Shown here piece after piece: positions 1 through 64,000 of a stretch of 64,000 nucleotides of DNA. The translations under genes and the position numbers were made by a program. The number at the start of each line of letters is the position of its first letter. The stretch's first letter is position 1. Location: NCBI RefSeq assembly GCF_018873765.1, contig NC_057918.1, forward strand, positions 11,292,862 through 11,356,861, written 5' to 3'. Source of the stretch: Telopea speciosissima. Taxonomy: Eukaryota > Streptophyta > Magnoliopsida > Proteales > Proteaceae. The notes under the pieces were generated by a model. That model was not told the DNA's origin. It made no database searches and saw nothing but the letters and a program-made list of their open reading frames with translations.

Positions 1-49
1 ATGATAATTGAGCAAAACATAAATATTCTATTCTTTTTATTTTATTTTT

Positions 50-120
50 TTGTTGGAGAAAGTTTTCTTTCACCATGCGGCCGTTCTAAAGTTCACAAAC
101 CCCTATAGGGTTTTATTATG
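50..120 (+). repeat. Fragment of a dispersed 'GTTCACAAACCCC' repeat
   Basis: The segment with TTCTTTCACC, then GTTCACAAACCCCTATAGGG and TTATGTTCC resembles one arm of the larger fold-back element at 60975-61370. Similar pieces lie near 8150-8215 and 49925-50010. Only one arm is present here, so it is a degraded copy. Confidence 0.4.
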
Positions 121-309
121 TTCCTTAAGCTGTAGCATTATAGACTGTATTGTTACTCTTGCTCCTATCGGGATAAATTTGACCCCTTTCCTTGCTATTT
201 TGATCATTTTTTTTTCATTTTCAATCGCATCGAGTCCATTTTTTACGACCAACCTCCATAACACCCTTTATTTTAACTCATTATATTCAGGAGTAGGCTC
301 ATTAATTGC

Positions 310-428
310 ATTGAGCGGTCCGGAGGGGACCACCATGGTTCCTCTCTTCTCAAGAATCCATACATCATTTATCAGTGTATGGACAGCTATCTCTCAAGCA
401 CAGGTTTAGGTTCGGCTTCAATGAAAAA
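310..428 (+). other. Nuclear insertion of plastid DNA (trnI-GAU intron, ycf68 region)
   Basis: About 120 bases match, from memory, the chloroplast inverted-repeat sequence inside the trnI-GAU intron that overlaps ycf68. The landmarks are GGTCCGGAGGGGACCACCA, then AGAATCCATACATC, TCAGTGTATGGACAGCTATC and CACAGGTTTAGGTTCGG. Differences from the plastid form that I recall are mostly C-to-T or G-to-A, as expected for methylated nuclear DNA that decays after transfer. The flanks are AT-rich nuclear sequence, so this is an isolated short NUPT. It is non-functional: a reading frame crosses it, but there is no reason to call a gene. Confidence 0.8.
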
Positions 429-1631
429 ATGTATACAATGATGGAGAGAGAATCTTTTCTTCCATGATGTAACCTTACTATTCCGACTCTTGAACAGATG
501 AGTTTCATTATTAACTCTTATCCTTTATTGTATGAAGTCAGAAACATCTTCCCTAGTTTAATCAAAAGGTCATATGTTATGACTTAAGATGTTCTCTCTT
601 CATCAACGATGATGAAAAACTTGATCATTTTTTTCAAGGAAAAAAAAAAAACGTTGCTTTACTTGTGTGGTTCTTACACCTAGACATGAGAACGTACAAA
701 ATTACCACACAGTCCCTCTAGAAATGTTTTTTTAAAAAATATCTACATCAATACCCCCTACGGCTACACGTGATCTGATATGTCCCACACTGGTAAGAGG
801 ACTACACGATGAAGCAGCAATCTCTTACTCTTTTATAAATTTTTATTTTTATTTTTTGTAGACACAATCAATGATTTTATTTTTCCGTTTTAAAAATTAT
901 GGGTTCTCTTTAAAGAGTAAAATGTATCGCCGTTAGTCGTAAACTACTTTCCCATCCTCCAATAATGCTCCACATGACCACATGTCTTTAGATAAGGGAT
1001 TGACGCGCAACAGCTTCTTATTGGTTAATTAAAATCTCTCTCTCGGGTTGATAATTATATTATTTAAGAAAGATTAGTGCACGATAGAATCCCTTTTTTT
1101 GTGGTTCGGTGGCGGACTACTTAGCTTTGGTTTTGAAGATTCAAGTTGAGCTTTTTCCCATTACTGTTTTTTTATTTTTTTTAAATTTTAAAGGTTTCTT
1201 TTGATTATTTAAATTATTTCTCACACTTGAGGTGGATCATGTTTGCACATGCAATGTTTACATCAAATCAGATTTTCCTTTCTTTCCTCATTTAATCATC
1301 AAATCAGAAACCATTTATATAAAAAGAGTTGTGGAAAAAAAGAAATAATAAATTAAAGAGTAGCAACTCCTGCACAGATCACAGTGACCAAGGAAAGATA
1401 TTTTTCATATAAGAGAGAGACTCTCTTATCGGTGAGAGATATTTGTAAAGAAAGGTGGAAAAGAAGCCTTTTGATACTCCATGAGATTATTATGATGCTC
1501 TTTAAAAGGGTTTGGAATTGGAAGAAAGGAATCAATCCTCACTTCACCACCTGTTATCATGAAGGAAAAAATAAAAAAGTTCTCTAGATACTTTGTGACG
1601 CTGATAGAGGAGATGACGCAAGTGTATCATT

Positions 1632-1652
1632 GAGAGAGAGAGAGAGAGAGAG
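1632..1652 (+). repeat. GA dinucleotide microsatellite
   Basis: A run of about ten GA units. Similar CT/GA tracts recur through the window. Confidence 0.9.
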
Positions 1653-4320
1653 ACAGAGAAAAGGACCAGAATCCAACGATTAAAATCTCCCTTGTCGTCT
1701 TGACCGGGTGGTCCAAAATACCATAAACCCAAAACGCAAATCTCAGGCTTACGTAACATATTCATCAAAAAATGGGGTCCATTTGGACTCAATTTCAATG
1801 ATTTAAACTATATATTTATTTTTAATGTCAGAGGTTTCCCACAGTGTCATAATAAGAAATCACACTAATAAAAGAATGAAAAGAATTTATTTAATAGATG
1901 ATTTAGATTTTAAAGAATGAGAAAGAGTATCAGCGTGAGTCCCATGACTTATTATGTGATAAGAGGAAGAAAAGAATCCCCATATTAGATTTTATTTTTA
2001 ATAAAGCCTAACTTAATTTTCTAAGTTAAGTTGTCTTTTCTTGATAATTTATGGGGTCAAGATTCAAGAGTAGAAGAGCAATACCTTCCAAAAACTGTTA
2101 CATGACAGTTTAAGTGAAACTGAAATTTTATGTATATGTGATTCTCAATCCTATGTTCACCTTTATAGTTTCAAGCCAATTCAAATTTGCTAAGTAGTAA
2201 AACAAGACAAGGAAAAAAGGACTCTATTAGGTAGTGTATCTCCTACACCCATGCACATGATGGTGCAAACCGATCGCTTTGCCCTCATAAAAGATAGAAA
2301 TCTCACCTTTATTGATGTTTTCTCACATGCTCCCACTGGTCCCTGTGTTGGTGCAAGGATCAAGCTCTCGAAAAGAAAACTCATCCCGAACAAGATATTA
2401 TAATAATGGTTTGAATTCATGTTTGATTGCATAACTCATGTTAGTGCTTCCCTGTGTCTATCTTTCTCCTCCCACAATAAAGGGTAGATATATAATTTCA
2501 TTAAAAAGAGGAAAAAGATAGACACAGAAAGGCGTTAGTGTACACTATGAAGTCTAACAGAGTTCTTTTTCCCTTAAAAAAAAATCAGGAATTACTAAGG
2601 GATCACAACAATAGGAAGCAAGAAAATATAAGATGTATTGAAATCTCGATTTGATTAATCCATATTATTTCCTAAACATTCAATAATCAGAATTTTGAGA
2701 TAGAATATTTATGATTAAAGGGGTGGTAGAGTAGAAATAGAATAGTTTTCCCTAATTTATGGGTTGCATGGGGGGCAGTTGAAGACATCGAATTAAGTGG
2801 AACTCAAAGACCTATTGTTGAAATTAAAAGACTTTTGAGCACATAGAGGGTACTGAGAAGAATTTAGTCTTAGTTTTTAACAAAAACCCAAGAGGGACCG
2901 CGATTGATTTGTCTCGAAACTCTATAAGGTCTAGAGTAGACTCTACTCTACTGAGGTCATTGGTCCCCGGCTCTCTGCTCCCCACTCCACCCTTTACTTT
3001 GTTTAATTTATTTATTTATCCTCAACTATGTTTCTTAAAATAATGAACTGTGTTGTTAGTATTCCTATATTTGTAACGACCACATACATCATCACTCATT
3101 GCAACCGTTAAATGCTCCCTAGTAATGACATATTTATATATAGCTTTTTTAGAGGCTAAATAATTAAGCTATGTTTAATGATGTATGATAAGGTAAAATA
3201 AATAATAATCAGGCTATGACTTTTAATTCTTTATGTTTAATTTTCTTAATTGGTTTGTTCAAATCTTTTTTCTTTTTTTTTTTGGGGTAGAAATGGGTTT
3301 GTTTAAATCCAAGCCACATGAAGATGCAATATAAAGAAACCTTCTCTAAAAAAATTATTTCTTTACTAAACATAACATATATAAATAATGGATCAATTAT
3401 TAATTATATAATCAAATATGAAAACGGCATACCACTTCATAGGACGATATATTATCAAAAAAACTTCATAGGACGACACTAAAAATAGGAATGTGAATAA
3501 TAATAATAATAGTAAGAGTTGGTATTCTTTGTGGGAGAGTGTGGTTTCTATGCGCATAGGGGGTTATGAGAGCACATACATTGGCACCATGGGAGGTGGG
3601 GCAATCATTTCACCTCACTTTGTGTTAGTGAGAGAGATACATAGTTTCAATATGAAGATACTGGAGAGATGTAACCATCGACTTACACTTAATGGCGCTT
3701 TTTTTATTTTAACATCAAACCTTCCCTTGAGAATCCACTTATCATGCCATATGAAAAGTTATGGTGTAACTGTAACATTGGACATGAAGTGAATGGTCTC
3801 GATTAACCAATGAATACGGGAAAAATGTCTTGACATGTGTGACCTTCATGGTTTATTGAGTTTTGCAACTGTTGGGGTTCCACGCGAAAGGTAGAAGTAA
3901 TAATCTCATATTGGAAGTAAGTAGTCCGATGTAGAGACGTACAAGTACATGATCACCCTCTTCTTAACGGTTAACTTTTAAGGGTGAGTTCTACCCAAAT
4001 CCCTACCAAGTGAAAACATAGCCAAGATTGTAAGTAAAGAAAGAGAAGATGGATTGGAAATTAGCTCGAACTCTTTGTTAGGCCTTAACAAGTGCAACAT
4101 TTGATTACTCCAATTTATTATTACATTTAATCTTTATTAGTAAGCTGAAAAAAAAGTTTTTTTTTTGTGCAAACACCAAGTAGGGGGAAAATAAATAAAA
4201 AAAACAAAAAAGAAGATGGACAACAACATGGAGGAGTATGAACTAGGCATTATGATTTGGTCCCTTTTGTTATTGGGTAAACCTAGCACAAGATGGAATT
4301 TATCCTGTCTCATATTTAAG

Positions 4321-4558
4321 GAATGGTGTTACTTTCCTAGTCCGTATTACCTTTAAATTCTTCCCCACTTGCAACAAAAGGCTTAGTTGAAGTACCTCAA
4401 ACTTCCCCCCCCCCCCAACCTCACACACACACAAAAAAAAATTCTCTGGGGAATGGTGTTACTTTCTTAGTCCGTACTACCTATAAATTCTTCCCCGCGT
4501 GCAAAAAATGGCTTAGTTGAGGTATCTCAAACCTCCAACCCCCATACACACACACCAA
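4321..4558 (+). repeat. Tandem duplication, period about 130 bp
   Basis: Two adjacent copies start with GAATGGTGTTACTTTC at 4321 and 4451. Both continue through a TAGTCCGTA block, a TTCTTCCCC block and a GGCTTAGTTGA block, and end in C-rich then CA-rich sequence. The copies differ by scattered substitutions and in the length of the C run. Confidence 0.85.
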
Positions 4559-6936
4559 AAACAAAACAAAAAAACTCAACAATTAAAGAATGTTCATTGC
4601 TCAAAAAAAAAGAGATATACATCCAAATATTATATGCAATCCATCCTAACATCCTTATCCAATATAGAGGAAAGGCTAAGGACAATATTTATTCACATGT
4701 ACAATTGCATCCAACTAAGGAATAAGAACCTCAAAGAAAGCTCAATGAGCTTGCATTCTTGATAGGCTTACCTGTTGGACTTGTTTATAAGGTGAGTTAG
4801 GGATTAAAACTAATCTAACCCAAAGCATATTCGAATCAGAAGCAAATAAAATAAAGTATACATTCTAGTGTAATAAGTCAAATTGTGATAGAAAATCGAA
4901 TCTCTCCAAGAGACTTATTTTTATATTTACTAGTAATTTAATTGGTATTGAAATTTTGTGTAGATATTGTCCACATTAGCATCTAGTCATGTACCATATT
5001 TTAACTAGGATGTGGGGTGTCATAAAGAAATGAAGTGTCAAGAAAAATATTGATATTTTTAAAAATAAACATTATTTATTGAAATTACAAGAGAAAATTG
5101 GCAACAAGGAGGGAGAGATGGGGCAGAGCAAAGGGGTCCCCTCCCCCACCCCCCAAATTTGAAAAACCCTCAATTATTCTTAGTGGGGAAAGGGTTAATA
5201 CCACTTGGGAGCACCATGGCACCCCTAGTTATCCACAATTGTGTCCCTTCCCCCTTCCCCCCTTCTCCTCTCACACCACTCCCTAAGCTCTATGTATATG
5301 CAGCCCTTACCACCCTCTCTCTAAATACATTATTTCAACTTATGCATCTGTCGAAAGAAAAAGAGAAATTATCATATCCGAAATACCATTTGATGAAATA
5401 AAATTTTCAATCAAAAAGTACTTTTGTGAATTAAGAATGACAATATAAGGTTAATATGATAGCTTGTTTTATTTGGATCTCGTCAAGGATTCGCATGGCT
5501 AATTCAAATGTTGAAGAGACACGGTATATTTTAGGATCAGACATGCGAAAAGTCATATGGCCCAAATAATAATTTTTATTTTTTTAAATTTTAATCCTTT
5601 TCTAATTTAAAAGTGTATGATTTAAAAAAAAAAAGTATAATTGATGTTTGGAAATATCTATTTGTGGTGCTTTTATGTTTAGTTAATTAAAATATTATTT
5701 GTTTTGACATATTTGAATTTATTTTTGTTTAACTTAAGAAGAAAAAATAAGAATGCTTTTTGTTTTTATTTTAAAAATAAAAAAATATCCAAAATATTAT
5801 GAGTTCCATCTAATGGTTATGGATCTGGCTCTACTATTTTGAATGTGGATGAATTAACATTCCTAACATTTTATTATAGAACTTGGTGTATGGATTGGTA
5901 GCACAAATTGGGATTAGAGGTTAGTGATTGAGTTTAACTTTTAAATTACCCACATAAACAATGGAAATAAAATCCATCAATGCAACAGTTAAAATGCCGA
6001 ATCACCGGTGTCAGAGGGATCGATGGACAGAGGCCATATACACAAGCAATACAGATAAAATATTTTTCTCCAAAAAGAAAAACAAAAAATATGGTACAAG
6101 ATTGAATCACTATACCTATATATATCATTTGATTTGACCATAGAGTCTTTGCCAGTCTTAATCCTTACATTAATGGTCTTAACTCTTAAGTGATGAGGCT
6201 TGGATTGGATTGGATTCTGAGGTGGACTTAAGTAAACAGTTTTAATGAACACCCAACACCACCCCCCCCCCCCCTTCACCCCCAAAAGCCATTTTCTCAG
6301 TCAACAACATCAATCTGATTGGCTCTTCTTTGTCTCAACTCTCAAGAGTCTAATCAGGTTTAGATGGACACTGCTTGCCTAATGGCCCAACTTAATCATT
6401 GAAGAATTCAAGAAGATGATAAACGAAAAAAAAAAAAAAAACTTATCCGCCATCTTAACTTGACTCGGTCCACAGTAGCTTTGGAGTGTGATATGTGATA
6501 TGATATGACCCTTGATGTACTACAACTATTATCACTAATATATTATTATGGAACCTCGCGAATCACGGAAACATGGAATTGTTGTTTGTTTGGCTGATGT
6601 CGAGCTTGTCAAGCAATTGGATTTATTGGATAGGTATCCAGAGGGGTATTTATGTCAATAAAAATTTACTGCTAGATTTACACGTGGCTAATTTTTTTCC
6701 TCTTCCTTCTTTAATTGGGGGTGTGACGGTCATGGTGGGTCCTGTCCACCTGGCCAATCACTAATGTGGATATGATTGGGAAGCAGCGAAAGAAACGGCA
6801 CGGACATTCTTCCCTTTTTCTTTTTTATTTTATATTTTTTTATTAAATAAATTAATTAAAAAAATTAGTGCACATTTGTGATTAGTACAAATGACTAATA
6901 CTGGCAACGTAGAGAGATTTGAAAAGCGAACGGGCT

Positions 6937-7019
6937 GTACATATCCGGTGGTACAATAGAGATCATGTGTGTCATGTGGCATGGCATATATGATCTCTAC
7001 TGTGCCGTTGAATGTGTAT
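6937..7019. mobile_element. Fold-back MITE or hairpin
   Basis: Two arms of roughly 30 bases are inverted copies of each other. The inner arms, ACAATAGAGATCAT and ATGATCTCTACTGT, pair with few mismatches and enclose a short loop rich in CATG. There is no coding sequence. The class is not determined because I see no clear target duplication. Confidence 0.55.
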
Positions 7020-9404
7020 CTTCGCTCCATCAGTATTGCAGAGGATCCTAGTCCGAGATTTTTGGATCAACTCGCACTTCATAGGGTTTGAGAGGGTCTC
7101 ACTTGCACCAACACGTAGCTCACATTATGAAGCAAATGTCTTTTCCATATGTGATCTGGAGTAGGTTGTATAGACTCTTCAACGAATGGAATGGAATCTT
7201 GTAAGCCGAGCTGAACAAGCTTAGAAGTATATTTAATTTGATGCTAATTCACATATCCTTCAACGGTTCAGATCATGAGACGTAGTTTCATCATCAGGAT
7301 TTCCAATGATGTAAAACAATTACCTAAATCTCTAGAGTTGGATTAGAATATTCTAATGGGTACGGACCCATAAAAACACTTATTCGATCCAACTGTGAAG
7401 ATTGTGGTGGTGGGGTTGTTATGTCCTTCACATGTGTATGTTTTAATATCAAGTTTGTCAACCATGAAATAAATAGATAATAATCGAAATCAAAATAGTA
7501 GATCTTCCATCTTCAAAATAAGAAACTTATAAGATCAGATCTTATGCGTGTTAGCCATTAGTGATTAGTGTCTCTTAAGCCCATTCCGAATATAAGTGTG
7601 AAATGTCCAAAATGCAAGGATCTAGGTGAAGTCAAATTTTCTTTCTTAGTTATCTTGTCGAGGTTGGCTCAGGAGGTTCACGTACGAGAACCATCTTGTA
7701 AACCCTTGCGACGCACAAATGGAATCCACTTCAAAGTTCTCACTGAAACTTAGAAGAGGAATTCTGATCTTAAAGTCTAAAAGCAAATAGTAGGTGATGT
7801 TTTTAACAAGATGGGAACGCCTCTTTTGCTATTGCTTTTGTAATTTGACCATTAATTTGTTTTCAACTTGTTAATCAACGCTATTGAATGTTTCAAAAAG
7901 AGAAAAGGTTATCTATCAACCGAAATGTTAGGTTTGGGATGATTAATTTTTATTGTTATGGCTACAATCCAAAACACTATTTATTTGTAAAGGAAATTTA
8001 AATATTTTTGGAGTAAGAGAACATTGCATGGGGCCAAGAGATTGTGTGTATAAGAGGAGTATCAACAGTACGGATGAGATTTTTTTTTTCAAGAGGGACC
8101 GGATGATAATTTTACTTGTTCCTATGCGTTATTTATGCAAGGTGCAGAAAGGCTCATCATACCATCATAGGGTTCACAAACTCCTATAAGGTTTTTGTGC
8201 GGTCAATGAACACCCATTTGAAGCTATACGATTAATAAATTCTCATTCACCGTGTGTGTAGGAAACAAGGTCTAATATGTATTTTTTTACTACAAGTGAA
8301 ATTTATTTTATACCAAAAATGCAAATATTCCTTTTACGTCTTGTCCTCACTTTTTTTTTTTGATGAAAACTTCCTATCCCCTCTTCTTTGTTTGGGTAGA
8401 AAAAAAATTAATTATTAGATCGAGAGAAGCTCATAAATTCAGAGTTACATAACGTTTGAATCCACAGAGTGGATAACTGCTAGACTAATCGACTCGATAC
8501 GATAAGGGCCTTCCCGACTAGAGTGTCAGTCAAGTCTCTCTGGGAATGTGTTTGTAATTACAAGATAGAAAAAAAGAGAAAAGGTGGAGAACTTCCTATC
8601 CCCTCTTCAATTGGAATCAAATGGGAACTCGTAAGGGTAAAGTTTTCTTCAGGTAAACCCTCATAATGTATTCTAGTACGACCAAATTCCTAAAATTGAT
8701 TTCCAATTAACATGGAACACCAAAAGTAGCCAAAAATGCGGTGCATGAACTGACCAGGCCGGATTGTAATAGTAGTCTTTTCTTTCTATAGAATCTAATA
8801 CCTTTGCTTTGGTAGCCTCACAATAAATATGTGTTTTTCATGAACCACGTTTTGATGAGCAGGCCTGGTAAGGTTAAAACCCACTTACTTTAAGAAGAGT
8901 CAAATTGACTTGGTTTAACACAATTCATTATTGACTAACATAATAAATATTCACCGTTTTAATTAATAAATTTAAAAATGCTTTTATGCCTGGACTGGAA
9001 CGTATAAATATTATTCCTAGAAATTAAAATCAACCTTTTTCTTTCTTTGCTTTACCATTTTCTAAAAATATGTATATTTTTGCCCCACTTTTCACGAAGC
9101 AGCACCAGCATGGCACATGCCACCACTCTGCTTATATAACATATATATTACTATAATAAAACGAGCACCAGATTGGGTCCGGATAGAGGATCCTATGCCA
9201 TGTCGTCGGTCCTTGATCATAACCCACAATGCATTCTCTCTCTCTCTCTCGTTGAGATCACATGTTATTAATTGTATATTCAACGGTCTGAACTTATTGA
9301 TTATGTTGAGCTCATATCATTGGATATCTGAGCTGTCACATGTCGGACATCCACACTAACATTGTCACACTGTCGAACTATAGAGAATTGGAGAGGATAA
9401 TAAT

Positions 9405-9735
9405 CCGTATGTGTACAGCCTAAAGCTTCATATTCTCAAAGATCGTGAAGCCAAGACCCAAACATCATATATCACATAGTTAAAACATGTTTTAAACGCT
9501 TTTTGTTGCCTTTTTCATATTAATCAAAATGATACTTCTAAAAATTTTAGAATAATTTTGAAACGTGTTATACATTTTTTTTTTTCTTATGAAAAAGCAA
9601 CAATTTTAGGGGGGAATTAAACCTTGATTTTATTTTTGGTAAAAGAAAGATTCATTGATGGATAATATGTGTACAACCTAAAACTTCATATTCACAAAGA
9701 TCGTAAAACCAAGACCCGAATATCATATATATTAA
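9405..9735 (+). repeat. Pair of related segments about 255 bp apart
   Basis: The block around 9405-9480 (TATGTGTACAGCC, CTTCATATTC, CAAAGATCGT, CCAAGACCC) recurs at 9663-9735 with a few substitutions. This shows a local duplication with intervening sequence. Confidence 0.7.
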
Positions 9736-12226
9736 CAAGTTTCAATTTTAACCAATTATTCACATCCATCACCAACTCATGTGTTGTTGGGTGGACTAAA
9801 TGACTAATTAGGTGGTTAAAAACAAAGGAATTTGGTTTTCACATGTGCAAAATGCAAGAAGTAGGGTTTGACCCGTCTGTTAATGGCTGAGCTATGGACT
9901 AAGGTGGCCAAAGGAAGAATATAGAGAGAGCTTTGCAAGCGTAACATGCTTGACTAGCTTTTTTGGTTTTTTTTTTGGCTTCTTTTAGTTGCCCCACAAA
10001 ATTTTCAGTGTAAGCAAACAACCTCCTACGTGTGAAATTTCAATCTGATCTCATTGTGGTTGTGAGCTTGTGGCACATTCCTAGAATAGAAACTGCAATA
10101 ACTTAATACTATTAAGAGAAGAATTTAGCGTGAAAACCCAAACTAAGGTGTTGAGGGAATTTCCTTTCCTGGTAGATAACGATTTGAATCGTGTTCAACG
10201 TTGCCAACGTTATCTAGTTGTCTAACGCATTAAATTCTTATTTTGAAAGTATCTCTTTCTTTCTCTATCTATCTTTTTCTTCCTACTAGAGAGGTAAAGG
10301 GAATTTCGTGTAGGCATCTGATCAATCCTTGTAACCAACCATATTTTCCCCAACTTTTGCTTACGTTTCCCATTTGACTTGTAGGCTTCAAGTTGTTACG
10401 ATCATACGCATTTTATTTGATTTCAGGAGTCATACTTTTCCTATATGGGCTTTATTGCTACATCACATAAGGTTGTTGGCATCTGGAAACAGGTTTCAAA
10501 ACTGGTCGGTCCGGTCCATTTTGATCCGGCTTAATCGGTCTTTAACACCTTTGCAGGTCAGGATTGAAACCAACATTTTACATAATTCGATACTCAAAGC
10601 TAATATTCAACCCGGTTAATTATTAATTGGTAATGCCTTCCCTTTTTATTGGTTTATATAATTTGGCAAAGGTTTTGGGTAGATTCGTAATTCCATCCTC
10701 ATTGATTGGTCAACTGAGTTAATAGGATCGGATGGATTGAGAACCTTCAAGTTCAAATCTCTCCCAATGAAGGTAGTTGGAGAGTAAATCACCTCCAAAT
10801 GTTGTTCGTGAGCATTAAATCCAAATATTTCAAGTATTTTTTTAGATTTAAAGTAAATAAGTGGTTTGAAACTATTTTCTTCACAAATTACTGAAACCAG
10901 TCGAGCTTCCCGAGAATAGGCTGGAATTTCGACCATGTGATCTCATTTGGGTCAATGGATGTGGGTTCAAACCCCGGTCAGTACGGATCAAGATCAGTTT
11001 TGATTGAATAGATTTACCCTTGATTTTCATTCAAAATTTTGATTTTTATTTTGGTTTTACCTTTTCATCCATACTAATCCACTGATACAAGATCTCCCCA
11101 AAATTGGGATCACCCTTGATCAATCCGATCCACCAGCAATCCCTGAAACCATATTGGTTAATGGATGAAGGATATCTCTCAATTGAATTTCCCCAAAAAA
11201 GTAGAATTGGCTTATGTCACTCTAGTTCTTATAGCTAAATGTTGGGGCATAAGATCCATTCCTCTTGGATGATTTAAGTCAATATACGTGTGTCACCCAC
11301 AAGGCCTAACAAATGGTTTTTGGAGTTGGAGTCACCAAGAGGGCTATGAAGTACAAATTATGGCTCAACCAGAAAATTGAATACAACCAGTCTATATCAT
11401 ATCCCAACCCTTTTAAGGCAATCTTATCAACCGGGACCTAACCTACCTTGTAGTTTTTATTAATTCCAAAGTAGGGGAAAAAATCTCTATTTTTAATTGA
11501 GACTTTTTAAATATTGTTAAAGATTCAGTGTGATGTTGTTTATTCGTCATTATATCTCAAAATATATATATTTAGGTTAATAATATATTCGGAAAAAGAA
11601 AAAGAAAGAAATAAATCAGGACCAGAGAATAAGAATATTCCTGTAAGATATGACACTTAACAGCACCTGAAATTGCAAGTGTTCGATATTCACAATTTGA
11701 TAGATGCCACTTGGCAAGTAGCTTCGCAGGTAAGATCGACTGCCATCGTCGACCCAGGTTTAACCCATAGATGCCACTTGTTGAACCACAACGAACCGGT
11801 TGGGTTGACAAACCGGCAACCAATTAAAGCAATTCATAGACGGTATGAACTGTCATGTATCAAATCATAAACCTTCTGATATTACGTTTTCCCAATCGCA
11901 AAAATTGACTTTGACTGACTAGAAATTCTCTTTCTCTCTCGCTCATAACCCCACGCAGTTGACAATCTAATAGTGAGTAACGGAGACGTAAGAAAAACGG
12001 AGTTCTAACTTTTCTCATTAAAAGGCCGTTTCCACTTTGACACGTGCCTAAACGTCGGTTAGCGGTTTCGAGGTCGACCCGCCGACCGCGACCTGAAACT
12101 GTGACTCCAAGCGAACCTTATTGGACGTTTCTGGGCCCCACTTCCTCTCTTGGAGCAAAACCAAAGAAGAGAAGGCAGACTCGAGTGAGCTGTGAGAGAG
12201 AGAGAGAAAGAGAAGGGATGGAAAAA

Positions 12227-12393
12227 GATATAAAGGCCCAGGTAGGGTAGCTTCTGAAGGCCCAACCCATATGTGCTCAGTTTACGGGCGTGTTGCAGAG
12301 GGAATCGGAAGGAAGGACAACAAAAGAACGAACAGCCAGAAAAACAGATGAGGAAGTGAGAATGATATCATCATAAAATTCCTGTCAAGTCAG
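12227..12393 (+). promoter_or_regulatory. Core promoter and 5' leader of the F-box/kelch gene
   Basis: A TATA-like GATATAAAG (12227-12235) is followed by two GGCCCA motifs, a box common in plant housekeeping promoters. A leader would start near 12260. A good splice donor, CAG|GTACTCC, ends a likely non-coding exon at 12393. The matching acceptor may be TTCTACTGCAG, ending at 13160, just 22 bases before the start codon. A 5'-UTR intron is therefore inferred, not proven. Confidence 0.45.
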
Positions 12394-13182
12394 GTACTCC
12401 CTTCTTCTTCTTCTTCTAATCCCAAACCGTAAGTTCTGCTTGTACAACACATGCATCTTTTTTGTTTTCTTTGTTTCCGTTCCTCCCTTACTGGGTTGGG
12501 GTCTCCATTTCTTCCCATAAATGTGTGTGAAATGGATAATTACCAATCGAAAAACGGAGCTTTTGTTCAAAATAAGGGGTTGCAAACACAGAATTTTTGG
12601 ATTACTAGATCTTCTCTGAATAACTGAAGATTTCTTCTTAGCCTTTTGCTTATTACCCGGAGACCTTTGTTGCCGAACTTTCGTAGTTTAGTGGTTTCTT
12701 TGTCTGTTCTGGATTTTTTCATTTCGTTTTCGTGTTTTTGTTTCTGTGTTCTTTGATGAATTTTGTTGTTCGAAGTGGGATTCCATATCTTTCGGTAAAT
12801 TATTAACTTATATATATTTTTTTCTCTTACCCCTTTTCCTTTGGATAGGTAGTCTTGGATTCGGATCGAGGACGGATGGAAACAGACTAAAGATTGAATT
12901 TTTGTTCAGTTTCTTCATTGGCTTTCCGGATTTCCTGCGATTCTGGAAATCGATGTACAGTTAGGGCTTCTTGATCCTCGGTTGCTTGAAAGATCGCATA
13001 TTTCCTATCCGAAATCGGTTTTTTTATTTTTTATTTATTGTTTCTATTCCGGATGTAGCTCAATCGTTAGGGTTCTATTCTTGACTGATTCGTTGTTGAT
13101 TTCGTTTTGGTGCGGGCGAAAGAGGCATTTGTGCTGGTCGGACTTAAAATTCTACTGCAGTTCCCGGTTGGATTCCGGAGAT

Positions 13183-14685
13183 ATGTTGGAGGGTGGTCGG
13201 TCTTGTCTGATTTCGAGGGGCTTTTCCAGTTCCTGTGAGCAAGAGAGTAATTGGGCTTTCATGCCTTGCCGTCTCATCGAGGTCTCTAATGGCAAGCGTC
13301 ATTTAGAAGGTGAAGAGGAAGAAGAGCTTCGGCAGAGAAAGTTATCCAGGTCATCCGATACTCCTCAAAGAGAAGAAACGACTCGACACCTGCAAATTCT
13401 CTCCTTACCCTCTGAAGACCAATTTGATAGTAAGCTCCATCGTGGGGATCAATCAGATTCAAATTCCCTCACCCAGCCCATTTGCGAGGAAATCTCAAAG
13501 AACTGCCCCCTTGACATGCGTCAGAGAGAGGTAATGTCTAAAAACCGGCATGATTTCTCCAGCTCTCTTGCAGATCAATCCAATGATCCCTCATACTCTT
13601 CTGAAGATCAATCCGGTAGCAGGCGACATAATGGGGATCAATCAGATTTGGATTCCCTTATCCAGCCCATTGGCCGGGACATCTCGATCCATTGCCTCCT
13701 CCGCTGTTCAAGATCTGATTATGGTTCACTGGCCTCACTGAATCGGAGTTTCCGCTCTCTGATTCGAAGTGGGGAGCTTTATAAGCTTAGGAGAAAGAAG
13801 GGTGTGATCGAGCACTGGGTTTATTTCTCTTGCCACTTACTCGAGTGGGAGGCATTTGATCCCATTCGTCGCCGGTGGATGCATTTGCCAAGGATGCCTG
13901 CAAATGAGTGTTTCATGTGGGCTGACAAGGAATCCCTGGCTGTGGGTACAGAGCTTCTGGTATTTGGGAAGGAGGTAACTTCTCAAGTCATATACAGATA
14001 CAGCATATTAACAAACACATGGTCTTCTGGCCTAAAGATGAACGCGCCCAGGTGTTTGTTTGGATCTGCCAGCCTTGGGGAGATCGCGATTCTAGCTGGA
14101 GGTTCTGAATCACAGGGGAAAATCTTGAGTTCAGCAGAGCTCTATAACTCAGAGACTGGAACTTGGGAAACACTCCCAAGCATGAAGAAGGCAAGAAGAA
14201 TGTGTTCTGGGGTATTCATGGATGGGAAATTCTATGTAATTGGGGGAATAAGCGACGATTCAAAAGCACTATCAAGTGGAGAGGAATATGATTTGAAGAG
14301 TAGAAGTTGGCGTGAAATCCCCAACATGTATCCTATACAGAATGGAGCAAATGGAGGAACTGCACCACCTCTGGTTGCAGTTGTACAGAATCAACTGTAC
14401 GCAGCTGATTGTGCAGAGAACGAAGTGAAGAAATACATAAAGGAGAGTAACTCGTGGGTCACCGTCGGGAGATTGCCTGAGCGAGCGGTTTCAATGAATG
14501 GTTGGGGACTTGCATTTAGGGCATGTGGTAGCCAGCTTATTGTTATTGGTGGACCAAGGGCCTTGGCTGGAGGGATTATAGAGCTCAATTCATGGTCACC
14601 AAATGAGGGCCCACCACAGTGGGACCTACTAGCCAGCAAGCATTCACCCAACTTTGTTTATAACTGTGCTGTGATGGGTTGCTGA
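13183..14685 (+). CDS. F-box/kelch-repeat protein, SKIP11 type
   Basis: The 500-residue protein belongs to the plant SKIP11 F-box/kelch group. F-box proteins present substrates to SCF ubiquitin ligases through SKP1/ASK; kelch repeats bind the target. The start at 13183 is chosen because MLEGGRSCLISRGFSSSCEQE is the usual family start; an upstream in-frame ATG (12982) lies in the presumed 5'-UTR intron. The F-box region covers residues 160-205 (CSRSDYGSLASLNRSFRSLI). Kelch motifs follow from about 270 to 460, with GG turns in AILAGG, YVIGG and LIVIGG, and the C-terminus FVYNCAVMGC is typical. Oddity: residues 75-112 (SEDQ...GDQSD..SL.QPI) are repeated at 138-175 with a 63-residue offset, placing a second, degenerate copy of the pre-F-box segment in the N-terminal region. 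The frame is intact and intronless within the coding part. The substrate is unknown. Confidence 0.93.
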   Translation: MLEGGRSCLISRGFSSSCEQESNWAFMPCRLIEVSNGKRHLEGEEEEELRQRKLSRSSDTPQREETTRHLQILSLPSEDQFDSKLHRGDQSDSNSLTQPICEEISKNCPLDMRQREVMSKNRHDFSSSLADQSNDPSYSSEDQSGSRRHNGDQSDLDSLIQPIGRDISIHCLLRCSRSDYGSLASLNRSFRSLIRSGELYKLRRKKGVIEHWVYFSCHLLEWEAFDPIRRRWMHLPRMPANECFMWADKESLAVGTELLVFGKEVTSQVIYRYSILTNTWSSGLKMNAPRCLFGSASLGEIAILAGGSESQGKILSSAELYNSETGTWETLPSMKKARRMCSGVFMDGKFYVIGGISDDSKALSSGEEYDLKSRSWREIPNMYPIQNGANGGTAPPLVAVVQNQLYAADCAENEVKKYIKESNSWVTVGRLPERAVSMNGWGLAFRACGSQLIVIGGPRALAGGIIELNSWSPNEGPPQWDLLASKHSPNFVYNCAVMGC

Positions 14686-15790
14686 TGTGTTGGATGCTAG
14701 ACCAACTGTAACTGTATATTCTATCAGTGGATGATGGGATGTACAACAGATGGTCTCCAAGGCCACCGGATCTTTTCCTGGCTAATGGGTATTCTCTGCC
14801 TCTCGTTTTTTCTCTAATTTTTTTTTCCTGGCAAAATTTCAGGTTTTACTCAAGATTCAATAGGAATGGTTTTCTTGTAAGGAGTTCTTGAATTTAATTT
14901 TCTTTTCTTTTCTTTTTTAATTATCCTTCTATTTTTATTGTTACCTCACTTTCTATTTAATGAAAAAATCCAATACATTGGTAGGTAAGTTGTCAAGAAT
15001 GCTTGCACTGAATTTGGGAAATTTTATTAAATCTCACTTTAGTGAAAACTGAATTACAATAGATAAAAGATCCTCAGGAAAAGAGAACTCCCAAAAACCT
15101 TGGTGTGAAATAATATTTATGCTTGAGCATTGCAAAGATAATGTCCTTGATCTCACAATGTCCATGTCTTCATATTGAAGCGAAAATCAGCTTTTAAGAG
15201 ATTCTCTTTCCTTTGAGTTTGGCTTAAGCATAAATGTTATCCCATTTATTTTTTGGGTTGTTCGATTTCACATACGAATATTGAGGGTGCTAATTTAATG
15301 AGGTGAACTGTAATTAACTTTTTCCAGTAGATCTTAATTTATTTTCCTGGTTGTGTGTGGATTGCAACATAATTTCCTCATCAACTTGTTGAGAAGAAAA
15401 AGTGGTTAGTAATTTCATTGATGGCAAAATTTTTAGGGTTTAAAACTTGCTCTTGTTTCTATTGTCAATTTGATTGAATCCTACTAAGAACTAGATTTTT
15501 CAAACAATTTAAAGAAGGATATATAAAAATAATAATAAGAAAAGGATTTTTTTTTTCCCCAATGGTACATGAAGAGAGAGACACCAATTGTGATTTCAAT
15601 ACCCTATTGAGTGAATGCCTTCATGCTCTCCCTTTCCTATTGTTCAAGGTTCGAAATACCCTTTTCTAAGCCCAAATAGAAGGCCAAATCCTGTGGATGA
15701 AGGGATCCTCTTTTCACCATGGATTTGGATCGTAAATTAAAAAAAAAGAAGAGGCTGAGCATGCCGCGATGGTGCCCAGCATGTGTCTTC

Positions 15791-15815
15791 CTCTCTCTCT
15801 CTCTCTCTCTCTCTC
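15791..15815 (+). repeat. CT dinucleotide microsatellite
   Basis: About twelve CT units in a row. Confidence 0.9.
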
Positions 15816-18800
15816 CTCCCCTTTTGGAAAAGAACCCCTTGTTTTCCTATATCCAACCCTATGGTGATTGGTTTATAACGCTAACTTAGAAAGCTGGCAG
15901 CATGCCCATTCCTCTCCCCATTAAAAAAAACAAAAAAAAAAAAACTCATAACAAATAAGTGTGTCTAAACTCCAAAGTCTATACCATTGATATACTTGAT
16001 TGTTTGTAAGGATGAATGGCTAAAACTCAAGGTTTTCTGGGTATATTATGGGGCTGTGGGCTCCGAAGACTGGAAGATCCAGATTACCAAACCTTGGGGG
16101 ACCATCTGGAGTAGCTACTTTTTACTGTTCCTTTTGTTCTCCTCGAGTACACACACAGAATTACAGAGCTTAAGAAAATGGCTCCTACTTCTATGTTCAT
16201 AATAGGACCACAGTAGTAGTTGTTGAAATATAAAGTTAAGAAAACAGAGTATTGAGCTGGGGAACTCATGATGCGTAATTGCGGGGTATGTACTTACTTG
16301 CTTGGGACTTTTTTTGACTCCCCGGTAAACTCGAGGGAGTCAACCTTGGAATCACCCACTCTATGAATATTATGACGCTATTGTTGCTTTCCTGTTTGGT
16401 CTGTGCTCACTCTCTCTCTCAGTTTTACCTTTTTCATTTCATTCTTGATGAGAGCTTCATCTCCATCCCCTCTTTTTTAATATATGATTTCAGTTCTTAA
16501 TTTGTCTTTACCCCAAAAAGAAAAAAAGATTTCAGTTCTTTGTCGTTGGCACCCTTCGACAAAGTTATTCTATATTTGGTTATACATAACATTAAATGGT
16601 TCCAAATATAACTATTTTGCTTTTCTTCAGTATTAACTGTCTTTAGGTGCACCCTTTGCTGTCTTCTTTGTATTTTCCGGTTGAGGGAAGTGCAGGTGGG
16701 ACTTGGGAGTTGGGAGTAACTAAGGGCACAATTGGGTCGGTTTTTTTTATAATCAGGATGGTTCTTAATCGGGCCGGTTCTTGGGAGTCAAATATCTATC
16801 CCTAAGCATATAAGTATTTAAATATTCATTCATAAGCATACATACCAAATAATTAAGAAGCAAATCCTCATTCTTAAGTATACAAATAAGTCCAAAATTC
16901 CACACTTCCAAGTTCCAATCACAAACATCAAGACTGCGAAATTGACCTAGAATGCATACCAAACACAGCCCAAACCAAATTCTATATCATTCAAAATTAA
17001 CATCCTTCATAATGACATGACCCTTAAAACTAAGCTTATATGTGTCTTAAACGGGTCCTAGCTGTTCTGGTTCTAGCTGATTTTTTACTGGTTTTTCATT
17101 TTCAAAACTGTTTGAAACATGGTTTTAGGGCATGGTATTGGATTGGGCACCTGCAAAATCGATACAATATCAATACGGTATCAGCACGGATCGACTGTAT
17201 TAGACTAATTTGCCTGTGATTTGCCTTAAAAATGGGCTTTTTGACTGTTTTACCCCTTGTCTGTACCATGTCACCGATATGGTATCGACATGGTATCGGG
17301 ATCAGAGACCAGTATAGCCAATATGTAGCACCCGATACGGGCGATACGATACCGACACCTCAAACTATAGTTGGGAAATCCATACTAGAACTATTCCGTT
17401 TATCAATGTAACAGTCCGGTTCGAGGACATTTTCCGGTTCGGTTCCGGTATCAATGGACACCCTTAGGAGTAATAGGCCTTGCTTGAAGTCCACCCCTCC
17501 CCCAAAACCCCAAATCTGTGATAGGGCGATCTCATAGTCCAGACACAGCCAGTTGTATATCCATCCATCGTGGTGATTTTGATGCTGATGGACTTGTGGG
17601 CTTATCTACTAATAAGGAAGGGTTTACTCTATTTGGCAGCCACATTGTGGGCTGTTAAGCCCAGTCTTGTTTGACTCGTTTCTGTTAGTGACTTCACTGA
17701 CTTGTAGTTGTTTCCATAGTAAAACGAACGGAACTTAGAAATTGTCTAAAGGCTAAAGCCCCAGGGTGAAGAAATTTGGGCTTTACGACTACATCAATAG
17801 CCCATGGGCCCAGATGTCTACCATTGCTTAAACTAGTAGATCATACCATGAAGCCATGACGCAAGAGTAAGCTTTCCTTTTTTTTTTTCTCTTTTAATTT
17901 CTACAAAGCAAATGATAATTAGAGTTCAGACATAAACTCTTATTGACAGTGATATATTGGCACAACAACTCAAAATGAACAATTTAAGCTTTGAAAATAA
18001 CTCCAAATGCCAGATTTTCCCCAATATTGGATTGGGGGAAGAAGGGGAACCATTATCCGTCAGAGGAGCACTGGATTGGAGATGACCCAAAAAATAGGCT
18101 GAGCATATAGAAAACTTCTCATTTTTTGAGGGGATCCAAATAATACCCATAAGCAAATAGCTCAGGAACCCTTTACCCAAAAAAGAAAAAAAAAAAAATT
18201 ATAGCTCATGACCCTTCAAAAGACTCCTTCAACGTATGAGCATTGATGCAGTGAATGTGTTCTATGGCCAAGAATTAGAGGGGAATCTAATCCCACATTA
18301 ATCAGGGAGTGTACGGTAATTTAGCTTATGACCTTTGAAGGACCTCTCCACCCTTAAACTTAGGCTTTTGGATTGAACGCCATTAACATTGCACCCAAGC
18401 TGGGTTCAAAGGCAAGTCAATCTCTCAACTAATTTATTATAGTTTCAAGTTATAATCCTAATTCAAGTGTGATCTGGACCTAGAAAAAGCTTAAGAGGAT
18501 GAAATGCTCCTTCAAAGGCATCCATATATACTCCAAAGAATTCTATCCATGGTCTATCAATTTAAAATCCCAGGGAAAAGAGGACCAAGTAGGGTTCTAG
18601 TAGGTGGCAGGTACCAGTATTTTTTTAATGTATAATATGCGCATGGAGACGTGGAACTGCGCTCGTATTACCTACCATACCCCTACTTCCAAATTCCAAA
18701 TTTCCCATCAGTTCATCATGTCATCAACTCACCAACCTTAATTTGCAAGATAGGTTCACCTTCCCCTTTCTAAGTTCTGATAATGGTGGACCTTTCTCAT

Positions 18801-18831
18801 TTCCTACTTCATCATGTCATCAAGAAGAACT

Positions 18832-18853
18832 TCTCTCTCTCTCTCTCTCTCTC
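18832..18853 (+). repeat. CT dinucleotide microsatellite
   Basis: About eleven CT units. A homopolymer of some twenty A lies 150 bases downstream (near 19000-19019). Confidence 0.9.
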
Positions 18854-19458
18854 TTATTTTCCTTAAGAGATACCCAGCTATGATGATCAAGTCAAAAGGG
18901 AATGGAAAGTTTATTAGTAGAAAAGAAGATAATGGAGATGTTCCACCCCTTCTTTCTCTCTCTCGTATTGGACTGCCGTGGCTGCCAAGGCTTATTTAAA
19001 AAAAAAAAAAAAAAAAAAAGGAAATTCCCTACAAGGGCACTGCATCGAGTGGTTAATTAGTGTAAAGAGAAGTGGCCCATAAACCAGAATAAAGTACACA
19101 TATATCCAGTTCGCATTTAAATGGTGGAGTGGATTAAAATCTCTCCTCAATCCTAATTAGTCGATAGTGACCGTACATGGCTGGCTGCATCAGTGGCTAC
19201 CTCTAATTTCTGGGTTTACCTTTTTTGTCTTTTCCTTTAAATGAAGGATTTTCTTTCCTCTTTGCATATATGGTATGCTTTCACACTACTACCAAGATAA
19301 CGATAGCAAGGAATTAATACTTCTTCTATAAAATTCCAATCCATTCCAATTTCCAAGGGTGGGTATGACTTTTAATCTTTGGACCACTCTCCTTTTCCTC
19401 CATCAATTTTATTAACTCCTCCTATTCATGAGTGGTGAACTGGTGAGTGAAGAACAGT

Positions 19459-19498
19459 GAGTGAGTGAGTGAGTGAGTGAGCGAGCGAGTGAGTGAGT
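19459..19498 (+). repeat. GAGT tetranucleotide microsatellite
   Basis: Around ten GAGT units, interrupted by two GAGC units. This is a likely polymorphic marker. Confidence 0.9.
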
Positions 19499-20394
19499 TC
19501 TCTCACATAGTAGTACTAGCAGTACTCTTCTTCTGCTAGAGCTAGCTAAGCCATCCATTTCCATCTCCTCATGTGTTAAACCCATATAACAACTTTTGCC
19601 GTAAGATCGAGATATGGTCTAGAGATACTTAAATGCTCATAAATTTAAAACAACCATTATATATTAGGAATAAAAACTAAAGTGGGACAAGAAGTGGACA
19701 CCAACGGTGTAGAAAATTTCAAATCAAAATAATTATTCGATCCCCCAATGCAATGATCATAGGGACTTAATTTGTGGGATTCCCATAACTATTCCCCTCC
19801 TCTTTTCTTTTTTGGATGATTTTATTTGATCTCCTCACCAATACATCATTGATAGAGTACGAGGATTACAGATTTAGAGGCCGACCATTCATTAAGCACA
19901 TGAAGAATTAGTCTTCTTCGATCTGTGAATCCAATTTCTCAAATCCCAAATTTGATGGCTTCTTATATTTCTAAATTGGCCCACTGAGCCGCCCCAGACA
20001 ATGGAACCTTACGCCTTGCATTGTGTCGGATGCTGACACACTACCGCACTTTCCGGGTGGAGAGAATTGTATATTTCTGTTTCGGGAGCCGATGAAGGCC
20101 AGGCTAGCAGCACAATCAATGTCCATTAATCCATGAAAACAATTGGTATTAATCTAGGAAGGCAATTAGTTAATGGTCAAGGAATTCCTCCTTCATCATG
20201 GGTAAAGTGAAATTTGATACGATGGTTAATTAATACTTTGATGGGACAAAAGCCATTCTAATTTAAGAGACCCACTGCCACTGGGTCTCGTAGTCCACTA
20301 GGAAGAGATAACCTCTTAATTTATTAGATCAGGATTGGATTCGATATTTTCGGGTGTTGATGATGACATGTACTATTCCAGGAATCCAATCATA

Positions 20395-20825
20395 GTGTTA
20401 AATCAGGTTTTAATTTGAACAAGTCACCCAAGTCTAATAAAAAAAAAACATAAAACTTAGTCATGAGTCATGAAGACTTGTTCAAGTTTAAGAAATGACT
20501 AGACCAGGTTCGAGTCAGTCAGATTTTTCATTGACTCGATGTTTTTGCCCAAGTCATGTGTATTTTTTTTCTTATTTTTTTTTTGTCGTAGGCATATACT
20601 ATTCATAGACCATAAGTTTGGTCTACAACTAAACAAAACCCTCAAATTTTTGTTTTTTGGGTTCAATATTAGTCCCTCTTTGTTTTTTTCACCTGCAAAG
20701 CAACCATAGCCTCACTTCCTCCTCACTCGGAGAAGGAGAATAAGGCAAATATTTAAAAAAAAATGACTCGTCCAAGTCATAAGGTTTTGAAAAGTTTGGG
20801 TCGAATTGAAAAACTTGGTGATCCA
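20395..20825 (+). repeat. Dispersed repeat R1, copy A (uninterrupted)
   Basis: One of three copies of a roughly 430-470 bp repeat (others: 38040-40045, split by a transposon, and 61535-62005, inverted). Shared landmarks in order: CATGAGTCATGAAGA, GACTCGATGTTTTTGCCC, CATAGACCATAAGTTTGG, CAACTAAACAAAA, AAGCAACCATAGCCTCA. It has no coding capacity and no recognisable termini. It holds the empty version of the site used by the Pack-MULE in copy B. Confidence 0.7.
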
Positions 20826-23086
20826 ACTATGCTTTTATTATGGGAGAAGGATCAATACAATGCCCCCTTGTATTATCATCATTCACATCTAAGGCCTATA
20901 GGGGAGGGGGGGGGGGAAGAAGAGTTTCGGCGAGTATCGATTTGTATACAAAAGGGTCCACATTATTAAATAAGGAGAGAGAGAAAAAAGAGCCTATGAG
21001 TGGGCGTGTACACCGCAGTCGCATGCCTATCTTTTTTCCTTATATTATTTACTATTTTTCAAGTCATTGTAGGTTTAAAAAAAAAAAGAGAATAACTGTT
21101 CAATTGGGTTAGAACGGCCTCAGTCCATATCACTATAGTTATGTTCTCAAAAAATAAATTCAAAATAAAAAATAGCATTATTTATCAATCTTTAAAATAA
21201 CCAAGTTGCATATATATAAGGCATGATGAATCCCATGACCAGTTTTGGGCTTGCACTTGTTGCTATTTAACCAAAAGAATAAGCTGACTCAATAAAGCCC
21301 ATTCCTATGGCATCCCACCCCACACAAACTGCTTCATCACTGTCTAAGAATCTAATATGAAATTATTGGTAATATAAAAACAAATGCCCACTTCTTGTGG
21401 TCCTCTAATTTGTAGATCCAAAACCATACATGATTGAAGCTTAGAACATAAATCTCAAACCACTCTTGAAAACAAACCCAAAGATCTGTGGAAACTTATG
21501 GATGAAACAATAGAGTCTATTCATACCATGTGAAAGTCCCTTTTAGATCACTTACCCACATGAGCTTCATGCTACTCTTCCACTCTTAAATCACATAGTT
21601 TGGTGTGACCTCTACACATGCCCGGCCATATGATCATGTATTATCAATTTTGGCAAACAAAGCAATAGATCTAAGACCCACCCATGTGTTCTCCCCGTAC
21701 ACTTAGCTAGGGTTCTTGATTTTTAACTTAATTTTATTATCTTTTAATAGTTCTATGTGATTAATTAGGTTTAAAATGAACTAATATAATACTAAACCCG
21801 CTGCCTCGATCGTCATTCCACGCTATCTCCATCGATCACCTACTATTTTAAAATTTATGGGTTTTAATTCTTCAACCAAATCAATATTGGATATACTTTT
21901 TAATCAAATGTGATGTCCCACGCAGGACTAAACCTAATTAACTCTTAATTAAATATCAATTAATCTTTGTTAGTATGAAAACATTTTGATTAGATTAAAA
22001 TAAATAAATCTATAGAACAAAAGAAATTAAAAAAAAAAAAATGAGAAGTGGTAAGAAGGATATGCAGTAGTTTATTCCATTTTGAAAGAGACATTTAGGG
22101 AACCTAAAACTTCTTTTTTCAAGAAACCACAAAGCCAGAAAGAATCTCTTAGGATAAAGTTAAATAAGCCTCTAAGAAACCAATCCTCCAAGGCATTAAT
22201 TTTGTACAAAAGAAGGTAGATTCACAACTACATTTGGCCTAGTTCTATGTAGACCCTTTTCCCAAATTAAAGGCTTAAGGCTAAGTTACTTTTCCACTTT
22301 TGTTTTTTAAATATTTAATCCCAATAATAAACTAGCCTGCAATGCTAATCTAATTCTTAATCTACTTTTTAATGGGTGAAGTAAAGGATTAAGAAACTTG
22401 TTTAAAACCCACTCATGACCCAACCACCCAACCATGAAAGCATGAACGAAACAGCTTGTACGTGTACCCCCCACAATGTATCACCGAATCCAATTGTTAA
22501 ATGTAGCTGTCTAGCATTGGTTAGCGTGATTAAGTGTCCACTAATCTTATTTCATACTGCATTTAGCCTAATTAAGCAAATGATGGCTACGTTTTCGAAT
22601 AAAATATTGGGTATAGAATATAGACCATATTAATACAAGCATAAGGTTCTCAGATGAGATCTTGTTTTTCTTTTTTCCTCCCTATATGCTCCTTTGTAAG
22701 TAAGGGGAAATTTTGCATTAAAATTTAAATGAAAATTTTTATAATCATTATCAATAATCAAGAAACTTGTTAAATATTTTGCCCAAAAAAAAACTTGTTA
22801 AATATATTAATAAAACTTTGTTAAAAATTTACTTTTCAATCAAATTTTTTTGAATTTTTTCTTTTCTTGGCATCCAAACGTAGCCTTAATGTTAAATGAA
22901 ATAGTAAGTAACATGCTGATTAGTTTTGGCAATTGGGGATTTGGATCAAAACATCTGATCCTTTTGACAGCCCTAAATAAATAAAGAATTCAATTTTTAT
23001 CTACAACTGTGTATATATGAATGTGCTTTGCGACTATTGGTGGTGTGAGGAGCATAAGGTATTTTTACCTGCTCCATTTCTTGTTA

Positions 23087-23207
23087 GTTCCATTTTTCCA
23101 AGTTCCTCTAATAGAGGGGGGGTGGACCCCATCAGGGCATTGTGTTTGGATAGGGATAATGTGGTTATTTTCACCCCATCTATTAGAGGAACTTAGGGAA
23201 ATGGAGC
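23087..23207. mobile_element. Hairpin MITE, family M1
   Basis: The arms around AGTTCCTCTAATAGAGG and TATTAGAGGAACTTAGGG are inverted copies enclosing a core with GGTGGACCCCATC and GTGTTTGGATAGG. The same layout recurs at 25724-25848 and 62219-62353, so this is a family of miniature inverted-repeat elements. No target duplication was recognised. Confidence 0.65.
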
Positions 23208-23319
23208 TGTCCTGCCCAAGAAATACAGCAAATAAAGGTCCGGAGCATAAGTGTAATAATAACCCCCCCTCCTTTTTTTTTTTCCCATTCTACAACACTT
23301 TTTGCTATAAATACATTAA

Positions 23320-23452
23320 GGCTGTGTTTGGTTGGCAAGAAATAGATAAGAAAGAAGAAAAAAACAAACCTATAATAAGACAAAAATTATGATGACACAA
23401 TGATGAATTTTTTCTTTCTTCTCTGTTAATTTCTTGTCAACCAAACATACCC
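23320..23452. mobile_element. Tourist-like MITE (PIF/Harbinger), TAA target duplication
   Basis: The 133-bp element starts GGCTGTGTTTGGTTGGCAAG and ends with the inverted form CTTGTCAACCAAACATACCC. TAA is directly repeated on both sides (23317-23319 and 23453-23455). A 3-bp TAA/TTA duplication with GG..GTTTGG ends is characteristic of PIF/Harbinger-derived Tourist MITEs. Confidence 0.75.
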
Positions 23453-23999
23453 TAAGGGAAAAAGATTGATACAGTGTTATTTGTACATATTCCTTTATAT
23501 GGTCATCACATGATAAATAGTGTGACCCACCTTGACATGTGAGCCACATATGGGTGATGTCATTTTTCACTCTCTAATTGATTTGTAGTTGTTACGTGGG
23601 TGCATGTGGTATGTTGCATTGTTGTCTATGCGTCCAAACATAGGGGTGGATGAAATGACTGCCATACCCCCATGAAATTCTACCTTTACATGGGGATGTA
23701 GGGGCAATGCACTGATGTAGCTCTCCTCCAGCCGTGGCAAGAGCTAGAGGGGCCAGCCCAACAAAAACATGGGGGTATAGTCATTTCAAGGGGGTCCCAC
23801 TTGAATCCCACCTATGAAATGACCAAAACCCCCTTGTTTTGTTGGACTGGACCCTCCAGCTCCTGTCACAGCTGGGGGAGCCAAATTGCAGCGCAATTGC
23901 ACAAGGCAAGTTGTAGTAGTGGATGAAAGAAATCTGAACGGAACTGTAACAGCGGACGGTCGGTCAAATCGTGTGTTCCACTTTCCCACACTGTAAGGT

Positions 24000-24440
24000 A
24001 GGACTGTAAATGGATAATCGAAAATCCGAATTTGATCCGCATCCGTATCCGTATAGGGGCATCCATATTCGATCAGAGATATTCGGGAAAAAATCCGAAT
24101 ACTACGATAAAAATCCGAATCCGAATACTTAATTATAAAAAATTAAGTAAATAACGATCTTGAGGGTTTTTGAAGATTCAACAGGTTCTAGAATATGAGG
24201 AGAAGAGAATCATGATCTAAAACTATGGATTGAGAGTGACTTGTATCCCTTAGGGGGAGGAAGGTTCGGGTTACACAAGACAGAGGTGTAAACGGATGAT
24301 CGAAAATCCGAATTCAATCCGCATCCGAATCCATCCGAACCCGTTTAGAGGTATCCATATTCGATCATAAAATATCTGAATCCGATTACATCCGATTCGT
24401 ATCCAAGCCGAATCCAATCCGTTTACAGGCCTACTATAAG
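24000..24440 (+). repeat. Two related 'ATCCGAATCCG' segments
   Basis: Segments near 24002-24130 and 24285-24440 share the order TGGATAATCGAAAATCCGAA (TGGATGATCG in the second), GATCCGCATCC, ATCCATATTCGATCA. These are two copies of one dispersed repeat lying about 280 bases apart. There is no coding potential. Confidence 0.65.
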
Positions 24441-24883
24441 GGATCTTTATCGCCCCCAGTACGGACGATAATTTTCCCACTGTAAGGCTTTAAGAACAGT
24501 GAGAGGCAGCGTCTTTGCCGAAGGAACTGAAGTGTCGTACTTCTTTTGCTTTTAATTAATTAATTAATTAAAACTCAATAACTCTCTAAGTCAAGTCTAC
24601 CATTACGTTATAAACAAGTTTCCAATTCCCATTAATTATATTTTAAAAAAGTTTAACAAGACTGCATAGTGTAGGTTAATCTAAAGTATGAAATCCATGA
24701 CTCTCTGAGTGGTTCTGCTCTATTCCTCACCTTCTGCGTCATTTCGCGTGGGACTGGGCGACTTAACCGCTGGGGTCTGCACCTTTACATAAAATACTGA
24801 AAAATGATTATTAATTCTACTAAAAAATATTGATTATTAATTCACTGATACGCACCTGTATTTTAATTTCCCAAAATAATTTT

Positions 24884-25085
24884 TTGGGAAGGATAACTTT
24901 ACCAGATCGCCTGCAATGCGTGGCCCCTAGTACTAGACATAGGGTCACATAAAATGGCCGTCGTATTCTTAGATATTTTTGCCTTTTTATGAGAGGTGTG
25001 GCAATCATTTGGCATGGTCTTGTGTCTGGCCATATGACCCATATGATTTGCACATCGCATGCAAACAGATAGTGTTCTTTCTCCC
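24884..25085. mobile_element. Probable MITE, family M2
   Basis: The segment shares its block order with 40818-41005: a TACC(T/A)G start, CTAGACA.AGG.., TCTTGTGTCTGG and a terminal GCATGC.A.(C/T)AGATAGTGTTCT. The ends are weakly inverted. A third, more diverged relative lies at 41217-41395. It is non-coding and the class is uncertain. Confidence 0.45.
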
Positions 25086-25597
25086 TAATTATTTTTAGGG
25101 TCGATGTTCTCTATGGAGAGTGTGACCCTTGCACACACATGTGAGTTAATGAAAGCACGTATGTTGGCATCACGGGGGCGAGGTGGTCATTGCACCCCCA
25201 TAGAGAACTTTTCTCCCATTTTTTGTTCTTCTCAGATCACATGGTTATTATATGTCACTCACACCATGACAGATAAGGTATTGATGATTTTTAGCAATCT
25301 ACCCTTTGCCCGTACCGTACCACCGATCTAGTAACAATCAGATATCAATATCAGTGTCAATTGATATAGCAACCATTTGATACTAATTCATAAAACCATG
25401 CATGGCATCCATGGCCGATAGTAATCCAATATTGATTCAAATTGGTTCATATTAGTCTAGATCGGACAGAATTACCCTTGTTTTTTTCAAAAAAAAAATC
25501 AGATTTTTTTTACATTTGTACCCTTGGTCCATATTGATCTACCAATACAGGATCGATCATGAATCAATATTGATCTGTATAGATGTTGATAAGGATT

Positions 25598-25624
25598 CTC
25601 TCTCTCTCTCTCTCCCTCTCTCTC
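25598..25624 (+). repeat. CT dinucleotide microsatellite
   Basis: CT run with a single C interruption, just upstream of an M1-family MITE. Confidence 0.9.
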
Positions 25625-25723
25625 ATACATAATATCAAATTCCTTTCGAACTGAAAGCAAAGTAATTAAATACTACCATTAGTTTCATGTCTCATCGAGA
25701 AAAATTATCACCTCAATTTGCTT

Positions 25724-25848
25724 GCCTGTCAATTTCCTCAATTCCCTCTAATAGAGGGAGATAGACCCCATCCAGACAGTGTGTTCGGATAGGGGATAGG
25801 GTGATCATTTCCACCTCCTATTAAATGGAATTGAGGAAATTGACAGGC
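25724..25848. mobile_element. Hairpin MITE, family M1 (perfect 22-bp arms)
   Basis: The terminal 22 bases (GCCTGTCAATTTCCTC...) are matched exactly by their reverse complement at the other end. The core (CTCTAATAGAGGG, GACCCCATCC, GTTCGGATAGGG) is shared with 23087-23207. The perfect arms suggest this is the youngest of the three copies. Confidence 0.75.
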
Positions 25849-26695
25849 AGAGGGGGTAGGGTGGTCATCTGACGTTTTTATCTTCTCTTATTTCTAGTTT
25901 GCTCAGAAGTTTCTCTCAATTATTGAATCAGATTTGTTGTTGCCCAACCAGTTGTGAATATCAGGTAAGAAAGGAAGACTTTTATGATCTGATCTCTCTT
26001 TTTCTCTCTCTCTCTCTCCATTGGAAATTTGCCATAACGATTCATCAATTTGGCAATTGCTGAGCGGTAACCATCAAGAAAATGTGAAACTTACTACTAT
26101 TACTTCCTCCTTTTAATTCTTAAATATCAAATCAAAGATGCCATCCAAAAAGACACGGCACGATAGAAACAGATCCACGTACATATACCACTTTAATATG
26201 ATATGAACACATGACATGAAATCTGAAATGAAATGCAACGAAATGAACTTTTTGGATTATAAAAATTTGGTGAAAGAAGGAAGGGAAGGTGGGAGTTTTG
26301 GCCTAACCAATAAACTATAACTACTGTCCACACGATATGGAGATATTCATCCTCTGGATGTAAAACTAGTTCTAGTCATTGTCAATTGTGTCAATTGTGT
26401 CAATTGGTCCTATTATATGGGGCTATATATGTCATTTTATGATTCTTGACAAACAACACCCACCACCCTTCTCTCTCACTACCTCAAAATGGACTTTTGA
26501 AACAGATAGCCCCACTTGTGCTTTCCCAGCTCCACTATGTGCCTTTCGTGTTAACTCTCCCTCTGCTTCCCTTTCCTAACCCAGTAACCCTCATCCCCAT
26601 TGGACTTAAAAAAAATCTTCAAGTTCTTTCTTTTTTAATTATTAATCTTTTTCTTAATTTCCCCTCTCCCCCTCTGTTATTTATTTATTCTGGTT

Positions 26696-26927
26696 TTGAC
26701 CAGCATCTCTGCTTTCACAACTATATATAACCCTTTGTCACCCGTTTTCTTTCAGCATCATTCCTGCAGTTCCTTCTCCCACCTCATATTCCATACAGAA
26801 CAATCACTCATCTCACACCGTTCTCTCATTCCTTTCCTTTTTAATCCATCCATTATTCTGTTTTTTACTCCCACTCTCTCTCTCTCTCTCTCTCTCTCTG
26901 CCTCTGCCTCTGCCTCTGATATCAGTA
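26696..26927 (+). promoter_or_regulatory. Core promoter and 5' UTR of the acidic-protein gene
   Basis: A good TATA box, CTATATATAA, lies at about 26721-26730, some 200 bases before the start codon. A TTGACC W-box-like word precedes it. The leader contains a long CT tract (26873-26900) followed by three CTCTGC units, which is common in plant 5' UTRs. Confidence 0.6.
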
Positions 26928-27500
26928 ATGGCAGAAACAAAAACACCATTGAAACGCCTGAGAGAAGAAACAGAGGAGGAAGAGGAAATTGAGGAAACAA
27001 AACGCCATAGACCATACCATGACTTATTGTCTATTCTGGAAGATGAGGAAGAGGAGCCTCACCAGGATGATTTGTCTTCTCTTATGACAACCCTCCAGCA
27101 GGAACTCTCCTCCTCAGAACCTCACTCTTTATCTTCTTTGCCTGAAACTACTGCTACTCCCTCAGAAACCGTTTCAATCGATCTCCCAACCACCAGTACT
27201 GCCAATATTGACACCAGTTCCTTCAAGAAGGAGGGAGAAGAGAAGGGGAGTACTATTATCAGACATCTTCTTGAAGCATCAGATGACGAGCTTGGAATTC
27301 CAAAGACACAGATCAAATTGCAGACAAAGTATGAAGACGAAGAAATCAGTGGAGGTGTATACTCTGGTGGTAGTAATAATGGTGAAGATGGAACTGCGGT
27401 CTCCTTGTTTGATTTTCCTGATGGGTTGTGGGATTTCGAAGACTTTGATCATGAAACTGCTCAATATTATACGTTTTCGCAATCCGAGTTCTTCATGTAG
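26928..27500 (+). CDS. Small acidic plant protein of unknown function
   Basis: A single-exon frame encodes 190 residues. It starts with MAETKTPLKRLREE, followed by an acidic run (about residues 12-25) and a KRHRPYHDLLSILEDEEEEP segment. A serine/threonine-rich middle follows, then HLLEASDDELGIP near residues 113-125 and an aromatic C-terminus (GLWDFEDFDHETAQYYT). Glu/Asp-rich composition and a basic KRxR patch would suit a nuclear or regulatory protein, but this is inference. The layout reminds me of a group of unannotated angiosperm proteins that may include Arabidopsis ASG8; I am not certain of that link. The start is supported by TATA box and leader, the stop is a double TAG, and no transmembrane segment or enzyme motif is visible. 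Confidence 0.75.
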   Translation: MAETKTPLKRLREETEEEEEIEETKRHRPYHDLLSILEDEEEEPHQDDLSSLMTTLQQELSSSEPHSLSSLPETTATPSETVSIDLPTTSTANIDTSSFKKEGEEKGSTIIRHLLEASDDELGIPKTQIKLQTKYEDEEISGGVYSGGSNNGEDGTAVSLFDFPDGLWDFEDFDHETAQYYTFSQSEFFM

Positions 27501-27511
27501 TAGATTGTTCT

Positions 27512-27512
<1 letters not shown>

Positions 27513-27542
<30 letters not shown>
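27513..27542 (+). repeat. CT then GT microsatellite in the 3' UTR
   Basis: CT run followed by TGTGTGTG, beginning about a dozen bases after the stop codon. Confidence 0.85.
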
Positions 27543-27939
27543 ACCTCTCTGGTTATTGGATTGGTGCAGAAACTTAATCAGAAGGGAAGAAGAAAAAAAA
27601 GAAGGGTTAGGGATTAAAGAAAGAAAATACAGAATTGGGAATCTGGGTTCTCAGTTGGAGTCCCCCCTTTTTTCATTTTTTTAATTTTTTTGGTGTAGGG
27701 GAAGAGTTTTACTTTTTTTTTTTTTGTGGTAAAATAGGGGAAGAGTTTTACAAATGCAAACAATTGGCACTCTATCGATATTAAAAATTAAAAATTAAGC
27801 TTTCCCTTATTTTCCATCTTTATGTTTTGTACGGAAAATGCTGCAAATTTTTTTTTTTAAGGGGCGGAGGGGGGGTGTGTGCTAAAAAAGTGCTGCATTC
27901 CACGACTTGCATAAAAAAAAAAACAAAGCCCTTGAAATG

Positions 27940-28129
27940 GGATCCAGATCCTCTACGGTGTGTTGTCCGTAGTGGCTTGTGCATCGCAGACTGAGCCGCA
28001 TGTGTAAAGATCGCCTTACCTCTGCCCAAATGCCTTGCTCGAGCAGGGGTAAGACAGTCATTGCATGCACAGCTCAGTCTATGCCGCACAGGCCGCTACG
28101 GGCAACTACTCCGTAGACGATCTGAATTG
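27940..28129. mobile_element. Hairpin MITE, Mutator-like, 9-bp target duplication
   Basis: A 190-bp element with long inverted arms: CAGATCCTCTACGG... on the left, and CAGATCGTCTACGG... when the right end is read on the opposite strand, continuing through CCGTAG.GGC.TGTGC and AGACTGAGC. It is flanked by CTTGAAATG at 27931-27939 and 28130-28138. A 9-bp duplication indicates mobilisation by a Mutator-like transposase. No coding sequence. Confidence 0.8.
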
Positions 28130-28140
28130 CTTGAAATGAC

Positions 28141-28234
28141 ATGAGCCCAGATCCTCTCCAATGACAATTAACCACCAGAGTCGATCTCACACCATCAACT
28201 CTGGTGGTTAATTGTCATAGGAGAGGATCTGAAT
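28141..28234. mobile_element. Second hairpin MITE in the same target, 10-bp duplication
   Basis: A 94-bp near-perfect hairpin. The arms are GATCCTCTCCAATGACAATT... and its reverse complement, meeting at AACCACCAGAGT/ACTCTGGTGGTT. It is flanked by TTGAAATGAC at 28131-28140 and 28235-28244. The left duplication overlaps the right duplication of the preceding MITE, so the two elements used the same target site. Confidence 0.8.
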
Positions 28235-28957
28235 TTGAAATGACTGCCCTGACCCTGTAAAAAATAAAAAATCCCCCTCTTACCATTGCTCCTCTGCATC
28301 ATCCCCTCGTTGGCTCATGTGAGGTGCAGGGGCCACGCTACTAGCAATTTCCTTCACCATTTATTTATTGATAGGAGAAGGTTGCGGAGGGATCATGGTT
28401 TGAGGAATCGGTATCGGATCGTCTGATTCGTATCCGTATTTGTGGAGACTGATATTGATTCCTAGCCGATCTCATATCGGTAGATCAGTATGGACAAGGG
28501 TAAAAATATAAAAAAAATCTGACTTTCTAATTTTTCACAAAAAATAATGTAATAATTCATTGTAAGAGGGTCCCCTCACATTGTTTTTTTAAATCATTAT
28601 TTCTCTTTTTCACAAAAAGTAATGTAATAATTCATAGTGAGAGCACCCAGTGTATGCCTTAGGCTCAAAAAACCTTCCATCATTTATTAATTGAGCAAGA
28701 GATCACTAATCGATCGTGTAACCCCTACGCCAGCTATATGACCAATGAGAATGCATATAGAGGTATTGATTTGGGGTTCATATAAGACCTGCATGCAATC
28801 CACATGAATCTGGACAGACCCATGAGAACTGTAAAGCAATATTCATGTGGGTGTCCCCCAAGAAGTGTAGGAAACGCTAATTCACAACCTCCTTAATCAT
28901 GGTCATAAGTCACTTGCCAATTCAGCTATCCTCTTCTTGTGGGTTAAATTGCTAGTT

Positions 28958-29470
28958 TTTATTTTTTGGTAAAAAAGGACAAATGTCAAAGACTTCTTGC
29001 CAAGACAAAGCACAAGAAGTCCACACACACCCCGTCTCATCTCCTGGACCCCATCGCATGCTCCAGTTCAATGTCGATGGAGCAAGTCATGGGAATCCGG
29101 GGAGAGCGGGGATTGGAAGGGTTTGCAGGTCCTCTACTAGCTTTTTCGGCTGCTTTGCTATCAACATTGGATCCACTTATGAGCTAGTGGCTGAAGCTCT
29201 GGCCATCTGTCAAGCGCTCTCCTTTGCATTGTGTTGGAATATCAATCGTCTCATTATCGAGGGTGACAACTTACCCCTAATCCAGATCCTCAATCACCAG
29301 GTCACTGCCATTCCATGGAGAATCTAGGCCATTGTCGAAGATTGTTGGTACCTTTCGCAACGTCTTCAAGGGGTGTACTTTACTCACACCTTGAGGGAGG
29401 GGAACGCTCCTGCAGACATCCTAGCCTCCTTGGCTGTAACCTCTAATGCTTCTGCTTTTTGGAACTCCCT
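28958..29470 (+). pseudogene. RNase H domain fragment (RVT_3 / LINE type), broken
   Basis: In the frame of 28983, the translation shows an RNase H fold typical of plant non-LTR retrotransposons and RVT_3 proteins. It has FNVDGASHGNPGRAGIG (first catalytic Asp), ELVAEALAICQAL (Glu), LIIEGDN (Asp), then HTLREGNAPADILASLAV (last Asp). One in-frame TAG at 29325-29327 splits the domain; the frame resumes without a shift. No reverse transcriptase is present. The fragment lies exactly between 16-bp direct repeats (GGTTAAATTGCTAGTT at 28942-28957 and 29471-29486), as expected for a target duplication, though no poly(A) precedes the right copy. It is probably dead unless the stop is read through. Confidence 0.75.
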
Positions 29471-29579
29471 GGTTAAATTGCTAGTTACGTTGTTGTTATC
29501 AGTACCAGCCCATCATCACCCACCAATTGCAAGTAAGAGGGAACATCCACCATTTGATTCAAAAGCGCTTTTTATTTAA

Positions 29580-32040
29580 TAAATGGGAGATGTTTCTCTA
29601 CACCGGCAGTGTGAGAAAATCTCTTACACCTCTCTCAAATCACATTGATGGCTATGTAGAAAAACATATCATATACATGGACCTCAATATTACACTGGTA
29701 GCGAAAGAAACTTTTCCCTTAATACTAAAATTTTAATTCAATAAACTAATATTGGTTTTTGTTAGACTCGATTTTGATCGATTTGACTCGATTTCACCGG
29801 TTCAGATTAGGTTTTGACAAGATTTTGATACCCCTAATTCTCTTGCTGGCGCAGGGGCATGCTTCCGGACACAGAATTCTTCCCCCAATTTCCAATTTTA
29901 ATAGATAAGGTTAATAGAGTAAGATAGGGAAAGCTGACCTACTCTGTCTGTGGGCCTTGATCTATACAGGTGTGGCTAAGTTGTAGCCTCAGAATATAAG
30001 TATTAGCACGTGATAGGATATTACTGGTGGTGGCAGTTAGCTTTGTCCAAAGGACTACTCCCGTGAAGGAGCAGCTTTTATACTTTATAATTTTTTGCAA
30101 TTTTTTTCTTTGGGACATCTTATCCACTGCTTGAAGACATTGCCCAGGTGAGATCCACTCCCTATTAGGAGATTTGAGAAAATAGATCGGATAGAGAATT
30201 GTAGGAGATAATTTTCCTTCATAATGCAATGGATCCCAACATCCATAAATTTCGTATACTGTTTTAACTTTGGATCTGCCGGTGCGTCTTGGGTGAGCTC
30301 ATTCCGCCCTTTCATCGAACACTTTCATATGATATTATATATCTAAAGGCTATACTATGTGCTAACCTCTTGTAAGCAAGCAACTGTAAGGCCATCCCAA
30401 TGGCCTATGTTGACATGTCATATGGAATCTGAGTAGATACCTTGAAAGATCTATAAAATAGGAAGATAGAAAAATGAGATTCGATAGTGAGAACCTTTTA
30501 AATTATGGGATTTGAAATTTGATTTGATTTTCTTCTTTTTTTATTGGTTTAGGGGTCTCTCTCTCTCTCTCTCTCCTTAAAATTGAGAAGCCAAACATTA
30601 GTTTTGAAATTGGTGGTCCAAAATCCAAATCCAACCCCTAAAGTCCACAGTCCAGAAACTATTTTTAAGAGATTCATCCAATTTCCTCTCAAAGAGTGCT
30701 GAGGAGATAAGACACTCCACGTGTGATAGGAAATCCTGAAATTTATTTTGTGCCACAAGTAGTAGATTTGTAGTGCAATAACATTGTTGGATTTGGCAAG
30801 GGGCAAGTATTTTGGAATTCTCTAATTTTATCATCATAATGGCACCCCTTATTACAAGTCAACAATTGTATTAGTCAACCAAGTACTTAATTAATTCATT
30901 GGGATTAATGAGAGGAATTGCTTCACGGTGTAAGGCACAACTCCATTACTAATTTCAATATAGCTCCACGATCGACATTACTAAATTTTGGCAAAATGCA
31001 TTGTTTCTAATTGTTTGTTTTAATATCTATTTTAATTTGATGTCGACATTTGTTTCATCTATTAGTTCTTTAGCGAAGTTTTCCCTAATCCCTCCACCCT
31101 TTTTCTTTCTTTCTTTTCTTTGTTTTAATATCTATTCTAATTTGATGTCAATGTTTGTTTCAACTTGCAAAGTTCTCGTTCTCCCTATTTCCTTCACCCC
31201 TTCTCTTTCTTTCTTGTTTTTTTTGTTGGGGGGGGGGGGGATTGGGGGTTTACTTGACCCAACCATCACCTTAATAAATTGATGATTATAATGAATGGGA
31301 ATAAGATCAATTTACTTCGTACAACAGTAGACATCCTTATTGGTCAACAATGAAATATCAGATTACTGATCTCATATAAGTAAAGTCAACTGACAACATG
31401 ATTGATATCTTTGTCTTTGTTTTATGTTGGTTATGTGAGAGGCTAGATAGATTTCTTTTTAAATGATTACTAGTAATCCATTTAATTAATATTATAAATA
31501 AATGTAGGTTTATACCATTACTTTAAGTGCTAATGATTTCTTATATTTGGTCTAAGAAATCAGAAAAGTTTTTACTAAAATATAAAAAATAAAAAAAAAT
31601 TGGAAAATGAAGTTCACTTTATTATTATTATTTTTTTAGGTGTTTGTCTTTTATAAAAAGTGGTGGCATCTTAGTCCATGATATAATTATGTCTTTTGGA
31701 GGATATCAAACCCATCATATTATGGGATTGTTTACCTTATTCAACCATGGCTAAACAAGTTTCTTTGTAATGTATAATATAAAAAATGATAAATAGCACA
31801 AAAAATATAAAACAAGCTCATAAATAAAAGTTTATTTTGAAGGAACTTTTATTTTTCTACTTATCTTCTGTTAAATCTATAATTATGGTGATTCGAGATG
31901 CTTCGATTAGAGGATATTAGAGAGATCATTCCATTTTTTATAGTGTTCTATTTGATTCATTAGTAGAGACCTATATAGGGTTGTTCATGATATGCCTTCT
32001 ATCGGTCCAATGGGACTTTAACTACATCTACATGAAAGGG
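29580..32040. other. Intergenic DNA, no gene recognised
   Basis: AT-rich sequence. A mildly repeated pair of segments near 31010-31060 and 31120-31165 (TTTTAATATCTATT, AATTTGATGTC) shows a local duplication. No domain is recognisable on either strand. Confidence 0.5.
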
Positions 32041-32049
32041 GAAAGGGTG

Positions 32050-32155
32050 TGCCTTATGGCACGAGGTGAAGACAAAAAAGTCAAACCCATGACCTCCTAG
32101 GAGAGTGCATTCTATTGGTAAGACACCAGTCAACTAAGCAAGCAGTTGTCTTCAT
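32050..32155 (-). mobile_element. SINE-like tRNA-derived head, degraded
   Basis: On the minus strand ACAACTGCTTGCTTAGTTGACTGG, then a GGAGGTCATGGGTTTGAC block resembling a B box. The start matches the better preserved copy at 35195-35341, so both probably belong to one SINE family. Confidence 0.45.
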
Positions 32156-32360
32156 TAATTCTTTATGGTTGTACGGGCCCCTTGATGAGTTGGAACTATT
32201 TTGTTGTAGCTTTGATTTTTTTGGTTACTATTTCCCCGTTGTAGCATAAGAAGGGGGGAGAGTAGAGAGAAGGACTTGAGACTTGATTTTTCTTTATTGT
32301 TGTTGCGTATGGAAATCTTCGATGCTTGGTTTGCCCATGGATGAGCCTGCAAAGACCAAG

Positions 32361-33130
32361 TGATGAGCACAAGAGAGTCGGTGTGGCTCTGGCCTAGGAC
32401 TCTCCGATGCTCAAGTTAGATCACCAGTGCAACAGCGTAACAGCTAGTAAAAAGTGAGATGAGGAATGATGCTCCATACCTGGGTATTTATAGAGTGAGG
32501 ATGAGATGAGGCAGTTTGGAAGGCTCTCTCGCGTAGAGCGGAGTGGAGAGTTATTCTCGAGGTCGGACTCTTATTAAGGTAAGAGTCCATGTAAAGTATG
32601 ATTTCGTATTGCGCCGGGATCGTGGCTCAATCCTTATCCCGTGATTCCCGGGATGTGATGACGTGGCCCCGCAATCCCCGGTGGGGGGCCATGGTAGCTT
32701 CTGTGGAGGAGGGCTCGGCCTGGGAGGTCGGCCTCAGAGCTCGGCTTAGGAGCTCGGCCCCGGCCAGTATGACCTGAGGGTCATCACTAGTTGTGTGAGC
32801 TTGGCCGCGCTATGGTACTCCCATCAAGACCGACCTGAGTAGGCTCGGACCGTGGGGTCGGCGGACATGCTGCTCAGTCGCGATGGGGGATCTCTGGGTT
32901 GGTATGGATCTGCCGTGCCGTGCCGCCAGAGATCGGCCGAAGAGCTCTGCCCACTGGGTTGGCCTCGTCGACCCGTACGAGTTCGGCTCAGTACCCGGTT
33001 GACCTGAATGTGTCCGACGACCTCGGCCAAGCGGTAAGGTTCGTCGAAGGTCGGGTTGGCCCGGTCTTCCGCCGAGCTTGGTTCGGCCATGTGGCAGTTT
33101 CTGATTAGTGGGGTGTTTTATGCCTTATCA
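32361..33130 (-). mobile_element. Solo LTR-like block, CpG-rich, probably Ty3/gypsy
   Basis: This roughly 770-bp block is sharply more GC- and CpG-rich than its surroundings. On the minus strand it begins TGATAAGGCATAAAAC, has a CTCTATAAATACCC TATA region and downstream shows ACTTGAGCATCGGAGAGTCC. Those features are common in the R/U5 part of plant gypsy LTRs. It ends TGTGCTCATCA, so the ends are TG...CA with short inversion. No internal domain or second LTR is present. A clean 5-bp duplication is not seen at these ends, although CAAGT occurs just outside both (32357 and 33136). Confidence 0.6.
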
Positions 33131-33412
33131 ATTGTCAAGTAAAATAAGTTTATCTTGTTATCCATATATGGCCCTAGATATATATGTGTTGTATGGTTGT
33201 TTTATTAGAATTCAAATTTTGACTCATAAGTTTAATTCCAAAAGCATCATACTATACCACACCAATGGGAAACCAACGTTATAATAAGAAGTAAAAAAAC
33301 AATAGCTTCGTGACAGTACTAATTTACTAATTGTCGATCCAACCACTCATACAATAGACCCTAGATTGTAAAGTAGTGAGTCCCAGTGTATTGAGCAGGG
33401 GGACGGATCATT

Positions 33413-33648
33413 GAGTCACGTATAACATCGTGACAATAGATGTAAATTTGCTTTAACAAAGGCCTCTCTATGCTGCAATTAAGAGTGTTTAAAGGGACAT
33501 TTGTGAAAGAAAAGGACACATGTTGTGGAGTCACGTATAGTATCATGACAACACATGTCCTTTTGCTTTTACAAAGGCCTCTGAATGCTGCTGTTATGTT
33601 TATGAGTGTTTAAAGGGACATTTGTGGAAGAAAAATGACACATGTTGT
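33413..33648 (+). repeat. Tandem duplication, about 115-121 bp unit
   Basis: Two adjacent copies (33413-33527 and 33528-33648) start GAGTCACGTATA and share ACAAAGGCCTCT, GAGTGTTTAAAGGGACATTT and GACACATGTTGT. Confidence 0.85.
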
Positions 33649-33742
33649 CAGGAAACTTTACGTAGAGAGTTGTTAGTCTCTACGTATGGGGAGTTGATCC
33701 AAACTCCGGATAGTTGTATGCTGTGATACCGTAGCACTAATA

Positions 33743-33940
33743 GGAAAATTATCCTCTTCAATTCCATAAAGTGTGACAGTGCGGCAATGCTAGGTGGAGA
33801 TGTCGACACCTGGCAATTGCTGCATCCAATGGTCCGATCTCATTGATATGGACCGTTGGATGCAGAGCTGTCAGGTGTCAACATCTCCACCTAGCACTAC
33901 CGCACTGCCACACTTTAGGAATTGGAGAGGATAATAATGC
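33743..33940. mobile_element. Hairpin MITE, Mutator-like, 10-bp target duplication
   Basis: A 198-bp fold-back element. The arms run inward from TTATCCTCTTCAATTCC to GGTGGAGATGTCGACACCTG, mirrored at the right end by CATCTCCACCTAGC and GGAATTGGAGAGGATAA. AGCACTAATA flanks it at 33733-33742 and 33941-33950. The length of the duplication points to the Mutator group. Part of a related end is seen near 9385 (GAATTGGAGAGGATAATAAT). Confidence 0.8.
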
Positions 33941-34755
33941 AGCACTAATACTCATCTTACAATAATACCAGTTAATTGGAGGACAAAGGGATGGTTATGG
34001 TATGGGTCGAAACGAGGCCTAATTTTGCTTCCTTAATAATGATTAGGATTTTCAAACCCAAAAAAAAAAATTTGATTAGGATTTGGTTGAATACTGTAAC
34101 GGCCCAAGTATGGCAACAAGCCGAGGAAGACCTGGCCCAACATCATTCCAACCCATATAGTTTAGGTTTCACATTTGGCCCATCAAAAGACTCCACTCCA
34201 GTTCAAACGAGCCCAAGATGGCAAAATGGAAGTTTTAGTCTGGCAGTGTGGATGAGGCCCAAACCCTTACGCCATTTCTACCACGTGGCATTCCACTGCA
34301 CAAATCCAAACAGTTCTATGCGTAAAGGACATGCATCAAATTTGGGCCTGATTGCACCATGTAGCCCATCTTGTATTACACATATTCTCTCCTACTTTCA
34401 ATGGTTCAGAATGAATTGTTTACAATTTGTATTTTTTCTTAACTTTTCTTCGCTTTGATGTATGGGCTTAGTTGAATTAGACACAAATTTGACAAATAAG
34501 TAGGAATGCTTGAGACCAACTCTATAAAACTTACGACGGATAGATTGGTGCAATTTTTTGTCGGACTTTTACCAACTCACCCATAAAACATATAGCATAT
34601 AGAGGTTAAAAAGAGCCTGCAGAAGTCTAGAAACTACGAAATAAACTTAGTATGTATTACCATTGGAAAATCAATGGTGCCGGTAAAATAGTGAGATAGA
34701 CCATCAAATTTGACTAGTCATTTGATAAAAGATTTTTTAATAGACAGTCCCACAA

Positions 34756-34914
34756 AATCATTAGTTCAATTGATTTAAAATTAAGTAGTGAGTATGATCA
34801 CCAAGCAGTAACACACTGGTCGTGAAATATGCTTAATCATTAGTTCAATTGATTTAAAATTAAGCAGTGAGTATGATCACCAAGCAGTAACACACTGGTC
34901 GTGAAATATGCTTA
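34756..34914 (+). repeat. Near-identical tandem duplication, 79-bp unit
   Basis: Two copies (34756-34834, 34835-34914) begin AATCATTAGTTCAATTG and end AAATATGCTTAA, and differ at only one or two positions. This indicates a recent event. Confidence 0.9.
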
Positions 34915-35194
34915 AGCATAACTTGATCCTACAGGACTCAAAAATTTGTATGAACTTGAAATGCTTTAGCTGGGCTTGAAAGACAAGTTCTCATGATATT
35001 TGAATTAAGTGTTGTGTTAAAACGGGATAGTTGGTAGAAATCAAAACTGAAACATTTATTAAACAATTTTGGTTTCTTAATTTATAAATGGTTTCAATTT
35101 TGGTCCCCGTTTGTTATGGGTTTGAGGGAATAGATTCATAAATGGTCCTTAAACTGTTTCAGCCTCGGTTTTATAGCTCTAGAACTCACAAGAC

Positions 35195-35341
35195 AAAGAT
35201 AGAAGGAAGAAATAATTGATTAATAAATGATTTGGGGAGGGGATAAGATATCAGCCAAGAGACTCGAACTCGAGACCTCTTGGTGAACATGGATATGAAG
35301 CGTACCACGGCTCACCAACTGAGCTAAGCAGTTGTTGGTAA
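35195..35341 (-). mobile_element. SINE-like element with tRNA-derived head
   Basis: On the minus strand the sequence starts TACCAACAACTGC, has an RNA polymerase III A box (TTAGCTCAGTTGGTGAGC) and, about 30 bases further, a B box (GAGTTCGAGTCTC). A short body ending in T/A-rich sequence follows. Spacing between the boxes is longer than in a tRNA, as in many SINEs. A second degraded copy lies at 32050-32155. Confidence 0.6.
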
Positions 35342-35720
35342 CATGTGATTCATTTAAGGAACACCATTATTACCATTACCATGTGGTGCAGTTTGGACCA
35401 TTCCAATTTTAAGCACGTTGATTGGTTGCCGAAATTTTAGTTGCTAGATTGATGGTTGTTTGGTAAATACGTCCAAAACCCATTTGCTCTTCTTCTTTTC
35501 TTTTTGTGTTTTGTCGACGGTTGGTGTCACTCTCTATGGTCCAGAACTCAAGTGGGAAGTGGGAACCCTTCGAGTTCCGAGTTGCACAGTTCCACTACTC
35601 AGTCCCTCACTCAGTTTGGGTTATGGTCTTTGGAGAAACAAAACAAAATCCATAAATAGCCAAGAGGGAAGGGCACCCATGTAATGTGCCATGTCAGTTT
35701 ACTATAAAACACGATTTTAA

Positions 35721-35937
35721 CACGTGGCATATCAGTTGTATACTAAGACATAACATGATTCAAAGAATAGAGATATGACACGTGGCATACCTAGTGTATG
35801 TAAACAACAGACATGACTTCAGAAGACAGGGCAGTACGAAGTCAAGTGGGTGAGTAAGGTATCTTCTGGTAGGACGTCAAAGAGAAGCCCTAATAATAAT
35901 AAAATGACACTTGGACTTAACTTATGACCAACACGTG
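35721..35937 (+). promoter_or_regulatory. Three G-boxes upstream of the PRE-like gene
   Basis: CACGTG occurs at 35721-35726, 35779-35784 and 35932-35937, within 600 bases of the start codon. The first two share the longer word CACGTGGCAT. G-boxes are bound by bHLH factors such as PIFs and by bZIP factors, and PRE-type genes are known targets of growth-hormone and light signalling. The link to this gene is inference. Confidence 0.45.
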
Positions 35938-36174
35938 TCTGAACAGAGGCTATGTACATTGAACTTCCTCAACGGCTCAACCTAAGAGAACTATAACTAC
36001 TAATTCTGGTCCTTCCATCCAATCCAAAATGTTTAAAATAGTAAAGTTGGGGTATATTTTAGGTGGGCTTTAGATGGATATGCCCGTCCACTAAGAAAAG
36101 GCCCACATTATTTTACGGGGTATAGGACTAATGGGCCCACCCTTGATGGGCCCAATTCTGGACCTTCCCCTCCC

Positions 36175-36184
36175 GTATATATAT
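36175..36184 (+). promoter_or_regulatory. TATA box of the PRE-like gene
   Basis: GTATATATAT lies about 105 bases before the start codon at 36290. It also rules out the upstream in-frame ATG at 36131 as the translation start. Confidence 0.6.
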
Positions 36185-36289
36185 GTGGTGAACTTAAAAC
36201 CCCAACCCTCCTTCCCTCCTCATCTTCCACACCTAACCTTAAAAGTTGCAGAAGATCGAGCCCAAGAAAGAAAAGCACATACACGTACT

Positions 36290-36675
36290 ATGTCTAGCAG
36301 AAGAAGATCAAGAGCAGCTTCAGGATTCACCGAAGAAGAAGAAGACGAGATCAACAAGCTTATCCTCAAACTACAAGGCACAACTAGCAGGGTATGCTAG
36401 CTAAATATATATATCTTGTTCTTCATTGCTACAAACAAAGAGGCCCAGAGGGTTCTTAGCTTAAATTTGATCTATTTAATGTTCTAATTAAACATTTGGT
36501 TTTTGGTAATTGGATTTAGGCATCAGGGTCGAAGATTCTGAAGGAAACATGCAACTACATAAAGCAGCTTCACAGGGAGGTGAGGGACCTCAGTGAGAGA
36601 CTATCTGTGTTGATGGCTTCTATGGACATTAACAGTGCTGAAGCAGAACTTCTGATAAGTTTACTTATGCAATGA
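36290..36675 (+). CDS. Atypical (non-DNA-binding) HLH protein, PRE/KIDARI/ILI1 type
   Basis: Two exons, 36290-36391 and 36520-36675, joined in phase 0 across a GTATGC...TTTAG intron, encode 85 residues. The start [12 protein letters not shown], the [25 protein letters not shown] helix region and the end [12 protein letters not shown] are typical of PRE/KIDARI proteins. These small HLH proteins lack the basic region and dimerise with other bHLH proteins to relieve growth repression (gibberellin, brassinosteroid and light responses). Family members usually have 91-93 residues. Here the end of helix 1 and the loop, normally about 16 residues between LQ and SK(V/I)L, are cut to 8 (GTTSRASG), and the conserved LLPE-type motif is absent. 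The intron sits at the normal family position. Either it is a diverged paralogue with altered dimerisation, or exon 1 is damaged. Confidence 0.85.
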
Positions 36676-36948
36676 AGCAGAACTTCTGACAAGTCCAGAA
36701 CTCTCTCTCTCTCTCCCAAATATTCTTTTTCGAATTTCCTGCTTGTAAATGTTGTGTTGCTGTTCTTTTCTTCTTAGATTGAGAAGAGATGATGTGATTG
36801 ATCGAGAGAGAGAGAGTTGTTGATGCCTCTGTTTGTCTCACACTACCAATGTTTCTGTCATGTAGTGTATTGTGTAAGTCATTTTCCAAGAAAAGGTTAC
36901 ATTTGGGTCCCTATGCTGGCACCGGTACTATATAATTGAAAATTTCCA

Positions 36949-36950
<2 letters not shown>

Positions 36951-36987
<37 letters not shown>
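36951..36987 (+). repeat. AT dinucleotide microsatellite
   Basis: About eighteen AT units downstream of the PRE-like gene. Confidence 0.95.
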
Positions 36988-36989
<2 letters not shown>

Positions 36990-37530
36990 AAATAGATAGC
37001 AATAATCAATTCAACTACCAAAGGAGAAACTTGTCGCAGGGTGGAGGAGGAGTATTAGATTTTGTGCTCATCCGACTGAAAATCTATGTTGGATCTGGAA
37101 AATCATCATCTTAACAACCATTATGAAACCATGGCCCAACAGCTCCTGTGGGGATGATCTATATAATCTATCTTACTAATCCACCCAAGTCGGCCACTAA
37201 CTTTGGCCACCTCTGGGAGGGTTAGTGATGACCCACAGATTGAGACCCATTGGAAAATTTTCTTGATTGGATCAAAATATAAGCTAGACTTGCTCTAACT
37301 TCCCCCTCCACCCCCACCCCCCAAAAAAAAAAAAATTTAATTAATGGGAGAGGGTATTTGAGCAAGTGGTGGAGGGTACACTAACACTCACTCAGGAAAT
37401 AAAAGGAAGGGAAGTGAAATCAAATAAAGACAAAAAAAAATTTTAATTATTACATCTCATGATTGCTAACTAACTCTAAATATTCCAAACTATGACTATT
37501 AAATTTTAGGGATAGTTGGAAGGTAACATA

Positions 37531-37531
<1 letters not shown>

Positions 37532-37562
<31 letters not shown>
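37532..37562 (+). repeat. CT dinucleotide microsatellite
   Basis: About fifteen CT units. A local duplication (CTTTTTGTTAAGAAATCTT near 37677 and 37727) follows. The rest of 36990-38040 holds nothing I recognise. Confidence 0.9.
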
Positions 37563-37567
<5 letters not shown>

Positions 37568-38039
37568 AATAGAGGGAACTGTCTTTCTACGATTCCTTAA
37601 TACCCATCCGAGCATAATGTCCCATTCACCGTAGCTTGAGGAAAAACTCAGTCCTAAACAAAATTCGAAACTCTTCTTTTTGTTAAGAAATCTTTAAATA
37701 ATACCTCTAAACAGCAAAAGATATTTCTTTTTGTTAAGAAATCTTAAAAAAACCATTGCGTTAATTTTGTAATAATGCCTCTAAACAACAAAAGACATTT
37801 AGAATTTTTTTGTAACACTAGAAGCATAACTAACATACATAAATTTAGTATGTAATACATAGTAGAAATTTAGCCCTTATCTACTAGATAAGAGTATCGA
37901 ATAAAAAAAGTAAAAAATTACAAAGTAAGAACTAAAAGTCGGTATGCCATTGAGATAACATACTTTTAGAAGAAGGATGGCCAGGGAGATGGAAACACAC
38001 CAAGGAAGAGGAAAGGAAACCTTTACTTACAAATCAGAG

Positions 38040-38245
38040 TTGAAAAACTAGGTTTTCACTCATACAAGTCACCTAATAAGTAAAAAAACACATGAAACCT
38101 AGTCAAGAGTCATGAAGATTCGCCCAAGTTTGAGTTGGTCCGAGTTTTCTATTTTCATTGACTTGGTGTTTTTGCCCAATTATATGAAATGCACCGAGTA
38201 TGATTTTTCTTATTGAGTCATATACTATTCATAGACCATAAATTT
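38040..38245 (+). repeat. Dispersed repeat R1, copy B, left part
   Basis: Matches the first half of copy A (20395-20825): GAGTCATGAAGA, GACTTGGTGTTTTTGCCC, ACTATTCATAGACCATAAATTT. It is cut by the Pack-MULE and resumes at 39814. Confidence 0.7.
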
Positions 38246-38540
38246 GGATTCGGCTCCTGTCCTGCCATGGCGGGAGCTGGATCGTCCAGCACCCCCCCCA
38301 GATCTTGCCACGTGGACAGGAGACAATCGAACGGTTTTTGCTTCTCTTTGCCTTACTTTAACCCATTTGTAATATTCGTCCTCTCTCACCCTGTTTAACC
38401 CGACCCGTTTAGTTTTGGAATTTTAGAAACCTAAACGAAGTAAAACCCCTTTCGTCTCCCACTTTTCGTTCTTCCCTCTCTATTTCCTCCGTCCAACCTC
38501 GCGACGAACCCTAGCCAGCGGCGACACCTCATCTCTCTGC
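38246..38540 (+). repeat. Left terminal inverted repeat of the Pack-MULE
   Basis: Matches the reverse complement of 39519-39813 over its whole length with scattered substitutions and one single-base indel. It contains CCACGTGG and CGACCCGTTTAG words, so it may carry promoter activity. Confidence 0.9.
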
Positions 38541-38757
38541 GACTAACGGCGGCGAGCGACGAACGGCAACGACTGACCTCGCGACGTGGAGAAGGGTTCA
38601 TCCAATCACCGTCAGTCCCGAGAGAGAGAGAGGTGGAGGTGGTGGTGGTGGGGAGGGGGGGAGTTTTCCTCCAGCCGTGGAGAAGGGTTCACATCCAATC
38701 ACCGTCAGTCCCACGGTCAAGGAAGTCCTTCACCGTGGGTGAAGGGAAACTGAGTTC

Positions 38758-38764
38758 TATAAAT
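38758..38764 (+). promoter_or_regulatory. TATA box of the captured neprosin fragment
   Basis: TATAAAT lies about 100 bases upstream of the start codon at 38863, inside the captured interior. The promoter therefore appears to have been acquired along with the exons. A partly duplicated GAGAAGGGTTCA...CCAATCACCGTCAGTCCC block precedes it (38588 and 38680). Confidence 0.55.
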
Positions 38765-38862
38765 CCTCTCGTTTCAATGGCAGGGTGAGATAGAGTGAGC
38801 GAGAGAACAGGAGGAAGTTCCTTCACCCTGGTGTAGTAGTGTTTCATTCCTTGGTGTTCACC

Positions 38863-39529
38863 ATGGCAGCTTGGGTTAGCGGAGAGAGCAGGAGTAAGCG
38901 AGTAAGTGTGCTGCTATTCCTCATATCCTTTTACTTGATGGCTCTGATCCCCTTCTCATGTTCTGCTGCTGGGATGCCCAATTCCCGTCAAAAGCTCGAA
39001 ATTCAGAACCACTTGAAACGCCTCAACAAGCCCGCCGTTGAAAGCATTAAGGTTCTCTCGCGATTTTTCATTTTATGTTCATTAATGAGTGGAAAATCCA
39101 ATCTTTTCGGCTTATGAGTGCTGAGGATTATTAGATTTTTCTTGTACATTTCAATTCTGTGTTTCAATTCGGTGGTGACAGAGCCCAGATGGAGATATCA
39201 TTGATTGCGTCCATACTTCTAATCAACCTGCATTCGACCATCCTTCTCTCAAAAACCATACAATTCAGGTTCTTCCCTGTTTCTGCTCTCCTCAACTTCT
39301 GGTCTTGGTTGCTATACTTGATATTTATTTATTTATTTTTTCCTGGGTTTTTCAGACGAGACCTAGTTTTCATCCAGAAGGGCTTTTCGACAAAAACAAA
39401 ACCACTACCAAGTCCGAACAAAGTTCAAACTTCATTACTCAGTTGTGGCACTTGAGTGGAAGATGCCCTGAAGGAACCATACCCATCAGAAGAACAACCA
39501 AAGATGATATTCTAAGAGCAGAGAGATGA
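38863..39529 (+). CDS. Neprosin-type protease fragment: signal peptide plus activation peptide only
   Basis: Three exons (38863-39051, 39182-39268, 39356-39529), all phase 0 with GT-AG introns, give 149 residues. Residues 18-36 (VSVLLFLISFYLMALIPFS) are a signal-peptide core. QKLEIQNHLKRLNKPAVESI, SPDGDIIDCVHTSNQPAFDHP, RPSFHPEGL and ITQLWHLSGRCPEGTIPIRR are hallmark motifs of the activation-peptide domain that precedes the neprosin glutamic-peptidase domain. That catalytic domain (about 200 more residues in the family) is absent: after DDILRA the frame enters the right inverted repeat, which supplies E-R-stop. The start has good context (CACCATGGC). No stop or shift breaks the captured exons. 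It may be a transcribed chimera encoding a secreted propeptide, or a non-coding relic; expression is unknown. Confidence 0.8.
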
Positions 39530-39813
39530 AGTGTCGCCGCTGGCTAGGGTTCGTCGCTAGGTTGGACGGAGAAAATTGGGAGGGAAGAACGAAAAGTGGG
39601 AGACGAAAGGGGTTTTACTTCGTTTAGGTTTCTAAAATTCCAAAACTAAACGGGTCGGGTTAAACAGGGTGAGAGAGGACGAATATTACAAATGGGTTAA
39701 AAGTAAGGCAAGGAGAAGCAAAAACCGTTCGATTGTCTCCTGTCCACGTGGCAAGATCTGTGGGAGGTGCTGGACGATCCAGCTCCCGCCACAGCAGGAC
39801 AGGAGTCGAATCC
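39519..39813 (-). repeat. Right terminal inverted repeat of the Pack-MULE
   Basis: Inverted partner of 38246-38540. Its first bases (GCAGAGAGATGA) provide the last residues and the stop codon of the captured reading frame. Confidence 0.9.
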
Positions 39814-40045
39814 CATAAATTTGGCCTGCAACTAAACAAAATCTTAGATTTTTTGTTCAATGTCTTCAATATTAGCCTCATTTTTTTCTTCTCATCTATG
39901 AAGCAACCATAGCCTCAGTCCCTCTTCGTTCAAAGGAGAAGAGGGAGTTATTAAAAATAATAAGAAAAATAATGATTCACCTTGGCCAAGTTTGATTCAC
40001 CCAGAGTCACCAAGTTATGAAAAGTGCAAGTCGAGAAAAAAATCT
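39814..40045 (+). repeat. Dispersed repeat R1, copy B, right part
   Basis: Continues from CATAAATTTGG through GCAACTAAACAAAA, AAGCAACCATAGCCTCA and CACCAAGTTATGAAAAGTG, in the same order as copy A. Confidence 0.7.
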
Positions 40046-40817
40046 GATTTTTCCAACTAAACTACATGGCCCATTATGAATCGAAATTTTCCCTTTGTAT
40101 TTTCTAAGTTGTAATGTTTAGTTTTGAATAGAATCCAAAGATTGGGACATTTATGTATGGAAAAAGTTTCTCTAAACCGCTATGGTACAATAGACTAGCA
40201 CCTATGTGTCTTATCTCTTTCCTCCTCAATTGAAATGATCTCGCCCTCCAATATATGATATTGTTTTGCGGTACCTCATTGGTGCGCACCTCTATGTTGC
40301 TTGCTCAAAAAACGCTCTTCCTAAGGAGTATCTATAGTCCGACAACAAGCTTTTTCACATGGAAAGATTATATTGCAATTTCAACCGTATGGATAAAGTT
40401 TAAATCATAAATAATACATGGAAGTTGTTTTGGCAAAAAAAAAAAAACGATTCTAAATTGGTTTGGAAATTTAGAAAAAAGAAATTCATTAATTTTTTAG
40501 TCCCTTGATAGTTCACAAATAATTCGGAAAACAAACAATTCAGCCCACAAAATTTGGACTCCGAAATTTTGGAACCCCCAAGCCCCGCCCCCGCCCCCCC
40601 TCTCCCGGCAAAATAAAAAAGCACAAGCCCTTCCCCCTTAAATAAAAATCCCACCCATGTTGGTGGAGAAGCTACACAATTAGACAACGTTTGAGAGAGA
40701 GAGAGAGAGGCTACACAACCAAACAATGTTCGAGAGAGAGAAAATCTTGTTGTAACCAACGTGAAGAAAAAACATTATAACTTTACAATTTTACCTTTTA
40801 GTCTAACACTTTTGGGA

Positions 40818-41005
40818 CAAAGAACGTTACCTGGTCGTGTGTGGCGCGCACATCCTGTTTCTAGACACAGGACCGTACGAAATGAATTTTGCCCCATGGA
40901 AAGCAAGAAATCCCCGAGTACGCAACGATCATTTCGCGCAATCTTGTGTCTGGGTGTAAGGGTAAGTCGTACATTGCATGCGACTAGATAGTGTTCTCTT
41001 TTCCA
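40818..41005. mobile_element. Probable MITE, family M2
   Basis: Shares the block order of 24884-25085: GTTACCTGGTCG, CTAGACACAGGACC, TCTTGTGTCTGG, GCATGCGACTAGATAGTGTTCTC. The ends are imperfectly inverted. Confidence 0.45.
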
Positions 41006-41216
41006 ACACATTTTTTCCATTGAGGATAAATATTGTCATTTTGCATAAAAACTACACTAAATAACTTTCACCTTTTTTAAAACAATTTTTTACCTATACA
41101 TTAAATGTTATATTAAATAATTTTTGGAAATAAAACTCAATTAAAGAAGGTTACAAATTCTTAGTTCACCATTTTGGTGACAATAAATTACACATATACA
41201 AATCAAGGGAGAAAAA

Positions 41217-41395
41217 ATGCTAACTGGGCACATACGGTGCATTGTCGCTGCACCTAGGCATAAGGACGATTGAAATAAATGCCGCACCCCCATGGAAAGG
41301 AGGAATTTTTTGGGGGCAAGGTTGTCATTTTATGTACCCTTTGTCTAACGCAAGGGCAGCCCATAGCACACACCCAGTAGGCATTCTCTTTCCCA
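41217..41395. mobile_element. Diverged M2-like repeat
   Basis: Begins TGCTAACTGGGCACATACGG and ends CACCCAGTAGGCATTCTCTTTCCC, with CCGCACCCCCATGG in the centre. Organisation and end words resemble family M2, but similarity is low. Confidence 0.35.
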
Positions 41396-41838
41396 TAAAT
41401 CAAGCCAAACAATTATTTACTAGGATTTCTAACTTCATTTGTAGGCATTCTTTATTCCTTCTCTTAAGTTTTCAATGTGGGACAAGAACTCATTTTTGCT
41501 CTAAAAGAGAATAAAGGACTGAGAGTGCGTTTGGTAATGTTCAGAACAGTGTTCTGAATAGTTCTTTTGTTCAAAAAGAACAAAAAAACATAAAAAAGTG
41601 TTTGGCTTTGCGGTTCGTTTTTTCTTTCTTTTAGAAGGAACCGGAAGTCTTGAGCATTAAAAGAACGTTCTTTGCAGACCGTCTCAGAGATGGTCTGCAA
41701 AGAACAAAGAACAAGACGCGACGGACAAAAATCACAAAACACGGGATTTTTTGAGAGAAATCACTACTCGATCTCTCGCCCTGCTAGCACCAAATTGGGA
41801 GACGACGAAGGAAGGACTCGCTCTACAACCCTAGGTGA

Positions 41839-42060
41839 GATCTCTCACTCTCTCTCGCTCTCTCTCTCTCCCTCTCTATCTCTCGCATGCTCCGGTAACG
41901 TTCGCTCGCTGTTCCCTCTCTCTGTTTCTCTCTCTCCCTCTCTATCTCTCGCACTCTATGCACCTCTCTCTCGCTCATTCCTTTCTCTGTCTCTGTCTCT
42001 CCTTCTCATACTCTCTCTGTCATTTTTTGGCTCTTTTCCTCTCTCTGTCTCTCTTTCTCT
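41839..42060 (+). repeat. Imperfect CT-rich tract
   Basis: A long pyrimidine-rich region, mostly CTCTCT with interruptions, upstream of the WEE1 fragment. It creates long but meaningless Ser/Leu-rich open frames. Confidence 0.85.
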
Positions 42061-42165
42061 GTATATATATGTGTATCGAAATGTTACAATATTTTTGGTT
42101 TCTGATAGAAGGGAAGCGAAGAGTGCCGGGGAAGGAGGAGAGTGGACAGTGGAGAAGTGGAGGTG

Positions 42166-42684
42166 ATGAAGAGGAAAACCCTAAAGAGGAGCAGAAGGGA
42201 GAGGGATCGAATGGAGGGTGCTACTCTCGCAATGCATTTGCCGATGCCGTTGCTTCCACACAACCAAAACACTTCATCTTCATCCAACCTCTCTCGCTTC
42301 CATCTCCGAACTGTCACCGAATCTGAGCAACTCGAAGAAGTAAAGGAGCAGCAGCAGCATCACTCTTCGTTTCCCTTGGATGAAAACTTCGACTTCGACC
42401 TTAACATCGATGAGAATGAAAAAGACTTCATTCTCAGCCAGGATTTCTTTTGGTAATGCTACTTCCCATCCCTTGCTATCAATCAATCAATCATCGAGTT
42501 CTCCGTCTCTTTTTCTGCATCTAATCTGTAACCCTTTTTTGTTGTTTTCCTGTATTTGGTTGAACACAGCACCCCTGATTACATAACTCCAGATGGGCAA
42601 CAAACCTCCAATATTTTGGACGATAACAAATTGATCCAATTTGTTTCCGATTTTGTCTCAAGAAGTGGATCAGTACCCCTTTAA
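42166..42684 (+). pseudogene. WEE1 kinase N-terminal fragment
   Basis: Exon 1 (42166-42452) starts MKRKTLKRSRRER and ends NEKDFILSQDFF. A GTAATG...ACACAG intron joins it to 42570, giving C-TPDYITPDGQQTSNILDDNK. The motif EKDFILSQDFFCTPDYITPD is characteristic of plant WEE1, the kinase that phosphorylates the tyrosine of CDKs in the DNA-damage checkpoint. After DDNK the family pattern (normally ENIPCP.SP) is lost; 17 unrelated residues and a TAA (42682-42684) follow. No kinase-domain motif (glycine loop, HxDxKPxN, DFG) is visible in any frame downstream to 46 kb. The result is a 133-residue N-terminal remnant with an intact frame and correct splice sites. A 5'-UTR intron full of CT repeats (from about 41835) may precede it. 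Confidence 0.7.
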
Positions 42685-45400
42685 TCAGCACCCTACAACC
42701 GAAAAGGTATGGATCAGCATCCCTTTGTTTCCCATTTTGTCTCAGGTAATATTATATCTCAGATCTAAAACTCAAAACAGCACCAGATCTTTGTATGCAG
42801 TTTGGTTCCTTGCTTGAATGTGTTTCCTATTTTTTTTTTTTTTAATGAACTCATGGATTAGGGCCAATTGGACGGCATACCAATTTGTTTTCTGTTTTCA
42901 CCATGTCAAGAAGATGGATAAATGACCTAAATTTTGTTAATTCCCACTTTCCTATTTAATTAGAAGGGAACAGTATCGACTATTGAGCCAGAGAAGTATG
43001 ATCTGTGAATATATATGATAAGAGGCTTGATTTTCTGCAAATTAAGCGTTTGAAAAGATACATGAAGAACAATATTAAAAAAAAAAGCTTTGCTGTAATA
43101 TTAGACTGTGAATCACCATATCTGAAATCCGTAGCTTCCATCTCCCCCATACCCATCTGTTAATTACCATGTAGAATTATCAGAAACTTGCTGCTGCATT
43201 TAAGGTGAACTGAAGGTTGTTTGATGCCCCATTTGCTTCATTGTGCATGGTGTAGTTTAAAATTTTAAATTTCATTTCACTGGCCATAATTTTTGGGTAT
43301 TTTACACCATTCAATTCGAATCTTTTTGATCCTGTACAAATAAAGGTGTATGCATGTATGTGTATCTTCTCTTTACCAAAAAAAAATAAAAAATGAAGAA
43401 GAAATGTATGTGTATCTTCTTTTGATCAAGGCATGTATGTGTATTCATTTAGGTATATGTGAGCATGAATCATATTGTTTAAGCAGGGAGTCTACGATGG
43501 CTCCTTTGCCTTTGCAGTCACTGGACAGGTTCAGTGAGAATTGGAGCACCCAAGTCCTACAACAGGCCCCATACTGCTTGGCTCTCGGTTTCTCTCACTG
43601 TACCTATCCAGTGATGAGATTATGGACTTCTTTTTGCTGGTTCACCCAAGGAAACAGCTGTTAGCTAGTGGAGACACTTGATAAGTGATCAGGAAATTCG
43701 TGTGCACCATCCACAAGTATGGTAGCCTGTGGCCAAGAGAAGAGATGATTCAGTAACCCAGCTATGTTTTGAAAATGTCTGCCTAAATCTAATCCTGATA
43801 CACCGGGAAGGGACTGGTAAGTGCTAACAGACTGGGTTGCTGTTCATGTTTTCATGTGGGGTCTGATAAATCCTTGTTTCAACCCATGTTTCAAGGCCTC
43901 ACCTGATACCGCCTCATCTCACCCAAGCTCTAATGAAATAGGAAAGCTCATTATACCAAAGAAAAGCAGGAAAGGTGAAAAAACCCATGAATGCTTCTTT
44001 GATGCAGTTCACAACTTCATCATCTGAATCATCAAAGCATTTTAATCATTCAGGCACCCAAGTCCTACAACAGGCCCCATACTTCTTTCCCTAGTTGTAC
44101 TTCATTTTGCTGGTTCTGACTCTCTCTTCTCTCTCTCTCTGAATTTTGTAACTTTAAGAAACATATGACATTGTCAGTAAAATTTTGGGTTTTTCCAAGT
44201 TTACTATTATGAGATCCCATAAGTTATTAATATCTATTGATCTTTCTCCAAGTGTGGTGATAGTGGTTGGTCTCTTTTCATATATTTAATTAGCTTTGTA
44301 AATTCCAAGGCATACCCCTGAGTAAGATGGTATGGGAAAGAAGTTCAGTGGAAGGAACAATTTATTTATTCTCTGATAGATATACTTTTTTAGTGAAAAA
44401 TCATTTTCTATTTCCCTTCTCTGTCATTTTTCTGTGTGATGGGTTGCCAAAGCTGTTTCTTTCTATAAATAATTAAACATCATTTTTTCTACTATTGTAA
44501 TGATATTTTTAATCTCTAACCATGTGAGAACACCTAGAAAAACTAGAAAAACTATTTTCTTTTTTGGTCAATCCAACCAGAGTTGAATCCAATACATCAG
44601 CTTTGATTTTTTGGCCCAACCCAAATCAAACTAGGCAGAGAATTCAAGTCTTTCCCTAGTTGTACTTCATTTTGCTGGTTCTTAATTAAGGCATTCCTGG
44701 ACAGAAATAGCAGAACAGAACAGAATATTACATTTGGATTAAGTTGTAGATGTTGGGAAATTGAAATCTTCAAAAGAATGAGACGACTTCTATTTCTAGG
44801 CAAATCAGCTAAACCATCGAAGAAACTGGAATTCAAATGTATCCCAGAGAGACAAATGGGGTACAAAATACTGAAATTGATCATGAGATGTGATCTTCAG
44901 CCCAGAAGGACTTGATTGGATGATATTGATCTGGGTATGACAGGGGAGAATGATTCAAACTTGAACTTTTGATTTCTGATCTGGGTACCCTAGGGGGGAC
45001 TATCATATGATTGCCCTTTAAATTATAAGTTGATTCAACTTTCATATCCATACCTTTTCTTCCTTTACTTTTTTCCACTCACATAGGAGAAAGGGGATTG
45101 GGGAAGACAAAGAAATTACTGAGAGAGGATGCAATGAATGGCAGGTAAGAGCAAGGCCCATCTATAATCTATATCTCTTTGGACCAATTTCAAAAGGTTC
45201 TGGCGTTGGCACCACCATTTTTCTGTTTGTAATAATTGCCTTTTCTTTGAAAAAAAAAATTTTTCTTTACTTCTCATGTCCAAAATAGCCGAGTGCTTCA
45301 GTTAGTTAAGATCATTCAGTCTATGGAATCTCTTGGCTTTCTAGAATCCAAAAGAATGGAGAATATAATTTGGTTTAATCTGTTGTGTTAAGTCATTGAC
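42685..45400. other. Unidentified sequence downstream of the WEE1 fragment
   Basis: No kinase exons are present. Two internal duplications occur: a 30-base block starting GCACCCAAGTCC at 43546 and 44054, and a 34-base block starting TCTTTCCCTAG at 44084 and 44649. Frames around 43480-44030 (LDRFSENWSTQVLQQAPYC, KLIIPKKSRKGEKTHECF) could be remnants of another captured gene, but I do not recognise them. Confidence 0.5.
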
Positions 45401-45409
45401 AACTTGATG

Positions 45410-45490
45410 GGTCTTTAGCTCAAATTGGTAGAGCACTTGGAACATGAGTATGTTCTACGAGGATGGTGGTTCGAGTCTACCAAGGCCCTC
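45410..45490 (+). other. tRNA-like sequence with an extended anticodon arm
   Basis: GGGTCTT at 45410 pairs with AAGGCCC near 45482 as a 7-bp acceptor stem (one G-T). GCTC/GAGC forms a D stem inside TAGCTCAAATTGGTAGAGC, and GGTGG-TTCGAGT-CTACC forms a T arm. Between D and T arms there are 29 bases instead of about 22. They fold as GAACAT-GAGT-ATGTTC extended by CTTG/CGAG, leaving no seven-base anticodon loop. It cannot be an ordinary tRNA. It may be a pseudogene or the head of a SINE; no SINE body is recognised. Confidence 0.45.
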
Positions 45491-46638
45491 TTTATTCAAC
45501 TGTTTATAGTATAGTTAGTTATGCCATCCACACAAGAACCCAATTTTAATGGCATCTTTGAAATTTGACATCTTTTTATACTTACTTTGGTTATGTTAAT
45601 GAGATATTTTAATTTTATGCTAAGGTTGGTAAGAGAAAAAGATTTTACAAGTCTTTTTTTGGTATAATTGACAAAAAAAATGGTATTATTGTAATTAATA
45701 TCAAATAGGGAAGAACAGATTTACCAAACACCATTTTCATTCTGAACAACGTTCTTGAGAACGTTACCAAACGGTCATTTTCGGTCTCAAAACACCGTTC
45801 TAGATCAAGAACGCAAAAGAACGTTTCTAGTCAAGAACGGACGTTCTTTGTTCAGACCGTTACCAAACGCAGCCTAAGAAATACACTTATTTATAGTCCC
45901 ACATTGGAAATTTAAGAAGAGAAAAAGAAAGCCTACAAACAATAGGGAGAGACGGTGGATATTTTAAAGCTGATATCAATCCCAAGAGGATGGCTTTGAT
46001 GGCAAACACCAATACTTTACAATTAAGAAATCATGAGTTAAACCCTCTTTGGGCCTTACTCTCAATTTTTATTTTTATTTTTAAAAAGTTATTATTGGAC
46101 TAACCCGGCAACTTTGAACTTGGTAAGGCCGGGCCTGGGCAGAAATATCTAAACCTAACTTAAGGTTAGGCTTGGGCTTAAGCTGAGGCTTGAGAACCCT
46201 GGGCTGGGCCTGGGTTTTCCAAAATGAAGAATCCGCTAAAAAGCAACATATCAGCTGTCCACGTTGTAGAATAATTTATGATGAAAGTCATGAAACAAGC
46301 ACAACCAAAAGAAGAAAAAATATAAAAGAAAATCAGATCCCTCTGTCTGCTGTGCTATCCCTAAACTTTCTAGCTAGACTCAGTCACCACCCACTACTAT
46401 CTGTACACGAACTTTCTGAATGATCCGTCCCACGACGACTCTCACCACTCGCCATTGAAGAAGAAGAAGAAAGGAAGATGGGAAGCAACTTTAACCCCAA
46501 AACAGGTTATCAACGCCTTCTCTCTCTCTCCTTTCGCCTTCGATCTCCATTTATCTGACCTAATCAAATAACAAAATTCCCACAATTTCAGATATAATCC
46601 ACATGTTTCCCTCAAGATTTTGATAAATAGTGAGAAAA

Positions 46639-46644
<6 letters not shown>

Positions 46645-46669
<25 letters not shown>
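46645..46669 (+). repeat. GA dinucleotide microsatellite
   Basis: About twelve GA units close to the 3' side of the small minus-strand reading frame. Confidence 0.9.
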
Positions 46670-46683
46670 ACCGAACCTTTAAC

Positions 46684-47085
46684 TTAGTGAAGCGTTTTGA
46701 TTGCAGTCTTGCCACTGAGAGGAGAACAAGGCAAAATCGGCCTTGAGAGAATAAAACTATCCATTTGGGAAGCAAGATGGAAAACGGCGAGCTTCTCTTT
46801 CGCACTCAGTCCCTCTCCGAAATCCTTACCCAAGTACGAATCTTCTTCTCTGATCTTCAAAATTTGATGATGAACGACGCCACTATTATTCGTCCAGCTC
46901 TCCTCCATCTTTTCACCCGATTTGGGAGACTTACACACACTAGTAGTCTCCATTAATAACCCCTTTCTTTCTCCCTCTTCTTCTTTCGTAGCAAACCTCA
47001 TAGGTTCCCTCCTCATCATCGTCGTCGTCTCTCTAAACCTTGAGGTCCTCACTTCGCTAGGATTCCTCACAGTGTCCACCGTCAT
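46684..47085 (-). CDS. Possible small protein of unknown function
   Basis: An uninterrupted minus-strand frame of 133 residues starts MTVDTVRNPSEVRTSRFRE and ends MDSFILSRPILPCSPLSGKTAIKTLH. A central VHHQILKIREEDSYLGKDFGE segment is charged and looks protein-like. I do not recognise a named domain; there is no signal peptide or membrane segment. A TATA-like TACATATATTGG on the same strand (47178-47189) sits about 95 bases before the start, with a G-box CACGTG at 47216-47221, which favours a real promoter. Against it, the opposite strand also holds shorter open frames and plausible splice sites here, so the coding strand is not certain. Confidence 0.45.
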   Translation of the reverse strand: MTVDTVRNPSEVRTSRFRETTTMMRREPMRFATKEEEGERKGLLMETTSVCKSPKSGEKMEESWTNNSGVVHHQILKIREEDSYLGKDFGEGLSAKEKLAVFHLASQMDSFILSRPILPCSPLSGKTAIKTLH

Positions 47086-47317
47086 GTTTCTTCTAGAAAC
47101 CCAAACAACAGAGAGATCTCACAGCAAAAAAAGTATTTAGGGTTCTTGGCTTCTAAAGGAAGAGAGGTATTCCCTCCAATATATGTACAAGTCGGAAGAC
47201 TCGGACCAGAGGGGGCACGTGTCACATGTTGAATGCCTAACTAGGACCCGTGGAAATTCGGTATGTTTGGGTTATGTTGCCACGTCATCAGATCTCCTGC
47301 AGGTGTCAATCGACACA

Positions 47318-47338
47318 TTTTTTTTTTTTTTTTTTTTC
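47318..47338 (+). repeat. Poly-T tract
   Basis: About twenty T residues; possibly the reverse of a retroelement tail, but nothing else supports that. Confidence 0.8.
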
Positions 47339-47399
47339 CACGAATAGGACGGATATAGCCAAATCAAATCAACCTAGTATTAGTGGAAACCAAATAATG

Positions 47400-48660
47400 A
47401 CCTTTTTTTTTTTAATTAAACTAATTACCTATTCTTGTTGATTAATATAATCGTGAATGTACAAAAGCGGGCAGGACTTGTGGGCACACTTGGATCGGAA
47501 TCTCTTCTTGTCGGATTTTTTTTTTCTACATTTTTCACTTTAGTAGTAAAGTTTCGAAATAGTCTAATCCTACGGCATTTTGGAGGCATACGTGTATCGT
47601 TTGGTTGATGCCCTAACAAATTTAGTTAATAAGGGGGAGGAGATACAGTCAAAAGTCGATATCAAAGTTTCAACTTTCAACTTTCAACGGCAAAATGATC
47701 GGATCATGATATGAAAAATTAGGTACCACCTGTCCATTCTTACACGTGGAAACTGTACGGAAGGTTTCATATGAGCCAAGGGGGTTGGGTGGATGTGGAT
47801 GGGTGTGGTGTAATGTAGGCCAAGCATGAGAACGAAAGTGCGCAAAGTAAAAATAGTAGTAAAAAATTAGTAATCGGGGAATATGGGAAAACACGTGGCA
47901 CGATATGTGCGAAGTGAGTGTTACTGGTCAATCTGAAAGATTGGAACCTTTTCGTTTTAGAAGATTTCGTCCGGAACTGTTCTACTACCTTTTAGACTTC
48001 CAGAGAATTTTCAAACTTCAATGGAGGGTGGAGATTGAAGAAGTGATGGTAAAGGTACATGTGATGCACGTGGCTGTTTGTCCTATGAGGAATGCTCCTC
48101 GGATAACACAACTCCAATTGTGATAAGGAGAGGGTTTGAGTTTCTCTCACCGAATAGACCTACTCAAAAAAATAATAATAATAATTAGGTGCAATGATAA
48201 TTATGTGTTAATATTCGATTGGCTAAAATTTTGGGGTCTATCTTGTTCTATAGTGCAAACTTTCTTTGTGTTTCTATGGATTTTGGATTCACAAGCTGAG
48301 CACAAGAGAGTACGGGAGAGGACAATAATCTTGGCCATGTAATATATTTGTGATATTAAATGATATTTATAAATTTATTTCGTGGTTTAAATAGATTTTA
48401 ATGGTTAAATAATTTAGATTGTGTTTATAGCTGAAAAAGTAGCTAAAAAAGCCAGAATTGAGAAGGTGACATGTAAAATCATGGATGATGTACATTCTTT
48501 TCTTTTATTTTTTTTAGGGTAGAGGGTTCTCTGAGCAAACAGGGTACTCTACATCATCTCATATTTTTTTTAATCATTTTTTACATATTTTTGTTAATCA
48601 TTTTTTTAGATTAAAAAAAATAATATAATGACACAGGTGAGGAGGCGTAGTGTGCACCTT
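47400..48660. other. Intergenic DNA, no gene recognised
   Basis: AT-rich, with short unsupported frames on both strands. Confidence 0.5.
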
Positions 48661-48661
48661 A

Positions 48662-48817
48662 GGCTATGTTTGGAAGTCAAGAAAAGAAAAGAAAAAACAT
48701 AATAAGACAAAAAATATATATATATGATTTTATACAATCATTGATTTATGTGTCTATCTCTTTCCTCAAATTCAAATTTTTTTGAATTTTTTATTTTCTT
48801 GGCTTCCAAACATGGCC
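48662..48817. mobile_element. Tourist-like MITE (PIF/Harbinger), TTA target duplication
   Basis: A 156-bp element. It starts GGCTATGTTTGGAAGTCAAG and ends with the inverted CTTGGCTTCCAAACATGGCC. TTA is repeated at 48659-48661 and 48818-48820. The interior is AT-rich with an AT dinucleotide run. Confidence 0.8.
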
Positions 48818-48849
48818 TTAGGCTCAGTGAGTCTTTTCCTTATTTTTAG

Positions 48850-51160
48850 CTATGGGTAAAAACATTTAAACCTGTAGTACTACCAAAAGGGTGTACACAA
48901 AATGATTGACAACCAAGGCTCCTCTCCAATAAGCGTGGCAGCCCAATGAGTGCCATCAAGTGAGCATCTTGTGGATTGCGCTCCTCTCCTTGCAGGGCAT
49001 TTAACGACTGGGCTGTGCCACACACATCCCAACGCGCACCCAGTCAATCATTGGGATGTGGACGGCACAATACAGCCTTTGGATGCCTCATTGGACACTC
49101 ATTGGGCAGATGCCTCTAAGGAGAGGAGCCCGACACCTCGAGAGGACTACACAAAGCCAAATCAGATCCCCCCCCACCCCAAACCAACATAAGAGCATTC
49201 AAATCTCAGGAACTAATGCTATTTCACTAGGTCTGCTTCCTTTGTGACATTGCGCAGGAATCAGAGTTGGCAATAAAGCAGCATAGGATGCATTCTCTAC
49301 ACCACAGGTTACTTTAATCCATTACTCAAAACAATTTAAGAGATGGAAACAAAATCTTCTGCAATGCCTTAATCTTGCGGTACCTTGCAGTTTGAGCCTG
49401 ATAGCTCGATTGACTCAGTTTTTTTTTCATCCTTCTCAAGCTCGGCACCGTTGGATGTCACATCTTCCATATGTCGAGCTCTCACGCCCAAACTGCAAGA
49501 AACCCCAAGATGGGATTCGGATCAGGAAATTGAGCGTAAAAGATATCATTTCCAGCCAATTCATTACGTCCAATACTAAGGTTCTTAGGAGTTGGGACCA
49601 ATTCTTCCTTGATTCCATGTTTTGATACCAATTACTCCTTGATTCCATGATTTGAGACGCTGGCGTTAGACCTCTACCATGATTGCCAAAAGAGGAAATA
49701 AACAAGAAACGCTTTCTTCTTGCCAAGGCATCTTATCCAACCAGCGCATGTCTACACAAACCGAGCTCAACCAACTTGGGCCGAAGACGAAACCCCAATT
49801 GCCACCCTTTCTTTTCCACCTTTAAGGGAAAGATCATGTATGATAATGGGAGGTAGGGGAACAGATTTTTGAACCATGAATTCCATCCATCATCTCAAAT
49901 CCAAAGAGCGTGAAAGAACAAGGAGAAAGTTTCCTTCACTAGAGGGTGAATGTTCACCACACCGTGCTAGGGTTCACAAACCCCTAACCATTACATATCT
50001 TGTATGTGCCAAAACTTTGAAAAATGTCTATAACATCTTAGAAGTGAAGTGCAAAGATGCCAATTGGTCCGTTCCGGACTATCAATTTGGTTCCTTAACG
50101 GTTCTGATCCCAAGAGGTATGCAATCTACCATAAATTGTTTTTCTCAAATCACAAAGCTAATCCATAAATTACCTATTGTTAATTAATAAGTAGGAACAC
50201 CACCCTCCAACAATCAGATCTTTCTTAAAATAGTATACGTGATGAGACATACCAGTCAAAAATATTTTTTTTGGGTAGAAAGTCACCAGTCAAAATTGAA
50301 AGACTAAAAAACATAAGAGGCTTAGAATACCTAGGGTTAGAATGTGGATTTATATTCGTTCCAGTACCAACATGAAAGACTAAAAAACATAGGAGAGAAT
50401 ATCTAGGGTTAGAATGCGGATTTATATTCGTTCCAGTACCAACATTCTAATTGATCTATTGGTTTTGAACCGTTGAGAGACCAATAACTTATTTAATTGA
50501 TAGATTCAGATTCGGACCAATAACTTAATCAGTACATCAAAAAACAGTACATCAAAAACCAAACCAATAAGTTATTGGGTAGTTCAGTTCGTTCTGGTTC
50601 CGATCCAAAATTGACACCCTACTCAAGTGCCATAACTTTTAACCAAAAGGTGAAGGTTTCATTCACCTGCAGAAAAAAAAGAATTCCTTAACCAATGATA
50701 GGAGTCTTGGACCATCATTACACTCCAAACCCCTAATAACAATGTCGAAACCACCCTCCCATGTGGCCAACATCTGACTGTACCGATGCCCATAGGTGAC
50801 GGGTCACTCAGTCAAACTAGAAACAAACATTTTCCCAGAAAATCAAGCATTATTTCTTTCGTAGAGTTCTATGAACAGCAGCACTAAAGCAGGTAGCAAC
50901 AAAAGGATTCTACACTAGAGGGCTCGCGCAATCATATCCTCATAATCGTATATATCTAAATGGATTTTTTGGCCAAAAACCAGATTTAACAACCATTAAT
51001 GTTCTCGGGGGAAAAAAAGGAAAATTATAATAAACGACACAAAATTCTTCTAGAGACCATCAAAGGAATATAACATAAAATAGCCAAATTTTCTAACTTA
51101 AGAACCCCAAGATTATAGAAACTCCTACCTACAGGAGTTATGGAAAAGCTGAAGAGAAAT
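48850..51160. other. Intergenic DNA 3' of the RPS9 gene
   Basis: No gene is recognised. It contains a repeat arm like that at 60975 (TTTCCTTCACTAGAGGGTGAA...GTTCACAAACCCC, about 49925-50010) and a tandem duplication (50298-50445). Frames around 49390-49720 on both strands lack recognisable motifs. Confidence 0.5.
50298..50445 (+). repeat. Tandem duplication, 72-76 bp unit
   Basis: Copies at 50298-50373 and 50374-50445 share GAAAGACTAAAAAACATA, CTAGGGTTAGAATG and TTATATTCGTTCCAGTACC. They differ by a four-base indel and a few substitutions. Confidence 0.9.
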
Positions 51161-51168
51161 ATAATAGC

Positions 51169-60629
<9,461 letters not shown>

Positions 60630-60714
60630 GGCTCCGTCGCCGTTCCCGTCTGGTGTCGAGAGGGTAAGAGATCCGAGGACGAAGAAAAACGAAAGAGCAA
60701 AGTGAGTATGGATG

Positions 60715-60748
60715 TTTATATAGGAAACCCTAAACCCTAGTGGGCTGG
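60715..60748 (-). promoter_or_regulatory. RPS9 core promoter: TATA box, double telo-box, site II-like box
   Basis: On the minus strand the order is CCAGCCCA (site II-like), CTAGGGTTTAGGGTTT (two telo-box units, 60725-60740) and TATATAAA (60715-60722), some 85-90 bases before the start codon. Telo-boxes combined with TGGGCY elements are the standard signature of plant ribosomal-protein promoters that respond to cell proliferation. A second GTGGGCTGG lies at 60769. Confidence 0.8.
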
Positions 60749-60974
60749 ATTTTTTTTTTATCAAATAAGTGGGCTGGATCAGGTTGATGATTTGATAGCT
60801 TATTAATCCATGGGCTTGTGTTGGCCTTTACCTGTAAGCCCGTAAAACTGCTGTTATTGTCATGACTACATCAGTTCTTTCTCTGTAAAACAGAAGGTGT
60901 ACATCTTATTGTCACCGAGCTGAGCTAGCAGTTGTAACCTTGTTTTATTGTTAATGATAAGAAAAAAATAGGAA

Positions 60975-61370
60975 AAAGTTTTCCTCCACCCATAGGGGAC
61001 GGTTCACCCATCATTCTAGGGTTTACAAACCCCTCCTAGCGTTTTTGTATGTTCCAAAATACCCTCCCAATGCCCATTTCCGCCCTCTCACACCCCTCGA
61101 TTAATAGGATCACATGTACTGTGGGTGGAGGGAAAGTCGGTCCAAATAAATATTTTTTAAATAAATTGAAAGGGATTATCATTATGTCATTTTTAATAGT
61201 TTTCATTAACCATGTGACATGATTTATTCTTATGTTAAAAAAGAAAGGAGCAAGTCTCCCATTCACCACCTGGCAAGAGAAGGCAGGAAAGGATATCAAG
61301 AGGGAATTTTGGAACAAACTAAAACCCTAGGATGATGGGTGAACTGTTCTCTATGGGTGAAGGGAAAGTT
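60975..61370. mobile_element. Fold-back element, 'CACCCATAG..AC.GTTCACCCATCAT' family
   Basis: The left arm TTTTCCTCCACCCATAGG, GGTTCACCCATCATTCTAGG is mirrored at the right end by CCTAGGATGATGGGTGAACTG, CTATGGGTGAAGGGAAAG. The 396-bp element is non-coding. Related single arms lie near 50-120, 8150-8215 and 49925-50010. No target duplication was recognised. Confidence 0.65.
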
Positions 61371-61534
61371 AGTAAAAAAAAAAATTTTTGTTATACTAAA
61401 AATGTAAAAAAGTAAGGTTACAATCTTATTGTGGCCAACCTTCGTAACAATATTATTTTTCACTTAAATTAATATTGAAAAACCAACAATACTCCAACAA
61501 AATGGATACTTTTACCTTTTTTATTTTGTTAAAA

Positions 61535-62005
61535 CCATATTGGAAAACCAAGTTTTTTTACTCAACTCGTCCTTTTCAAAACCTAGTGAGTCAAGCGATC
61601 TAAACTTGGTCAAGGTGACTCATGTTTTTTTTTCTTTTTTCTTTTATAATTTCCCTTCTTTTCTTTTTCTAAGTAAAGAGGGACTAAGCATATGGTTGCT
61701 TCATAAGCGACAAAAAAAAAAAAAATAGGGGAGGCTATTATTGAAGACAATGAACAAAAATTATTGGGTTTTGTTTAGTTGTAGACCAAGCTTATGGTCT
61801 ATCGATAGTATATGGCCCAATAAAAAAGAAAAGACTTGGTGAGTATCATATTACTCAAACCAAAACACCGAGTCAATAAAAAATCGAAATAACTTGGATA
61901 TGGTCTAGTCATTTCTTAAACTTGCTTCTAACCAAGTTTCATGTGTTTTAACTCAACTCAAATGACTCCCCCAAGTTAAAACAAGGTTTTCCAACCATGA
62001 CTTAA
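61535..62005 (-). repeat. Dispersed repeat R1, copy C (uninterrupted, inverted)
   Basis: On the minus strand the order of copy A is found: TTTTTATTGACTCGGTGTTT, GGGCCATATACTATCGATAG, ACCATAAGCTTGGTCTACAA, CTAAACAAAACCC and AAGCAACCATATGC. It is intact across the position where copy B carries the Pack-MULE. Confidence 0.65.
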
Positions 62006-62218
62006 AATCGTACTAATAATAAATAGATAGCGAACCGATAAGAGCCCATAAAAAAATGCTTAAAATTGATCTGATCACTAACTCTTGGTTCAATTTATTT
62101 TTTGGAACCAAACCCTTATCAGTTTGGTGTTCAGTTTGACCCAATTTTTTTTAAAAAAAAAAGTACCAACTATTTGACATCCGTTCCCAATGGTTGGCCG
62201 GATCTTTATCCCATCCAG

Positions 62219-62353
62219 TTTCCTGCTTGGCTGAGTTCCACAATGCCTCTAACAAGGGGGGTGCAACTACCACCCTACCCATGCCCAAACACTTTATCCA
62301 GATGGAATCCACCCCCCTAATTAGAGGCATTGGAGAACTGGGCCGAGCTGGGA
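62219..62353. mobile_element. Hairpin MITE, family M1
   Basis: Left TTGGCTGAGTTCCACAATGC with CTCTAACAAGGGGGGTG, mirrored by CACCCCCCTAATTAGAGGCA and TTGGAGAACTGGGCCGAG. Compared with 23087-23207 and 25724-25848 the core is more diverged. Confidence 0.6.
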
Positions 62354-62359
62354 ACTAGA

Positions 62360-64000
62360 GGAGATAATTATCCATGGTTGGCCTCATATCCTAATCTTGT
62401 TTCTTCTTATTTAGCTTTTCATCTGTACTGTTGTAGGTTTGCCATGCCCTTTAACAGATTGTTTAATAGGAGCTACAAAGTCATAATTGTTCATAATAGA
62501 TTTAATATCCAACTAAAAAAATTGAAAATTGCCTAGGCTAGCGATCCATATCTCATTCTAGCATGTTAACCAAGTCATTGCAGTCAGTCCAAACGGTGAT
62601 GGTTGTGTCCCCTAATTGTCTTGCTTTCTGGAGATCTTCGAGAACTCCTCCTCTCAGACTCTTATACGAACCTTGCATAGTTAAAATTTAGAGTAGCATT
62701 TACAAAGGTTTAACTTGGCACAATTACTGAATCCCAATTGGCTTCACCACTATTCTCCATATAACTTTCATCACAAATAACAACACATGATGAAAATGGA
62801 AAAATGTCATAGTATACTTTCAGGGATAAGATTCATCTATTTGAGTACATGGAAACAAAACAATGTCAGAAATCCACCTAAAAATGTTTTTTTTTTGGTA
62901 ATTCACCTAGAAATGATTTGTAGGATATGTAGAGCGTTTGGGAGTCGGATTTAACACAAATGTTTTTTTTTTTTTTTTTTCATTCTATATGGTAATAAAT
63001 AATTGGTAGTACTGAACACGCCAAGGAAAAAAAAATATTTCGACTTATTTATCATTGAATCTTTAATATTTAGAAGAAAAACCGAGAAAGGAGGCTGATA
63101 AGAATTCAGTCTTTAATCCCAACACCCTTGCTGCCTAGAACCTTTACAGAAAGGACAAGATAAGACAAAGGTGCCAATCAAGGCAATTCCACCATCCTGC
63201 CACCACCGCCCTACTCTGACCCCTCGTCCGCCCCTGCCACCAGCAATATCTCCCAAAGAAATATAGAGAATTTATTCTCATAAATCAAATTACCAAATGG
63301 ATGTATTACTCTTGAAATATTTCAAAATAATGCAACAATTTCAATTTGTTGATCGTTTCATTAAATCAATTTGAAATTGAAATATAAATTATATCAAATC
63401 TGGCCTTAGTAGCTGGATAGAATAAGAAATCATCATGTGGAATACTGGCAAGGACTATTTTTAAAACTTTATGCATACTTCAGAGGAAAAAAATAGAATT
63501 TAACAAAGGAAGGTTCCAACTCCGATCTAAAAGCAAGTCAGAGACTACCTAGATTGGACTAAAGCTACAGGAAGTATCATCTCCTACAAAGGAGTTTCCA
63601 TGAAACTGAATCCAAGGAGCTTTTCAAATATCAATAGACTTTCCATTACATACTTTCCAACAAACCAGCCTGCGTTCAAAAGGAAGGGAGGGACCAATAT
63701 TATTTCAGGGCCAAGACCCTTGTTTGGGTATGAAATCCGAAGATAGGATGCTATCAATTGGAAAATATTTTACTTCTAAGAGATGACCTCATAAGAAACA
63801 GGGATTGGAAAGTAGTTTCCATCCGAACTTTACTAAAACGTCCTCATTGTGGACGTACATCACTTAATCTACAGCCTAATCCTTCCAATGATTTAAGGTT
63901 TGCAACACTTCCACCACGAGAGTTCCCATTTGAAGTAGGATCACAATCATCAAAAGTGGGATCCATTTCACATAATATATAGGAAAAATTACATGATTAG
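62360..64000. other. Right edge: no firm gene
   Basis: AT-rich sequence with homopolymers (T run near 62963-62982). A minus-strand stretch near 63860-63970 translates as MDPTFDDCDPTSNGNSRGGSVANLKSLE before a possible splice site. It could be an exon of a gene extending past the window, but nothing else supports it. Confidence 0.3.

Follow-up and report, generated by a model that had tools for sequence, protein, structure and literature searches.

Results

An element enclosing part of a neprosin-type gene

The window, a stretch of DNA of 64,000 nucleotides, contains at positions 38246–39813 a 1568-bp element bounded by long terminal inverted repeats (TIRs), flanked by a 9-bp target-site duplication (TSD) and enclosing the 5′ part of a neprosin-type gene. 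The features are listed below in window coordinates; C10 denotes contig 10, P1 is one of three neprosin-type genes on it, and L018–L021 are other elements of the genome.

38034–38245, plus strand: older repeat, left part (insertion target)
38237–38245, no strand: left TSD, CATAAATTT, present once (at most 2 changes) in five related empty sites
38246–38540, plus strand: left TIR, from alignment with the right TIR
38541–38585, plus strand: MULE subterminal sequence; up to element position 341 it matches L018, L019, L020 and L021, and has no match in the neprosin genes
38586–39520, plus strand: captured piece of a neprosin-type gene, from its upstream DNA into exon 3; element 340–1275 matches P1, left edge approximate
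38758–38764, plus strand: TATAAAT box, in all three C10 genes; putative promoter
38863–39051, plus strand: exon 1, with start codon (ATG at 38863) and signal-peptide-like region
39052–39181, plus strand: intron 1, GT-AG, retained; same intron in the C10 genes
39182–39268, plus strand: exon 2
39269–39355, plus strand: intron 2, GT-AG, retained; same intron in the C10 genes
39356–39529, plus strand: exon 3, ending in a TGA (39527–39529) supplied by the right TIR
39518–39813, minus strand: right TIR; at the junction, 3 bp (GCA) are common to it and the captured DNA
39814–39822, no strand: right TSD, CATAAATTT, an exact repeat of the left duplication
39823–40059, plus strand: older repeat, right part (insertion target)

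Elsewhere, the window holds a Kelch-repeat protein gene (12982–14685; 567-codon frame), an exon of a ribosomal protein S4/S9-type gene (59836–60297, minus strand), an RVT_3 (reverse transcriptase-like) fragment that is probably retroelement-derived (28983–29324), and a tandem repeat with a 79-bp unit (34756–34919; 2.1 copies, 97% matches). A tRNA-like call at 45409–45490, obtained under the bacterial setting and with the anticodon undetermined, is probably spurious, and no RNA family reached its gathering score in the 64-kb window (Rfam).

Alignment of the TIR pair (38246–38540 and 39518–39813) gave 95.9% identity over 296 columns, in agreement with the inverted repeats of roughly 295 bp described in an earlier note on this DNA; the perfect 9-bp duplication of that note was likewise found, with CATAAATTT directly abutting both TIRs. 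Sequence comparison identified element positions 1–341 as ends plus subterminal sequence common to other elements of the genome. No frame of at least 100 codons was found within the element and its spliced product matched only PF14365, so that the element is without a transposase of its own.

The cargo of about 935 bp has three exons separated by two introns, preceded by a putative core promoter, and encodes a signal-peptide-like region and most of the activation peptide. We located the claimed TATA box (38758–38764), start codon (ATG at 38863), three in-frame exons and intact introns. The exons (38863–39051, 39182–39268 and 39356–39529) form one 149-codon frame, which enters the right repeat for three codons and then stops at 39527–39529; because the first of these codons (GCA) is common to the donor-like genes, the repeat is the sole source of just two codons and the stop, as the earlier note had proposed. 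Internal direct repeats of the element are also present upstream of P1, and thus probably arrived with the cargo.

The encoded product and its truncated prodomain

The 149-codon product matched the Pfam family Neprosin_AP (PF14365; E 1e-38) over profile positions 1–86 of 120, confirming the claimed activation-peptide identity, whereas the three C10 genes matched this profile further, up to positions 110–115. The peptidase domain (PF03080), claimed to be missing, gave no hit in the 149-aa product with E values up to 0.001. The description of the prodomain as complete-looking did not hold, since the match stops at profile position 86 and most of the inhibitory linker is gone.

In the solved structure of pro-neprosin, the pro-domain linker sits in the active-site cleft, Lys118 acts as the latency plug, and cleavage occurs at Pro128-Ser129 (PMC9343461). 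Product residues 46–139 align to chain residues 26–108 of this structure (7zu8), and counting the remaining ten residues gap-free places the product end at about position 118 (7zu8 numbering), at an arginine. About the last ten pro-domain residues would therefore be missing, including the cleavage site, and the plug position would be at best the final residue. As judged from this alignment, the prodomain core is present and the inhibitory tail is not intact.

Insertion into an older dispersed repeat

We joined the flanks without the element and without one duplication, and used this empty-site query to search the genome assembly of Telopea speciosissima (822.9 Mb, 1287 contigs). The joined flanks gave 39 non-self matches at 70–88% identity, 38 of which span the joint (40 of 368 candidates scored). 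All five empty sites that were fetched and aligned run through the joint without the element and contain a single site resembling CATAAATTT, with at most two changes. Since these matches span the joint without the element, the element sits inside an older repeat, which is dispersed, measures about 450 bp or more, and has a further member at window 61540–61882.

Copies of the element at three genomic places

At least three full copies were found on three contigs, C3 (the window copy), C1 and C2 (40 of 411 candidates scored). The two copies beyond the window are 95% and 93% identical to the window copy, which speaks against a chance arrangement, and the same junctions recur at all three loci. 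Exact 9-bp TSDs flank the C3 and C1 copies; the C2 copy is without a TSD, which we count against the Pack-MULE account. The fetched flanks of the three copies have just two short matches in common (56 and 36 bp). Segmental duplication was considered as the origin of the three copies and rejected on the basis of these flanks.

The window copy keeps the TATA box, start codon, splice sites and frame, encoding 149 residues. If spliced alike, the C1 copy, from whose 3′ junction 5 bp are missing, would have a frame running into the TIR (180 residues in total), and the C2 copy, in which a 25-bp deletion shifts the frame within exon 1, would encode 84 residues. The three cargos differ from one another by K2P distances of 0.010–0.018 over the part that starts at the TATA box.

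Donor-like neprosin genes on contig 10

A genome search for the parental neprosin gene, run along the lines suggested in the earlier note, revealed three related genes on contig 10, diverged from the cargo by about 5–8%. These genes, at C10:58443159, 58453684 and 58468020, show 89–93% identity to the cargo with introns included, and each has PF03080 (peptidase-domain) hits downstream; from the TATA box on, and gaps aside, the cargo is about 92–95% identical to them. They share both the introns and the upstream DNA of the cargo, which bears out the claim of capture at the DNA level with introns retained. The upstream match is longest in P1 (to element position 340) and shorter in P2 (412) and P3 (501).

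K2P distances from the TATA box on were 0.053–0.079 between cargo and C10 genes, and 0.058–0.068 among the C10 genes themselves. The cargo is thus about as far from each of these genes as they are from each other, and the lack of a close donor counts against the Pack-MULE account; no gene closer to the cargo than the C10 trio was present among the matches listed (40 of 411 candidates scored). The fetched C10 stretches are free of N. In an unrooted tree, the three cargos attach where P2 parts from P1 and P3. Judging by this tree, the donor may have been a fourth gene, lost or unassembled, or the capture may be an old one from the ancestor of one C10 lineage.

The TIR family and its transposase-bearing relatives

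We also counted other copies of the TIR, a check that the earlier note had named. The search, in which 40 of 411 candidates were scored, listed at least 103 matches, and many of these are TIRs occurring in pairs. Ten of the 15 family elements examined for TSDs have an exact duplication of 9 bp (all but the C2 copy, L017, L020, L022/L023 and L051; L027 and L050, with one or both ends unlocated, are excluded from these counts).

Two larger elements have related TIRs and transposase domains. L049 (9.5 kb; exact 9-bp TSD, ACTCATAAT) contains FAR1, SWIM and MULE domains, the last at 26.0 bits and so just below the cut-off of 27.6, and L051 (9.3 kb) contains a MULE domain above the cut-off. Their TIRs are 69–74% identical to those of the window element across about 190–280 bp. 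From these related ends we infer that the mobilising transposase would come from FAR1-type MULEs; with TIR identity at just 69–74%, L049 and L051 may not be the actual helpers.

L017 matches the TIRs at 94–98% (the right one over just 158 bp) and carries a piece of a PP2C gene (PF00481, 1.5e-14); outside L017, this piece has its best match at a locus on C2 (94%). A neprosin-type piece and a PP2C piece within one TIR family indicate captures from two or more unrelated genes. The element, at L017:2093–3666 (G000:C5:58294792–58296365), has no exact 9-bp TSD, and its PP2C piece is a 3′ piece in reverse orientation. A further member, L018:1028–9396 (G000:C11:8295827–8304195), is an 8.4-kb element with an exact 9-bp TSD and TIRs 84–88% identical to those of the window element; it contains an apparent Copia-type retrotransposon coding region (translation read by eye).

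Substitutions in cargo and TIRs

Since the copies separated, the exons have accumulated 7 replacement and 2 silent changes, with 75% replacement expected without selection (the automated count was 7 replacement and 1 silent; the ninth change, silent in C1, falls at codon 7, a three-state site, and was scored by eye). With just 9 exon substitutions to test, no purifying selection was detected on the cargo. The C10 genes show 18 replacement to 9 silent changes, and the ratio in the copies versus these genes does not differ significantly (Fisher p 0.39). The common stem of the three copies carries 2 replacement and 5 silent changes, which would allow some constraint after capture, if capture preceded that stretch. 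The private exon changes of the window copy are all replacements (3/3).

The TIRs have diverged more than the cargo in all three copy pairs, by factors of about 3.4, 1.8 and 2.9 (p 0.002, 0.10 and 0.005, respectively). This slower divergence of the cargo is not explained by neutral decay alone, and counts against a neutral account. Substitutions numbered 9 in 436 exon columns, 6 in 227 intron columns and 0 in 118 columns of the TATA region and leader; because the introns share the slower rate, the slower divergence is no pointer to selection on a protein. CpG decay was considered as the cause of the faster TIR divergence and is insufficient on its own.

Discussion

The Pack-MULE class was reportedly described by Jiang et al. 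in 2004. Gene capture by such elements is biased towards the 5′ ends of genes. The element at 38246–39813 is almost certainly a non-autonomous Pack-MULE that carries a neprosin-type 5′ cargo and spread to at least three places, probably via a FAR1-type MULE transposase. Its structure, insertion, copies and gene origin are matters of direct observation, and what we found in it is what characterises the class: TIR length, 9-bp TSD, related transposase elements, non-autonomy, a host-gene fragment and mobility. The earlier note had read the locus in the same way, and the TIRs, the TSD, the dispersed copies, the empty sites, the donor-like genes and the transposase-bearing relatives all bear this reading out. 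As to its history, a non-autonomous element with 296-bp TIRs would have taken up, as DNA, about 935 bp of the 5′ portion of a neprosin-type relative of the C10 genes. Transposition would then have brought the element to at least three genomic places; in the window it landed within an older repeat of about 450 bp and duplicated CATAAATTT. The transposase would have come from FAR1-type MULEs whose ends are related to its own.

The intact upstream region and introns would suit a resident neprosin gene whose 3′ half was lost and which came to be flanked by repeats later. The identical junctions at three loci on three contigs, the flanking repeat found elsewhere without the insert and the exact 9-bp TSD, however, leave this alternative with virtually no probability. 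With the Pack-MULE reading retained, it can be asked whether its cargo does anything. According to PMC13317346, such fragments usually have no function, yet many of them are expressed and bear signs of selection. The copies might act as RNA, with small RNAs from the TIR-flanked cargo dampening the parental neprosin genes; the cargo lies between inverted repeats and, starting at the TATA box, shares about 92–95% identity with the C10 genes, and maize elements with captured gene pieces, Pack-MULEs included, are reported as siRNA reservoirs (PMC13317346). We consider this action unlikely.

It is very unlikely that the cargo is a working new gene, whose secreted, truncated prodomain would bind neprosins in trans as a decoy inhibitor or folding helper. 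The retained TATA box, start, splice sites and frame of the window copy speak for such a gene, as do the tight interface between pro-domain and catalytic domain in solved pro-neprosin (PMC9343461), the lower divergence of cargo than TIRs in 3/3 pairs (p < 0.01 in 2/3) and the 2:5 ratio on the stem. Against these stand the frameshifting 25-bp deletion in C2 and the 5 bp lost at the 3′ junction of C1, the replacement nature of all three window-private exon changes, exons (9/436 columns) that are not clearly slower than introns (6/227), and the loss of most of the linker, cleavage site Pro128-Ser129 included. For the window copy in particular, expression and secretion of a plug-less neprosin prodomain core acting in trans on the plant's neprosins is extremely unlikely; if true, its product would be a transposon-made zymogen regulator. 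Frame losses and substitutions together suggest that the cargo of the Pack-MULE is now most likely neutral.

The earlier note had called the combination of promoter, signal peptide and prodomain in one mobile cassette unusual. This part of the note does not stand, as multi-copy Pack-MULEs are documented, the sister element L017 carries part of a PP2C gene, and neprosin fragments have been published for a CACTA element (PMC8978399). The general view of these elements is unchanged unless the cargo proves expressed. The locus is a clean Pack-MULE case, for which a single assembly shows the donor-like genes, the other copies, the empty sites and relatives that encode transposase.

Pack-MULEs have been counted in rice, maize, Arabidopsis and tomato, with TIRs typically of 100–500 bp and TSDs of 9–11 bp (PMC3310237). 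The window element resembles those of these four plants in being non-autonomous, in its long TIRs, 9-bp TSD and host-gene fragment, and in having parental genes elsewhere and several copies, and differs from them in its host lineage, Proteaceae, and in the neprosin-type nature of the captured gene. The tomato PM-ZIBP family, as presented in PMC3310237, is likewise a gene-fragment MULE amplified to several copies, and is similarly small (944–1372 bp among the rows listed there, 1568 bp here), with TSDs of 9–10 bp in these rows; PM-ZIBP has tandem TIRs in 13 of 14 copies, whereas the window element has one pair. A CACTA-like element of Chenopodium vulvaria is also a DNA transposon with captured neprosin fragments, PF14365 included (PMC8978399). 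Unlike the window element, it belongs to the CACTA superfamily and contains parts of the peptidase domain as well as of the activation peptide, called a nonfunctional exon in that source. Beside these systems, the window element adds a well-supported Proteaceae case beyond rice, maize, tomato and Arabidopsis.
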